Position numbers and translations under genes: made by a program. From positions 1 through 54,871 of the forward strand of contig JAETNY010000014.1 of the NCBI GenBank assembly GCA_021771915.1: a stretch of 54,871 bases of DNA. The letters run 5' to 3'. This DNA is from Bacillota bacterium (GTDB lineage Bacteria > Bacillota > Dehalobacteriia > UBA4068 > UBA4997). Shown here piece by piece: positions 1 through 54,871 of the stretch. How positions within the stretch are numbered: position 1 is the first letter of the stretch; every line of letters begins with the position of its first letter. The notes beneath the pieces were generated by a model. It did no database searches and was not told the DNA's origin. It was given only the letters and a program-made list of their open reading frames with translations.

Positions 1-389
1 TGTTCAAGAGTGGCGCAGTCGCCCATAATCGAATTTGTCAAATCAGCAAGGTCTTTCTTGCCAAAAAAGGACAATGGGATTTTACGGAGCTGTTCTGCTA
101 AGGATATACGCCTTACGCCGCTTTCCAAATATGTCGCTAAATAGGTGGCGTTGTATTGAAACCAAGTCACAATAAATATAAGTGCAAGACAAACTAAAGT
201 ACCAGCCGCATAGAAAGCAATGCGGCTTCCATTTACGTTCCCATTCATGGTATCAATAACAAAGTAATAGAGCAGACCAACAGGAAGCATAAAGGATATA
301 TCCTGTGCAACACAGGCAATGCAGCCTTTTATCAAATCAACAGCTCCCTGTCTTGATAACGCAAAACGTCTTTGCAATTTCTTAATCAT
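1..389 (-). CDS. ABC half-exporter (TMD-NBD type), N-terminal 129 residues only
   Basis: The reading frame starts at an ATG at 387-389 and continues off the left edge, so only the first part of the membrane domain is visible. It reads as a type I exporter: two hydrophobic stretches near residues 30-50 and 60-80, then the intracellular loop LRKIPLSFFGKKDLADL, which is typical of exporter TMDs. The start overlaps the stop of the upstream gene in an ATGA arrangement, so the two are translationally coupled and very likely form a heterodimeric exporter. Paired half-exporters next to a TetR gene are usual for drug, peptide or siderophore transport in Bacillota; the substrate cannot be told from sequence. 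The ATPase domain is outside the window. Confidence 0.88.
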   Translation of the reverse strand, partial: MIKKLQRRFALSRQGAVDLIKGCIACVAQDISFMLPVGLLYYFVIDTMNGNVNGSRIAFYAAGTLVCLALIFIVTWFQYNATYLATYLESGVRRISLAEQLRKIPLSFFGKKDLADLTNSIMGDCATLE

Positions 390-2176
390 GCGTTTACCTC
401 CAATCCCTTATTTTCATTCAAAATCTTCCATTCTGCCGCTTCGGAATAATTCTTCCACATTTTTGTAAATATGCCGTTTCTCTCTATCAACCCACTATGC
501 GTGCCGCTTTCGGCAATTTCACCGTCTTGCAGTACATAAATGCAATCCGCGTCAGTGATTGACGACAGCCTGTGTGCAATCATAATGACGGTCTTTCCCT
601 TTGAAAGAGCAGATAAAGCCTGCTGTACGCGCACTTCATTGTCGGGGTCGGTAAACGCGGTCGCTTCATCAAGAATTAGGATAGGCGCATTTTTCAAAAT
701 TGCACGAGCAATCGCTATTCTTTGCTGTTCGCCGCCGGACAGGTACACGCCTTTTGTGCCGACAACTGTATCTATGCCATTTGGTAATTTTTTGATAATA
801 TCCAAGCACTGTGCAGCTTCCAGTGCATGGGCAATTTCTTCACGTGTAGCGTTAGGCTTTGCCATACGAATATTTTCCAATATGGACGCTTTGATAAGGC
901 GGCAGTTCTGAAATACAAAAGATACCTTATTCATCAATATTTCTTTCGGAATGTCGCGTATGTCGATATTTCCTATCAGTACCCGGCCTTTTTGTGGGTC
1001 AAAAAATCTTGTGACGATATTTGCAAGCGTTGTCTTACCGCCGCCGGACGCGCCTACCAATGCGACTGTCTGCCCTGGCTTTATGGAAAGAGATACATCA
1101 TTGAGCGCGTTTTTCTCTCCGTCATAGCTGTAACTAACGTGTTCCAATGTAATTCCATTATTTTTAGGAATATTATCCACGCTGCTTTCAGATAATGGTT
1201 TTTCGTTCAGTACTTCATCAATCCTGTTGATTGCGTCGCTTACAATCATTGCGTCCTCGCTCATAAACATAATTTTTGTGAGCGTCGTACCAATGACGGG
1301 CGTAATCACAATATAGAAGATAAGGTTTAACAGAAGTTCATTTGTTACGCCGCCCCTTGTAAAGATGATACCTCCGGCAATCAGAAACGCGAATACACCG
1401 TTAATTGCCGTTGTATAGAACATCATAGGCAGACGCAGCCCCTTTGTGTACGCGATTACCCACGTTTCGTAATTGTCTATCGCATCTTTGAAGCGTTTGA
1501 AAGAAAAGATTGTCTGCCCGAAAGTCTTTACTACGGGTACGCCTCGCACATATTCAACAGCTTCGTTTGACATATCAGCAAGCGCATTTTGATATTGTTC
1601 CATTCGTTTCTCCATATCTTTCCCAGTCATTTTCATCATAATCAGAAAACCAAGCACAACGGGAATAAGGCTTAAAAGCCCTAAGCGCCACTCAAAAGCA
1701 AGCAGCAGGAAAAGTAGCCCTATGGGGGTGGCAATCGCGCTCGCTTTGTCGGGCAGCCTGTGTGCAAGATATGTTTCCGTCGCGGCGCTGGAGCTGTTTA
1801 CAATCCGCCGCAGCTTTCCGCTTCCATACTTTTCTGTTATCCCAAGCGGCAGAGATGTAATATGACGCATAAGCCCTTTTCGGATATTGGCGGCAACCCG
1901 GAACGCGCTTAAATGCGAACACATCAAAGCGGCTATATAGACAATAATAGAGATAACCGCAAACAATACGGCAGACCAACCGTAGCCTGTAACATTCCTC
2001 GCCTGTGAAAAGTCCGGGGAAACTTCCAGTATGTCGTGAATGATACGCCATATATACCAAAAAGGCACAAGAGCCAGCAGCGCACTCATTACGGACAGTA
2101 CCCAAGAAAGATAGGTCAATATCCTATGCCCTCCGGCATAGCCCATCAGTCTTGAAAGATTAGACTGTTTTTTCAT
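386..2176 (-). CDS. ABC exporter, fused transmembrane and ATP-binding domains
   Basis: A 596-residue type I ABC half-transporter. The N-terminal half carries about six membrane helices (around residues 17-330); the C-terminal half is a complete ATPase with Walker A GASGGGKTT near residue 375, signature LSGGEQQRIAIARAI, Walker B ILILDEATAFTD and the H-loop IAHRLSSI. ATP binding and hydrolysis should be competent. A strong AAGGAGG site lies just upstream of the ATG. It is followed by the second half-exporter with a 4-bp overlap. The promoter region (2177-2331) carries GTTAGT half sites that fit control by the neighbouring TetR protein. The exported compound is unknown; by family it could be a drug, peptide or siderophore. 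Confidence 0.93.
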   Translation of the reverse strand: MKKQSNLSRLMGYAGGHRILTYLSWVLSVMSALLALVPFWYIWRIIHDILEVSPDFSQARNVTGYGWSAVLFAVISIIVYIAALMCSHLSAFRVAANIRKGLMRHITSLPLGITEKYGSGKLRRIVNSSSAATETYLAHRLPDKASAIATPIGLLFLLLAFEWRLGLLSLIPVVLGFLIMMKMTGKDMEKRMEQYQNALADMSNEAVEYVRGVPVVKTFGQTIFSFKRFKDAIDNYETWVIAYTKGLRLPMMFYTTAINGVFAFLIAGGIIFTRGGVTNELLLNLIFYIVITPVIGTTLTKIMFMSEDAMIVSDAINRIDEVLNEKPLSESSVDNIPKNNGITLEHVSYSYDGEKNALNDVSLSIKPGQTVALVGASGGGKTTLANIVTRFFDPQKGRVLIGNIDIRDIPKEILMNKVSFVFQNCRLIKASILENIRMAKPNATREEIAHALEAAQCLDIIKKLPNGIDTVVGTKGVYLSGGEQQRIAIARAILKNAPILILDEATAFTDPDNEVRVQQALSALSKGKTVIMIAHRLSSITDADCIYVLQDGEIAESGTHSGLIERNGIFTKMWKNYSEAAEWKILNENKGLEVNA

Positions 2177-2247
2177 TGAAAAAAACCTCCTTGAAAATTT
2201 TTTATGATATAAGGACTATATATCTGCCCTCGAATGTTCTTATTTCG

Positions 2248-2283
2248 GTTAGTTGCACATTTCAAAAGTTAGTATCGACTAAC
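2248..2283. promoter_or_regulatory. Candidate TetR-family operator ahead of the ABC exporter pair
   Basis: A perfect inverted repeat GTTAGT-ATCG-ACTAAC lies at 2268-2283, and a third GTTAGT half site at 2248-2253, both between the TetR gene and the exporter pair. A short palindrome with a small spacer next to a TetR gene is the usual operator pattern. Binding is inferred; the half sites differ from those at the TetR gene's own promoter. Confidence 0.45.
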
Positions 2284-2290
2284 CAATGCG

Positions 2291-2315
2291 TAAAAATTAT
2301 AGGGCAGATTGCCCT
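2291..2315 (-). terminator. Intrinsic terminator of the TetR gene
   Basis: Read on the minus strand, AGGGCA-ATC-TGCCCT forms a compact 6-bp hairpin (arms at 2301-2306 and 2310-2315) followed by TATAATTTTT. It sits 17 bases past the TetR stop codon. Confidence 0.6.
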
Positions 2316-2331
2316 AACAAATTTATTCATT

Positions 2332-2949
2332 TTATTGCCCCATAATTTTCATCCACCCGGCGGTATAGAAAGCTCTCATTTCTTTTAAATAGTGCTTTGC
2401 TTCTTCAAGTGGCATTTCATGTATAATCAACTCAAAAAAAGTATTGAACATTCCCGTAATCAAAATATGCTCCAACCGTTCATCAATAGGCGGTGCTGGT
2501 CTGCCCAACTTTTCGAGTACCGCTAAATAATCGTGTGTGCCTTTTGTTTCTATTTCCACCATTTCATCAATCAGCTTTGAAAAGCGCGTTCCCTCTGAAC
2601 AACAGAGTATGAGCTTAAATTCTTTCAAATGCTCATATGCATACAAAAGCATTTCATACATACATTCGCCGGAAGTAGAGGTAAGATTATCGGGCTGTTC
2701 CTCTGGTGGGATTTCTGCAAAATCTTTCTGGGCCTTGCCAAAGCGGCTTAAAATAAAATCGTAATGTTCGCCAACCAGTGCTTCAAATAAATCTTCCTTG
2801 CTGTCATAGTAGCCATAGAACGCGCCTGTTGTCACGCCTGCCATTTTAACAATGTTCCGCAATGAAGCAGACTTGAACCCTTTTTCAAGAAATTCTTGCA
2901 TAGCAGCCGATAGAATCAGGTTTAGCGTGGTCTGCTCTGCCTCGCTCAT
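2332..2949 (-). CDS. TetR/AcrR family transcriptional regulator
   Basis: A 205-residue repressor of normal TetR length. The N-terminal helix-turn-helix spans about residues 8-55 and contains the family pattern KSASLRNIVKMAGVTTGAFY followed by YDSKEDLFEAL. The C-terminal ligand-binding domain is divergent, as expected. It is transcribed in the same direction as the exporter pair downstream but separated from it by a terminator and an operator-like palindrome, so it probably represses the exporter and itself. Inducer unknown. Confidence 0.9.
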   Translation of the reverse strand: MSEAEQTTLNLILSAAMQEFLEKGFKSASLRNIVKMAGVTTGAFYGYYDSKEDLFEALVGEHYDFILSRFGKAQKDFAEIPPEEQPDNLTSTSGECMYEMLLYAYEHLKEFKLILCCSEGTRFSKLIDEMVEIETKGTHDYLAVLEKLGRPAPPIDERLEHILITGMFNTFFELIIHEMPLEEAKHYLKEMRAFYTAGWMKIMGQ

Positions 2950-2963
2950 TATCTCACCCCATT

Positions 2964-2996
2964 TATAACGCTGTTATATATCACTGTTATATGATA
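2964..2996. promoter_or_regulatory. Palindromic operator/promoter region of the TetR gene
   Basis: TATAAC-GCT-GTTATA (2964-2978) is a perfect 6-bp inverted repeat, followed by another GTTATA (2986-2991) nested in TATCA...TGATA. The cluster lies 15-47 bases upstream of the TetR start codon, where the -10 region is expected. It fits autoregulation, but which repeat is bound is not known. Confidence 0.4.
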
Positions 2997-3239
2997 CTGC
3001 AATTTAGGGGATTTGTCAATAGCCTAAAAAGAGATTTTTCGGATTTATTTCTTGGAGCTGACAATTCCCTGTTACCGATTGTGTTGGAAGTAAGCGGACA
3101 GAAAGGCACGGCTTGAATATTATATGAGTTTACAGACCAAAGGGCAGCGCGAGAGGGTTTTGGACACTTCCCAACAAGCCGTTTTGCGGAGCAAAATACA
3201 CAAAACACATACAGAACGTAATTTGTGAAAAAAGGCCAC

Positions 3240-3268
3240 TTGACAATTTCCGGCCAAAATGCTATACT
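3240..3268 (+). promoter_or_regulatory. Sigma-70 type promoter of the MATE-kinase gene
   Basis: TTGACA at 3240-3245, a 17-base spacer and TATACT at 3263-3268. It precedes a leader of about 150 bases before the AGGAGG site and ATG of the MATE gene. Confidence 0.75.
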
Positions 3269-3371
3269 ATATTACAAATTTTATAGGCAATCAACGACAC
3301 ATGCAGCGCATTTGCGCGTAAGTCTGATTACGGTACAGATGTGCAGCGTGTGTTGATAATTGATGTTTTTT

Positions 3372-3403
3372 CAGCACATGCGTCAGTATGTGCTGTTTTT
3401 TTT
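3372..3403 (+). terminator. Leader terminator (attenuator) upstream of the MATE-kinase gene
   Basis: CAGCACAT (3372-3379) pairs with ATGTGCTG (3388-3395) across an 8-base loop and is followed directly by eight T residues. It lies between the promoter and the ribosome site, so it would stop transcription before the gene unless antiterminated. An upstream ATGTGC (3339-3344) could pair with the left arm and disrupt it. Confidence 0.7.
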
Positions 3404-3425
3404 GCCCTAAATCAAGGAGGTCACT

Positions 3426-5011
3426 ATGGAAAACTCAAATTATCTTGGCAGCGAAAAGGTAGGGACACTACTGCGAAAGTTTGCTATCCCCTGTATATGC
3501 TCACTGATTATTTCTTGTCTCTACAACATCGTTGACCAGATTTTCGTCGGCAACGGTGTTGGCTATTTGGGTAACGCTGCCACTGGCGTTATTTTCCCGA
3601 TTACGGTTGTGGGCTGGGGATTGAGTCTGTTTTTTGGTGATGGCGCCGCCGCATTAAGCGTTTCTTTGGGGCGAAGAGAAACTAAAGACATTCACAGGAG
3701 CATAGGGAGCGCGCTTCTTGGCTCTTTTCTCTCCGGCGTGGTCGTTATCGTTATTGCCTATTTATGGGGCGATAGTTTGCTTTGGCTTATTGAAGCAACA
3801 GAGGCAAATATCCAAATGGCGCATGATTACGGTGTAATTATCTTTGCCATGATGCCCCTTGCTATGACGCAGAATACTTTAGCGTCCATCATTCGCGCAG
3901 ACGGCAGCCCCAAATACGCGATGACGGCATTGCTGCTGGCGCACAGCCCATTGTGGGCTATAATTACGGCGCAAAAAACTATGACCGGGTGCGAGAACTG
4001 CTGAAACTGATGATTAAGTGGACAGTTATCGTTGGCCTAATCTGCACGGTTCTCTTTGAAGCAATCCCCGGTGTATTTATTCGTATGTTCGGCTCGGCAA
4101 ACGACCCGATTTACTTTGATTTCGCCGTACTGTGCTTGCGGATTTACCTTGGCCTTATCCTCGTTACCTGCGTACAGAAAGTTTGCGCCATCTTCTTACA
4201 GTCTACCGGCAAAGCAAAGGCTGCTGCTCCATTGTCGATTTTGCGAGACGCGCTGTTGATTGTTTTCTCCCTGCTGATTCCTGTTTTCTTAGGCGTTACC
4301 GGTATTTTCTGGGCTGCGCCGATTGCAGACGTCTTAGCCATTTTAATTACCGCTGCGGTTATGATTCGGGTGTGGAAAGAATTGAGCTGTGACAATAATG
4401 CCCAAGAGCCTACGGCAGCAATTCAGCCCTCGCGTCAGGGCGCGATTATTACGATTGCAAGAGAACATGGTTCCGTGGGAAAGCGAATTGGACAGTTGGT
4501 AGCGCAGCGTCTTAATATCCCTTGTTACTATAAAGAACTTGTAGCCGTTGCAGCCCAGGAAAGCGGTCTGGCTCAGGAGTTTATCTCCGGTATCAATTCA
4601 GACGAAAACGCTGTTATGCGAGAGTTATATCTCTCTACCGACCCTGTTAAACGAGCTATCGCCGCACAGGACAAGGCTATCCGCAAAATTGCGGACGCTG
4701 GTTCTTGCGTTCTCATAGGCCGCTCGGCAGATTATATCTTGCGGAATTACAAAGATGTGGTGCGTATTTTTATCCACGCCCCCAAGAGCTATCGAGAGAA
4801 AAAGATAATGGAAATGTACGGGGACAGCCCGGAAGCCGCAAAAAAGAGCATTGCCCGTTCCGACGCAGCCAGAGCGGCTTATTACAAGAATGTTTCCGGC
4901 CATGAATGGGGCGACCCCCACGGATATGAATTGTGTATTGACGCTTCTATGGGAGAGGAGGCCGCCGCGAACTTGATTTGCGACTATGTTAACCGAATGA
5001 ACAAGCTATAA
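3426..5011 (+). pseudogene. MATE efflux transporter fused to a cytidylate-kinase-like domain, broken by an internal deletion
   Basis: Frame 1 (3426-4004) begins with a good AGGAGG site and reads a normal MATE N-terminus up to RADGSPKYAMTALLLA, then goes out of frame. Frame 2 (from about 3944 to 5011) resumes with AQPIVGYNYGAKNYDRV, a motif that in intact MATE proteins lies after the seventh helix. The family sequence between the two points, roughly 100-120 residues, is missing, and the join shifts the frame. Downstream in frame 2 the last MATE helices are followed by a cytosolic domain starting near IITIAREHGSVGKRIG, which resembles the cytidylate-kinase-like family with a degenerate P-loop. 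The transporter should be dead; the kinase-like part could only be made by internal initiation (a GTG at 3953 has no ribosome site). Confidence 0.75.
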
Positions 5012-5051
5012 AATCAGATTTCTAATCTGCCAGTGATAGCTTGGCAAGTAT

Positions 5052-5075
5052 GGCGGCTGACAGGAGGCAGCCGTC
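5052..5075 (+). promoter_or_regulatory. Hairpin with the ribosome-binding site in its loop
   Basis: GGCGGCTG (5052-5059) pairs with CAGCCGTC (5068-5075), 8 bp with one G-U pair, leaving ACAGGAGG as the loop. The ATG at 5076 follows the hairpin directly. Presenting AGGAGG in a stem-flanked loop is unusual and could modulate translation. Confidence 0.4.
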
Positions 5076-5420
5076 ATGAAATACAAACAGATTCGATGTT
5101 TCCTGACTGGAAACGCGCTGCCACCAAAAAGCGAACTCACCGTCAAGGGCTGTTTCGGTCTTGAAAATGACGGTCTGCCAACTCTACGCGAATCAGAACA
5201 ATCACAGGAGAAATGTGCGACACAACACCATGAAAAGCCAGGAACGGCTAGCGATGTATCAAAAATACCTAAGTCGTCAGTATTTAAGAAAACTGGAAGT
5301 TGTATGTTTGCAGGTCTATATCCCGTTTCAAGTCTTCGATTATTGAACCGAAAGACCGTATGCCTTTTTGTTATGGCTCAAAAACCACCTCTTTTCCGTC
5401 CGATTTTAGAATCAGAGTAA
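5076..5420 (+). CDS. Possible small hypothetical protein of 114 residues
   Basis: An ATG frame behind an AGGAGG site (see the hairpin just upstream). The product starts MKYKQIRCFLTGNALPP and is not recognised. Its 3' end overlaps the convergent permease gene by about 50 bases, and there is a competing frame at 5161-5346. It could be a decayed remnant of the same acquired segment as the broken MATE gene. The only positive evidence is the ribosome site, so the call is weak. Confidence 0.25.
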   Translation: MKYKQIRCFLTGNALPPKSELTVKGCFGLENDGLPTLRESEQSQEKCATQHHEKPGTASDVSKIPKSSVFKKTGSCMFAGLYPVSSLRLLNRKTVCLFVMAQKPPLFRPILESE

Positions 5421-7371
5421 CTTTTTCACCGTCATAACCAACAGACAGGGCCGGGTCATTTGAAATCTTCATACTGCCAACGCCATCGCTGCCGCACAGA
5501 TAAACGCAATCGGAATCCATACGGTTGATAAAATACAGCCCTTGCTCAGTCAGGCAGAAGTCATAAGCAACAATATTCTGCAACGGTCTTGTTTTGTGAG
5601 TCTTGGTATCATATGCTGTCAGCAGAGAATTTTCGTTGATGAAATATATCGTCTGTCCGTCAAACGCTATATTCCCCCTGGTGGGAATATCCAGCATTTG
5701 CGTTCGCTGAATTGTCCTGCTTACTTCCGTAATCCCATCATTCGTAATGAAAAAGAAACTGTCATCGTTCAGGAAAAAGCCGTAGCAGTATTGCAGAAAC
5801 ATCCAGGTATCTCCCACAGTATAATCAATTCCCAGCAAGGATTGCCCGATGTCCGTTATTTTCTCAAAAATAACCTGCTCTTCAAATGTTTCCATGTTGA
5901 GTTGGACAATGGACACTTGAGTAGACGTGCTGTTGTAGCTGCCGACCCGGTCAACATGCCGTTCTGTGCGTGAAGCCATATAATAAATGTATGCGGCGTC
6001 CATATAAACGGCCTTGACGGATTCTTCATCCGAAAAAATCCCGAACAATGGTGAAAGTGGTAGATTCGTCAAAACGCCGGTTGTCAGGTTTGCCAGAGAG
6101 TACGTCTGCGTCTGGTCATTGAAAATCACGCTGTAATTTTCCGACACACTCTGCGAAGATGAATTGAAGATTCCGTTTGCAGATTTTGCGACAGAGCAGC
6201 CGGACAGCGAAAACAAAAGCAACAGGCTTAACGCAACAACTCTGTGCCGTTTGATAAGTTTTCTTGCTGATTGCCAGCAGTTGGTGTTTTGCCGCAGCAC
6301 CCACCATATCATGAGGGCGCAACAGGTAGCGGATAAGCCGAGCAAAGTCAGCAGCTCCTGGAGGGAACGCTCCGAAAATGTAATAATGGTATCTCCAGTC
6401 AGCAAATCCTCCGCCGAAGAAGTTCCTGACAGAAAGTCGGTAGCCAGCAGAAACGGCAAGGGCAACGGCAAATTGTAACAAATTTGCTTGGACAGGCCGA
6501 TGTAGGGAATCAAGGTGGCTGCCACCCCGATTACTACCGTCAAAGCGTATTTTTTCACCAAAACAGAGATAAAGAGTAGCAGCGCAGCGAGATACACCGA
6601 GCCAAAACAGCGCAGGAGGGTCAGAATCAGATACGCGGCCAGCAAAGAGACATTTTTTGTACTGCCTCCGAAACTGGCGATACTCTGAACAGGGTACTCC
6701 CCGTGAGGCAGACCGTATTTCAGCCCGAAGAATACAAAACGAATCAGAGCCAGCCCTCCGCAGAGAACGAACACGACGCAGAGGACAATTACGGTTTTGC
6801 TTCTGGCACTCTTGCGGCTCTGCGGAGCCGTCCGCAAAAGCCCATCCATCTGGCAGCTATACTCCGAGCAAAAAACCGTCGTCGCCAAAATCAAAATGAC
6901 AAGGAACAGTGGAAAGTCCAGCGTTTGGGCAGAAAACAGCCCCACCCAGCCGTTTGTGTTCAGAAAGTAACGATTGTTAGTGTCTTCGCAGACGTATAAA
7001 TATTGCTGGTATGCAGCTTCAAAGCCTTGCTCATGCGCCAATACAGCGCTCGCCTCCGCAATCTGCCGCTCATACTGTTCCGCTGTAATCTGGCCGCTGT
7101 AATAACTTTCCTGGGATTGAGCGCGAGTACTGCGAGCCTCCGTGATGGCCTGGGCCTCCTGTTCCAGCCAAGCGGCTTTTTCCTCTGTGTACTCCCCCTC
7201 CAGTCGTTCCAGATACCACTCGTATTCCTCACGATATTCTTCCAGCGCATTGTTCTGCGGCCTGTCGGTTACGACCAGCCAAACTGTACTGACCAGGAGC
7301 GTAGCCAGAATGTATAGCAGTCCACGCTGGAAAATCATCAGTTTTTTCCATTCATAAAAGAAAACTCTCAT
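5371..7371 (-). CDS. ABC-2 type permease fused to a lipoprotein-like C-terminal domain
   Basis: A 666-residue protein. I start it at the ATG at 7369-7371, which overlaps the preceding permease stop in ATGA; an upstream extension of the frame only reads the permease gene out of frame. Residues 16-36 form a first helix, 37-150 an extracytoplasmic, strongly helical, Glu-rich domain, and helices follow near 153-170, 192-212, 243-270, 276-295 and 340-358. Then residues 372-392 look like a lipoprotein signal peptide, KLIKRH plus a hydrophobic core ending in LSLSGC (Cys392), followed by about 270 residues with repeated YxxN/strand patterns (for example RGNIAFDGQTIYFIN) like a beta-propeller. No internal start codon fits a separate lipoprotein. 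It would pair with the upstream permease and ATPase. Confidence 0.82.
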   Translation of the reverse strand: MRVFFYEWKKLMIFQRGLLYILATLLVSTVWLVVTDRPQNNALEEYREEYEWYLERLEGEYTEEKAAWLEQEAQAITEARSTRAQSQESYYSGQITAEQYERQIAEASAVLAHEQGFEAAYQQYLYVCEDTNNRYFLNTNGWVGLFSAQTLDFPLFLVILILATTVFCSEYSCQMDGLLRTAPQSRKSARSKTVIVLCVVFVLCGGLALIRFVFFGLKYGLPHGEYPVQSIASFGGSTKNVSLLAAYLILTLLRCFGSVYLAALLLFISVLVKKYALTVVIGVAATLIPYIGLSKQICYNLPLPLPFLLATDFLSGTSSAEDLLTGDTIITFSERSLQELLTLLGLSATCCALMIWWVLRQNTNCWQSARKLIKRHRVVALSLLLLFSLSGCSVAKSANGIFNSSSQSVSENYSVIFNDQTQTYSLANLTTGVLTNLPLSPLFGIFSDEESVKAVYMDAAYIYYMASRTERHVDRVGSYNSTSTQVSIVQLNMETFEEQVIFEKITDIGQSLLGIDYTVGDTWMFLQYCYGFFLNDDSFFFITNDGITEVSRTIQRTQMLDIPTRGNIAFDGQTIYFINENSLLTAYDTKTHKTRPLQNIVAYDFCLTEQGLYFINRMDSDCVYLCGSDGVGSMKISNDPALSVGYDGEKVTLILKSDGKEVVFEP

Positions 7372-8588
7372 TTTGCCCTCCGAACACAGCGGTGACAGTT
7401 TTCCGCTGACAGAAAATAAATCATAACAGCAACTGCAAGGCCAACAATCAGAGCAAACCATATTGCGGCCTGCCAAGTCAGGACGGGGAATCCGCCCAGG
7501 TTTATAAACTCCGTTTTGCCCAGGAGAACACGGTTTGCCAACAAAGAATAAGGGTTTAACGCCTTGAGCCAGAAAAAACTGGAATAGGCACTGGCGGCTC
7601 CGTTGACAATCAGCGCCATACAGAGGGCAAAGTTGATGATAAACGGAACCAGGGCATTTTTCCAGAACATTGAAACCAACAGCCAGAGCATACCAATCAC
7701 CCAGGCACCGGCGCATTTGAGCGCCGCAGACAAAAGGGCATATTGGAAAATGCTGATATTGACGGATGACTCCGCAAAGTTAGGAATTGCAAATATCGGC
7801 AGCGCCAGTCCTTCCAGAGTTTGAAATGAAACCGCAAAGCCAATCAGGTCAAGCAAAGAAAACCACAGCGACGTCAGGAGCAGAAACAGAGTGGCGGCAA
7901 GGATTTTGGCTAAGGCTGTTTTTCTGCCGCCGTTGGGATTTACCAGCAACAGCATATCCATCTGCGTTTCTCTCTCGTTCACAAAGGTACTGATGACTCC
8001 GTAAAGACTGATTAGTAAAGTCAGGACGATGGAAAAATCATAGTTCAGATAGTAATTGCACATTTCCCGATAGGCAAAGGCTGTGATGGCGCGTCCAGCG
8101 TAAAGATTATAGATTATACTGTTCTCCCTCTGCTGGTAGACCGCTCCCCGTTCCCCATAAAGCGCGGCGTTTTGCCGCGCTTTATTTGCCACTTGCTCTG
8201 ACCGGCCGCTGTACTCATAGAAATACTGCATAGGCTGCACAAAATACCTGTCCAGCAGGTTCCTGTCGCTATACAGGTTACCGGTCATCGTGTTGGGGTC
8301 ATCGACGGCTGTGCTTGCGGTCATATCCGATGTGGCCTCCACAAGAGGCTGATAAACCGCAAGCAGGTGTTCGATTTTCTTCAGGGTAATCTCTCCCCGG
8401 TATTCCTCATAAAGCTGCCAATGGTGCGTGTGCCAACTCCGCTCTCCGTTCCCGTCTGTCAGATAGGAGTAGGATTGGTATTCGCCATAGATTTTGAACA
8501 GGTTGGCGAGGCTGAACACCACAAATAGCGCCAGAATGGAGTGTTTACAGAACTGCTTGATAAATTCATACCGTATCAGACGTATCAT
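7368..8588 (-). CDS. ABC-2 type transporter permease
   Basis: A 406-residue membrane protein starting MIRLIRYEFIKQF at 8588; this start overlaps the ATPase gene by 23 bases. One N-terminal helix (residues 14-32) precedes an extracytoplasmic domain of about 150 residues rich in Tyr, Glu and Gln, then roughly five more helices. The layout (TM1, large outer helical domain, TM2-6) matches the sister permease just downstream, so the two probably make the heterodimeric channel. The NERETQMDML segment after the second helix is the usual coupling region. Substrate unknown. Confidence 0.85.
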   Translation of the reverse strand: MIRLIRYEFIKQFCKHSILALFVVFSLANLFKIYGEYQSYSYLTDGNGERSWHTHHWQLYEEYRGEITLKKIEHLLAVYQPLVEATSDMTASTAVDDPNTMTGNLYSDRNLLDRYFVQPMQYFYEYSGRSEQVANKARQNAALYGERGAVYQQRENSIIYNLYAGRAITAFAYREMCNYYLNYDFSIVLTLLISLYGVISTFVNERETQMDMLLLVNPNGGRKTALAKILAATLFLLLTSLWFSLLDLIGFAVSFQTLEGLALPIFAIPNFAESSVNISIFQYALLSAALKCAGAWVIGMLWLLVSMFWKNALVPFIINFALCMALIVNGAASAYSSFFWLKALNPYSLLANRVLLGKTEFINLGGFPVLTWQAAIWFALIVGLAVAVMIYFLSAENCHRCVRRAK

Positions 8589-9453
8589 GGCGCTCTCTCC
8601 TGCAATAGTATAAGAACACATCTTCCAGATTGGGCTGGACAGGCTGTGCGCCCTTGATTGGGCATCCATCCGCAGCAATGCGGAGGGTAAACTGTCCGTC
8701 CTCCTGCTTCATGTTGCTGACACAGTACATATCGGTCAGCAGCGCGGCATCCTCGGCTCCGGCGGTTACATTCCACACCTTGCCCTCAATGTTCTGCTCC
8801 AGCGCGGTGGGTGTTCCCTGCATGAGCAGCCTCCCCTGTTTCAGCAGCAGGATTTCTCGCGCAATGCACTCAACATCGGAAACGATATGAGTGGCCAGCA
8901 GAATTGTCCGGCCCTGAGCAAACCGGGAGATAAGATTGCGAAACCGTATCCTCTCGCTGGGGTCAAGACCGGCGGTAGGCTCGTCCAGAATCAAAATTTT
9001 GGGGTCGGACAGCATGGCCTGCACAATGCCGACGCGCTGGCGCATACCGCCGGAGAGTGCGCCGATTTTCTTGTTCTTGGCGTCCGTCAGATTCACCGTG
9101 GCCAGCAGTTCAGAAACCCTATTCTGCGCTTTATCGGTGGGAATATCTTTAAGCGCACACATATAGAGCAAAAAGTTTTTGACAGTAAAATCCCGGTAAA
9201 AAATAGGATACTGCGGCATATAGCCGATTTGAGCCAGAAATGCTTTGCCCAACTCTCTGACGTTCTGGCCGTCCACCCAGATTGTGCCGCTGTCCCCACA
9301 CAAAATGCCCACAAAGGTATTGATGAGCGTTGTTTTCCCCGCTCCGTTTTCACCCAGCAGGCCGTACACGCCCTCATTCAATGTGGCGGTAAAGTTTTTC
9401 AGCGCATACTTGCTTTTGTATTGTTTCGATATGCTTTCAAATCTAATTTCCAT
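8566..9453 (-). CDS. ABC transporter ATP-binding protein (ABC-2 partner)
   Basis: A 295-residue ATPase with Walker A GENGAGKTT at residues 34-42, Q-loop in IGYMPQYPIF, signature LSGGMRQRVGI, Walker B ILILDEPTAGLD and H-loop LATHIVSD. The start MEIRFESISKQY is at 9453, one base after the stop of the upstream gene. Sequence style is that of BcrA/YxlF-type ATPases, which drive export or immunity to peptides and antibiotics. It is followed by two ABC-2 permeases with overlapping ends, giving a complete transporter. Confidence 0.93.
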   Translation of the reverse strand: MEIRFESISKQYKSKYALKNFTATLNEGVYGLLGENGAGKTTLINTFVGILCGDSGTIWVDGQNVRELGKAFLAQIGYMPQYPIFYRDFTVKNFLLYMCALKDIPTDKAQNRVSELLATVNLTDAKNKKIGALSGGMRQRVGIVQAMLSDPKILILDEPTAGLDPSERIRFRNLISRFAQGRTILLATHIVSDVECIAREILLLKQGRLLMQGTPTALEQNIEGKVWNVTAGAEDAALLTDMYCVSNMKQEDGQFTLRIAADGCPIKGAQPVQPNLEDVFLYYCRRERHDTSDTV

Positions 9454-9454
9454 G

Positions 9455-10630
9455 TTATTCGCCAAAGGTAAATGTGGATACCAGCGTATCAACTTCGCTG
9501 ATACTGGCTCCGAGAACTACAACGGCGGTTTTGGCGTTATCCAAAAGGTAAATTCTGGGTATGCGGTTGAAATATGCGCTATTGGAGTTTTTAATGACTT
9601 TGGTGGCAATTAGTTTACCGGAATTTACATCATAAACACGAATTGTCAGACTGCCGTCTAAAACGGCGGTCGCAACATAGTTTCCCTGCTCAGAACTATA
9701 CACACCGTTACGCCCCTCGCTTTTGTTTGCAAAGGACAGCGTTTTTTTCTCGCCAGTTTGCCGGTCTAACCAAAGAAGCGTTCCATTGGCTTTGGTAAAG
9801 ATTTGTGGGAAAAACAGCCGCTTGGTGCTGCTTTGCATTTCTTCTATGTCATAGGCTGACGGTTTCGTGATTTTCAGATTGCTGCCATTTGCGGCAATAC
9901 TTCCATAGATAGAAAAACTGTTCTCGCCGTTTTTGGCAGGAATGGAGATTCCTCTGCCATAGAATATGATTTGGCTGTTGTCCGGGGAAAACGCAATGCC
10001 ATCCAGCGAAGAAATCTGAATTGAGGCTGTGCCGCTCTTTTTCGTTAAGTCAAGCAGAGTGGTAAGTTTTTCCTTTTCCAAATCATACAAATATAGCCCG
10101 CCAAAGGCAGCAATGGCCAGCTTTTTTCCGTCTGTGGTGGCCGCCACGCCAGTTTCGCTGACAACAAAATCTTCCAGCAAAATCTCATTGACCGCAATTT
10201 TCTTATTTAACGAAAGTGAATTGTCATAAATATACGTCGTCATGCCGCTATCGCTCATGCCGGACAGTATGTAGCCTCCGTCAATGGTTTGAACATCAAA
10301 AGAGCGTAAGGGTTTTTCTGCGGTGGCCAAAACCGTAGCTGTGGCGGTATCATAAAGGTATAACTTATCCGCCGCGGCGAAAAGTTTCCCATTACCGGCA
10401 TAGGCGCAGTCCTGAAGTTTTCCGGCAAACTGGGTGGGATTGAATACGCATTTTACGGGGTTTGCCGCCGGAGAAACATTATTCTTCGAAAGGCTGCCAG
10501 AGGCCGAAGCAAAGAAAATTTGCACGTCGGAAGATACTTTCGTTGGCGCAGACAGCGCTTCGGCTCTGCTATTAACCGGCAATGCCAGCATAAAAATTGC
10601 AGTTAAAATTATACAAAAAATCTTTTTCAT
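9455..10630 (-). CDS. Secreted propeller-like protein, paralogue of the upstream lipoprotein
   Basis: A 391-residue protein with a signal peptide MKKIFCIILTAIFMLALP that lacks the lipobox cysteine seen in its paralogue, ending instead in a signal-peptidase-I-like SRAEA. The rest shows repeated strands such as NGKLFAAADKLYLYDTA and GVAATTDGKKLAIAAFGGLY, consistent with a WD40-like beta-propeller. It is clearly a tandem duplicate of the 10667-11803 gene; long blocks are nearly identical, including CAYAGNG and RIPRIYLLD. Its stop lies one base before the ATPase start. Function unknown; it may sense or present something at the cell surface for the two-component system or the ABC transporter. Confidence 0.82.
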   Translation of the reverse strand: MKKIFCIILTAIFMLALPVNSRAEALSAPTKVSSDVQIFFASASGSLSKNNVSPAANPVKCVFNPTQFAGKLQDCAYAGNGKLFAAADKLYLYDTATATVLATAEKPLRSFDVQTIDGGYILSGMSDSGMTTYIYDNSLSLNKKIAVNEILLEDFVVSETGVAATTDGKKLAIAAFGGLYLYDLEKEKLTTLLDLTKKSGTASIQISSLDGIAFSPDNSQIIFYGRGISIPAKNGENSFSIYGSIAANGSNLKITKPSAYDIEEMQSSTKRLFFPQIFTKANGTLLWLDRQTGEKKTLSFANKSEGRNGVYSSEQGNYVATAVLDGSLTIRVYDVNSGKLIATKVIKNSNSAYFNRIPRIYLLDNAKTAVVVLGASISEVDTLVSTFTFGE

Positions 10631-10666
10631 GTTTATTGCTCCTTATACATTAAAATTAAATTACAC

Positions 10667-11803
10667 TTAAAATGAAAATGTGTATACCAGCGTATTGATT
10701 TCACTGATACTGCCGCCAAGGACTACAACAGCGGTTCGGGCTTCGTCCAAAAGATAAATCCTGGGAATGCGGTAGAAATATGTGGAATCTGCGTTTTCAA
10801 TCACTTCGGTGGCAAGCAGTTCGCCGGAAACCACGTCATAGATGCGAACTGTCAGACTATCGTTCAAAACGGCGGTTGCGACGTAGTTCCCCTGCGCCGA
10901 ACTATATACGCCGTCCCTACCCTCATCACCGTCAGAGAAAGAAAGCGTATCAGTAATGCCTGTTGACCGGTCGAGCCAAAGCAGCTTGCCATTGGTTTTG
11001 GTAAAAACTTGAGGGAAAAACAATCGGTCGGCGCTGCTCTGCATTTCATCTATATCATAGTTCGATAATTTCGTAAGCTTCAGATTGCCGCCGTCCATGT
11101 TAATGCTTCCGTAAATGCAAAAACTGTCTTCGGCTTCTGTTGTGGGGATAGAGTTACCTCTGCCATAAAATAAGATATGATTGTTATCGCAGGCAAACGC
11201 AGCACCGTTCAATATGGAAACGCTAATGCCGTCTGTCCCGGCGTTTTGGCGCATGTCCAGCAGATTTGTCAGACGCTCGCTTTCCATATCGTATAGATAC
11301 AGACCGTCAAAGGCAACAATAGCCAGCTTCTTTCCATCAGTGGTGGCTGCTATACCACCGGTTTCGCTGCTAACAAAATCTTCGGTCAAAAGTTCGTTAA
11401 CTACGATTTCCCTGTTCAGAGAAAGCGAACGGTCATAAACGTATGCCATCGCACCGTCATCTCCCAAGCCGGTCAGTATATAACCATCGTCAATAGGCTG
11501 AACCTCAAAGTCAAACAGTTGAGGCGCTTCTGTTTCAGCCAACACTGATGCAGCAGCAGTATCATAGAGATACAGTTTGTCCGCCAGTACAAAAAGCGTT
11601 CCATTGCCGGCATAAGCACAGCTTTGGAGTTTACCGTCAAACAAAGTGGGGTCGAAGGTGCAGTAAGAAGACGACTGTCCCGGCTGTCCGCCAGAGGCTG
11701 GAACAGAAACCATGGGAGCCTGGGAATCCGTCTTATCACAGGCGGATAATGCCAAGGTAAAAAGCAGCGCCAATGTAATGCAAAATGTTTTTTTCATATT
11801 CAC
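10667..11803 (-). CDS. Propeller-like lipoprotein
   Basis: A 378-residue lipoprotein: signal peptide with lipobox LALSAC (Cys about residue 22), then a beta-rich repeat region. The start is a GTG that overlaps the stop of the upstream gene (GTGA); an ATG two codons later is the alternative. Repeating strand blocks such as GIAATTDGKKLAIVAFDGLY and RVYDRSLSLN-type segments suggest a six- or seven-bladed propeller. It is followed by its own tandem duplicate at 9455-10630. Expected at the outer face of the cytoplasmic membrane. Confidence 0.85.
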   Translation of the reverse strand: MNMKKTFCITLALLFTLALSACDKTDSQAPMVSVPASGGQPGQSSSYCTFDPTLFDGKLQSCAYAGNGTLFVLADKLYLYDTAAASVLAETEAPQLFDFEVQPIDDGYILTGLGDDGAMAYVYDRSLSLNREIVVNELLTEDFVSSETGGIAATTDGKKLAIVAFDGLYLYDMESERLTNLLDMRQNAGTDGISVSILNGAAFACDNNHILFYGRGNSIPTTEAEDSFCIYGSINMDGGNLKLTKLSNYDIDEMQSSADRLFFPQVFTKTNGKLLWLDRSTGITDTLSFSDGDEGRDGVYSSAQGNYVATAVLNDSLTVRIYDVVSGELLATEVIENADSTYFYRIPRIYLLDEARTAVVVLGGSISEINTLVYTFSF

Positions 11804-12834
11804 TTCTCCTTATACAATAAAATAGAATTACTCTTAAAAAAGGGAGCGGAAGTTCCGTCATGGGGAACGGCGACACAATAGAAAGTGTTAAATTCTTCCA
11901 GCTTATCTGGATCTATTATAGTTTTAATTTCCATAAGGCCGCCTTTGTTCAAAACAACAGGGCAGAAAGTTCTGTTGCCAATTTCCACCGGCTGGTGATT
12001 AAGAAAAAAAACAACATTGTAACTTGTTCCGGCTGTGCCGCACATGGTATACCGCAGGGTAACTGGCGCCGAAACACACAGGTTATCATAGACGATATCG
12101 CCGTCATAAGAGAGAGTGTAGTATATTCCGCTGTCCAGCGTATCCATGCTCACACCGTACCAGCCGTTTTTGGAAAGTTCGTTTTCCACATACTGCGCTG
12201 TAACCTTTTCCTCCCATACATCACTCTGCGTGAAGATTTCCTGAACCGGTGGGAAGTCTGAGCAGTCGGTGGGCGCGTCCATGCTAAATTGCAATTCAAC
12301 ATGGGAATCCAGCGTTTTATGATACCAGCCATAGCTGGATGTGGATTCCATATCCGGCTGGAAGTCCGGGTTCGTGATGCTCACCACGGTCAGAGACAGC
12401 GTATCGCCGGCGCTGCCGGTAACAGGCTCAAAGAGAAAAGAAAAGCTTTGATTTTCCCCTATGGGAAAACTGTGGCAATACTCATACTCCGCTGTGGTAT
12501 CGTTCACCTTGTAGGGCTGGGGCTGACCGTCCAGAAACAAAAGAAATCCAAGGCTATCTAGCTTGCCGGTAACAGAATACTGATATGCAAGCTGAAACTC
12601 TCCGCCATTATATGTAAATGGCAGCCTTTCTCCTTTTGCGGAGAAATCAGGCGAAACAGCTTCATGAGTAAGCATTGCCAAAAATTCGGCGTCATCTTCT
12701 GCCGCCTCAAACGGATTTGCGGCGGCATTCTGCGACGGTGGGGGCGTACTGTCTGGAATGGTATAGTTCGCACAGGCGGCGAAGGATAAAAGAGCGCCGC
12801 ACATAAAAAAAATAGTAATTAATCGTTTTAGCAT
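11800..12834 (-). CDS. Lipoprotein of unknown function, first gene of the ABC operon
   Basis: A 344-residue protein with a lipoprotein signal peptide (MLKRLITIFFMCGALLSFAAC; lipobox SFAAC). The mature part is beta-rich with no family I recognise; it carries segments such as FPIGENQSFSFLFEPVTG and FNTFYCVAVPHDGT. It is the promoter-proximal gene of the six-gene operon and overlaps the next gene by four bases. A TATGCT -10 and tandem TTTTGAC boxes lie upstream, in the same spacing as at the response-regulator promoter. It could be the sensor-associated or substrate-binding partner of the transporter. Confidence 0.82.
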   Translation of the reverse strand: MLKRLITIFFMCGALLSFAACANYTIPDSTPPPSQNAAANPFEAAEDDAEFLAMLTHEAVSPDFSAKGERLPFTYNGGEFQLAYQYSVTGKLDSLGFLLFLDGQPQPYKVNDTTAEYEYCHSFPIGENQSFSFLFEPVTGSAGDTLSLTVVSITNPDFQPDMESTSSYGWYHKTLDSHVELQFSMDAPTDCSDFPPVQEIFTQSDVWEEKVTAQYVENELSKNGWYGVSMDTLDSGIYYTLSYDGDIVYDNLCVSAPVTLRYTMCGTAGTSYNVVFFLNHQPVEIGNRTFCPVVLNKGGLMEIKTIIDPDKLEEFNTFYCVAVPHDGTSAPFFKSNSILLYKEK

Positions 12835-12864
12835 AAATGGCCTCCTTTGCTTTGTGCTAGACTA

Positions 12865-12898
12865 AGCATAACAAACAACGGTCAAAATTCGGTCAAAA
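12865..12898 (-). promoter_or_regulatory. Promoter with tandem response-regulator boxes, lipoprotein/ABC operon
   Basis: On the plus strand two identical 9-base repeats CGGTCAAAA lie at 12879-12887 and 12890-12898, an 11-base period. The -10 (TATGCT on the minus strand) is at 12865-12870, exactly 10 bases from the proximal GTCAAAA. There is no correctly placed -35, as expected of a promoter driven by an OmpR-type activator. Confidence 0.6.
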
Positions 12899-12906
12899 AA
12901 AGCGAA

Positions 12907-12933
12907 ATGCCGCCCAAGTTTTTTGGGCGGCAT
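12907..12933 (-). terminator. Terminator of the regulator-kinase operon
   Basis: ATGCCGCCCAA (12907-12917) pairs perfectly with TTGGGCGGCAT (12923-12933) across a 5-base loop; on the minus strand it is followed by TTTCGCTTTTTTT. It separates the kinase gene from the lipoprotein/ABC operon. Confidence 0.85.
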
Positions 12934-12952
12934 CCAAGATGGATTATTTTTA

Positions 12953-14239
12953 TCATGTGGATTGCTTGACCGTGATAGAGGCTTTCACACAAGCCCCGTG
13001 AGGCGGTTGGTTTGACAGTTCTATGGTTCCCCCATGCTTCTGACACAATACCCGGCTCACCGCCAGCCCCAGCCCTAAGTGTTGTCCGGAGTTATCCTCG
13101 GAATAAAACAAGGCTGTTTTCTTTTTCAGCAGTTTGTCCGAAAAACCCGGCCCATCGTCTGTTACGGTGCTTGTCAGAATGCCATGCTCCAGACAAAATG
13201 TAAGTTCAATTTTCTGCTCTGCAAAACGAAGAGCATTGGAAAGCAGATTTTCCATGATGCGGTATAACAATTCTCCGTCAAGGATAACCCTGCATTTTGG
13301 TACCTGGCAATTACAGGAAAACCGCACTTCAGTATTTTGAAACAGGATAGCTAGAGAATCCGCCATGTGTTGTAAAAATTCCGGAAACTCCACCTCTCTG
13401 GGTTGGACTGCGGTTTCTTCAATCGTGTCCATGTTGCGCATAGTATCTGTATAGCGAACCATACGCTCTGCGGTAATGCCAAGATTGAAAAGTGCTTTTT
13501 CCAATTTTTCCTCCGTCAAGGTTCCACTCTTGCTGTTCTCCTGCAAATATTCCACATATCCGGTCATTATAGCAATAGGGTTACGCAAATCATGAGCCAC
13601 GGACGCCTGCAAGGCCCGGCGTTCCTCCAGCATATTCCACATTTGACGGTTGTTCTCATATAGGGTCCGCCGCATTTTCTCAAAGGCGGTACAGAGCTGG
13701 CCCAATTCATCCTGCCTGTCAAAGGTAATCTGAAAGTTTAAATCATGGTCTTGAATGTGTGCGGTGGCGTCCATCATGACAATAATCGGCGGCTCCAGCA
13801 CCTTGTGATAAAACCACCACGCGCACAAAGTAATTCCAATGACAGCAAACAGAAACGACAGCAGCACCATACAAATTTGTGAAGCACGGTAGACCGTTCT
13901 TACTTTAGGGGAAAGCATGGAGTAGCTGGATTCAATGCGCTCTATCCTGTAACTCGTCTGCCACTCTGCCCCATCGTGTTCTTGGCCGTCCGCTACCAAT
14001 TGGCCGAATGACTCTGGTGGGGCATCAAGGACATACCTCTTCTTTGCCTCTGTAACCGTACCATCAGGGGAGGTCGTTTGCTGCGTCAGCCAGATTTCAT
14101 TTAAATCGGGAAGAATATGCTTTTGAAAGCGGTAACAGCCGAAAATTGCAAGGCCGCTGCACAGAAATACAATCAGCATTGTGAGCGCAACAGACTTCAT
14201 AAAAGAGCGTTTCAGTGATTGCCTTTTTATTTTTTCCAT
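12953..14239 (-). CDS. Sensor histidine kinase
   Basis: A 428-residue membrane kinase, started at the ATG at 14237-14239 (MEKIKRQSLK) that overlaps the regulator gene by 13 bases. Two helices (about residues 17-37 and 122-143) flank an outer domain of about 85 residues. A HAMP-like segment (147-200) leads to the phospho-acceptor motif ASVAHDLRNPIAIMTGY with His216, then a HATPase domain with N-box ENLLSNALRFAE and G-boxes DDGPGF and GLGLAVSRVLCQKHGG. All catalytic elements are present. It should phosphorylate the response regulator encoded just upstream. The stimulus is not known; the linked lipoproteins and exporter suggest an envelope or peptide signal. Confidence 0.93.
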   Translation of the reverse strand: MEKIKRQSLKRSFMKSVALTMLIVFLCSGLAIFGCYRFQKHILPDLNEIWLTQQTTSPDGTVTEAKKRYVLDAPPESFGQLVADGQEHDGAEWQTSYRIERIESSYSMLSPKVRTVYRASQICMVLLSFLFAVIGITLCAWWFYHKVLEPPIIVMMDATAHIQDHDLNFQITFDRQDELGQLCTAFEKMRRTLYENNRQMWNMLEERRALQASVAHDLRNPIAIMTGYVEYLQENSKSGTLTEEKLEKALFNLGITAERMVRYTDTMRNMDTIEETAVQPREVEFPEFLQHMADSLAILFQNTEVRFSCNCQVPKCRVILDGELLYRIMENLLSNALRFAEQKIELTFCLEHGILTSTVTDDGPGFSDKLLKKKTALFYSEDNSGQHLGLGLAVSRVLCQKHGGTIELSNQPPHGACVKASITVKQST

Positions 14240-14901
14240 CGGTAGCCCATCCCCCAAACTGTTTCTATGTACTCACTTCCGCTGGTCTGCATTATCTTTG
14301 CTCGGATTTTGCGGATATGCTCTTTAATCACATTGCTGTCGCCCTCCGCATCATAGCCCCATACCGCCTCATAGATGCGTTCTTTGTCAAAGACCTGATT
14401 CGGGTTAGAGGCCAGAAACTCGATGATGTCAAATTCCCTCTTGGAAAAGGAAAGCTCCTGCTCATTCCAAAATACTTTTTTATCAGAGAGATTGATAATC
14501 AGCCCCTGAGAGGTCACAACCTCTGGTGGACGATTATTCCGCTCGTCCCGGCGCAGATGGGCCTCAATACGAGCAAGCAATTCCTGCAGGCCGAAAGGTT
14601 TGGTAATATAGTCGTCACCTCCAGCACGCAGGCCGTTGACCTTATCCTGCTCTGTAATCCGCGCCGTCAGGAACAGAATAGGACAGACGATATGATTCCG
14701 AATGACTTTGCACAATTCCAGCCCATCCATCCCAGGCATATTGATGTCCAGAAGGATAAGGCTTGGCTTTGTATTCAGCTTTGCCAGGGCTTCATCGCTG
14801 CTGTTGGCTACGGAAACCGTATAGCCGTAATCCTGCAAATGGGTTGAAAGCAATTCGGTCAGGATTGGTTCATCATCAACGATTAAAATTCGATATCCCA
14901 T
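14227..14901 (-). CDS. OmpR/PhoB-family response regulator
   Basis: A 224-residue regulator. The receiver domain has acidic residues in IVDDEP (Asp9, Asp10), phospho-acceptor Asp52 in LLDINMPGMDG, and the conserved Lys in DDYITKPFG. The C-terminal winged-helix domain follows from about residue 130, with KREFDIIEFLASNPNQVF and DSNVIKEHIRKIRAKI. The start at 14901 (MGYRILIV) is chosen because GGAGG lies 8 bases upstream; an in-frame ATG 24 bases earlier has no such site. Its own promoter carries the same tandem boxes as the lipoprotein operon. Confidence 0.94.
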   Translation of the reverse strand: MGYRILIVDDEPILTELLSTHLQDYGYTVSVANSSDEALAKLNTKPSLILLDINMPGMDGLELCKVIRNHIVCPILFLTARITEQDKVNGLRAGGDDYITKPFGLQELLARIEAHLRRDERNNRPPEVVTSQGLIINLSDKKVFWNEQELSFSKREFDIIEFLASNPNQVFDKERIYEAVWGYDAEGDSNVIKEHIRKIRAKIMQTSGSEYIETVWGMGYRWKK

Positions 14902-14923
14902 ACTAACACCTCCAGTCTTTTTC

Positions 14924-14957
14924 ATTATATAAAAGGGAAGTCAAAATTTTGTCAAGT
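14924..14957 (-). promoter_or_regulatory. Promoter with tandem boxes, response-regulator operon
   Basis: The -10 TATAAT (minus strand) is at 14924-14929. Ten bases further lies GTCAAAA (14940-14946), with a second GTCAAGT at 14951-14957, an 11-base period. The geometry is the same as at 12865-12898, which supports autoregulation. Confidence 0.6.
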
Positions 14958-15657
14958 TTTATCGTCCTATTTTATTATACAATAGGAACGAGGTTATATC
15001 ATCTTATTTTACAGTTTAACAATCGGGTAAAACTTGCTTAGATATTTAAAAAGAATATGACGTTTCTTCTTGCACCTTTTCTCTTTTGTCACATACTTAA
15101 TGTTAATCGAAACTCTTTTTTCATTATATTTTCGCCCATAAGTACGACATTCGGGGATTGGGGAACTCCCAACAAGCAGCAAAATGTACATTTTTGCTAT
15201 GGTTGACCACCCTTGGCAGGTTTAACCCCAAGCTAGAGGTACAAATTCCCCACTTTTAATTACTTTATCTAACGGATTTAATACCAGATAAAGTAGTTTT
15301 GTAAACAAACTTACATCAATATGCGGCAGCAATATTGCTCAAAAAGTCTTCAAAATGTCTGTTCCCAAACAGAAGTTTCAGAATTGTTTGGGTGTTCAAT
15401 GAATCCCTAAATCTTTTTCCAGCCAAACAACGGGGTCATTGCCCCCCAATTAAGAAAATTTCGCCTAAATATAATATTGGCTTATGTTTTTTATCTGTTT
15501 TTTCTGAATAGCAAGGGTGAAAAAATGAGCATTGACTTTCTAAATTGCCTAAATGTATGCATATTCATTCACCCAATTTGTATAGAAAACACCAGTTAAA
15601 CATAGTGATTGTTGCTATTTAACTTCTTGGCAATATTGCCAACCCCTTAAACGAAAA
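14958..15657. other. Gene-poor AT-rich interval with palindromes
   Basis: No convincing gene is seen. It contains a 10-bp hairpin (TACTTTATCT at 15261-15270 with AGATAAAGTA at 15286-15295) followed by GTTTT, and two palindromes sharing the core GCAATATTGC: 12 bp at 15328-15339 and 16 bp at 15627-15642. It lies between the accessory region and the backbone and could hold an old junction. Confidence 0.5.
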
Positions 15658-15691
15658 AGCAGGAATGTAATTTTTTAATTACATTCCTGCT
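15658..15691 (-). terminator. Terminator of the TIGR04076-type gene
   Basis: AGCAGGAATGTAATT (15658-15672) and AATTACATTCCTGCT (15677-15691) form a perfect 15-bp stem with a 4-base loop, followed on the minus strand by TTTTTCG. It sits just past the stop at 15698. Confidence 0.85.
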
Positions 15692-15697
15692 ATATTT

Positions 15698-16093
15698 TTA
15701 ATCATCATAATCGATACGTTCAATCTTAAAAATAACTGGTCTTGTGCCGTCAGAACAGCAGGTAATCATTGTGTTTTCTTCTTTCATCCAGCCTTTCATA
15801 ATTGAACCGCCTTGCAAGCCAGTATAAATATACCTGGCAATCGCATCCCAAGCTTCTGAACAGTGAGGCATTTTAGGTCCTCCAGCAATAGTATCAGGGT
15901 CAGCATTGGTTTTGTTTAATGTGTTTATTCCCAAATGCCAGAAATCATCTTTATCTCCATCACGCTCAAAGATAAATTCATCGCCAACATTATAACATGG
16001 GCAAGCGCCGGAATTTGGGTCAGTGCAATATTGCTGTTGAAGTTCCGGGTAGAGTTTTTTATCAATTACAGTTATTTTTACTTTATGTTTCAT
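15698..16093 (-). CDS. TIGR04076-like small cysteine-containing protein
   Basis: A 131-residue cytosolic protein started at MKHKVKITVIDKKLY (16093), where GGAG lies 9 bases upstream. It shows the pattern of the small TIGR04076 family: an N-terminal strand, a CPCYNVGDEF segment, a CSEAWDAIARYIYTGLQGG segment and a late CCSDGTRPVIFKIER segment, with conserved cysteines that may bind a metal or be redox-active. The function of this family is not established. It is monocistronic with its own terminator and lies next to tRNA-Ala. Confidence 0.75.
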   Translation of the reverse strand: MKHKVKITVIDKKLYPELQQQYCTDPNSGACPCYNVGDEFIFERDGDKDDFWHLGINTLNKTNADPDTIAGGPKMPHCSEAWDAIARYIYTGLQGGSIMKGWMKEENTMITCCSDGTRPVIFKIERIDYDD

Positions 16094-16156
16094 TTGTACA
16101 CACTCCAAATTTGCTAGTAGGTAAGTCCGTCCTCATTTTTATGCTTGCGTATAGTA

Positions 16157-16188
16157 AAAACTCTTACAGTTTGAACTGTAAGAGTTTT
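16157..16188 (-). terminator. Terminator of tRNA-Ala
   Basis: AAAACTCTTACAGT (16157-16170) pairs with ACTGTAAGAGTTTT (16175-16188) around TTGA, four bases past the 3' end of the tRNA on the minus strand, with the T-rich arm serving as tail. Confidence 0.75.
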
Positions 16189-16191
16189 ATC

Positions 16192-16267
<76 letters not shown>

Positions 16268-16298
16268 ATAAAACATGTAGTTCTTCAAGACTTTTAAT

Positions 16299-16327
16299 AT
16301 TTTATCATATCATCCAAACAAAATCAA
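16299..16327 (-). promoter_or_regulatory. Promoter of tRNA-Ala
   Basis: On the minus strand TTGATT (16322-16327), 17 bases, TAAAAT (16299-16304), about 30 bases ahead of the mature 5' end. Confidence 0.55.
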
Positions 16328-16373
16328 GAGTTTTTTTATAATTATTTTATTTTTTTCCAAATACCCTACCCTT

Positions 16374-16402
16374 TTGTCTAATAATACCAACAGCGATATA
16401 AT
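16374..16402 (+). promoter_or_regulatory. Promoter of the PIN-like gene
   Basis: TTGTCT (16374-16379), a 17-base spacer and TATAAT (16397-16402), about 80 bases upstream of the ATG at 16484. Confidence 0.6.
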
Positions 16403-16483
16403 AATTATCCAAAGGCCAAACAGGATAAACCGAACAAATAGCGAATATTGTTATGACAACAGTTTTTATGTGAGGTTTGCGCT

Positions 16484-17134
16484 ATGATTTTTTTGATAGA
16501 CTATGAAAATGTCAACAATGCCGGTATGCGAGGGGCTGAATTTTTGCAGCCCACAGACACAATGATTTTGTTTTTTAGCAAAAACGCCCACAATATGGAA
16601 AAAAGATATTTAATTGATATCCAAAATTCCGGCTGCACCTTTGAAACTTATAAGCTTATCAACTCACAGAAAAACGGTCTTGATTTTTACTTGGCCACCA
16701 AGCTGGGTGAGGTTTTTGGTAATCCGGCCAACAAAAGCGTCGTCATCATCAGCAAAGATGCCGGTTTTCAAGCTGTGCGTGATTTCTGGCAATGCTGCGC
16801 CAAGCCACAACGCCGCGTTTTTCTGAGTGAAAGCATTGAGTTGGGAATTCTTCGCGCCAATGAGCATGATGAAAGAACAGATATTATTCGCGACCGCCTG
16901 CTCAGTACTGATATTGGCAAATTCTTCAATGCTTATCGGGAAACTCTCAAACTGCGCGAACTTTTGCAGGAGGTATTTAACGATACCGAATACATAAACC
17001 GCACCGATGAAATGGAAGAAATTCTTAAAACCGGTAAAACCGCCAAGGTCATTTATCTGAACACCCTGCATTGCTTCGGGCGCAAAGACGGCTTGGCGGT
17101 TTATCAACGTTTGAAAAATTGTGCCAAATTATGA
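16484..17134 (+). CDS. PIN/NYN-like domain protein, putative nuclease
   Basis: A 216-residue protein whose N-terminal half fits the PIN-like nuclease fold. It opens with IFLIDYENVN, the first acidic motif (Asp6) typical of NYN/PIN proteins, and continues with KNGLDFYLATKLGEVF and SVVIISKDAGFQAVRDFW, which carry the later acidic positions. The C-terminal 80 residues are helical and not recognised. The ribosome site GAGG is 8 bases upstream of the ATG. Likely an RNA-directed hydrolase or binding protein; targets are unknown. It is monocistronic and convergent with the methyltransferase gene. Confidence 0.75.
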   Translation: MIFLIDYENVNNAGMRGAEFLQPTDTMILFFSKNAHNMEKRYLIDIQNSGCTFETYKLINSQKNGLDFYLATKLGEVFGNPANKSVVIISKDAGFQAVRDFWQCCAKPQRRVFLSESIELGILRANEHDERTDIIRDRLLSTDIGKFFNAYRETLKLRELLQEVFNDTEYINRTDEMEEILKTGKTAKVIYLNTLHCFGRKDGLAVYQRLKNCAKL

Positions 17135-17150
17135 AACCGGTATTCAAGGC

Positions 17151-17918
17151 CTAAAGTTGTTTAATTTTACGCGCCCTAATAAACACACTGGGGCTGGGAT
17201 GCAGAGCCGCTAACGGTTTTTGCAGATGCTTGTCCAACCAGCAAAGCAGACGCTTGCCAAAAAGCTTTTTCAACCAGCGATTTCTGAATATGGAAACTGC
17301 CAACTCCTGCTCTATCACAAAACCTTGCTCCAAAAGTTTGTCTTTGATATAATCCGGGTGGAAGTTGTAAAAAATGCCGCTGCCGCGCTGACTAGGCTGA
17401 TATTCAAATGGTGCAATATTGGGCCTATGCAGCAAATAACGGCCAATTTCCAACAAATTTTTCTTATTCGCATATTCAAAAATAAACACACCGTCTGCGC
17501 TCAAAGCCAGATTAACCTGTTGAAAAAACGCTGATACATCTTCCACATGGTGCATAACACGCACACAAACAGCATTATCAAACTGGCGACCGCAACTCTC
17601 CAACTCATATAAATTCAGTCGCTGACACTCCACGTTATCCAGACCCAGGCTTTGCACACGCTGCTTGGCCGCCTCCACCAAATGTGCGGTATAATCAGTC
17701 AACAAAACCTCCGTACAACGCGGCGCATATTCATTCACCAAACGGCCAAAACCGCCGCCAATCTCCAAACAACTGCCCTGCATGTCTGCCGTCAGCCGCC
17801 GCAGTGCAATCCGCTCCACTGCGTCTTCATAATCACGGTCAAAATTCTGCCAAAACGCCTTATAATCTACACGGTCATAATCAAAAACTTCATGTTTAAC
17901 AACACCCATAATGTTCAT
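17151..17918 (-). CDS. Class I SAM-dependent methyltransferase
   Basis: A 255-residue methyltransferase with motif I CLEIGGGFGRLVNEY, an acidic strand-2 end in VLLTDYTAHLV, and motif IV/post-I in NAVCVRVMHHVEDVSAFF. These give a complete SAM-binding Rossmann-type core; the C-terminus adds a basic region near KKLFGKRLLCWLDKHL. Substrate is unknown; the UbiE/Coq5-like core is shared by small-molecule and lipid methylases. A GGGAGG site sits close to the ATG at 17918. Confidence 0.85.
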   Translation of the reverse strand: MNIMGVVKHEVFDYDRVDYKAFWQNFDRDYEDAVERIALRRLTADMQGSCLEIGGGFGRLVNEYAPRCTEVLLTDYTAHLVEAAKQRVQSLGLDNVECQRLNLYELESCGRQFDNAVCVRVMHHVEDVSAFFQQVNLALSADGVFIFEYANKKNLLEIGRYLLHRPNIAPFEYQPSQRGSGIFYNFHPDYIKDKLLEQGFVIEQELAVSIFRNRWLKKLFGKRLLCWLDKHLQKPLAALHPSPSVFIRARKIKQL

Positions 17919-17966
17919 AACAACCTCCCAATTTTAACTATACACGACCACAATAAATTAATATAT

Positions 17967-18030
17967 ATTAAAAATCAGCCGCCCCCTTTTTCTTGATATG
18001 TACATTATACAAAATCGAGGCGGCCGATTT
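17967..18030 (-). terminator. Probable terminator after the ECF-linked lipoprotein gene
   Basis: AAATCAGCCGCC (17972-17983) pairs with GGCGGCCGATTT (18019-18030), 12 bp with one mismatch and a 35-base loop; on the minus strand the tail reads TTTTT. The large loop makes it less certain. Confidence 0.4.
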
Positions 18031-18064
18031 TTTGCTTTTCCGCTAATAATCTATTAAGTTTTTA

Positions 18065-18661
18065 TTAATTTGCCAAAATCTCTTTCTGATTATCGCTGTT
18101 AACAATCTGCGCAGCCATATCCAACATTTCATCGGCTGTCAAAGTCAAATCCATGCCGGAAAGCATATATCGCACATCGTCCTCCTGCCATACAACGCCC
18201 TGAATAATATGCTCCTCAACCTCGCTGCTACCCCAGGCCAGCTGCAAAGAGCCGGCATTAACGGCCGCCGTATCCTCCTCTGTTTCCTCATAATCAGGCG
18301 GTACAAATTTGTAATCAAACTGATAAAAGGTAAAAAGCACATCTCCCTCCTGCCACTGCTGTGTATTTGGCGGCAGGGGTTCCGCCGTCTCCGGCGCGGC
18401 CTTCATATAACAATTAATGGTTTCCGCAGTTTGTGGGTTTTTATAACACAGCAATAATTCATTCTCCATAATATCTGCAACCGCAAACAAAAATCCGTTG
18501 CTGAAGCCAGATACACACTTTGCGCTAAAATTCAGCTGCTTTGTTAAATCGCCCAACTTGTTAAAATCGTTAATTTCACTGGACTGAGCAGAACAGCCCA
18601 TTAAACCGCCTAACATTAATAAAGACAATATTAATAAAATTTTTTTGCTCAATCGTTTCAA
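18065..18661 (-). CDS. Lipoprotein related to the anti-sigma extracellular domain
   Basis: A 198-residue lipoprotein with signal peptide and lipobox GGLMGC. Its second half (PPDYEETEEDTAAVNAGSLQ through MDLTLTADEMLDMAAQIV) matches the C-terminal half of the anti-sigma gene just upstream (VLTEEDKAALADGSLE, WDLSLTSEEILDMAADFV), so the two arose by duplication of a DUF4367-like domain. It lacks the cytoplasmic and membrane part. It probably works at the outer face with the ECF system, perhaps as a competitor or co-sensor. Confidence 0.8.
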   Translation of the reverse strand: MKRLSKKILLILSLLMLGGLMGCSAQSSEINDFNKLGDLTKQLNFSAKCVSGFSNGFLFAVADIMENELLLCYKNPQTAETINCYMKAAPETAEPLPPNTQQWQEGDVLFTFYQFDYKFVPPDYEETEEDTAAVNAGSLQLAWGSSEVEEHIIQGVVWQEDDVRYMLSGMDLTLTADEMLDMAAQIVNSDNQKEILAN

Positions 18662-18676
18662 AACTATAACACCCCT

Positions 18677-19507
18677 TTAATTTAATTCCGGCGCACTGGT
18701 TTGCGCAACAAAATCCGCCGCCATATCCAAAATTTCCTCAGATGTCAGACTCAAATCCCAGCCAAACAAATGATAATGCACACCCTCCTGCGTCCAGTTC
18801 ACGCTGATGTTAAGCATGCGCTCCACCTCATCAGTGCCAACCGATATTTCCAGACTACCGTCGGCCAACGCCGCTTTGTCCTCCTCCGTCAGCACATAGC
18901 TGACCGGCACAAATTTATAGGGCTGAGTTGTATAAAGCAGTTCCACCTCGCCAACCTGTCGGCGGATTACCTGCTCGGCCCTGTCAAAATCACCACGCGG
19001 CGCATTGCTGGCCACCAGCGTAACCATTTCGCCACTCTGGGCGTTAACATAGTCTATAAACAAATTCTTATAAACATGGCTCATGCGATGGCCGTTTTCG
19101 TCCAGCTGCTGGGAAAAGCTGATATGCCCTTCCTGAAAGGCATAGCCGCCGGCCAGATTTTCCACATAATATGGTGTAAAATCTATATTTTCAATCACTG
19201 TCTCCACTTGCGCAAAATCATCAAAACGATAATCAAGTCCACTGTGACTGACCCAACCGCGGCCACCGCCATTTACCGCCGCCACCACGCCGCAGCAACT
19301 CAAACAAAACACCGCACAAAATGCCACCAGCAGTTTTTTGCCAAACAAACCCAAGCTGCTGCTTTTCACAACTCTGGTTTTCTGCCATCTGGCCCGGGCA
19401 ACCTCCTGCCGAACAGCGTCATCAAGGCTGGCCGAAACTGCCACTTCATTGGCTCTGTTCTGCAAAGCTACTTTTATCTGAGCGTCAAGATTGTATTCGC
19501 AGTTCAT
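18677..19507 (-). CDS. Membrane anti-sigma factor with DUF4367-like outer domain
   Basis: A 276-residue single-pass protein. Residues 1-50 are cytoplasmic and helical; a helix lies at about 55-78 (LLVAFCAVFCLSCCGVVAAV); the rest is an extracytoplasmic domain ending LTSEEILDMAADFV. Gene order (ECF sigma, then this, overlapping by 23 bases) and topology identify it as the anti-sigma factor of the neighbouring sigma. GGAGG lies 9 bases ahead of the chosen ATG. The signal that releases the sigma is not known. Confidence 0.8.
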   Translation of the reverse strand: MNCEYNLDAQIKVALQNRANEVAVSASLDDAVRQEVARARWQKTRVVKSSSLGLFGKKLLVAFCAVFCLSCCGVVAAVNGGGRGWVSHSGLDYRFDDFAQVETVIENIDFTPYYVENLAGGYAFQEGHISFSQQLDENGHRMSHVYKNLFIDYVNAQSGEMVTLVASNAPRGDFDRAEQVIRRQVGEVELLYTTQPYKFVPVSYVLTEEDKAALADGSLEISVGTDEVERMLNISVNWTQEGVHYHLFGWDLSLTSEEILDMAADFVAQTSAPELN

Positions 19508-20099
19508 TTTTACCCACCTCCTTGGAAAATTGCTCTTTCTTATGCTTGCCGTCGTTTTGACCGTTAAGCTTCAACAATCTTTTTTTCAAATTCTGACGTG
19601 CCGTAAACAGCCGGCTTTTAACCGTACCAACAAAGGAACCAGTAATTTCGGCAATCTCCTGCACGCTTAATTCATCATAATAATACAAAACCACCACAGT
19701 TTTCTGCTTAAGCGGCAATTCATTAATCGCCGCCAGCAGTATGGCCTGCGTTTCCACCGTCGCCAGAATATCCAAAGCGGAAAGCGCCGCCGGTGCCTCG
19801 TGCGCTTCTGCAAATACAGCCGCCACAGGAGTTTCTCTGTCCCTCTTTTTGCAATAGGCCCAGGCCGTTCTGGTTAAAATACGATAAAACCAACTCTTAA
19901 AACTGCTCGGGTCTTTCAGTTTAGGCAAATTTTGATAGCAGCTTAAAAAAGTTTCCTGTAAAACATTTTCACTATCACAGTGATTGCCTGTTATCAAAAA
20001 AGCTGAACGCAGAGCCGGATTTTTATAAAGTTCATAAAGTTGCTCAAAAGCTGTTTCTTCACCGGCCTGAAAGCGCCGCACCAGACTGGTTTCGTCCAT
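19485..20099 (-). CDS. ECF-type RNA polymerase sigma factor
   Basis: A 204-residue group 4 sigma factor. Region 2 is in EQLYELYKNPALRSAFLITG with SCYQNLPKLKDPSSFKSWFY; region 4 has LPLKQKTVVVLYYYDELSVQ followed by EIAEITGSFVGTVKSRLF, a clear helix-turn-helix. It heads a three-gene set with an anti-sigma and a paralogous lipoprotein. A perfect 7-bp inverted repeat lies 30-48 bases upstream, in the promoter region. Confidence 0.93.
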   Translation of the reverse strand: MDETSLVRRFQAGEETAFEQLYELYKNPALRSAFLITGNHCDSENVLQETFLSCYQNLPKLKDPSSFKSWFYRILTRTAWAYCKKRDRETPVAAVFAEAHEAPAALSALDILATVETQAILLAAINELPLKQKTVVVLYYYDELSVQEIAEITGSFVGTVKSRLFTARQNLKKRLLKLNGQNDGKHKKEQFSKEVGKNELRIQS

Positions 20100-20128
20100 T
20101 CATCTCACCATCGCTTTATCATTATTCA

Positions 20129-20147
20129 GGTTAAATCCATTTTAACC
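20129..20147. promoter_or_regulatory. Inverted repeat in the ECF sigma promoter region
   Basis: GGTTAAA (20129-20135) and TTTAACC (20141-20147) are a perfect 7-bp inverted repeat with a 5-base spacer, placed where the promoter of the sigma gene should be. It may be an operator, or GGTTAAA may be part of an autoregulated -35. Confidence 0.35.
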
Positions 20148-20370
20148 GCTTGCCATATAGGAACATAATCAATTTGTCATCAATTCGGCATCATTTTTAC
20201 AAAAAATACTTTATGCCCGGTTCTTATCAGATGCATCTACATGTAAGAGAGCGTAAGCCAGATTTTGGTTCATTTTTTTTGCCTCTTTTATTATATTTTA
20301 TCAATAAATTTTTTGAAATATATTTTATCTTAATCTTTATTAAGTTTTTATTAATTTTCTTTTAAAATAT

Positions 20371-20408
20371 AAGCATAGACCAGGCGCTTTCAGGCCTGGT
20401 CTATGCTT
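20371..20408 (-). terminator. Terminator of the glutamate synthase/glutamine synthetase operon
   Basis: AAGCATAGACCAGGC and GCCTGGTCTATGCTT form a perfect 15-bp stem with an 8-base loop; on the minus strand a T/A-rich tail follows. The stop codon of the ANTAR gene (20401-20403) is inside the stem. Confidence 0.8.
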
Positions 20409-21003
20409 TACTATACTTTTTGACAATATCTTCCGCCAGCTGCAATTTGGTAATGCGCCGGTTCATAGCGGTTTTTTCAATAGAATCATGAGCCTGCTCC
20501 TCGGAAAAGCCGCAGTTTGCAATCAGCAGACACTTGGCGCGAGAAACAAGGCGTAGTTCCTCCAGTTTTTGCCGCTGGCGCAGATTGTCGGCACGCAGCC
20601 GACGCAGGCGACGGTTCATAATCCGCACCAGCGCCACGGCCTCCGTTAAGGCCGCCCGGTTTAACGGCTTGGGCAATACAATAATCCCCTGCTCCTCCAG
20701 GCGCGGCTGCACCAGACTCAAGCGCTCGCTTTTCAGCAGCAATAAAACACCGCCGCTGTTGCGGCCAGCCGCCAGCCCGGCCAAATCCTGTCCATTCTCG
20801 TCTAGCAGAGGCGCGTTAATCAGCACAAAATCAAAATCCTGCGCCAGCAAAATGCGCCGCGCGTCAGCGCCGCTAACAGCCAAACTAATCTGCAAACCGG
20901 GTTGGCTGACGTTTAACAGCTGAATTAAGGCCTTTTGCCCCTTTTCCGCAGAAATCAGCAAAAGCCTTTCCGGCTCCAAAACAACTTCCGACAAAGCCGC
21001 CAC
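20401..21003 (-). CDS. ANTAR-domain antitermination regulator (AmiR/NasR type)
   Basis: A 200-residue protein with an N-terminal receiver-like domain (about 10-125; FDFVLINAPLLDENGQDLAG occupies the phospho-site region, with Asn in place of the acceptor Asp) and a C-terminal ANTAR RNA-binding domain (about 140-195; SRAKCLLIANCGFSEEQAHD, then AMNRRITKLQLAEDIV). ANTAR proteins bind paired hairpins in nascent RNA and prevent termination. It is the last gene after glnA; in Clostridia similar proteins (NitR) control glnA and glutamate synthase. The altered acceptor site suggests that phosphorylation is not the signal. Confidence 0.88.
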   Translation of the reverse strand: MAALSEVVLEPERLLLISAEKGQKALIQLLNVSQPGLQISLAVSGADARRILLAQDFDFVLINAPLLDENGQDLAGLAAGRNSGGVLLLLKSERLSLVQPRLEEQGIIVLPKPLNRAALTEAVALVRIMNRRLRRLRADNLRQRQKLEELRLVSRAKCLLIANCGFSEEQAHDSIEKTAMNRRITKLQLAEDIVKKYSKA

Positions 21004-21021
21004 CTCCTTTGCCGTTTAATT

Positions 21022-22350
21022 CTAATAAACGCCAAAATAAAGTTCCTCCTCGGCCGCCGCTTTATCCTTTTGCTGTTGATAATACTGCCACTCCTCCTGC
21101 TTGGCCGCCACAAAATGCTGCAAAATCTCCGGCGTAAGCACCGATTGCACAAATTCACTTGTTTGCGCCGCCGCAATGGCCTCGCCCAAATCATAAGGCA
21201 GGCGCGGCAAATCCGCCCCCTGATTTTCCGTATGCTGCGGCTCCGCCAAGAGCAGACGCTGTTCCACCCCCTCCAGACCGGCGTTCAACAACAGGGCAAA
21301 GGCCAGATAAGGATTCAGGCAGGCGTCCGGCGAGCGCAACTCCATATGCACGGAATTATCCCCGGCCAGCGGAAAACTGATTAGCTGGAAACGGCTTTTA
21401 TCCGACCAGCTGATATAAGCTGGGGCTTCAAAACTGCCAAAACGCGCATAAGAATTGGTTAAAGGGTTCAAAAACAGTGTAATTTCCCGAATACGCCGCA
21501 AAATACCGGCAATAAAGTGCTGCCCCACCAAATCAGACTGCAAAATGTTCGGCGCCAAAATACTGCGCCCGTCCCGGCAAAGCGAAAAATGCACATGCAG
21601 GCCGCAGCCATACTGTTCGGCGAAAAGTTTGGGCAGCATGGAAGCATAAAGTCCATTATAATTGGCCACCGTTTTCACCACCGACTTAAAACTGACCAAA
21701 TCATCAGCCGCGCGCAAAGGCTCCGCCGCCTGAAAATCAATCTCATTTTGACCGGGGCCGCGCTCGTGGTATGATTGCTGGGGTTTAATATCCATTTCCT
21801 CCAGATAAAGGCAAATCTGCCGGCGCACGTCCTCGCCCCTATCCAGCGGCGCAACGTCCAAATAGCCGGCTCTGTCCTGCGGCCGCCGGGAAACGGTGCC
21901 GTCATCATTCAATTCCAGCAGATAAAATTCACACTCCGTACCCAAACGGCAACTTAAACGAGCCTTTTCCAGCCGTTGCATGGTCTGCCGCAACATAAAA
22001 CGACCGTCACCCGGGAAAGGCCGCCCGTCAGGGTAACAAATATCGCAGAAAATGCGTATCACCCGACCGCTGGAGGGACGCCAGGGCAGAAAAGCCAGCG
22101 TGGTATAATCGGGAAAAAGCAGCAACTCGGCCGGCATTTTGGCAGCCTCCTCTGCAACCTGCTCACTCATAAAACCTTTAACCGCCGAAGCCTCAAACGG
22201 CATACCGCTGGCAAAAGCGCGCGGCAATTCATTGGGCATAATGGAAATATTTTTCTGATTGCCAAAAATATCACAGAAAGTCAGGCGAATAAACTTAACA
22301 TCATTTTCCGCCACAAACTGCAAGGCTTCATCAACATTACGCAACAGCAT
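21022..22350 (-). CDS. glnA: Glutamine synthetase, type I
   Basis: A 442-residue GSI enzyme forming glutamine from glutamate, ammonia and ATP. Visible motifs: the N-terminal VKFIRLTFCDIFGNQKN, GTECEFYLLE (metal-binding Glu), HERGPGQNEIDF, the GCGLHVHFSL histidine motif, NSYARFGSFEAPAYISWSDK (ATP/glutamate site) and MELRSPDACLNPYLAFALLL. The adenylylation tyrosine segment of GSI-beta is absent, so it is the GSI-alpha type. I use the ATG at 22350, with AAAGAG 8 bases upstream; a GTG three codons earlier is possible. It lies between the GXGXG glutamate synthase subunit and the ANTAR regulator, so the operon makes the complete GS-GOGAT cycle. Confidence 0.95.
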   Translation of the reverse strand: MLLRNVDEALQFVAENDVKFIRLTFCDIFGNQKNISIMPNELPRAFASGMPFEASAVKGFMSEQVAEEAAKMPAELLLFPDYTTLAFLPWRPSSGRVIRIFCDICYPDGRPFPGDGRFMLRQTMQRLEKARLSCRLGTECEFYLLELNDDGTVSRRPQDRAGYLDVAPLDRGEDVRRQICLYLEEMDIKPQQSYHERGPGQNEIDFQAAEPLRAADDLVSFKSVVKTVANYNGLYASMLPKLFAEQYGCGLHVHFSLCRDGRSILAPNILQSDLVGQHFIAGILRRIREITLFLNPLTNSYARFGSFEAPAYISWSDKSRFQLISFPLAGDNSVHMELRSPDACLNPYLAFALLLNAGLEGVEQRLLLAEPQHTENQGADLPRLPYDLGEAIAAAQTSEFVQSVLTPEILQHFVAAKQEEWQYYQQQKDKAAAEEELYFGVY

Positions 22351-22364
22351 GCTAATCACTCTTT

Positions 22365-23087
22365 CTAATTATTCACATACAGCTGTTTATATGGGTTTTT
22401 GGTGTTCGGCAGCAGCACATAAAATTTCGGCGCTAAAAGCTGCTGCGGCTCGCCACCAAAGTAGGCGCAGAAATCCTGCACATAGCCCAAAATCTGCTGT
22501 TTATCCTCGGCTGTGGCCTCACGGCAGATTACCTGCGGCGGCAGACCCTCCGGCTCAAAATCAGTGCGCAGAAAGATTTTGCCGCCGTGCATGCCGGTGC
22601 CGGTAAAATAGCCCACCGGCAGCTGCCCTGATTGCCCAATGCCCAGCACCACAATCACGCCGCCGGCCTGATACTCGCCCAGAAAACTGCCCACCCGGCC
22701 GCCGATTACCACCACTGGGATTTTATCCTGATATTCTTTCATATGAATACCCGTGCGATAGCCGCTGTTGCCCTGCACAAAGATGCGGCCGCCACGCATG
22801 GCATAACCCGTCGCGTCGCCGGCGTCGCCATAAATCACAATTTCGCCCTCGTTCATGGTGTCACCGGTGGCCTCCTGCGTGTTACCGTAAACTTTAATTT
22901 GGGAGCCGTCCAGATACGCGCCCAGCGCGTTGCCCGGCAGACCGTTAATCACCAGATTTTTGCCGGCCAGACCGCTGCCAATATAACGCTGACCCAGGCA
23001 GTTGTCAATCACAATATCCCGAGCCGCTGCGGCCCGAACCTGGGCATTTAAATCCTTAAAATGTAAACCTCTGGCATTAATATTCAT
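22365..23087 (-). CDS. Glutamate synthase GXGXG-domain subunit (GltB3-like)
   Basis: A 240-residue stand-alone version of the C-terminal beta-helix domain of the large glutamate synthase subunit. Repeated glycine-rich turns such as IGSGLAGKNLVINGLPGNAL, GDAGDATGYAMRGGRIFVQ and GGRVGSFLGEYQAGGVIVVL are diagnostic. In one-piece GltB this domain is structural and holds the amidotransferase and FMN domains in register. The start overlaps the preceding oxidoreductase stop by four bases. Split GltB1/B2/B3 genes are known from archaea and some anaerobes. Confidence 0.9.
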   Translation of the reverse strand: MNINARGLHFKDLNAQVRAAAARDIVIDNCLGQRYIGSGLAGKNLVINGLPGNALGAYLDGSQIKVYGNTQEATGDTMNEGEIVIYGDAGDATGYAMRGGRIFVQGNSGYRTGIHMKEYQDKIPVVVIGGRVGSFLGEYQAGGVIVVLGIGQSGQLPVGYFTGTGMHGGKIFLRTDFEPEGLPPQVICREATAEDKQQILGYVQDFCAYFGGEPQQLLAPKFYVLLPNTKNPYKQLYVNN

Positions 23088-24397
23088 GCTTTATCTCCTT
23101 TTTGCTCCTCCAACTCACTGCTTGCCACCGGCCGGATTGCCAGTTTCTGCGCGCGCTCCCTCGGACTAAAAGCCATCAGCTGCGGTTTCACCTGTAAAAG
23201 TGGCCAGTCAACCTCATCTAAGGGCTGGCGCGTGCGCACCAAATTCGTATAAATGCCGGCACGCGCCACATCGCCCACCAGAATAAAGCCATTCAGACGG
23301 CCGTCCTGCACAAACAGACATTTATAATGCTGCGCGTCACTCTCCACCAGCGCTTCGCCCTGATAAACACCGGCCGACATGATATGCAGACCCCAAAAGC
23401 CAATCGAATTCAGCGCCAGTCCGTTTTTGTATACCTCCGCCTGACCGGCCATATTAGCGCCAGCGCAATCGCCCTGCATATAAGCATTGGGCAGCAGTGC
23501 CAGAATTCGCCGCTCGCCGGAAACCACATCATAACCCTGCGTGCAGTCTCCGGCCGCAAAAACGTCCGGCAGACTGGTTCGGCAATACTCGTCAACCAAC
23601 ACGCCGCGTTCCGCCTCCGCCCCGGCCGCCGTCAGCAACGCCGTGTTGGGGCGCACACCCACCGCCATAACCAGCACATCAAATTCCAGCTGCCGGCCGG
23701 AATTTTGCAGCATGGCCATATTTGGCTTAAACTCTTTAACGCAGTCGCCCAAAATAAACTGGATACCGCGGCTCTCCAGATAGCGCTGCACCACCTCTGC
23801 TGCTTCGGCGTTCAAAATACTGCTCAAAATCCGGTCTGCCAAATCAACAACCGTAACCTGCTTAACGCGCTCGGCAATGCCCTCCACGCATTTTAAGCCA
23901 ATCAGACCAGCGCCCACCACCAGCACCCGGCTCTCCGGGCTGATAGCCGCCGCCAGCGCCTGCGCATCGTCCAGTGACATGAAGCTGAAGCAGTTGGCCA
24001 CCATATCCAAACCTTTGGTCGGCGGCACAAAAGGCAGACTGCCCGTAGCCGCCAACAGCTTTTCATAAAGCACCGTGCTGCCGTCCGCCAGCCGCAGCCG
24101 CTTCTTCGCCGCGTCAATTTCCATCACCTCATTTTCCGCGCCCAACAGTGTTTGCACGCCATTGACGCTGTAAAAATCGTCCGGGCGGTATTTCATGCGC
24201 TGCTCGTCCGTTCGCCCCAGCAGCAGATAAGAAATCAGAGGCCGGGAATAGGTATGATAAGGTTCGGCAGCCAGCAAAATAATGTCGCCCTCCTTATCCA
24301 CGCGGCGAATACCCTCCACACAGCCAACCGCGCCGGCAGAATTGCCAATAATCGCGTATTTGGCCTGATATGTATTAGTTGCTTTTTTGTTGCTCAA
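23084..24397 (-). CDS. FAD/NAD(P)-dependent oxidoreductase of the glutamate synthase operon
   Basis: A 437-residue flavoprotein of the nitrite-reductase-large-subunit/NADH:rubredoxin reductase group. FAD site YAIIGNSAGAVGCVEGIRR at the N-terminus, NAD(P) site VLVVGAGLIGLKCVEGI near residue 155, and the second FAD motif VFAAGDCTQGYDVV near 290. About 55 extra C-terminal residues follow. In this operon it most likely feeds electrons from NAD(P)H to the ferredoxin and FMN subunits, replacing the usual GltD. Confidence 0.9.
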   Translation of the reverse strand: MSNKKATNTYQAKYAIIGNSAGAVGCVEGIRRVDKEGDIILLAAEPYHTYSRPLISYLLLGRTDEQRMKYRPDDFYSVNGVQTLLGAENEVMEIDAAKKRLRLADGSTVLYEKLLAATGSLPFVPPTKGLDMVANCFSFMSLDDAQALAAAISPESRVLVVGAGLIGLKCVEGIAERVKQVTVVDLADRILSSILNAEAAEVVQRYLESRGIQFILGDCVKEFKPNMAMLQNSGRQLEFDVLVMAVGVRPNTALLTAAGAEAERGVLVDEYCRTSLPDVFAAGDCTQGYDVVSGERRILALLPNAYMQGDCAGANMAGQAEVYKNGLALNSIGFWGLHIMSAGVYQGEALVESDAQHYKCLFVQDGRLNGFILVGDVARAGIYTNLVRTRQPLDEVDWPLLQVKPQLMAFSPRERAQKLAIRPVASSELEEQKGDKA

Positions 24398-24411
24398 GTT
24401 ATCCGCCTCCC

Positions 24412-24867
24412 CTATCTTTCCTCAAACACAATCGCCCGGTTAGGGCAGGCCGCCACGCAGGCCGGCGTGCCGCCGTTCAGACGCTCAGTGCAAAGTTCGC
24501 ATTTCTGCATCACCTTACCGCTCTCCGCCGGCGTCACCGCGCCGTAAGGGCATACCAGAACGCAGGTATAACAGCCAACGCATTTGTTCTGGTCGATATG
24601 TACCACACCGTCTTTAACGCTAATAGCGCCGGCAATGCAGCATTTCTGACAAACCGGGTCTTCACAATGACGGCAGGAAACTGCAAAGCTGATATTATCT
24701 TTTTCTTCTATTTTAATACGCGGATTGATGGCGCGGCCTTGTAACGCTCGGCTCATCTCCAAACCGCCGGCGCCAGGCTGCTCCTGACCGGAATTGGCAA
24801 AAGCACAGGCGTATTCACAGAGATGACAGCCCAAACACCACTGCTCCTGTACATAAACTCTTTTCAT
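24412..24867 (-). CDS. Polyferredoxin-like electron transfer subunit (four [4Fe-4S] motifs)
   Basis: A 151-residue protein with the cysteine arrangement of HycB/DmsB-type electron carriers: CLGCHLCEYACAF, CRHCEDPVCQKCC, CVGCYTCVLVCPYGAV and CELCTERLNGGTPACVAACP. These can hold four [4Fe-4S] clusters. It lies between the FMN/Fe-S subunit and the flavoprotein, with short gaps, and should pass electrons between them. A second role with free ferredoxin as donor is possible. Confidence 0.9.
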   Translation of the reverse strand: MKRVYVQEQWCLGCHLCEYACAFANSGQEQPGAGGLEMSRALQGRAINPRIKIEEKDNISFAVSCRHCEDPVCQKCCIAGAISVKDGVVHIDQNKCVGCYTCVLVCPYGAVTPAESGKVMQKCELCTERLNGGTPACVAACPNRAIVFEER

Positions 24868-24881
24868 ATGGCAGCCCCTCC

Positions 24882-26387
24882 TTATTCTCCGGCGTGTTTA
24901 ATGCCCAGTATTTCCAGTTCCTTTTCGGTCAGACCAATACCGCGCAGCATTAAGCGGTTGCCGCGCAGGGCTTCAATCGAATTAATACCCATACCGCCCA
25001 TAATCTCAGTAATCTCATGCTCCCAGGCGTTCAACAGATTAATCAGCCGTTGTGTGGCAATTTCCGGATTAAGCCGCTTAACCAACTCCGGCTTCTGGGT
25101 GGCAATGCCCCAGTTGCAGTTACCGGTATGGCAGCTGCGGCAGAGATGACAGCCCATAGCCAGCAGCGCCGCCGTGGCAATATAAACCGCGTCCGCACCC
25201 AGCGCAATGGCTTTCACAACATCGGTGCTGTTGCGGATACTGCCGCCGCAGATTACGGAGATATTACCGCGAATACCCTCATCGCGCAGCCGCTGGTCCA
25301 CAGAAGCCAAGGCCAACTCAATCGGAATACCCACATTATCGCGGATACGAGTGGGCGCCGCGCCAGTGCCGCCGCGGAAACCGTCAATCGCAATAATATC
25401 CGCACCACTACGCGCCACACCGCTGGCAATAGCCGCCACGTTATGTACCGCCGCAATTTTAACAATAATCGGCTTCTGGTAATCGGTGGCCTCTTTCAGC
25501 GAGTATACCAGCTGATGCAAGTCCTCAATTGAATAGATATCATGATGTGGGGCTGGTGAAATAGCGTCCGTACCCTGCGGAATCATGCGCGTCTGAGAAA
25601 TATCGCCGACAATTTTCAGCCCCGGCAGGTGGCCACCGATACCGGGCTTGGCGCCCTGACCAATTTTAATCTCAATCGCCGCGCCGGCGTTCAGATAATC
25701 CTTATATACGCCAAAGCGGCCGGAAGCCACCTGTACAATGGTGTTAGCGCCATACTGATAAAAGTCCTTATGCAGACCGCCCTCGCCAGTGTTATAAAAG
25801 GTGCCGCAGGCTTTGGCCGCCTGCGCCAGACTGGCATGCGCGTTATAGCTGATAGCGCCGTATGACATGCCGCCAAACAGCACCGGCAGTGCCAACTCCA
25901 AATTTGGCTCCATCTTGGTAATAATATTACCGTCACAGTCGCGCTCAATTTTGGCCGGTTTTTTGCCTAAAAAGGTGCGTGTTTCCATCGGCTCGCGCAG
26001 GGGGTCAATCGAAGGATTGGTAACCTGCGAAGCGTTAATCAGAATTTTATCCCAGTAAACCGGAAAATCAGCCGGATTACCCATGGAAGAAAGCAAAACA
26101 CCGCCAGAATTGGCCTGACGATAAATTTCTTTCATGTAGTCGTTCGTCCAGTTGGAATTAGTCTTGAACGTGTTGCCGCTTTTTACAATTTTCAGCGCCC
26201 GAGTTGGGCAAAGCGATACGCAGCGGTGGCAGTTTACGCATTTGGAGTCATCGGCATACATTTTGCCGCTGGCTTCGTCAAAAGCATGCACACAGTTGGC
26301 GCACTGCCGCTCACAAACCCGACAGCTGATGCAGCGGTTCTGGTCGCGCACTATTTCATATTCAGGATAGAAAAAATCCACACTCAT
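24882..26387 (-). CDS. Glutamate synthase FMN/Fe-S central subunit (GltB2-like)
   Basis: A 501-residue subunit. Residues 1-65 hold two [4Fe-4S] motifs (CISCRVCERQCANC and CVNCHRCVSLCPTRA); the rest is the glutamate synthase FMN barrel with GGMSYGAISYNAHASLAQAA, GEGGLHKDF, the flavin-phosphate region ISVICGGSIRNSTDVVKAIA, and a cysteine cluster motif CHLCRSCHTGNCNWGIATQ near residue 420. It reduces 2-iminoglutarate to glutamate. The length and N-terminal ferredoxin domain match the archaeal-type split enzyme. Next to the amidotransferase gene upstream. Confidence 0.94.
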   Translation of the reverse strand: MSVDFFYPEYEIVRDQNRCISCRVCERQCANCVHAFDEASGKMYADDSKCVNCHRCVSLCPTRALKIVKSGNTFKTNSNWTNDYMKEIYRQANSGGVLLSSMGNPADFPVYWDKILINASQVTNPSIDPLREPMETRTFLGKKPAKIERDCDGNIITKMEPNLELALPVLFGGMSYGAISYNAHASLAQAAKACGTFYNTGEGGLHKDFYQYGANTIVQVASGRFGVYKDYLNAGAAIEIKIGQGAKPGIGGHLPGLKIVGDISQTRMIPQGTDAISPAPHHDIYSIEDLHQLVYSLKEATDYQKPIIVKIAAVHNVAAIASGVARSGADIIAIDGFRGGTGAAPTRIRDNVGIPIELALASVDQRLRDEGIRGNISVICGGSIRNSTDVVKAIALGADAVYIATAALLAMGCHLCRSCHTGNCNWGIATQKPELVKRLNPEIATQRLINLLNAWEHEITEIMGGMGINSIEALRGNRLMLRGIGLTEKELEILGIKHAGE

Positions 26388-26403
26388 AGTTCAATCATAC
26401 CCC

Positions 26404-27498
26404 CTATATACTCACGCTTTTATCCAGAGTGACAATAACCGGCTCGCCGCCGCGCGGTGACCAGACTTTCTCCACATAAGGCTCAACCACCCGGATTGCC
26501 GACTCCTCGCTGGCGATATAGACCATATCGTCTTTCTCGCCTACCACCATGGAGCGCAGCTTAAGCCGGTCATTCAACGCCAGCAATCCGCCCTCAAAGC
26601 CCAGCAGAATGGAAAACGGCCCGGTTATCAGCAGACTGGAAAAAGCATTGCGCAAAAAGGTCAGACGTTCCTTTTCTGCCTGCGGCTTGCGACTTATAGT
26701 TGACCAAAACGGCGCAGCAATCACATTGGCCATTTCGGTCAGCGTCAGCCCCTGCTTACGTACCAGATAATCGACAATATAGGTGATAACCTCCGTATCT
26801 GTCAGCAAATTGCAGCGGTAACCATACATCTCAATAAAACGGCGGTTCGCGTCATAAGAGGAAATCTCGCCATTATGCACAATGGTTTTATCCAGCAAAC
26901 CAAAGGGGTGCGCGCCGCCCCACCAGCCGGGCGTGTTGGTGGGATAACGGCCATGCGCCGTCCAGGAATAGCCCTCGTATTCCTCCAGCCGGTAAAAATC
27001 GCCCACGTCCTCCGGGTAACCACAGGCTTTGAAAACGCCCATATTTTTGCCGCAGCTGAATATGTAAGCGCCAGGCATCTGGTCGTTAACACGCACCACA
27101 CTGCGGAAAACATATTCCTGTTCGTCCAGCTGACTATCTGCCAGCTTGGTGGGAAAGGGATTGACAAAATAGCGCCAAATCAGCGGTTCATTAGTGATAC
27201 GCGGATTTTTGCGAATAGGAATTTTAGAAAGGTTGATAATATCAAAATGATGGTCTAAAAAATCCTCACAGGCATTTTTAGCCTCCGGTGTTTCATAAAA
27301 AACATGGAAAGCATAGGCATTTTTATATTCCGGATAAATACCATAGCCAGCAAAGCCGCCGCCCAGACCGTTGCTGCGGTCATGCATAATCTCAATGGAT
27401 TTTACAATTTTGCTGCCGTCAATCCGTTTGCCGCTGCGCGAGAAAATTGAAGATATGGCGCAACCGGCCGGAATTCTAATCTGCCCCTCTTTCTGCAT
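26404..27498 (-). CDS. Glutamate synthase amidotransferase subunit (GltB1-like)
   Basis: A 364-residue class II glutamine amidotransferase. The likely N-terminal nucleophile is Cys13 in IPAGCAISSIF, which implies a 12-residue propeptide. Further family motifs: HDRSNGLGGGFAGYGIYP, AHGRYPTNTPGWWGGAHPFG, LLDKTIVHNGEISSYD and LLTDTEVITYIVDYLVRK. It releases ammonia from glutamine for the FMN subunit. It is the first gene of the seven-gene nitrogen operon and has its own promoter with palindromic leader elements. Confidence 0.92.
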   Translation of the reverse strand: MQKEGQIRIPAGCAISSIFSRSGKRIDGSKIVKSIEIMHDRSNGLGGGFAGYGIYPEYKNAYAFHVFYETPEAKNACEDFLDHHFDIINLSKIPIRKNPRITNEPLIWRYFVNPFPTKLADSQLDEQEYVFRSVVRVNDQMPGAYIFSCGKNMGVFKACGYPEDVGDFYRLEEYEGYSWTAHGRYPTNTPGWWGGAHPFGLLDKTIVHNGEISSYDANRRFIEMYGYRCNLLTDTEVITYIVDYLVRKQGLTLTEMANVIAAPFWSTISRKPQAEKERLTFLRNAFSSLLITGPFSILLGFEGGLLALNDRLKLRSMVVGEKDDMVYIASEESAIRVVEPYVEKVWSPRGGEPVIVTLDKSVSI

Positions 27499-27558
27499 AA
27501 AAAGTCACTCCTTAGTTTATTAACATTTTAAATCAGCATATATAAATGGTAAAAATTG

Positions 27559-27652
27559 TTTAGTATACTAAAATATTAAAGAAATTTTTAATATTCACCT
27601 ATTTTATAACAATTTTTCAATATAGTCAATAGCTGCTGCTATTGTATACAAT
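27559..27652 (-). promoter_or_regulatory. Promoter and palindrome-rich leader of the nitrogen operon
   Basis: On the minus strand TTGACT (27624-27629), 17 bases, TAAAAT (27601-27606). A perfect inverted repeat CAATAGC-TGCT-GCTATTG (27627-27644) overlaps the -35, and the 12-bp palindrome ATTGTATACAAT (27641-27652) abuts it. In the leader are a 9-bp hairpin with a six-base loop (27572-27595) and the 14-bp palindrome TTTAGTATACTAAA (27559-27572). These look like operator and RNA-level control sites. The six-base loop (AAUUUC in the RNA) lacks the G4 of known ANTAR targets. Confidence 0.55.
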
Positions 27653-27752
27653 GTAAATTCATGGCTTATATTGATTTATATTAATTCATGATATATAATT
27701 ATTTATGCAGCCCGGGCTATACAAATTTTTTTACAGAAACTGACAAAAACTC

Positions 27753-27781
27753 TTTACAAGCTGCGGCGGATACGATATAAT
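27753..27781 (+). promoter_or_regulatory. Promoter of typA
   Basis: TTTACA (27753-27758), a 17-base spacer and a perfect TATAAT (27776-27781). The ATG of typA is 57 bases further, behind GGAGG. Confidence 0.8.
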
Positions 27782-27837
27782 AGATAAGTTATGTTATTAT
27801 AATAATTTTTCAAGATTAATTGGAGGCAAACAAAACA

Positions 27838-29661
27838 ATGCAGCGAGATGATTTAAGAAACATTGCCATCATCGCCCACGTTGACCACGGCAAAACCACT
27901 CTGGTGGATCAGCTTTTGCGGCAAAGCGATACTTTCCGCGCCAACCAGAATGTTCAGGACCGGGTTATGGATTCTAACGATTTAGAGAGAGAACGCGGCA
28001 TCACCATTTTGGCAAAAAACACAAGCGCCATTTATCACGGCGTAAAGATTAATATTGTAGATACCCCCGGCCACGCCGATTTTGGCGGCGAGGTGGAACG
28101 CGTTTTAAAGATGGTAAACGGCGTTTTGCTGCTGGTAGACGCTTTTGAGGGTCCCATGCCGCAGACGCGTTTTGTGCTGCAAAAAGCGTTGGAGTTGAAC
28201 TTGCGCGTGATTGTGGCCATCAACAAGATTGACCGCCCAGACGCTCGCCCAGATGAAATTGTAGACGAGGTTCTGGAGTTGTTTATGGAACTGGACGCCA
28301 GCGATGAGCAGATGGACAGCCCCTTTATTTACTGCTCTGCACGCACAGGCGTGGCCGGCACCGATTATAACCAGCTGGCTGGGGATATGACTCCGCTTTT
28401 TAATACCATTTTGGATTATATCCCGGCGCCCGGCGGCGACGAAGCCAGCCCTCTGCAAGTGCTGGTTTCTTCTATTGACTATAATGAATACGTGGGACGT
28501 ATCGCCATTGGCCGCATTGAACGCGGTGAGATTGTGCAAAATCAGGAGATTACTCTTTGTGATTACCATGATAGCGCGCTTCAGCAAAAGGCCAAGGTTA
28601 CGGCTATCTATCAGTTTGACGGCTTAAAGCGTACCCAGGTGGAAACAGCCAAGGTTGGCGATATCGTGGCCTTTTCCGGCATTGAAAACGTCACTATTGG
28701 CAATACTGTATGTGCGCCGGCCGCGCCGGAGCCAATTCCTTTTGTAAAAATTTCCGAGCCAACTGTGGAAATGACTTTCTCCGTTAACGACAGCCCCTTT
28801 GCCGGGCAGGAGGGTAAATTCATCACCTCTCGTCAGCTGCGCGACCGTCTGTATCGGGAAACGCTTAAAGACGTTTCACTGCGCGTGCAGGACACGGAAA
28901 GCAGCGATTCATTTCTGGTGTTGGGGCGCGGCGAAATGCACCTCTCCATTCTTATCGAAACCATGCGTCGTGAAGGTTATGAGTTCCAGGTCAGCACACC
29001 GCGCGCCTTGATTAAGGAAATTGACGGCCAAAAGCAGGAACCCTATGAGGAACTGACTATTGACGTACCAGAGGAGTCGATGGGCGCAGTCATGGAAAAA
29101 ATGGGGAACCGCAAGGCGGAACTGCAATCCATGGAAAAGGCCGGCAATCGTATGAAGATGGTTTATATTATCCCCACACGCGGCCTGTTTGGTTATCGTG
29201 ATGAATTTTTAACTGATACCAAGGGCGAGGGCATTATGAATTACCTGTTCTATGGCTATGGGCCCCTAAAAGGCGATATTATCAAACGCGCCAACGGCTG
29301 CCTGATTGCCTTTGAACGCGGCGAATCTATCACTTATGGCTTATATAACGCACAGGAACGCGGCACACTATTTATAGGCCCCGGCGTGCAGGTATACGGC
29401 GGCATGGTGGTTGGTTCCTCGCCTCGCAGCGAGGATTTGGTGGTTAATGTCTGCAAGAAAAAGCAGGCCACCAACACGCGCGCGGCCGGCTCTGATGAGG
29501 CTCTGCGTTTATCGCCGCCAGTAACCTTAAGTCTGGAGCAATGCCTGGAATTTATTCAGGAAGACGACCTTTTAGAAATTACACCACAGAATATACGTAT
29601 TCGCAAAAAACTGCTTGACCATTCCCAGCGCATGAAGCAGCTGAAACGCAGCCAGGCCTGA
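27838..29661 (+). CDS. typA: Ribosome-associated GTPase TypA/BipA
   Basis: A 607-residue translational GTPase. G1 AHVDHGKTTLVDQLL, switch region ERERGITILAKNTS, G3 DTPGHADFGGEVERVL, G4 AINKIDRPDARPDE and the BipA-type C-terminal domain with GLFGYRDEFLTDTKGEG are all present. Length matches TypA. It acts on the ribosome, in assembly and stress adaptation. The ATG at 27838 follows GGAGG; a TTG six codons upstream overlaps the ribosome site and is rejected. The nitrogen operon is divergent from it. Confidence 0.97.
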   Translation: MQRDDLRNIAIIAHVDHGKTTLVDQLLRQSDTFRANQNVQDRVMDSNDLERERGITILAKNTSAIYHGVKINIVDTPGHADFGGEVERVLKMVNGVLLLVDAFEGPMPQTRFVLQKALELNLRVIVAINKIDRPDARPDEIVDEVLELFMELDASDEQMDSPFIYCSARTGVAGTDYNQLAGDMTPLFNTILDYIPAPGGDEASPLQVLVSSIDYNEYVGRIAIGRIERGEIVQNQEITLCDYHDSALQQKAKVTAIYQFDGLKRTQVETAKVGDIVAFSGIENVTIGNTVCAPAAPEPIPFVKISEPTVEMTFSVNDSPFAGQEGKFITSRQLRDRLYRETLKDVSLRVQDTESSDSFLVLGRGEMHLSILIETMRREGYEFQVSTPRALIKEIDGQKQEPYEELTIDVPEESMGAVMEKMGNRKAELQSMEKAGNRMKMVYIIPTRGLFGYRDEFLTDTKGEGIMNYLFYGYGPLKGDIIKRANGCLIAFERGESITYGLYNAQERGTLFIGPGVQVYGGMVVGSSPRSEDLVVNVCKKKQATNTRAAGSDEALRLSPPVTLSLEQCLEFIQEDDLLEITPQNIRIRKKLLDHSQRMKQLKRSQA

Positions 29662-29704
29662 TTGGTTTTATTAATTTGTGGTGACTTGTTTAGGGTGATT
29701 TATT

Positions 29705-30670
29705 ATGAATTTTTTTGCTGAATTTGTCAACCTGGTTAACGATTTATCGACCAGACTAAAGCAGAACCCGGCACGGCTGGGCAAAATTCTCATTCTGCTG
29801 GCCACCATAATCTGGGGCAGTTCCTTTGTTGTGCTGAAAAATACGCTGGACACTATCCCCACGGAATACCTGCTGGGTTTCCGCTTCTCTTTTGCGGCGT
29901 TGCTGCTGGCCGGCGTATTCTATCCCATGTGGAAAAAATTCAACCTGACCTATCTGCGACGCGGTTTGCTGCTGGGCATACTGCTCTTTGGCGCCTATTA
30001 TACACAGACGCTGGGATTGACTGATACCACACCCGGCAAAAATGCTTTTTTAACCGCAACTTATTGTGCTATTGTGCCGTTTTTTTACTGGGCCATTGAT
30101 AAACTGCGGCCAGACCGCTATAATATCAGCGCCGCCCTGCTTTGTATTATCGGCATTGGACTGGTGGGGCTGGACGGCGATTTGAGTCTGCGTTGGGGCG
30201 ATACCATGACGCTGATGGGCGCGGTATTTTATGCGTTGCATATTGTAACGCTGGCCAAATTTACACGCGGTCATGACCCAATACTGCTGACAACGCTGCA
30301 ATTTGCCACCTGCGGCATTTTTGGCTGGCTGCTGCAAATATTCGTGGTTAAAGCGCCAGTAGCGCCGCTCACCTCAGCCAACATCAGCGCCCTGCTCTAT
30401 TTAACTGTTTTATGCTCCGCCGTTGCGCTGACATTCCAAAGCTATGGCCAAAAATACACTGAACCAGCCACAGCAGCCATTTTGCTCTCACTGGAATCAG
30501 TATTTGGCGTAATTTTTTCCATTATATTTTATCAGGAAAACGTCACTATACGCATATTCAGCGGCTTTTGCCTGATTTTTGTTGCGCTGATTATCTCTGA
30601 AACCAAACTTAGTTGGCTTAAACCCCAGGCAAATTTTGCCACTTTGAAAAAAAATCCGGAAAAAAGCTGA
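29705..30670 (+). CDS. EamA/DMT-superfamily transporter
   Basis: A 321-residue membrane protein with ten predicted helices in two EamA repeats (first about residues 25-155, second 165-300). The first repeat opens with LATIIWGSSFVVLKNTL and contains FRFSFAALLLAG; the second ends with LLSLESVFGVIFSIIFYQE, both typical of this family. Probably exports a metabolite or amino acid; the substrate is unknown. About 25 hydrophilic residues precede the first helix. It follows typA closely and may be cotranscribed. Confidence 0.88.
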   Translation: MNFFAEFVNLVNDLSTRLKQNPARLGKILILLATIIWGSSFVVLKNTLDTIPTEYLLGFRFSFAALLLAGVFYPMWKKFNLTYLRRGLLLGILLFGAYYTQTLGLTDTTPGKNAFLTATYCAIVPFFYWAIDKLRPDRYNISAALLCIIGIGLVGLDGDLSLRWGDTMTLMGAVFYALHIVTLAKFTRGHDPILLTTLQFATCGIFGWLLQIFVVKAPVAPLTSANISALLYLTVLCSAVALTFQSYGQKYTEPATAAILLSLESVFGVIFSIIFYQENVTIRIFSGFCLIFVALIISETKLSWLKPQANFATLKKNPEKS

Positions 30671-30688
30671 TTTATTCACTCAATCAAC

Positions 30689-30717
30689 TTGACAAAACAG
30701 CTTTTTTCTTATACAAT
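30689..30717 (+). promoter_or_regulatory. Promoter of the SRP RNA
   Basis: TTGACA (30689-30694), a 17-base spacer and TACAAT (30712-30717), with transcription expected about 20 bases ahead of the conserved 5' GTGCTA segment. Confidence 0.75.
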
Positions 30718-30745
30718 ATAGGATATTATTAATTTTTGTTAACCT

Positions 30746-30993
30746 TTGTCGTGCTATGTGGGGCAGTAGCGGCGCCTTGTAACCCTCAATCCGCTCAAGA
30801 GGGGCAGATGTTCGGCCGAGGGGCAGGCTTGTTGTAGTCAGTTACGTTGAGAACAATGTTGACGCTCTGGCCCTGCGCAGCAGATAGCCGTGAACCGTGT
30901 CAGGGCCGGAAGGCAGCAGCACTAAGCGGTCCTCATCTGGGTGCCGCAGGTTCAACCGGAGCAGAGTTGCAAACAGCGTAAACGTGCAACAAA
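30746..30993 (+). ncRNA. ffs: Signal recognition particle RNA, large Bacillus-type form
   Basis: The 5' part reads GTGCTATGTGGGGCAGTAGC then GGCGCCTTGTAACCCTCAAT, the conserved Alu-like domain of large bacterial SRP RNAs. The apical domain IV reads GTCAGGGCCGGAAGGCAGCA with the GGAA tetraloop that binds Ffh. The long helix 5 is formed by segments around 30825-30875 and 30955-30990, with an overall length of about 250 bases. Ends are approximate. A strong promoter and a terminator flank it. Confidence 0.9.
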
Positions 30994-31026
30994 AATGTCT
31001 CGAAGCCGAATGCACGACATTTTTTA
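30991..31026 (+). terminator. Terminator of the SRP RNA
   Basis: AAAATGTC pairs with GACATTTT across a 16-base loop and runs into a T tract just past the RNA. Confidence 0.6.
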
Positions 31027-31027
31027 G

Positions 31028-31128
31028 TGAACACTTAACGATTGCCAAGCCAAAGGCGCAGGCAGAGTTTAGTGTGAACTAATCCAGACGGCACAGCCGG
31101 CTGGAAACCCCTATTGAACACTTAACGA
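31028..31128. repeat. Two 14-base direct repeats in the pdxS leader
   Basis: TGAACACTTAACGA occurs at 31028-31041 and again, identical, at 31115-31128, 87 bases apart. Both copies lie between the SRP RNA terminator and pdxS, where no clear -35/-10 pair is visible. Direct repeats are the usual form of PdxR-type sites, but the sequence does not match one that I know. Confidence 0.5.
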
Positions 31129-31182
31129 AATCAAGCCGGCAATAGCTGGCTGAAAACATATAAAAAGGAGTATGACCAAAAA

Positions 31183-32058
31183 ATGTTAAACAACAGATGG
31201 GAACTTAACAAAAATCTGGCTCAAATGCTCAAAGGCGGCGTAATTATGGACGTTACCACTCCAGAGCAGGCCAAAATTGCCGAGGCCGCCGGCGCTTGCG
31301 CCGTTATGGCTTTGGAACGCATACCGGCCGATATCAGAGCCGCCGGCGGTGTATCGCGCATGAGCGACCCCAAAATGATTAAGGGTATTCAACAGGCCGT
31401 TTCTATTCCGGTTATGGCAAAATGCCGTATTGGTCATTTTGCTGAAGCCCAGATTTTGCAGGCCATTGAGATTGATTATATAGACGAAAGCGAGGTTCTT
31501 TCGCCGGCTGATGATAAATACCATATTGACAAAACCGCTTTTGAAGTGCCTTTTGTCTGCGGCGCCAAGGATTTGGGCGAAGCCCTGCGCCGTATAGCCG
31601 AGGGCGCGGCCATGATTAGAACCAAAGGCGAACCCGGCACGGGCGATGTGGTACAAGCAGTGCGTCATATGCGCATGATGCAGGCAGAAATACGACGTTT
31701 GGGCTCCATGGCTGAAGACGAACTTTTTGAAGCCGCCAAACAGTTGCAAGTTCCATGTGAGTTGGTACAATATGTGCATGAGAACAAAAAACTGCCGGTA
31801 GTCAATTTTGCAGCCGGCGGCGTAGCCACTCCGGCCGACGCTGCCTTAATGATGCAGCTGGGCGCCGAGGGCGTGTTTGTCGGCTCCGGCATTTTCAAAT
31901 CCGGAAATCCGGAAAAACGCGCCGCCGCTATTGTTAAAGCTGTCACCAACTTTACCGACGCCAAAATGTTAGCCGAACTTTCCGAAGATTTAGGCGAAGC
32001 CATGGTTGGCATTAACGAGCAGGAAATTAACCTGTTAATGGCGCAAAGAGGCCAGTAA
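31183..32058 (+). CDS. pdxS: Pyridoxal 5'-phosphate synthase subunit PdxS
   Basis: A 291-residue TIM-barrel enzyme that makes PLP from ribose 5-phosphate, glyceraldehyde 3-phosphate and ammonia. Diagnostic segments: [13 protein letters not shown] (catalytic Asp), [34 protein letters not shown] (active-site Lys), and [26 protein letters not shown] precedes the ATG. It overlaps pdxT by one base (TAATG), so the two subunits are coupled. Confidence 0.98.
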
Positions 32059-32657
32059 TGCGATTGGGAGTTTTGGCTCTGCAAGGAGCATTTATCGAAC
32101 ATGAACAGGCTTTGCAGCGACTGGGTGTTGATTTTACGGAAATCCGACAGCTGGCCGACCTGGAACACGAATATACAAATAAGAACTGCAAGCTGGACGG
32201 TCTGATTATCCCCGGCGGCGAAAGCACTGTGCAAGGCAAATTGCTACACGATTTGGAACTTTTCCAGCCAATACAGGAATTAATTCAGCATGACATGCCG
32301 GTTTTCGGCACCTGCGCCGGACTGTTGCTGCTAGCCGAGAAAATCAGCAATGATGAGCGCTGTCATCTTGCTACCATGCACATCACGGCTATGCGCAACG
32401 CCTATGGCCGTCAGCTGGGCAGTTTCTTTACAGAAGCAGAATTTAAGGGATTGGGAAAAATCCCCATGACATTTATACGCGCTCCTTATATAACCGAGGT
32501 TGCTTCTGATGTGGAAGTTTTAGCTGAGGTTAATGGCAAAATTGTAGCAGCCCGGCAAGGCAAACAGCTGGTAACAGCTTTTCACCCGGAGTTACACAAT
32601 GACCAGCATTATAATGACGCAGTACATGCCTATTTTCTGCAAATGATAAACGAATAG
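32058..32657 (+). CDS. pdxT: Pyridoxal 5'-phosphate synthase glutaminase subunit PdxT
   Basis: A 199-residue class I glutaminase that supplies ammonia to PdxS. Motifs: IIPGGESTVQGKLL, the catalytic Cys in FGTCAGLLLLAEKI, and the His-Glu pair in TAFHPELHNDQ. Two hairpins follow the stop. Confidence 0.97.
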   Translation: MRLGVLALQGAFIEHEQALQRLGVDFTEIRQLADLEHEYTNKNCKLDGLIIPGGESTVQGKLLHDLELFQPIQELIQHDMPVFGTCAGLLLLAEKISNDERCHLATMHITAMRNAYGRQLGSFFTEAEFKGLGKIPMTFIRAPYITEVASDVEVLAEVNGKIVAARQGKQLVTAFHPELHNDQHYNDAVHAYFLQMINE

Positions 32658-32663
32658 AATATG

Positions 32664-32740
32664 AGCCGCCATTTTCCAGATGAATGGCGGCTAAATATTT
32701 ATACAATAAAAAATCCTCTGACTTTATCAGAGGATTTTTT
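32664..32740. terminator. Tandem hairpins ending pdxST, the second bidirectional
   Basis: The first hairpin pairs AGCCGCCATT with AATGGCGGCT (32664-32692). The second pairs 14 bases, AAAAAATCCTCTGA with TCAGAGGATTTTTT (32708-32740), around CTTTA; its A and T tracts let it work for pdxT and for the convergent lipoprotein gene. Confidence 0.85.
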
Positions 32741-32798
32741 ATAAGTATTTTCAATCTTAAAAGTTAAGCCTTAAAACAGTTAACAAGTGTTAACTTAA

Positions 32799-33614
32799 TT
32801 ACTGCAACATGCTGGCGTCAACTTCCTGCCAGGTGTCCATACCCTCAGGGAAATCAATGGTAACACCTTCAGTAGCAACAAGGTCCATAGTCATATCCAT
32901 ATCCATAGTCATGGTCTGGCCTTCAGCATTAACAGTGATAGGCAAAAGCATCTTGTAGGTGGTAGGCATACCATCAGCATCAGTGGTCAGGTCGATAGTA
33001 ACATCACCAATGGTCATAGCATCTTCAGACAGACCAGCCATGCTGCTAGAAGCCATATCAGCATATTCAGTCATCTGAGTGCCGTCAACTACCAAATGAA
33101 TGGTGTTGCCGTTAACAGAGGAGTCTTTAACCCAGCTTTCTTCCAACTCAGCCATGCCTTCAACATTCATCTGTTCTTCAGCAGCAGCCATATCCATAGC
33201 AACCTTCATCTGACCCATTTCACCCATATCATAATACAGGTAGCCATTGGTGTAATACATGTTAACGTCCATAGCGCCAGCGCCCATAGCGGACATATCC
33301 ATGTTCATGTTGAAAGCCAGGTCGAAATCAGTATCAGCCTCGCCGGTCTTAACCTGTTTCATGTTGCCACCCATGGTCATATCAACAGCCTGGCCTGCAA
33401 CGTCCATCTTCATGCCAATGTTCAGATTGTATTCAGCAGTATCCAGATTGTTCATTTTTTCGCTGGCCTGAGTATACAACTCAAATGCGCTGGGACCATC
33501 AGTAACGTCAGACTGTTTGGTATCGCCGCCTTTATCATCGCCGCAAGCAGCCAAAGCACAAATCATCAACATGGCGCAAAGAACGGCCATGATTTTTTTC
33601 ATATTCATTTTCAT
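32799..33614 (-). CDS. Methionine-rich lipoprotein of unknown function
   Basis: A 271-residue lipoprotein started at MKMNMKKIMAVLC, with GGAGGAG 6 bases upstream. Signal peptide and lipobox CALAAC are clear. The mature part alternates short strands (VDMTMGGNMKQ, DFDLAFNMNMDMSAM) and contains about 38 methionines, roughly 14 percent, far above its neighbours; DM and MDM runs recur. The architecture is like the LolA/LppX-type fold of DUF6612-like lipoproteins, but I cannot name a function. Methionine clusters could bind copper or silver, or give oxidation tolerance. Confidence 0.82.
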   Translation of the reverse strand: MKMNMKKIMAVLCAMLMICALAACGDDKGGDTKQSDVTDGPSAFELYTQASEKMNNLDTAEYNLNIGMKMDVAGQAVDMTMGGNMKQVKTGEADTDFDLAFNMNMDMSAMGAGAMDVNMYYTNGYLYYDMGEMGQMKVAMDMAAAEEQMNVEGMAELEESWVKDSSVNGNTIHLVVDGTQMTEYADMASSSMAGLSEDAMTIGDVTIDLTTDADGMPTTYKMLLPITVNAEGQTMTMDMDMTMDLVATEGVTIDFPEGMDTWQEVDASMLQ

Positions 33615-33706
33615 TATAATCTCCTCCAATATTTTTTAATAAATCCTTTTGGATTAAATTTTTGTCAGATTGTAATTTTTTGACAAACTCTTTTGAATTT
33701 TGGTCA

Positions 33707-34981
33707 CTATTTTTCGGTCAGCAATTTTTCCACGCTGGCCAGTTTCACGCATAAGCAAAACAACTCCGCAGCCTGCCGTAGGTCTTCCAATGACGGCATG
33801 GAGGGCGCTATGCGAATATTTTTATCTTCCTTATCAATACCATGAGGATAAGTTGCGCCGGCGCCGGTCAATTCCACACCGGCCTCTTTACACATAGCAA
33901 CCACTTTTTTAGCCAAACCGGGCCAGGTATTGAAAGACATAAAATAACCGCCCTGGGGATTTGTCCATTCAGCACAACCCAAATCGCCCAGTTCCCTTTG
34001 TAGTGTATCGGCCACCATTGCAAACTTGGGCTGTAAAATAGCCGCATGTTTTGCCATATGCGCCAGCAAACCATCTATATTGCCAAAAAACTTAATATGC
34101 CGCAGCTGGTTCAGCTTATCATAGCCAATCGTCTGGGAAGCCATCAGCTTTTTAACATAATTAACAGTTTGCTCTCCAGCAGCAAAAGCCGCCAAGCCCG
34201 CACCGGGGAAAGTAATTTTTGACGTTGAACCAAAGATAAATGGACGCTCCGGATTACCAGCCGCCGCACACTCCGCCAGAAAGTCCAAAATCTGCGCCGG
34301 TTTATCCATATCAAGATGATGCACACAATAAGCGTTATCCCAAAATACGCGGAAGTCATCAGCGGCCGTAGGCATTGCCGCCAGGCGGCGCACGGTTTCA
34401 TCGCTGTATACATACCCCTGCGGATTGGAATATTTCGGGACGCACCAAATGCCTTTAATCTGCGCATCAGAAGCCACCAATGACTCAACCGTTGCCATAT
34501 CCGGGCCGTTTTCGGTCATTGGTACCTCAATCAACTCAAAACCAAAGGCCTCGGTTACGCCAAAGTGGCGGTCATAACCAGGCACTGGGCATAAAAATTT
34601 AATTTTGCCCTGGTCTTTCCAAGGCGTACTGTCCGGCAAAACACCAAAAACATACGCACGCATAACCGTATCATACATAATGTTCAAGCTGGAATTACCA
34701 AAAACTATCACGTTTTCTTCCGGCACAGACATAAAGGCCGCCATAAAGGTCTTAGCCTCCGGCAGACCATCCAACACGCCGTAATTGCGTGCGTCTGTCC
34801 CGTCAGCAGCCCGGGTTTCTTTAATATCCAACATCGGCATCGCCAAATCAAGCTGTTCCTGACATGGCTTACCGCGCGACATATTAAGTTTTAACCCCAT
34901 CTTCTGGTAATCCGCATACTGCTTTTGCAGGTCTGTTTTCAAGGCCTGCAACTGAGCAGTGTCCATCTCTTTGAGCTGCAA
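33707..34981 (-). CDS. Aspartate aminotransferase, subgroup Ic type
   Basis: A 424-residue PLP enzyme of the Asp_aminotransf (class Ic) family. The N-terminal MGLKLNMSRGKPCQEQLDLA, NYGVLDGLPEAK, NVIVFGNSSLNIMYDTV, CPVPGYDRHFGVTEAFG and the PLP-lysine region FGSTSKITFPGAGLAAF are characteristic. It should transfer the amino group between glutamate and a dicarboxylic or broad acceptor. The C-terminal GATYPHG segment with NIRIAPSMPS carries the substrate arginine. Monocistronic. Confidence 0.92.
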   Translation of the reverse strand: MQLKEMDTAQLQALKTDLQKQYADYQKMGLKLNMSRGKPCQEQLDLAMPMLDIKETRAADGTDARNYGVLDGLPEAKTFMAAFMSVPEENVIVFGNSSLNIMYDTVMRAYVFGVLPDSTPWKDQGKIKFLCPVPGYDRHFGVTEAFGFELIEVPMTENGPDMATVESLVASDAQIKGIWCVPKYSNPQGYVYSDETVRRLAAMPTAADDFRVFWDNAYCVHHLDMDKPAQILDFLAECAAAGNPERPFIFGSTSKITFPGAGLAAFAAGEQTVNYVKKLMASQTIGYDKLNQLRHIKFFGNIDGLLAHMAKHAAILQPKFAMVADTLQRELGDLGCAEWTNPQGGYFMSFNTWPGLAKKVVAMCKEAGVELTGAGATYPHGIDKEDKNIRIAPSMPSLEDLRQAAELFCLCVKLASVEKLLTEK

Positions 34982-35099
34982 AAAACCACCTCCTACACTT
35001 ATTTACATAGTCTACCTATGGCTAATTATAATACAATCTATCTAAATTGGCAATATTTTTTAGCTAAATTTTTTTCAAATAGGAGAGTTTTTTAAGTTT

Positions 35100-35942
35100 T
35101 TATTTTTGCGGCTCCGGTAATTCGTCTAAAGACTTAAAAGTATAGCCCATATCCTCCCATTTTGTCAAAAGTTCATCTAAAATATCGGCATTGGTGGCAG
35201 ATGTACTATGCAGCAAAACAATCGCGCCCGGGTGCACCCTCGGCAGCAGCTTATCAAAAGCCTCCTGCTTGCTGGGCTGGTCATTTTCATACCAATCCAC
35301 ATAAGCCAGACTCCAAAAAACGGTTTTATAACCCAACTGCTGCGCTTGCTGCAAATTATCTTCACTATATTTACCCTGGGGCGGCCGATAAAATTTCGGC
35401 ATTTCCTGGCCAATTAAATCCTGATAGGCCTGCTCCACCGCCGCCAATTCCGCCTGAAAGGCCGCTTGCTCACTAATAGCTGACATATCTGGGTGCGTGT
35501 TGGTATGATTGCCCACGATATGCCCCTCCGCCACCATACGCTGCACCAAATCAGCATGGTCACGAATATAGCTGCCCACCAGAAAAAAAGCGGCCGGCGC
35601 CTGATGCTGCTGTAAAACGTCTAAAATGCGACCGGTGCAGCCATTTTCAAAGCCGGCGTCAAAAGTCAGATAAATGACCGGCTGGCTGCAATCCCCCACA
35701 TAATAAGCGTCATACTGCTGCAAATAGTCCTGCGCAGCATTGCCCACCGGCGTTTTGCCCGGCTCCGGGAAACTTAAACCCCAGTTAACGGCACTGCTGC
35801 TGGCCCGCACCGTCTGCTTCTCCGCCCAATCTGGCAAAACGCTAACCAGACCAAGCAACAGCAAAAAGCAAACCGCCGAAAAAGCAATCTCCCGACGCCG
35901 GCTGCGCGCAAATCCGCTTTGATTTAATCTCATATTTCTCAC
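35100..35942 (-). CDS. Polysaccharide deacetylase, PdaA-like (spore cortex muramic lactam)
   Basis: A 280-residue exported deacetylase. A single N-terminal helix (about 20-38) anchors it outside the membrane. The NodB domain shows VIYLTFDAGFENG (catalytic Asp), HIVGNHTNTHPDMS (metal His pair), FYRPPQGKYSEDN and AIVLLHSTSA. The N-terminal WGLSFPEPGKTP-GNA and YDAYYVGD segments are those of PdaA, which makes muramic delta-lactam in spore cortex. The start may be the GTG at 35942 or the ATG at 35933 (GGTGAG upstream). Confidence 0.87.
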   Translation of the reverse strand: MRNMRLNQSGFARSRRREIAFSAVCFLLLLGLVSVLPDWAEKQTVRASSSAVNWGLSFPEPGKTPVGNAAQDYLQQYDAYYVGDCSQPVIYLTFDAGFENGCTGRILDVLQQHQAPAAFFLVGSYIRDHADLVQRMVAEGHIVGNHTNTHPDMSAISEQAAFQAELAAVEQAYQDLIGQEMPKFYRPPQGKYSEDNLQQAQQLGYKTVFWSLAYVDWYENDQPSKQEAFDKLLPRVHPGAIVLLHSTSATNADILDELLTKWEDMGYTFKSLDELPEPQK

Positions 35943-36013
35943 CAGCTTTCCATGTTTTTTCTAAAAACATATGTCAGCCGGCAAATAAAAATGCCATTAA
36001 TCAGGCTAATTTT

Positions 36014-36922
36014 TTAACTGTTCTGCAAATAATTACGCAAATTCTGCATTACAACCTTAAACATCATCTCTCGGTTGCTCTCCGCAAAAAAAGAATTATG
36101 CGGCGTTATCACCACATTAGGCATGTCCCAAAGCGGACTATCCTCTGCCAAAGGCTCATGCGCAAACACGTCCAAAACCGCGCCCTGCAAATGACCGCTC
36201 TGCAAAGCCGCCACCAGCGCCTCCTCGTCCACAACCGCACCGCGCGCCACGTTCACAAAAATTGCGCCCGGCTTCAGCTGTGCAAAACGCTCCGCATTAA
36301 ACATCTGTATGGTATCCGGTGACAACGGCAAAGACAACGCCACAATATCCGTGGAGGGCAAAATCGCCGCCAATTCTTCCTGCGGACAGATACGCTCAAA
36401 ATAGGGCGAGTCCACAGGGACAATATCCACACCCTGCACCTGACAATCAAACGCCTGCAAGCGTTTGGCCAGCGCACAACCAATACTGCCAGCGCCGATA
36501 ATGCAAACTCGCCGGCCGGCCAACTCCTGAACACCGCGCAGCCGTTGCCATTTATGCTCCTTTTGGTTCTGCCAGAACTGCGGCGCTTTCTTATAAATTT
36601 GCAGCAGACCGCCAATCGCAAATTCCGCCATCGGCACGCTATAAACACCACGCGCGTTATGCAGCAGAATACCGCGTCCGGCAATCTCGGCCAGCGGCAG
36701 GTGGTCCATACCGGCGCTGGTCAGCTGAATATATTTCAGGTTTGTAAACTGCTCAATCGGATTAGCGTTAAACAGTTCATAGCAAATCACCAATTCATAC
36801 TGCTCCGGCGCTGCCACCGGTTCCGTTTCGTCCTGCTGATAAGTAATCTCCAGCCCCAAAGCCGCAAACTGCTCTTTTTCCGCTTCGTCCAACTTCAGGC
36901 TGCCAGTTATCAAAGTTTTCAT
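36014..36922 (-). CDS. D-2-hydroxyacid dehydrogenase (NAD-binding)
   Basis: A 302-residue enzyme started at MKTLITGSLKLDEAEK, with GAGGTG 5 bases upstream; longer reading frames overlap the CDF gene and are rejected. NAD site VCIIGAGSIGCALAKRL near residue 140, catalytic Arg in VNVARGAVVDEEALV, Glu in VFAHEPLAED and His in VVITPHNSFFAES. Complete catalytic triad. Reduces or oxidises a 2-keto/hydroxy acid; substrate not defined. The CDF transporter stop is 43 bases upstream. Confidence 0.9.
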   Translation of the reverse strand: MKTLITGSLKLDEAEKEQFAALGLEITYQQDETEPVAAPEQYELVICYELFNANPIEQFTNLKYIQLTSAGMDHLPLAEIAGRGILLHNARGVYSVPMAEFAIGGLLQIYKKAPQFWQNQKEHKWQRLRGVQELAGRRVCIIGAGSIGCALAKRLQAFDCQVQGVDIVPVDSPYFERICPQEELAAILPSTDIVALSLPLSPDTIQMFNAERFAQLKPGAIFVNVARGAVVDEEALVAALQSGHLQGAVLDVFAHEPLAEDSPLWDMPNVVITPHNSFFAESNREMMFKVVMQNLRNYLQNS

Positions 36923-36965
36923 AATTTCACCTCTATTATTTTTTATAAATATGCCCACCGGGCAT

Positions 36966-37895
36966 TTATTCATCATTTGCAATCCCCACAAAATTGGGGT
37001 TAACATGAACCATGCAGTGTTTAACCTCCGGCAGGGTCTGCTCAATGTTATCATGCAAAAGCTGGGCTATGTTATGCGCCTCCACAATATTCAGGCGGCT
37101 ATCCACCCCAATTTCCACATCAACATAACTTTTGCTGCCAAAACGCCGGGTCTTTAAATCGTCCAGCGAAAGCACCCCCGGCGTATCTCGCACAACCTTG
37201 CGTATCTGCTCCACCACCGTTTCATCACAGGCATGGTCAACCATTTTATCAAAGGAATCGCTTGCAATGTCCCAAGCCACTTTCAAAATGAAACAGCAGA
37301 TAACCAACGCCGCCACCGGGTCCAAAATCGGCCAGCCCAGGCGAGCGCCCAAAATGCCCACAAAGCTGCCCACCGAAGAAAGCGCATCGGAACGATGATG
37401 CCAGGCGTCCGCCAGCAAGGCACCAGAACGGGTTTTGTTCGCCGCCGCCCGGGTATACCAATACATAGCCTCCTTAACCGCAATCGAAACCACCGCTGCC
37501 CAAAGCGCCAGCAGTCCCGGCGCTGCCAAATCGCCGTCCAGCGCCAAACTGATGTTTTTAATGCCATTCAGTCCAATACCCACGCCGGTGATAAACAGCA
37601 GCGCCGCCAGCAACAATGCCGTCACACATTCCAGCCGCTCATGACCATAAGGGTGGTTTTGGTCCTCCTCTTTGGCGGCCATACTAACGCCAAACATCAC
37701 CATTACTGAACTTATAACATCAGAAGCCGAATGAACAGCATCGGAAACCATCGCGCCGGAAGCCGCCAGCAAACCAGCCAGCAGCTTGCCAAATGAAAGC
37801 AGCGCGTTTACAATAATACTTACCCAGGAAACGCGCACCGCTATTTTCTTTATCGCGGCGCTGTCATATATCGTTTCTTGCTCATTATTTTGCAT
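36966..37895 (-). CDS. Cation diffusion facilitator (metal efflux) transporter
   Basis: A 309-residue CDF protein with six helices and a C-terminal cytosolic metal-sensing domain. Metal-site motifs: HSASDVISSV on helix 2 and HHRSDALSSVGSF on helix 5, plus PYGHERLECV in the loop between. Likely zinc, iron or manganese export. MQNNEQETIYDS is the start (37895), with GGAGG 7 bases upstream. Close spacing to the dehydrogenase suggests cotranscription. Confidence 0.93.
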   Translation of the reverse strand: MQNNEQETIYDSAAIKKIAVRVSWVSIIVNALLSFGKLLAGLLAASGAMVSDAVHSASDVISSVMVMFGVSMAAKEEDQNHPYGHERLECVTALLLAALLFITGVGIGLNGIKNISLALDGDLAAPGLLALWAAVVSIAVKEAMYWYTRAAANKTRSGALLADAWHHRSDALSSVGSFVGILGARLGWPILDPVAALVICCFILKVAWDIASDSFDKMVDHACDETVVEQIRKVVRDTPGVLSLDDLKTRRFGSKSYVDVEIGVDSRLNIVEAHNIAQLLHDNIEQTLPEVKHCMVHVNPNFVGIANDE

Positions 37896-37953
37896 TTTTG
37901 TTCCTCCAGGCAATCAACATCAAAACAAATAAGCAACAGACAAAAGTTATCGC

Positions 37954-38844
37954 TTAATTTGCATCACGCAGCAAAAGTCCGTCCAACAGGCCGGCGTCGC
38001 TGGCTATAAATTCAGCTGCGCCCAACAAATCCGCCAGCGTCAAATAAATGTTTAACCCAGCCAGAATAATATCCTCCCGGCCTTGCAGCAGCGGATACTT
38101 CTGCAAACGCTCTGCCGGCGTCAACGGCTGCAAATCCGCGCAAAGCCGCTCAATTTCCGCCCGACTAACACGCCGGCCACTGACCGCTGACCGGTCGTAA
38201 ACCTCAATCCCGGCCAACAGCGCCGCCACCAGTGTAATCGTGCCGCCCACACTGACGAAACGATAAGGCCGGTCAACCACCGGCAAAACAGTCAGCAGTT
38301 CGGCCAGCATCGGCCGTAAATTCTCCTGCGCCACCTCTCCGTTAAACAGACGCACCGCGCCCACCTTAACACTTTTACCAAAAATAGTTCCGTCCGGCTG
38401 CTGACTGATTAACTCGGTACTGCCGCCGCCAACATCAATAATCACTGGCTGCCCGTCCGCTGCACCTGTCAGCTGCTTCAAAACCGAAGCCGCACCGGTA
38501 TAGGAACAGGCGGCCTCCACGTCACCGGACAAAATTTGCAGCCGCCAACCCAGTTGCTGCCAAATTTCTTGCTGAAAATCTGCACCGTCAGACGCTTCTC
38601 TAACCGCACTGGTTGCCGCCACCACCGGCGGCTGTTTCACGCCGGCCGCCGCAATCTGCTGCTTAAACTGGCGTAATGCCTCGATAGTTTTAGCCCTGCC
38701 CTCGGAAGAAAGTCTATCCCCCACTCTGGTATTCCCCAAACGAGTGGTTAACAGCGCCTGGCTGTGTACATTAACGCTCCCGGCAACAACCTCGCCAATC
38801 AGAAGCCGCACCGTATTGCTGCCAATATCAATCGCAGCCTGCAT
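37954..38844 (-). CDS. Ppx/GppA family phosphatase
   Basis: A 296-residue protein of the actin-like ATPase fold. Phosphate motif 1 AAIDIGSNTVRLLIGEV and motif 2 VIIDVGGGSTELISQ are intact. It is the short type without a C-terminal HD domain, as found in the yab sporulation locus of Clostridia. Expected to hydrolyse polyphosphate ends or pppGpp. Start at 38844 with GAGGTG 6 bases upstream. A terminator separates it from the yabR gene. Confidence 0.92.
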   Translation of the reverse strand: MQAAIDIGSNTVRLLIGEVVAGSVNVHSQALLTTRLGNTRVGDRLSSEGRAKTIEALRQFKQQIAAAGVKQPPVVAATSAVREASDGADFQQEIWQQLGWRLQILSGDVEAACSYTGAASVLKQLTGAADGQPVIIDVGGGSTELISQQPDGTIFGKSVKVGAVRLFNGEVAQENLRPMLAELLTVLPVVDRPYRFVSVGGTITLVAALLAGIEVYDRSAVSGRRVSRAEIERLCADLQPLTPAERLQKYPLLQGREDIILAGLNIYLTLADLLGAAEFIASDAGLLDGLLLRDAN

Positions 38845-38955
38845 AATAAACACCTCTCTGTTCATTTACTGTATTTTATGGCCGAAAAACTCATGAATAT
38901 CCACATTTAAGGGCTAATTATGTAGTTATAACTAACTTTTCGGCTATATACTAAA

Positions 38956-38982
38956 ATTAAGGCACCCATAAGATGCCTTAAT
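38956..38982 (-). terminator. Terminator of the yabP-yabR operon
   Basis: ATTAAGGCA (38956-38964) pairs with TGCCTTAAT (38974-38982) across nine bases; on the minus strand it is followed by TTTTAG. It lies between the S1-domain gene and ppx/gppA. Confidence 0.6.
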
Positions 38983-39032
38983 CCTGTTTGCAAAATATTT
39001 AAGTTAAAATAATTATAAAGTTAGATAATGCT

Positions 39033-39398
39033 TTAGCGCCGGCGTCCCTCCTGATGTCTTTTCAGCTGTGTCAGTTTCTCCGTACTGTCTTTCATAAATT
39101 CGGCCAACTTATTTTCAAAACGGTCATTACGAGATTCCTGCGTTTGGGGCTGTGGTTTAGGCGTCGGCACGGCTTTTTTAATGGAAAGCCCAACCTTGCC
39201 ATTATCTGCCACATTCAAAACCTTAACCTTAACTTCGTCACCAACCTGCAAAAAATCACTAATTTCTTTCACGTAAGTGTCCGCAACCTCGGAAATATGT
39301 ACCAGGCCGGTCGTTTTTTCATCAATCTTCACAAAAGCGCCAAATTTGGTGATACCTGTAATCACGCCTTCATAAATCTCACCAACAGCAATAGACAT
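39033..39398 (-). CDS. yabR: S1 RNA-binding domain protein, YabR-like
   Basis: A 121-residue protein with a single S1 domain (residues 3-72: VGEIYEGVITGITKFGAFVK, LVHISEVADTYVKEI, VKVKVLNVADNGKVGLSIKK) and a basic tail. Position after divIC is that of yabR in the spore-former locus. Expected to bind RNA or the ribosome. GGAGG is 12 bases from the ATG, a rather long spacing. Confidence 0.88.
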   Translation of the reverse strand: MSIAVGEIYEGVITGITKFGAFVKIDEKTTGLVHISEVADTYVKEISDFLQVGDEVKVKVLNVADNGKVGLSIKKAVPTPKPQPQTQESRNDRFENKLAEFMKDSTEKLTQLKRHQEGRRR

Positions 39399-39502
39399 AC
39401 AAATAGCAATCCTCCAATAATTTTTTGTACTTTTCAATTTAACCAACAGTTTTTACTATATAAAAATATTTTACAATATTTTATAGTTAAACCCCAACCG
39501 CA

Positions 39503-39832
39503 TTAATGCAACTCTTTATCATCAAGCTGAACATGGTTCTGAAGGTCCTCATTAGTTTCCGCCGGCACAACCAGATATTCATTCGGCCGGATAAGCTTAA
39601 AACGCTGACGCGCCAGGCGTTCCATATAACTTTCATCATTCAGCAAATCCTTGGTTGCCAGAAGGTCCGTGTTTTCCTGTAACAAATCCTGATACATATT
39701 TTCATAATAGGTCTGCTTAGCCTGCAAATCCTGCAAGGTCAACCACTGCTTGGCACAGCAAAACAGCGTAAACAACAAACAAGCCGTCAAAACCACCGAG
39801 ACTACTCGAATTTTTTTCTTCTTTTTAGCCAT
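39503..39832 (-). CDS. divIC: Septum formation initiator, DivIC/FtsL-like
   Basis: A 109-residue bitopic membrane protein: basic N-terminus MAKKKKKIR, one helix (about 10-28), then a coiled coil (LTLQDLQAKQTYYENMYQDL, ENTDLL) and the C-terminal SYMERLARQRFKLIRPNEY motif of the DivIC family. It acts in the divisome with FtsL and DivIB. Start at 39832 with GGAGG 9 bases upstream. Confidence 0.9.
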   Translation of the reverse strand: MAKKKKKIRVVSVVLTACLLFTLFCCAKQWLTLQDLQAKQTYYENMYQDLLQENTDLLATKDLLNDESYMERLARQRFKLIRPNEYLVVPAETNEDLQNHVQLDDKELH

Positions 39833-39903
39833 AAAAAGCTGCCTCCAACACAATCACACACCAAAAAATAGCCCTGAATCATATAACAATTTACTTAATA
39901 TAA

Positions 39904-40464
39904 TTATATATCATCAGGCTCATCAAAATCAACCTTTTTTGCAGGTTTTTTCAGGCTTTTATGTAATTTGTGTGCCAGCCGCCGCCAGGGGCGCAGCAGG
40001 AAGCTGCCGATTTTAACCAGAATATGCCATATTTTTTGCCAAAAATGCCAAATAAACAGCGTTAACCGGAAAAAAAGTTCCACCAGCCACACCAGAGGAC
40101 TTAAAAGCAAAGCCAGCGCCCCACCAAAACAACCACCCAGCCAGACAAGCAGATGCCAAAGCCCCAGCAATAAACGCCCCAGACAGCCGAACAGCAGAGG
40201 ACTGAGCAGCCCCATATACAGGCAAACGCCAGCCGCCGTCAAGACCAGAACCGGCAGGCGTAGTTCCGCCCCATTGATATGATACAAACCAACAAAGGCC
40301 AGCCCCAGCGCAACCAGCCACCAGACAATATCCCCCAGCGCCGGCCAAAAACGGCCGCGCACCTGCCTGAACCAAACCCGATACACATCATAAAAAAAGC
40401 CCAGCCCCAAACCCAGACCCAAAGCGGCCGCCAGCTGTATGGCCTGTAATTCTGCTCTGTCCAT
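39904..40464 (-). CDS. yabQ: Spore cortex biosynthesis protein YabQ
   Basis: A 186-residue membrane protein. The N-terminus GLGLGFFYDVYRVWFRQ and the following helix DIVWWLVALGLAFVGLY are characteristic of YabQ; four to five helices follow, then a charged C-terminus. YabQ is needed for spore cortex formation. It lies directly after yabP, as usual. Confidence 0.92.
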   Translation of the reverse strand: MDRAELQAIQLAAALGLGLGLGFFYDVYRVWFRQVRGRFWPALGDIVWWLVALGLAFVGLYHINGAELRLPVLVLTAAGVCLYMGLLSPLLFGCLGRLLLGLWHLLVWLGGCFGGALALLLSPLVWLVELFFRLTLFIWHFWQKIWHILVKIGSFLLRPWRRLAHKLHKSLKKPAKKVDFDEPDDI

Positions 40465-40473
40465 CAGCGCCCC

Positions 40474-40758
40474 CTATTTCGTCAGTCGCTTGAAAAAACT
40501 GCCCTGTTTTTTCGGCTTCGGCTCCTCAAAACAAACGGAGCAAATCTCACCCTCCACCGCCAACTCCTCGTTTTCCAGCAACAGCTGCGCAATATGCAGT
40601 TCATGCCCCTTGATTACCAACGGCCCCAGATTGGTGTCCAGATTAATTTCTTCCTTATCAAAATCCTCCACCCTAAGCACGCCCTGCATCTGCAAAAAAT
40701 TGCCGTCCTTGATTAAAATACTGTTTTGCTTCTCATTATTGCCCCGGTTGTTGCTCAT
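40474..40758 (-). CDS. yabP: Sporulation protein YabP
   Basis: A 94-residue protein of the YabP/YqfC family: VLRVEDFDKEEINLDTNLGP, LVIKGHELHIAQLLLENEEL and VEGEICSVCFEEP are the conserved strands. First gene of the yabP-yabQ-divIC-yabR set. Expected in the mother cell during sporulation. Confidence 0.92.
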   Translation of the reverse strand: MSNNRGNNEKQNSILIKDGNFLQMQGVLRVEDFDKEEINLDTNLGPLVIKGHELHIAQLLLENEELAVEGEICSVCFEEPKPKKQGSFFKRLTK

Positions 40759-40962
40759 ATTATATCACTCTGCCTTCTTTAGTTTTTTATGCCTGCTAAT
40801 TTTATAATAATTATATGCAGGCGGCCGGGCTGTAATGAATATCAAGTGAAAAAATATTGTATTTATCAACCCCAAGCAGGTTTTGCCCCCAATGACAACG
40901 AATATTACAACTTAATAATAAATATGCAGATTTTGGCCAGACCAAAACCATGGTGACCTTTA

Positions 40963-42027
40963 ATGCGATTGAACTTTTTAACGATTTTGCAGACCCATGC
41001 TGCACGCTATCCGCTTATGCAGCCGCAGGATTATGCCAAACTACTCTATCAAAGCGAGTTTGGCCCTCGCCACCTGCTGGCGGCGCCTGATAATTTAAAA
41101 CAGGAATGGCAGGCGCTGTCTGACAGTTTATCCCTGCCTGATACGCAGCCAGAAGTAATTGGCGGCGGTTTTTGTCGTTTTCACTTAAACAGCAATTATC
41201 CACCGGCCGCTATATCGCTGCTTAACCAACTGTTTCAGTTAACTGCCAGCCAAAGTCAGGGCAATATAACTGGCTTGCAACAGAAAATTGAACAGCTGCA
41301 AAAACTTCCCCAGACCGCTCGTTTGCCCGATTTCCAAACCTGGCTGGCCAACTGGCGGCAGCAAGGTTATCCGCCGGCACACCACAGCGCCATTTTTCGT
41401 CAGGCCTATAAGCCGCATTACCGGGTGCTGCGCAGTGATTATGCCGGTTTTTTTCCGGCTCTTTGGGCCTGCGCCCAGCTGGCGCAAACCGCGCCAAAGA
41501 ATATTATCGCGGCGCTGGACGGCCGCTGCGGCAGTGGCAAAACCAATCTGGCTCAATTAATCAGCCAGCTTTTGCCGGCCAGCCTGTGCCGGGTGATACA
41601 CATGGACGATTTCTATTTGCCAGTTGAAAAACGCCCAACCGACTGGTTGGAGCAGCCCGGAGGCAATCTTGATTTAGCGCGCCTGCAAACCGAAGTTATC
41701 CAACCGGCAAAAGCCGGAGCGCCTATCACCTATCAGCCTTATAACTGCCAAACCGCCTCTTTACAGCCGGCACGGCAACTGCCGCCGGCCAGGCTAACCA
41801 TTATCGAGGGCAGTTACGCCCTGCACCCAACGCTGGCTCCCAATTATGACCTGAAAATTTTTCTAACCGTCAGTCCAGCCGAGCAAGCTGAACGCCTGCG
41901 AGTCAGAGAGGGCGAATATTTTCCCAACTTCGTCCGCCGTTGGATTCCGCTTGAAGAACAATACCTGCAAAAATGCAATGTCACCGCCAATGCCGACCTG
42001 ATAATAAATACAGACCAGTTATTTTAA
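40963..42027 (+). CDS. Uridine-kinase-like P-loop protein with an extra N-terminal domain
   Basis: A 354-residue two-domain protein. Residues 1-155 form a helical domain not recognised by name (ARYPLMQPQDYAKLLYQSEF, GGGFCRFHLN, HSAIFRQAYKPHYRVLRSDY). Residues 180-354 form a nucleoside-kinase-like P-loop domain: Walker A LDGRCGSGKTNLAQLI, VIHMDDFYLPVEKRP (catalytic Asp), IIEGSYALHPTL and the lid-like RLRVREGEYFPNFVRRWIP. Substrate could be uridine/cytidine, but the N-terminal domain suggests a different acceptor. It is divergent from the sporulation cluster. Confidence 0.78.
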   Translation: MRLNFLTILQTHAARYPLMQPQDYAKLLYQSEFGPRHLLAAPDNLKQEWQALSDSLSLPDTQPEVIGGGFCRFHLNSNYPPAAISLLNQLFQLTASQSQGNITGLQQKIEQLQKLPQTARLPDFQTWLANWRQQGYPPAHHSAIFRQAYKPHYRVLRSDYAGFFPALWACAQLAQTAPKNIIAALDGRCGSGKTNLAQLISQLLPASLCRVIHMDDFYLPVEKRPTDWLEQPGGNLDLARLQTEVIQPAKAGAPITYQPYNCQTASLQPARQLPPARLTIIEGSYALHPTLAPNYDLKIFLTVSPAEQAERLRVREGEYFPNFVRRWIPLEEQYLQKCNVTANADLIINTDQLF

Positions 42028-42043
42028 CTGGTCTGTATTTATT
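42003..42043. terminator. Bidirectional terminator, perfect 19-bp hairpin
   Basis: Two perfectly complementary 19-base arms (42003-42021 and 42025-42043; core CAGACCAGTT/AACTGGTCTG) enclose TTT. The stop codon of the kinase-like gene lies in the right arm. It also closes the convergent exopolysaccharide operon. Confidence 0.85.
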
Positions 42044-42051
42044 ATCTTAAA

Positions 42052-43209
42052 CTATATCAACTTTTCATATTGCGCCCAAACCTGCGGCAAAACCTGCCCC
42101 AAACTGTACTGCTCTACATTACTTTTCGCTTTAGCCGCCAGTTCCCACGTCAGCTGCGGCTGCTGCCAAAGCCGAGCAAGCTGTACCGCACAGGCCGCCG
42201 CGTCGCCATAAGGATAAAGCAGACCGCAATCAGCCAGCAAATCCGCATGCCCCTTAACATCGCTGGCTACCACCGGCAAACCGGCATACATGGCTTCCAT
42301 AATATTAAAAGGCAACCCCTCGCTGCGACTGCTGGAAACAGCCGCGTCAGCAGCCGCATACCAAAGCGGCATATTCGGCTGCTGACCGGGAAAAATTACC
42401 AACGGCCGCTCTGAGTTTGTCTGCATCAACCCCTGCTCCGCCGCCAGCCGCCGGCAATCGTCCAACAAAGCGCCCTGACCGGGCAACAACAGCACCAAAC
42501 GACCGCCAACCGGCAGATTATGCGGCTCGGCAGCCAACCGGGACAGGGCTTGCAACAGTATATGCTGGCTTTTGCGCCCAGAAAACTCCGCGGCATAAAT
42601 CAAGATAAAATCTTCAGGTCGCAAACCCAACTCCGCACGCAAACGCTGACCGTCCACCGGCTGCACCACTGCAAAACGGGCGAAATCAACCCCCACCCCA
42701 GGAATAAAATCAATCTGCCGCCCCAGATGATAGCGCTGCGCCGCCGCCAAATCCCAGCGGTTCATTGTCAGCAGCAAATCCGTGCGCCCGGCCGTCATTT
42801 TCTCCGCGCCCAACAGTAAACTGCGCTTGGCCGGAGAGGTCTGGTCATCAAAAAGATAACCATGCACCATATTTAAGACCGGCGGCCGTTTATGAATATT
42901 GGACGCTAAAGCCAGACGCGTAAAAAATGCCGCCAGCGAAGTATGCGTACTGATAAGCGCATACTGCTCGGCAGCAATTTTTTGGCGCAAAAGCCGAACA
43001 GCCTTAAAATTACCGGCCGCCAGCATTTTTTTCTCCAAAGGCAGGGTAAAAAGCTGGTCTGCTTCAGCAATCAGCGGCAGGCCGGCCGCCGCTGATGCAC
43101 CACAAGCCACATGCACTCGCCAGCCCAACTGCTTAAATTTACGCAGATATGGCAAATGAAAATTAATAATATGCGAAAAGGTTGAAGCCGTAAACAGCAC
43201 CTTGGGCAT
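42052..43209 (-). CDS. Glycosyltransferase, GT4 type
   Basis: A 385-residue GT-B fold enzyme: N-terminal acceptor domain FTASTFSHIINFHLPYLRKF and C-terminal donor domain with EGLPFNIMEAMYAGLPVVAS, the family's EX7E region. It is the last of three genes for exopolysaccharide or capsule synthesis. Donor sugar unknown. Confidence 0.9.
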   Translation of the reverse strand: MPKVLFTASTFSHIINFHLPYLRKFKQLGWRVHVACGASAAAGLPLIAEADQLFTLPLEKKMLAAGNFKAVRLLRQKIAAEQYALISTHTSLAAFFTRLALASNIHKRPPVLNMVHGYLFDDQTSPAKRSLLLGAEKMTAGRTDLLLTMNRWDLAAAQRYHLGRQIDFIPGVGVDFARFAVVQPVDGQRLRAELGLRPEDFILIYAAEFSGRKSQHILLQALSRLAAEPHNLPVGGRLVLLLPGQGALLDDCRRLAAEQGLMQTNSERPLVIFPGQQPNMPLWYAAADAAVSSSRSEGLPFNIMEAMYAGLPVVASDVKGHADLLADCGLLYPYGDAAACAVQLARLWQQPQLTWELAAKAKSNVEQYSLGQVLPQVWAQYEKLI

Positions 43210-43246
43210 GGCAAACCTCCATTTAAGCCTGAATTAAGCTATAAGC

Positions 43247-44638
43247 TTAATTCAGTGCTTCATCATTCATAAATTTAGCCTTAAAAACGGTTATAAACAA
43301 AATCTTCAAATCAAAAAGCAACCGCCAATGCTCAATATAATAAATATCATACTCCACCCGAGCTTTAATTGAAGTATCCCCACGCAGGCCGTTAACCTGG
43401 GCCCAGCCCGTAATCCCGGGGCGCACCTGATGCTTCACCATATAAAGCGGCACCTCGTCTTTAAACTGGTCGACATAAAAAGGCACCTCCGGCCGCGGCC
43501 CCACCAGACTCATATCCCCTTTCAGAACATTAAAAAACTGGGGGAACTCGTCCAGCGAACATTTACGCATGAAGGAACCAAATTTGGTTTTGCGGTCGTC
43601 ATGCTGACTGCTCCAGCCGGTATCCTGCTGCTTATTAATGCGCATGGAGCGGAATTTATACATATAAAACGGCTTTTTATTGCGCCCCACGCGCTGCTGT
43701 TTGAAAATAATCGGCCCCGGAGAGGATAAACGCACGCCCAGCGCGCAAAACAGCATAATTGGTAAGGTGCAGATTATCAGCAACAGTGAGCCAACAATAT
43801 CAAAGGCACGCTTGCAAAAGGCATTGCCCCAGTTATCCAAAGGTATGCGGCGGATATTTAACAGCGGAATACCGTTTAAGTCATCAAATTCCGGATTGGA
43901 GGGCATGTAATCAGCATAAAAGGGAATTATAGAAAGCTTGGTGCCGGTTTTTTCACAGGCGGCGATAATATGCGGCGTACGCTGATAATCCACCATATCA
44001 ATCGCCGATATAACCTCGTCTGGCCGCAAATCATTCAAAAGATTTTCCAGCTTGTCATAATCGCCCAGATAAAGCAGCCCAGGCAGTGGCCTTGCCCCGG
44101 CTGGCGCCACATAACCCATGGCGGAATAACCCAGTTCCCGTTCGCGCTGAATGGCATCAAGATAAGTCTGCGCCATCTTACTGCTGCCCACAATCAGCAC
44201 ATGCTTCTGGTTATAACCCAGCTGCCGGTAACGGCGCAGTAAACGGCGCAGCACAAAACGCTTGGCGCTTAACACCGCCAGCACCAGCAGATAGAAAATA
44301 GCCAGCGTCCAACGGGAATAATGCTCGTCATGCTGCACAAACAACACACTCAACAGCAGCATAATATCCAGCGTGCTGGCGCGCAGCAGTCGGGAAAACT
44401 CGTCCATCAGCGAGTTATTGCGAAAAGAACGATACAGACCAAAGGCCGCAAAGCTGAACAAAAACAGCGCCGTTATCAGAAAATCCAGCTTCAGGTACTC
44501 GTCCAGAGTGATATTGATAACACCGCCCGGCAACACATAAAAACGCAGCCAGAAAGCCAGCGGCAGCATGGCATAAACCAATAGTCCGTCGCTGACCACA
44601 TTAACCTGATTAAGAAGTTTTTGGTTTTCTTTAATCAT
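43247..44638 (-). CDS. Polyprenyl-phosphate sugar phosphotransferase (initiating transferase)
   Basis: A 463-residue polyisoprenyl-phosphate hexose-1-phosphate transferase. Four N-terminal helices (residues 15-135), a Rossmann-like middle (HVLIVGSSKMAQTYLDAI) and the bacterial sugar transferase domain with KRAFDIVGSLLLIICTLPIM, FYMYKFRSMRIN, KCSLDEFPQFFNVLKGDMSL, VGPRPEVPF and RPGITGWAQVNG. It puts the first sugar on undecaprenyl phosphate for export polysaccharide. Complete. Confidence 0.94.
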   Translation of the reverse strand: MIKENQKLLNQVNVVSDGLLVYAMLPLAFWLRFYVLPGGVINITLDEYLKLDFLITALFLFSFAAFGLYRSFRNNSLMDEFSRLLRASTLDIMLLLSVLFVQHDEHYSRWTLAIFYLLVLAVLSAKRFVLRRLLRRYRQLGYNQKHVLIVGSSKMAQTYLDAIQRERELGYSAMGYVAPAGARPLPGLLYLGDYDKLENLLNDLRPDEVISAIDMVDYQRTPHIIAACEKTGTKLSIIPFYADYMPSNPEFDDLNGIPLLNIRRIPLDNWGNAFCKRAFDIVGSLLLIICTLPIMLFCALGVRLSSPGPIIFKQQRVGRNKKPFYMYKFRSMRINKQQDTGWSSQHDDRKTKFGSFMRKCSLDEFPQFFNVLKGDMSLVGPRPEVPFYVDQFKDEVPLYMVKHQVRPGITGWAQVNGLRGDTSIKARVEYDIYYIEHWRLLFDLKILFITVFKAKFMNDEALN

Positions 44639-44668
44639 ATTCGCCCTCTAAGCCTGTCAGGCAAGCAA

Positions 44669-47116
44669 TCAGCCTGCCTGCCGCGCCACAAACTCCTGCG
44701 CAGCCGCGTCCAGCTGTATCTGACCCATGTTCTGCTCATTCCAGTTATTCATAATTTCCACAATGCGCGCCGCGCCCTGGCGGAAAGATGTGGTATTCTG
44801 CTCAAAATTAATCAGCATGTTAAACACATTCTGCCAGGCTGAAGCATCAGATGAAACATAGTTAACATATTTTTCCAGCATGGCGAAAGCCTCTTCCTGC
44901 CGATTATTGCCAAAATAATACTCCGCCAGATAAAATGGTATGGTATTGGAATTCACCTTGGCCAGATGCTCGGCATATTTATCCGCCTGCTTCTGAATAT
45001 CTTCATTAATATTGCTGGCCAGAGTGCTGCGCACATAAGAAAGTTCATAATCCGCCCACTCATATTTGTCGATAGCCGCCGCTGCGGCCAGCTTTTCAAA
45101 AGAAACCTTTTGTGGGTCGCTTATCATATTCGCAGCCGCCAGATTACCGCCCAACAGCACGATAAACAGCACCAAAAAAGCCGCCGCGCCGAATATGCAG
45201 CCAGTGCGCACTTTCAAAGACAACTCCGGCATTGGCAGCGTTTTATCACAGCAAAGGATAAGCAGCGCCAAAACGCCAAAGGCCATCGGCAGATATGGAT
45301 AAGATGAGAAAACAACCTCCGTGGCGGCATGACCGGCCATAAACACCAGCGCCGCGCCCAGCGCCGGCACCATTGGGTGAATTTCGCCCTCGCCGCGCCC
45401 CTTGCGCATCATCAGCACAGAAACCGCCCCAACCAACAGCATACCAACAAACAATATCAAACCAATTATACCGGTTTCTACCAAAGACTGAATATAATGA
45501 TTATGCGCATATTTTGTTTCATAATAAAAACTCTGCACACTCTTAATGCCATTTTCATAAGCGCCAATACCCAAGCCAAAAATCGGACTGCGCTGCCAAA
45601 GCTTAATACCATCATCGAAGAATACCAGACGCTGAATGGCGTTTTCATTCGCCCACAAGCCCTGCAAGCGGTTAGCCACAAAGCCCGGCAACAGTGGGTA
45701 GCCCAGCGGAATATCCCCGGAGCCGTTTGTTCCCTGATAAGTTAATGCGTCCAACGTCACAGAACCGCCATCTGCCGGTTGTACCAGCGTGAAATAAACC
45801 ACAGAACTGCCCTCCGGCACATCAAACTCCGCACCGTGCAAAGCTCCATTATAAAGTATGGTGCTGGTATGCATCATAGTTTCCTGCTGATTCTGGCTTT
45901 CAATGGATACCTGTATTGCACTACTATCCATGCTGGCATATTCCAGCGTATAATGCCCCGGCTCCGGATAAGCCGCCCGGCGCAGGCTCTCGCCTGGTTG
46001 CAGTGTAACTGCGCCATTCAGGTTATAAGCCAGCATGACAAAAACTACCAGCAACGTCAATGTGGCATACATTACCGCCTCCACCAGCCAGGCGCGACGG
46101 TTCAGCACATCAGACAGCGGCCGGCCAACATAGTTATCCAGCACAAACAGCAACGCCGGCCCCAACAAAGCCAGCAGCAATGGCACGGGTCGCGCGCTCT
46201 GCCAGGCGTCAAAAGAGGTTACCGAAACAATACCGGCGGCCAAAACAGTCAAAATCAGTGTTTCCAGCATTAATATCAAAAGTGAGGCGCGTCTGGTTTT
46301 AACCTCCAAAAGCAGATATACCCAAAAGGCCAGCGCAATTATACCGCTGGCGCCCATACTAAAGGCCAGCATAAAGCCCATAGCGTTCACAAACAGACAG
46401 AATATATGCAACGCTTTTTCGCCCTTGCCGCCAGCAGACTGCACCAGCCCCAAAGACAACAACACACCAATGCCCACACAGCCGGCGAAAATGTTCGGAT
46501 TAGCAAAAAGCGAGGTCATACGCACGCCAATTTCCAGACCGTCCAGTCCGGTATAATCCGGCGTAAAAGCGCCTAACAATGCCAACACGGCGCCGCTGAC
46601 CAAGCGTGTGGAAATCATATCGATGCTGACCAGCGCCATCAGCGCCGCCGCCATGGACAACACCATAGCCAGCCGACGTCCCGGCTGCCAGCCGCGACCG
46701 CGCGCCAAAGCCAGCATAATCAACAGCAGACAAAAGGAAATGATAACTTTTAGAAATTCATACAACGCAAATTTGCCGGATATGGCATAAAGCGTAGAGA
46801 TACCGTCCATCAACACCCAGGCCGCCACCAAACCAAACAGCGGCCCCACATGGTCACGCAGAACGCCCATACCAAAAAATACCGTGGCCACTCCCACAAT
46901 CAGCAGCAGCATTGCCATGCCCTTAACCGTGGCGACGGAACTTAAACAAACTGCCAAAAAGAACAAAACAGCCATTAAACCGGTCAGCAACAGCTGCCGC
47001 ACCGACAGCGCTTCCGCGGACACACTCTGCGCGCCGCTCTCAACCACAACAGGCGAACTAACGCCCCCCGGCATTTTATTAACAGCTGGTTGTCTGCTTT
47101 TCTTTTGCTTCACCAT
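44669..47116 (-). CDS. O-antigen ligase/Wzy-type polymerase with C-terminal repeat region
   Basis: An 815-residue membrane protein, first gene of the polysaccharide operon. About 12 helices; the central periplasmic loop near residues 370-520 ends with RSPIFGLGIGAYENGIKSV and KYAHNHYIQSLVETGIIGLI, the Wzy_C/ligase motif. The last 130 residues are soluble and helical with TPR-like PFYLAEYYFGNNRQEEAFAM repeats. Expected to polymerise or ligate lipid-linked repeat units. Its upstream region carries a promoter; the mobile element begins just beyond. Confidence 0.9.
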   Translation of the reverse strand: MVKQKKSRQPAVNKMPGGVSSPVVVESGAQSVSAEALSVRQLLLTGLMAVLFFLAVCLSSVATVKGMAMLLLIVGVATVFFGMGVLRDHVGPLFGLVAAWVLMDGISTLYAISGKFALYEFLKVIISFCLLLIMLALARGRGWQPGRRLAMVLSMAAALMALVSIDMISTRLVSGAVLALLGAFTPDYTGLDGLEIGVRMTSLFANPNIFAGCVGIGVLLSLGLVQSAGGKGEKALHIFCLFVNAMGFMLAFSMGASGIIALAFWVYLLLEVKTRRASLLILMLETLILTVLAAGIVSVTSFDAWQSARPVPLLLALLGPALLFVLDNYVGRPLSDVLNRRAWLVEAVMYATLTLLVVFVMLAYNLNGAVTLQPGESLRRAAYPEPGHYTLEYASMDSSAIQVSIESQNQQETMMHTSTILYNGALHGAEFDVPEGSSVVYFTLVQPADGGSVTLDALTYQGTNGSGDIPLGYPLLPGFVANRLQGLWANENAIQRLVFFDDGIKLWQRSPIFGLGIGAYENGIKSVQSFYYETKYAHNHYIQSLVETGIIGLILFVGMLLVGAVSVLMMRKGRGEGEIHPMVPALGAALVFMAGHAATEVVFSSYPYLPMAFGVLALLILCCDKTLPMPELSLKVRTGCIFGAAAFLVLFIVLLGGNLAAANMISDPQKVSFEKLAAAAAIDKYEWADYELSYVRSTLASNINEDIQKQADKYAEHLAKVNSNTIPFYLAEYYFGNNRQEEAFAMLEKYVNYVSSDASAWQNVFNMLINFEQNTTSFRQGAARIVEIMNNWNEQNMGQIQLDAAAQEFVARQAG

Positions 47117-47198
47117 AAATCGTTTTCACCTCAATAAAATCTTTTCCCAGTAAAAATTTTTTTAATCTATTATTAAGCATAATTTTCTATATTAATTT

Positions 47199-47227
47199 AG
47201 TATAACATAAACCAATCGTAAAGGCAA
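47199..47227 (-). promoter_or_regulatory. Promoter of the exopolysaccharide operon
   Basis: On the minus strand TTGCCT (47222-47227), 17 bases, TATACT (47199-47204), about 80 bases ahead of the Wzy-like gene. It is the last backbone feature before the transposon genes. Confidence 0.5.
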
Positions 47228-47262
47228 TAAAATTACCTTATTTTTCCCAAAAAGCACATAAA

Positions 47263-47292
47263 AAACCAACGCTCAATTTTAAGCGTTGGTTT
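47263..47292 (-). terminator. Terminator of the recombinase transcript
   Basis: AAACCAACGCT (47263-47273) pairs with AGCGTTGGTTT (47282-47292) across an 8-base loop, just beyond the small frame downstream of the recombinase; on the minus strand T residues follow. It lies close to the presumed left end of the element. Confidence 0.7.
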
Positions 47293-47301
47293 GCAAAAAA
47301 A

Positions 47302-47511
47302 TCAAATATTGCCGGCAACCTTAGCCAGTCGCCTCTGCCCGGCCTCCGCATATTTGCGCTTGGTCGCCATACCGCCGCGCAAATGGCGCTCTGCCTTGTT
47401 GTTCTCCAAAATCTCCTTAACCTGCCCGGCCACCACTTCATTCAGCAAGGGCAGGCGTTCCGTTATATCCTTATGTACGGTCATATATATTTGGAGCGTT
47501 AATTCTTTCAT
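47302..47511 (-). CDS. Small transposon protein, TnpW-like position
   Basis: A 69-residue basic protein (MKELTLQIYMTVHKDITERL, then GGMATKRKYAEAGQRRLAKV) overlapping the recombinase 3' end by 41 bases. Tn4451-like elements carry a small frame downstream of tnpX that is thought to assist excision. The ATG at 47511 is chosen over an upstream start inside the recombinase. Recognition rests on position and style. Confidence 0.55.
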   Translation of the reverse strand: MKELTLQIYMTVHKDITERLPLLNEVVAGQVKEILENNKAERHLRGGMATKRKYAEAGQRRLAKVAGNI

Positions 47512-49066
47512 TAGCAGCAATGCGTCTGGCAGGCTTTTTATTGTCCGCTATCAGCACTTTATCCGTCAGCCCCAAGTCCCCCAACAGCCGCAGGAATATT
47601 TCCACATTGCCGTCCTTGTCCACTTCAATCCGCTGGATTATCTTCTTCAGCTGGGCGTTAGTCATCTGGCTGACATCTGTTATATCTTCAATCTGCTTAA
47701 AGGTGCTATGCAGCAAATTTTCCAGCTGCATACCCTTAGTCAGGTTATAGGAAACCATTTTCAGCTCATTTTCCAGTCGTTCAATTTCCTGTCTGGCGCC
47801 GCCAATCTTCTCGTTCAATTCCTCTCGGCTGATTAAATCGTCAGCGTACATATCCATATATTTCTGACGGTTTTTTTGCAGTCTGGCAAGCTGGCTTTGT
47901 AGCTGCTTTTCATACTCCAAATTTTCGTCTTTAGCTTTATAAACTCGCTGAAACTCGCCCACCACATAGCCGATAACCTGCTTTTTGTTTTGCAAAATCT
48001 CGGCAAAATATTCCTGCAATACGGCAATCAGTTCCGCCTCGTCCACCGTAACCGCATTCGGGCAGCTATCCGCACCCCGGCCATTATGCCCGGAACAAAC
48101 CCAACGAATATAAGTATTTTTGTAAGTTCGCACCGTCCGCCGGAAAGACCAGCCGCACTCTTTGCATTTTATTAAGGTAGAAAAAAGATGTTTGTTGCTC
48201 TGGCGTTTGCCGTCCACCTTAAAAGCCTTATACCTGGCAGCCATTATCTGCTGCGCCTGTTCAAAAACCTCCGGCTCAACAATCCGCAGCTCCGGCTTGT
48301 CCACCGTCAGCCATTCGGTTTCGTCCTTATCCGCTCGCTGCCCGGTGAGAAAATCCGTAACCTCCTGCTTGCCATTGATAATTTTGCCGGTATAAAGCTC
48401 ATTAGTTAAAATCCGGCAGGTTGCGTTCTGGCTCCACTGGCAATTTCGCTTGGTTTTCAAACCTCGCTCATTCAGCATATTGGCAATCTTGGCCGCCCCG
48501 TAACCCTCATTAATATACCAATGGTAAATTTGCCGTACAACTGCCGCTTCCTCCGCATTGACAGTCATATTAAAATAGTCGCCAATCGTTTTATCATAGC
48601 CATAAACTATGTTCGGCACCCGGCCTTTTTCAGCGTTAAGCTTTTTGCCGAATTTCACACGCTTGGAGGTGTTGGCGCTTTCTTCCTGCGCCAGCGCCCC
48701 GAAAATTGTCAGCACAAATTCACTGTTGCCCATATTCGTCATATTAGCGGTGAGAAACTGAGTTTCAATCCCTAGAGCTTTCAGCTTGCGAACATTTTGC
48801 AGCAGGTCAACGGTGTTTCTGGCAAACCGGGAAATATCCTTAACCACCACCATATCAAACAGGCCACTTTCTGCGTCCGCCATCATACGCAAGAACTCCT
48901 TGCGGTTTTTGATTTTGGTGCCGGATATACCCTCGTCAGCATAAAGCCGTACCAGATTATCCCCTGTACGCTGGGTATACTCGGCAAAAAATTCTTTCTG
49001 CGCCTCCAGACTGTTCAGCTGGTCTGTTTTATCAGTGGAAACCCGGCAATAAGCTGCAATATTCAT
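47471..49066 (-). CDS. tnpX: Large serine recombinase, TnpX-like
   Basis: A 531-residue site-specific recombinase. The catalytic Ser10 is in AAYCRVSTDKTDQ; further resolvase motifs are YADEGISGTKIKNRKEFLRM, VVKDISRFARNTVDLLQNVR and EESANTSKRVKFG. A recombinase domain (about 155-260) and a zinc ribbon (CKECGWSFRR then CSGHNGRGADSCPNAV) lead to a coiled coil (380-450). This is the TnpX/large-resolvase layout used for excision and insertion of the transposon. All domains are intact. Confidence 0.95.
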   Translation of the reverse strand: MNIAAYCRVSTDKTDQLNSLEAQKEFFAEYTQRTGDNLVRLYADEGISGTKIKNRKEFLRMMADAESGLFDMVVVKDISRFARNTVDLLQNVRKLKALGIETQFLTANMTNMGNSEFVLTIFGALAQEESANTSKRVKFGKKLNAEKGRVPNIVYGYDKTIGDYFNMTVNAEEAAVVRQIYHWYINEGYGAAKIANMLNERGLKTKRNCQWSQNATCRILTNELYTGKIINGKQEVTDFLTGQRADKDETEWLTVDKPELRIVEPEVFEQAQQIMAARYKAFKVDGKRQSNKHLFSTLIKCKECGWSFRRTVRTYKNTYIRWVCSGHNGRGADSCPNAVTVDEAELIAVLQEYFAEILQNKKQVIGYVVGEFQRVYKAKDENLEYEKQLQSQLARLQKNRQKYMDMYADDLISREELNEKIGGARQEIERLENELKMVSYNLTKGMQLENLLHSTFKQIEDITDVSQMTNAQLKKIIQRIEVDKDGNVEIFLRLLGDLGLTDKVLIADNKKPARRIAANERINAPNIYDRT

Positions 49067-49189
49067 AACAAAACCCCTTTTTAATTGTCATCTCAAAAAT
49101 TAAACGAGCGTTCGCATATAACCGAATTATAACATAGGTCATCGCAAATTGCAATATAGTATCAAAAAAACAAAGAGTTATCCCACATT

Positions 49190-49372
49190 TTATGCAGGAT
49201 AACCCTCCTCATATCTTATTGCGTTATCGTTTTCAATCTCCCCAGACGCCTTTCGGATTACCGCCTCCACCTTGGACGCATTAACCTCCAAAAAAAGCTT
49301 TAGTATGTAGTCCGCAGTCGCCTCCAGCGTGTTCGGATTATGAAATATATAATTCAATTTTCTTCTTTTCAT
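49190..49372 (-). CDS. Small transposon-encoded protein with NPNT motif
   Basis: A 60-residue protein: basic start MKRRKLNYIFHNPNTLEATA, then DYILKLFLEVNASKVEAVIR. Small frames with this HNPNT-ATADY pattern recur next to serine recombinases in Clostridia elements; the function is unknown. It lies 124 bases upstream of the recombinase, in the same direction. Confidence 0.65.
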   Translation of the reverse strand: MKRRKLNYIFHNPNTLEATADYILKLFLEVNASKVEAVIRKASGEIENDNAIRYEEGYPA

Positions 49373-49609
49373 CTTATAAGAACCACCTCCATAATAGCTG
49401 TCCAGCTGTTTCTGTTAAAGCTTATGATTTTCCATTGCCATTATCACCAAAAAAATCCGCCTATTTTCCGAACTTTTTCTAAACCCAAATATAAGCTTTT
49501 AGAACTCTCCAAGCCGCACCACATAAGGCCTCCGGAGCCCCATTTTAAGGGTGCGTGTGGGGTAATACCTAAACCCTAAAAACAGCGTTTACTTTGTCTA
49601 TAAAAGCAA

Positions 49610-50602
49610 TTATAAATCAAGCGTATTGTCAATTCCCACCAGCCGCTGCTCACTCTTGGTACCGGCATATATTTCCAGCACCTCCGGCGGTATCCTCTGC
49701 ATAACCGCCAGCGCAGCCTCATAATCGTGCCGCAGTTTCAAATCCTGCATTTTCTTTAGTATACTTTCCCGCTGCACTGCCTCCAATGAGCAGGCCAGTT
49801 GCTTATTTTCCTTTTGCAGCTCCCGGTTTTCCGCAGCTGTTTTGGCAAAAACTCCCTTATATTTTTTCAGCTGACTTTGCATTTTCTCTACACCAGGTAT
49901 ATAGCCATCCAGCAACCGGCTAATCTCTGTCGCTCTTAACTTGGCGTTCAAAGGATTTATGCCAGTCAAAAGCTGCTCCAGCCGCTCCCGCTGCTTGTTT
50001 AAGCGGCACATCTCCTTAAAAACTCTGGGTGGAATATGCTCTCTGCCGGTCTGGCTAGCGCTCTCCCCTCGCTCCAAATCAGGATACTTTTCCACCATCG
50101 CCGACCAAAAATCGTCTTGCCAAAGCGTCAACTTTTTCTTATTGCCCACAATCTCCTTAGCACAAAGCCGACCGTCCGCCGTCAGCGGCACAAAGGAAAG
50201 GTGCATATGCGGCGTTTTTTCGTCCATATGCACCACTGCCGATATAAGCGTTTTTTTATCTTGCCTCTCCTCAACAAATTTCAACGCCTGTTCAAAAAAA
50301 GCTTTTATTTCCGCCCGTTTCTTACCTTTAAAAAAAGCCGGACTGGCTGTAATCATCGCCTCCACCAGCCTCACGCTATCCTTTCTCGTCCTGCAACCGG
50401 CCTCGGCTATCTGACGCTCCGCCTCCGCCCGGTATTTTCCTGGCGGCTCCACCAGATGAAAATTCAGCCTGCTGCGGCTGCTATCCACATCAGGATTGCT
50501 GGCATATTTTTCCTTGGTACGCTCGTTATGCGCCTCAATATTGCTAATCTCCGGCCCCTTATATTTGGCAAAACGCAAAATCGCATACTGCGCTTTCTCC
50601 AT
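49610..50602 (-). CDS. MobV-family relaxase (plasmid mobilization, TnpZ-like)
   Basis: A 330-residue Pre/Mob relaxase. N-terminal AQYAILRFAKYKGPEISNIE with HNERTKEKYA, then the catalytic histidine cluster HMDEKTPHMHLSFVPLTADG. The C-terminal third is coiled coil (KKYKGVFAKTAAENRELQKE). It nicks at an oriT in its own upstream region, and a candidate lies at 50648-50713. This explains mobilization in the absence of a transfer apparatus. Confidence 0.92.
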   Translation of the reverse strand: MEKAQYAILRFAKYKGPEISNIEAHNERTKEKYASNPDVDSSRSRLNFHLVEPPGKYRAEAERQIAEAGCRTRKDSVRLVEAMITASPAFFKGKKRAEIKAFFEQALKFVEERQDKKTLISAVVHMDEKTPHMHLSFVPLTADGRLCAKEIVGNKKKLTLWQDDFWSAMVEKYPDLERGESASQTGREHIPPRVFKEMCRLNKQRERLEQLLTGINPLNAKLRATEISRLLDGYIPGVEKMQSQLKKYKGVFAKTAAENRELQKENKQLACSLEAVQRESILKKMQDLKLRHDYEAALAVMQRIPPEVLEIYAGTKSEQRLVGIDNTLDL

Positions 50603-50647
50603 AAGAATTCCTCCTTTATATACTTCTAAAACCGATCAAAACGCTAT

Positions 50648-50713
50648 GTACATACATACATCAACTATCGCCAAGCCATCTTTCAGGCACACTACAATCC
50701 GGTATGTATGTAC
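50648..50713 (-). other. Candidate origin of transfer (oriT) of the MobV relaxase
   Basis: A perfect 12-base inverted repeat, GTACATACATAC (50648-50659) and GTATGTATGTAC (50702-50713), brackets the minus-strand sequence TAGTGTG (688-694 of this kilobase, 50688-50694). The pMV158-type MobV nick site is TAGTGTG/TTA, on the strand read with mob. It lies just upstream of the relaxase start, the expected place, and overlaps the 3' end of the D5 primase gene. Confidence 0.55.
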
Positions 50714-52055
50714 GCAGAGAATTAGTAGAAACATCATTTATATTTGGCTGCACCAAAGGCGCAACACCCACAAAGCCCCAGACCCGCCTACCGGCGGCAT
50801 TAGTTATCCGATTGCAGTGTTCAAGGTTATACTTATTTTGGTTTGCCACCAGCCAATCGCTAAAGCTGCGAGCTTTAAGCGGCGCCAGCGAATTTTCCTC
50901 GCACCACATTTTATAGATTTCATAAAAATCCTTGGAGCTGATGCTCGCCCCGGCTTGCAGCTTGATATAGCCCTCCGAATCCATAAAATCAAAAACATTG
51001 TTATTATCCCTTTTGACCGTTTCCCGGTTAGCTTTGGCTCGCTCACTTTCCGTAAATTTGAAATTATTAGTAACCAAACGTTGTAATCCCTCAAAAGCCC
51101 ACAGAAAGATGCTTGCCAATTCAGCTTTCATTTTCTCAGCCAAATCAGGGTCGTCAATCCTACCCTCAGGTTTTTCCTTAGTCGTCAGCACCAGCTGCCG
51201 CCGGTAAAAACCGTCGCTACGGTCATAAAGCGCCTGCAAATCCCCGTTGCTAAAGGCCAACAGCCGGGCAAACATCCAGCCCTGATAGCTTTGCTTGCAT
51301 TTGCGCTCCAAATCCATTTTGCCCTGCGCCGTTACAATAGATTTGACATAATTAGTCTGCCGCAGCGCCTCCATACGCATATCATCGTCCACACACAGCA
51401 AAATATGCTCCAAATCTGCTCTGGCAAAGCGGTTCTCGGAAATTTTGCCGATGCTGCCGTCTTTCATATTGCAGCCAAATAAAGCTCCCAGCACCGCTCC
51501 AATCTGCGACTTGCCTTCGCCGCCTTTACCTTTTATAACTAGCATTCGCTGGCCTTTATTGCTGGGTATTAAGCAATAACCGATAAACTCCTGCAAGGTC
51601 GGAATATCTTCTGGATACAGCAGGCTTTGCAAAAACCCCAGCCATTGTACCGGCGAAGCCGCCTGCGGATTATATTTTACCGGCAAGCGGTTACGCACAA
51701 TTTCCGGTCTGCCAGCAACAAAACTGCCATCCAGCTTTAATGTGCCATTGCTCAGATGAATTTTATCCGGCTCCGGCGCAAAATCCTTAACCTGCGCTGC
51801 CAGCTTCAAAATCTCCAAAATATTGCTTATCTTGCGAGGAATATTGCTGACTGCGCAACATTTCAATTCATCAAATATCTCGCCTCGCAGAACCAGCTCG
51901 TCAGTCAGCCTGCCATTTGGCGTAAAGAACGCCCCATTAGCATAGATAATCTGGCGGTTTTGCAAAAAATCTTCCGCAAACATCGCTTCATTTATCGCCT
52001 TGCCGTCGAACCAGCGTGGCGTAATACCGTCAGGCAATTTCTTTGATTTTTTCAT
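50661..52055 (-). CDS. D5-type primase/helicase (phage or plasmid P4-like)
   Basis: A 464-residue protein of the D5_N/poxvirus D5-P4 helicase group. The middle carries Walker A VIKGKGGEGKSQIGAVLGAL (about residue 205), Walker B ILLCVDDDMRMEAL, sensor ARLLAFSNGDLQALYDRSDG and an arginine-finger region FYRRQLVLTT. Start at 52055 with GGAGG 9 bases upstream; it overlaps the CHC2 primase gene by 26 bases. It probably unwinds DNA for replication of the excised element. The 3' end overlaps the candidate oriT. Confidence 0.88.
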   Translation of the reverse strand: MKKSKKLPDGITPRWFDGKAINEAMFAEDFLQNRQIIYANGAFFTPNGRLTDELVLRGEIFDELKCCAVSNIPRKISNILEILKLAAQVKDFAPEPDKIHLSNGTLKLDGSFVAGRPEIVRNRLPVKYNPQAASPVQWLGFLQSLLYPEDIPTLQEFIGYCLIPSNKGQRMLVIKGKGGEGKSQIGAVLGALFGCNMKDGSIGKISENRFARADLEHILLCVDDDMRMEALRQTNYVKSIVTAQGKMDLERKCKQSYQGWMFARLLAFSNGDLQALYDRSDGFYRRQLVLTTKEKPEGRIDDPDLAEKMKAELASIFLWAFEGLQRLVTNNFKFTESERAKANRETVKRDNNNVFDFMDSEGYIKLQAGASISSKDFYEIYKMWCEENSLAPLKARSFSDWLVANQNKYNLEHCNRITNAAGRRVWGFVGVAPLVQPNINDVSTNSLRTYIPDCSVPERWLGDS

Positions 52056-52650
52056 TTGCCAACGCCTCCTTTTGTATTTTTTCCAAACGCTCCGCCAATC
52101 TGCCAATAGTATTATTTTGCCGCAATTCTGCAAATATCTTACTTCGTTGTTCCTTTTCAGCAAAAGTTAAAATATCTGCCAGATAACGCACATAATTAAC
52201 CATTTGACAAGCCGCCACAAAACGATCGTCCAATTCTACCGTTAAATTTATCGGCGCATATTCTCGCTGCCACCTTTCCAACAGATGCAGATAATCACAC
52301 AACAAGCGCTGATAGCGCTGCTCCATTTGGCTTAATTCTTTTTGCCGCTGCCATACGGCTTTGCTTTCCATTACCGGCTGCAGCATATCAGAGTCAACAG
52401 CCAAATCATAGGCCAGCTTTTGCGCCGATTGGTAATTGCTTAATCCAAACAATTTGGCAATCAATGCAATAACATCACCGGCAGCCCCACAGCCAAAACA
52501 ATAGAAATAATCTTCATTTAGCTTCAGACTGGGGTGCTTGTCCTCGTGAAACGGACAGCATACCATACCCATCCGCATCACCTCCAATCCATACATTTTA
52601 GCCGCCTGCGGAACGGAAACCACTGACTTAACTCCCTCAAATAAATTCAT
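52030..52650 (-). CDS. CHC2 zinc-finger DNA primase fragment
   Basis: A 206-residue protein: MNLFEGVKSVVSVPQAAKMY, then the CHC2 zinc finger CCPFHEDKHPSLKLNED with YCFGCGAAGDVIALI. It lacks the TOPRIM domain of full primases; the last 120 residues are helical. This split arrangement with a D5 helicase is common in mobile elements. The start at 52650 has GGGAGG 7 bases upstream. Confidence 0.88.
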   Translation of the reverse strand: MNLFEGVKSVVSVPQAAKMYGLEVMRMGMVCCPFHEDKHPSLKLNEDYFYCFGCGAAGDVIALIAKLFGLSNYQSAQKLAYDLAVDSDMLQPVMESKAVWQRQKELSQMEQRYQRLLCDYLHLLERWQREYAPINLTVELDDRFVAACQMVNYVRYLADILTFAEKEQRSKIFAELRQNNTIGRLAERLEKIQKEALANEKIKEIA

Positions 52651-52738
52651 AAACATTCCTCCCTTGCTTTGCTTAAAGTTTCTCCGTCTACCTGAATATA
52701 CGCAGGAAAACCGCCTCAGCAAAAAAATCCGGCAGTAA

Positions 52739-52785
52739 TGCAAATAAATGAAAAAAACGCCCGGCAAATTTGCAAAAATGCAAAT
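52739..52785. repeat. TGCAAAT repeats upstream of the primase operon
   Basis: TGCAAAT occurs at 52739-52745 and 52779-52785, and its complement ATTTGCA at 52768-52774; the last two form a perfect inverted repeat around AAAA. A further TTGCAATGCA lies near 52805. The cluster is in the divergent intergenic region ahead of the two primase genes and may be an origin or a regulator site. Confidence 0.4.
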
Positions 52786-52816
52786 CCCGGAGCGCCAAAA
52801 TGTATTGCAATGCAGA

Positions 52817-52858
52817 TTGATTTAAACAGTCAAAAGTTCTATAATATTAGGTAATATT
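52817..52858 (+). promoter_or_regulatory. Promoter and operator of the HTH-sigma operon
   Basis: TTGATT (52817-52822), 17 bases, TATAAT (52840-52845). AATATT-AGGT-AATATT (52843-52858) overlaps the -10 and could be the operator of the HTH protein. Confidence 0.55.
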
Positions 52859-52876
52859 CGCCAAGGAGCAACAGCT

Positions 52877-53698
52877 ATGAATGAAACATATTTACCCGGC
52901 ACAATCCGGGAGCGACTGCAAGATTTAATGAAAGAACGCAAAATCTCCCAAACCGAATTAGCCGCCAAAATCGGCTGTACCGACAGCACTTTAAGCCGTT
53001 TTCTCACTGCCAAAACCGATAAATTAAGCGATGAAAACATTATCCGCATTGCCAGAGACTTTAATGTTTCCACCGACTTTTTGTTGGGCGTAACCAACAC
53101 CCCCGACCGCAAAAATTATGAGATTGCCGAGCTTGGACTTTCCGTACAAGCCACTCGCAATCTTTACACTGGCAAGGTAAATGCCAAAGTTGTCAACCGT
53201 CTGCTGGAAAGCCCTCGCTTTGCCGAGGTAACACAACTATTAGAGCAATATTTCAGCGATACTCTGGCCGCCGGTTTTGCTGCCCAAAATCAAATGTACA
53301 ACACGCTGATAAATTTGCTGCGCAATTCTTTCCCAGACAAAGCAGCCAACCAAACCGCCAAAGATATAAATCGCTTAAAAACGCCCGTCTATCAGGCAGA
53401 TTTAACCACCATTCAAAATCAATTTATGGCAGCAGTTAATGATATTAAAAAGGATATTGGCAATGAGCTGGCCGCTTCACAAATATTAACCCACAACACC
53501 GTCAAGCAGATGTTCAGCGAACTTACCAAAGGTCAGGATATTCACAAAGCGCACATAACCCCGGAGCAAATTGCCAATGCCATAACCGGCAGCGTGGCAG
53601 GAATGGAAGGCGCAAGTCAGGAAGATCTCAATAAGTTTGGGCAGGCTATAACAGAGTTTTTGCAATCTACAATAAAGCAGGCAAACGAGAAAAAATGA
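52877..53698 (+). CDS. HTH (XRE-type) regulator with long C-terminal domain
   Basis: A 273-residue protein. Residues 9-67 form an XRE helix-turn-helix: IRERLQDLMKERKISQTELA, AAKIGCTDSTLSRFL, then VSTDFLLGVTN. The remaining 200 residues are helical and not recognised; VNRLLESPRFAEVTQLLEQY is a typical part. It overlaps the sigma gene by four bases (ATGA), so the two act together. Likely repressor of the element's genes and of its own promoter. Confidence 0.85.
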   Translation: MNETYLPGTIRERLQDLMKERKISQTELAAKIGCTDSTLSRFLTAKTDKLSDENIIRIARDFNVSTDFLLGVTNTPDRKNYEIAELGLSVQATRNLYTGKVNAKVVNRLLESPRFAEVTQLLEQYFSDTLAAGFAAQNQMYNTLINLLRNSFPDKAANQTAKDINRLKTPVYQADLTTIQNQFMAAVNDIKKDIGNELAASQILTHNTVKQMFSELTKGQDIHKAHITPEQIANAITGSVAGMEGASQEDLNKFGQAITEFLQSTIKQANEKK

Positions 53699-54327
53699 GG
53701 AACCTAAGCAATGAGCAGCTTTGCCAATTAGCCCGACAAGGCAATAATAAGGCCAAAGAAAAACTGCTGCAAAACAACATGAGGTTTATCCACAAACAAG
53801 CCAGCGAGTTGTTGCAAAATAACAATCCCAACATTGAAATTGATGACTTGATTCAAGAGGGTTGCTTGGGTTTGCTTAACGCTATTGCCGGTTTTGAAAC
53901 TAATAGAAACATAAGATTCTTAACCTATGCCGCACCTGCTATCCGCAATGCTATGCTGGATTTTTTGCGCAATGCTGCCAACCATTTTGAAAGCAAACTA
54001 ACATATGACTTTGGAGTGCAAATAATCTGTTTAGATGATGTGCTGACAGAAGATGAACGCCAACAGAAAATTGAAATTATCGCCAACCCTGCGACACAAT
54101 CGCCAGAACAGATTTATATTGAAAAGGAAACATTACTGGAGCTTTATGCCGCTATTAAAAAATTAACAGCCAGAGAGCAAACCTATCTGCTTTACCGCTA
54201 TGGTTTTATTGATGATACGGAACATAACCTGACCGAAACTGCCTGGCATTTTCATTTAAGCCTGAGCAGAACAAAAGCCACAGAAAGCCAAACATTGGAC
54301 AATCTGTGGCTGGAGCTGCCTTGGTGA
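53695..54327 (+). CDS. Element-encoded sigma-70 family factor
   Basis: A 210-residue sigma factor. Region 2: DDLIQEGCLGLLNAIAGFET, RFLTYAAPAIRNAMLDFLR. Region 4: IKKLTAREQTYLLYRYGFID, then LTETAWHFHLSLSRTKATES with a helix-turn-helix. It is cotranslated with the HTH regulator. Sigma factors of this size are known in mobilizable and conjugative elements of Clostridia, where they activate element promoters. Confidence 0.88.
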   Translation: MRNLSNEQLCQLARQGNNKAKEKLLQNNMRFIHKQASELLQNNNPNIEIDDLIQEGCLGLLNAIAGFETNRNIRFLTYAAPAIRNAMLDFLRNAANHFESKLTYDFGVQIICLDDVLTEDERQQKIEIIANPATQSPEQIYIEKETLLELYAAIKKLTAREQTYLLYRYGFIDDTEHNLTETAWHFHLSLSRTKATESQTLDNLWLELPW

Positions 54328-54351
54328 TTTTAAGGGCAACAAACTTTTCCA

Positions 54352-54422
54352 TATACCTATAGGTATAACACACTAGACTTTCTGCGAAAGTCGTGTGCCC
54401 AAGGGAGCATATCTCCCTTGGG
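54352..54422. other. Three adjacent palindromes beyond the sigma gene
   Basis: A perfect 16-bp palindrome TATACCTATAGGTATA (54352-54367), then CACAC-TA-GACTTTC/GAAAGTC-GTGTG (54369-54397, two-base bulge) and CCCAAGGGAG/CTCCCTTGGG (54398-54422). None has a T-tract, so they are not ordinary terminators. They coincide with a sharp drop in GC content and may mark a junction. Confidence 0.5.
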
Positions 54423-54478
54423 GAATCCTCTTATTTGGATACCCAGAATTTCTATTTATAACATTTCTTGTTGTAATA

Positions 54479-54871
54479 TTAATTCAATTTATCATAACTA
54501 TAATCAATAGATAGAAGTTCATTTGTAGGTGTAAGAGATTTACCACTTTGAGTAACTCGCCCTTGCTCTGAAAAAAGGTATATATTTTTCTTGGCTCTGG
54601 AACAAACCACATATAAAAGTTTTTTTGTTTCATTTTCTACATAATACACTGATTTATTATAAACAATATCCCAATGCGGAATATAACCCTTTAGCAAACC
54701 AAATGCAATAACAGTATTATATTCTTCACCTTTTATTCCATAAAATGTATTAATAGCAATACCTTCATTTTCTCTAAAACACCGTTTAAAATATTCAACA
54801 TCAGTAGATAAACTATATTCTTTTATTCTATAATTAATTTTACAAAAAAAATCATTATATGACTTATATAA
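54479..54871 (-). CDS. UvrD/Rep-type superfamily 1 helicase, C-terminal part
   Basis: The frame is open to the right edge and gives 130 residues of the C-terminus. Motif V-like AINTFYGIKGEEYNTVIAFG and motif VI TKKLLYVVCSRAKKNIYLFS identify a UvrD-like helicase; the motif VI arginine (SRAKK) is present. The context FGLLKGYIPHWDIVYN and the C-terminal GKSLTPTNELLSID resemble helicases paired with OLD-type nucleases in defence loci. GC content is far below that of the element. The N-terminal part, including Walker A, is outside the window. Confidence 0.75.
   Translation of the reverse strand, partial: LYKSYNDFFCKINYRIKEYSLSTDVEYFKRCFRENEGIAINTFYGIKGEEYNTVIAFGLLKGYIPHWDIVYNKSVYYVENETKKLLYVVCSRAKKNIYLFSEQGRVTQSGKSLTPTNELLSIDYSYDKLN

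Follow-up and report, generated by a model that had tools for sequence, protein, structure and literature searches.

A gene fusion of gut Clostridia with a conserved lipoprotein signal peptide in mid-protein suggests two working parts from one precursor

Results

Gene organization of the locus

The window, by which we mean the whole stretch of 54,871 nucleotides that was analysed, contains a reverse-strand gene that joins an ABC permease to a predicted beta-propeller through a segment resembling a lipoprotein signal peptide. The gene, its parts and its neighbours are listed with the evidence for each assignment.

5371-7371, minus strand: whole gene (permease, predicted internal lipoprotein signal peptide and propeller), 666 aa plus stop; translation and 37 close loci, mostly full length
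6292-7371, minus strand: permease domain, residues 1-360; PF12730 match below cut-off, hydropathy and adjacent ABC ATPase
6199-6273, minus strand: predicted type II signal peptide inside the chain, spanning about residues 367-391, with a basic n-region, a hydrophobic core and LSLSG; matrix score and pattern test
6196-6198, minus strand: Cys392, predicted to be lipidated and to form the new N-terminus upon cleavage; conservation in orthologues and fused homologues
5374-6195, minus strand: predicted extracellular DUF5050-like beta-propeller, residues 393-666 (274 aa); Pfam, model and fold match
7368-8651, minus strand: partner permease 1, distantly paralogous to the permease domain, with 26-27% identity to its residues 152-284/332
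8566-9456, minus strand: ABC transporter ATPase; PF00005, 1.6e-31
9458-10630, minus strand: protein with an N-terminal signal sequence and no lipobox, propeller-like by eye; paralogue of 10670-11803, 63% identity
10670-11803, minus strand: lipoprotein (LSAC), propeller-like by eye; no Pfam match
11803-12834, minus strand: lipoprotein (FAAC); homologues in loci L069 and L071-L076
12956-14925, minus strand: histidine kinase and response regulator beside the operon; HisKA, HATPase_c, Response_reg, Trans_reg_C

Upstream of the fused gene and on the same strand lie the partner permease, the ATPase, the signal-sequence protein and the two lipoproteins, followed by the kinase and regulator. The adjacent two-component system suggests that the transporter may be induced by an envelope signal. 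Lipoproteins, the ATPase and both permeases also occur at the fused-permease loci L069 and L073, and the arrangement in L071, L074 and L076 is similar; a kinase is present in L071, L073 and L076, and a regulator in L073. At three loci (L071, 2709-4883; L072, 10305-12398; L074, 10063-12159), counterparts of the 11803-12834 gene and of the 9458/10670 genes are found in one chain of about 700 residues. Within the paralogue pair at 9458-11803, one member has a lipobox; the other, which is without the Cys, resembles a signal peptidase I substrate. Elsewhere in the window, positions 3426-5011 of the plus strand encode a MATE transporter with a cytidylate-kinase-like domain (PF13189) behind it. This is split into two overlapping frames (3426-4004 and 3953-5011) that each hold part of the MatE domain, which looks like a frame break within a fused MATE-kinase gene.

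Domains of the 666-residue protein

The start ATG of the fused gene has GGAGG 4 bases upstream. The open frame can be extended to 7716; however, close orthologues align from the Met of the 666-aa form. After helix 1 of the permease domain comes a loop of helical character (about residues 40-140), predicted to be extracellular, and five further helices follow. PF12730 (ABC2_membrane_4) matched residues 146-284 at 24.2 bits, under the curated Pfam cut-off of 27, and was matched at E 0.001 by 2/10 rows of alignment A4. An ABC-2-type setting is present, in that an ABC ATPase and a partner permease adjoin the gene. Hydropathy gave a six-helix permease part, with helices 4 and 5 merged, and then the segment RKLIKRHRVVALSLLLLFSLSGC; most fused proteins likewise have six helices ahead of the junction. 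A shallow full-length model built from 17 close orthologues was set aside for topology (mean pLDDT 51.6), and because the membrane part was poorly modelled, the topology given here rests on hydropathy and charge.

The 274 residues that follow Cys392 gave a beta-propeller when modelled alone (mean pLDDT 67.5); its second half mostly reached pLDDT 70-94, and its first half was uncertain. The best fold match was 3s25 (Z 12.8, 209 residues aligned, rmsd 6.5), a 7-bladed propeller-like protein of Eubacterium rectale with a similar fold and only 12% identity. With the first half of the model uncertain, the top fold matches were propellers or proteins with a propeller part, and no substrate-binding-protein fold was among them; a PDB sequence search returned nothing better than E 0.11. 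DUF5050 (PF16472) scored 26.8 bits against the C-terminal domain, just below the cut-off of 27, and 19.5 bits, also under the cut-off, at residues 605-661 in a Pfam search of the whole protein; it was matched by 3/8 rows of alignment A5 at E 0.01. A propeller fold is therefore what both the model and the fold matches predict for the C-terminal half, in line with an earlier note on this DNA, made from the sequence alone, that had placed a propeller after the signal segment.

The signal segment at the junction

Residues 372-392 read LIKRHRVVALSLLLLFSLSGC and end in LSLSG followed by Cys392. The basic residues, hydrophobic core and LSLSGC that the earlier note had described within a 666-residue permease are all present, the basic stretch starting near residue 370 (RKLIKRHR). 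Type II signal peptides are N-terminal by definition; this segment begins near residue 367 of a single open frame. The residues before its hydrophobic core include six Lys or Arg and zero acidic residues. By the positive-inside rule, the positively charged end of a helix lies on the cytoplasmic side, which would put the n-region in the cytoplasm and the Cys outside.

The junction Cys ends a loosely defined signal-peptide-plus-lipobox pattern in all of 15 fused proteins, and 13 of the 15 also satisfy a stricter lipobox pattern, L090 and L091 failing it. The same pattern was found elsewhere in the fused permeases in 3 among 106 hydropathy segments, a total that includes the junction helices, and in none of 99 hydropathy segments from 16 unfused relatives. 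A scoring matrix was also built from 20 N-terminal lipoprotein signal peptides, a non-redundant set taken from the fetched loci; none of these is a junction segment, and the test is partly circular because the training set was picked by the lipobox pattern. In this matrix the window's junction scored 19.9, with a training mean of 20.3, and the junction held the top-scoring Cys in 16/20 fused proteins. An upstream Cys outscored that of the junction in L104, L110, L112 and L118, the junction scores of L104 and L118 being below zero. The 91 Cys of unfused permeases scored at most -0.5. Profiles of the fused family moreover retrieved genuine N-terminal lipoproteins (L044, L116 and L117) through the signal segment alone; these had been considered as separate halves of the fusion and were rejected as unrelated small lipoproteins.

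The enzymes that would act on such a signal are encoded. LspA was found in 8/8 genomes searched and Lgt in 6/6, the window's own genome being included in both cases.

Conservation among close orthologues

A scan of genome contigs (genome_contigs) recovered 37 loci that are 77-98% identical to the gene, in records labelled as several families of Clostridia and as unclassified bacteria. Where matches at these loci were longer, the extra length was only the neighbouring permease paralogue. The alignment comprised 39 rows (the window, one further genome and the 37 loci), of which 35 cover Cys392. In these 35 rows, Cys392, Ser390 and Ser393 were each conserved in 35, Gly391 in 34 and Leu389 in 33. 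Variability within the protein peaks in the n- and h-regions around Cys392: the two 20-residue blocks in 361-400 had conservation of 0.80 and 0.83, all other blocks lying at 0.855-0.971, so that the lipobox stands out against a drifting background.

Of 35 genomes from its own order, 33 lacked the gene at E 1e-5. This absence, together with the wide spread at 77-98% identity, suggests horizontal transfer. Relatives were found neither in viral contigs nor in plasmids. The window encodes a serine recombinase at 47474-49066, and a probable integrase fragment was seen by eye near the operon in L076.

Fused and unfused relatives

A profile of the permease half matched 18/295 genomes, and one of the full-length protein matched 86/394, in the order to which genome G367 belongs. 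Across the phylum, the full-length profile matched 19/398 genomes, with full-length matches only in the window and in two genomes (G005 and G267). We examined 30 loci, the best matches among the 86 genomes. A C-terminal extension was present in 16, and all 16 had a basic-hydrophobic-lipobox-Cys segment at the junction; the 14 without an extension had no such segment (0/14). Twelve further stretches were picked by hand, mainly because the match extended past the permease or the open frame was long, and comprised five fused genes with the motif, five unfused permeases without it at that position and two unrelated lipoproteins. In one unfused permease, L115, the pattern does occur in the final helix, 10 residues short of the C-terminus. 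In the combined set, the motif stands at the junction in 21/21 fused loci versus 0/19 unfused loci. Some loci represent the same place twice (e.g. L053, L069 and L085); in the alignment of fused homologues, clustering at 70% identity takes care of such duplicates. Three of the 16 fused loci were excluded from the alignments of fused proteins, namely L080 and L081, which are near the window, and the frame-broken L089.

Among 20 aligned fused homologues, which form 13 clusters below 70% identity with a mean of 23% between clusters, Cys392 is present in 20/20 and is one of six invariant columns. The residue before it is small (G, S or A) in 20/20. The earlier note had named homologues bearing the same helix without the Cys as the observation that would count against its proposal; such proteins were sought and numbered 0/35 among close orthologues and 0/20 among fused homologues.

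Unfused permeases stop just past helix 6 by hydropathy, and separate lipoproteins scoring above the DUF5050 cut-off are encoded in the same gene clusters as L045, L068, L070 and L077, four of these permeases. The two parts are thus separate in relatives and joined in one gene here. That the locus is a permease-lipoprotein fusion, as the earlier note proposed, is certain, and the separate halves that it suggested looking for exist. Profile comparison of the fused propeller with the separate neighbouring propellers gave weak links (A6, E 0.002, probability 13.6; A7, E 0.087). We therefore make no claim of descent, and the connection rests on the shared DUF5050 family, in which the separate lipoproteins lie above the cut-off and the fused domain just under it. 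When 40 permease domains were placed in a tree, the 15 from fused proteins fell on one side of a branch with support 89/93. The tree is unrooted, and the fusion probably arose only once.

Several variants were seen among the relatives. L112 (570-3611) encodes 1014 residues with a permease, a lipobox (GGAAIITAAVMLLGGC), a propeller-like part and a tail of about 370 residues; this tail matched none of the operon propellers or proteins compared, which came from the window and 13 other loci. L055-L059, L064 and L065 carry a tandem fusion of two permease units, about 720-840 residues long, that lacks any lipobox domain. In L075 (6274-7707) and L089 the propeller of the fused gene is cut by an apparent frame break, the remainder lying in another frame. 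Two matches that read through a stop (L125 and L115) had no separate lipoprotein downstream.

Alternative readings of the junction

We think it quite probable, from these comparisons, that the gene encodes a two-product precursor that would be cut by the lipoprotein enzymes. The main alternative is a permanent fusion, in which the signal-like helix is simply transmembrane helix 7 and tethers the propeller, with Cys392 either unmodified or lipidated and left uncut. The junction segment does score as a membrane helix, and the signals of known LspA substrates are N-terminal. Permanent permease fusions to extracellular domains also exist: OpuA has its transmembrane and substrate-binding domains in one chain, and OpuABC of Lactococcus lactis is described as having an ABC permease and an extracellular domain covalently linked (PMC11065425). 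The likeness to OpuABC lies in the single chain of permease and extracellular domain; OpuABC is an importer with a substrate-binding domain, whereas in the window's protein an ABC-2-type permease is followed by a lipobox and a predicted propeller. A permanent tether of this kind needs no Cys, yet Cys392 is invariant in the fused family and preceded by a small residue throughout, and the pattern is missing at the junction position in unfused relatives. An OpuABC-like tether would leave the Cys unexplained, and we hold the permanent fusion to be unlikely.

A second alternative, which we consider very improbable, is that the lipoprotein is made also or only as a separate product from an internal translation start. 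The earlier note had seen no start codon for a separate lipoprotein. In-frame start codons do exist upstream of the signal segment (ATG354 and GTG358, inside helix 6 or just after it), and in this respect its statement needs qualifying; neither has a ribosome-binding site. In the close-orthologue rows that cover them, ATG354 is kept in 33/35, being ACG in the other two, and GTG358 in 21/36. When the 45 codons before the Cys were inspected in 15 fused genes, an in-frame ATG, GTG or TTG with a ribosome-binding site at the usual spacing was found in 0/15, and the candidate positions differ between fused homologues. The same test detected a site at the gene's own start in 9/15 genes, which makes it moderately sensitive; two of the six genes without a detected site were read from one codon too late. 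The strongest synonymous constraint in ten-codon windows was located at the 5' end of the gene (codons 3-12) and not in the region of codons 354-358.

Finally, the fusion could be a recent accident or an assembly artefact, the Cys at the helix end being a coincidence. Only the odd architecture speaks for this reading, which is highly implausible given that 37 close loci from separate records and 13 divergent clusters carry the fusion, and that the fused proteins lie on one branch of the tree.

Discussion

Of the two readings that the earlier note offered, a fused lipoprotein and a single precursor processed into two products, the evidence favours the second, since conservation across the fused loci reaches beyond the helix to the lipobox itself. 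Selection for lipidation and cleavage is the best account of the strict linkage between lipobox and extension, and of a Cys that persists while nearly all other positions change. Taken together, the comparisons support the reading that a lipoprotein signal is used within a polytopic protein, and support it better than a plain fusion.

In the mechanism we propose, the six predicted ABC-2-type permease helices would be inserted into the membrane, returning the chain to the cytoplasm. The basic n-region and hydrophobic helix would then serve as an internal lipoprotein signal peptide that exports the propeller. Lgt would attach diacylglycerol to Cys392 and LspA would cut between Gly391 and Cys392, with the permease retaining the signal peptide as a seventh helix. 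The freed propeller would become a lipid-anchored lipoprotein located beside its transporter and present one-to-one with it, presumably as an accessory of that transporter.

The predicted signal peptide is like those of ordinary Lgt/LspA lipoproteins, including the two in the operon, in its n-region, hydrophobic core, lipobox, invariant Cys and score range; it differs from them in being internal, behind a six-helix permease of 360 residues. A gene that yields two products in a way comparable to that proposed here is FbcH, the cytochrome b/c1 precursor of Bradyrhizobium, in which a polytopic part is followed by a cleaved internal signal peptide. FbcH differs from the window's protein in that signal peptidase I makes the cut and the products belong to a respiratory complex. 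Signal peptidase I sites take the form A-X-A, and no such site is at the junction, which reads LSLSGC with an invariant Cys. Signal peptidase I is, however, known to cleave one polytopic protein, LtaS of Staphylococcus aureus, in which SpsB cuts after the polytopic membrane domain (PMC10865820). LtaS resembles the present protein as a polytopic protein with a signal-peptidase site releasing an extracellular domain, here a predicted one; LtaS is a signal peptidase I substrate without lipid and an enzyme, whereas the window's protein has a type II lipobox and belongs to a transporter. Full-text searches of the open PMC library turned up neither a polytopic protein with a type II signal peptide inside its chain nor a case of LspA acting after several helices.

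Conclusions

This fusion gene of gut Clostridia carries a conserved lipoprotein signal peptide in mid-protein, which suggests that two working parts are made from one precursor. It is likely, on the same comparative grounds, that signal peptidase II serves as the polyprotein-processing protease for a whole clade of ABC permeases, yielding a seven-helix permease and a lipid-anchored propeller in a fixed one-to-one ratio. Because lipoprotein signals are normally sought at the N-terminus only, such proteins would go unrecognized and be recorded as plain permeases. Should the cut prove real, the family would give a test system that is ready to use, with globomycin as its specific inhibitor, the substrates of Lgt and LspA would extend to polytopic precursors, and bacteria would have a simple route to equal amounts of a transporter and its surface partner.
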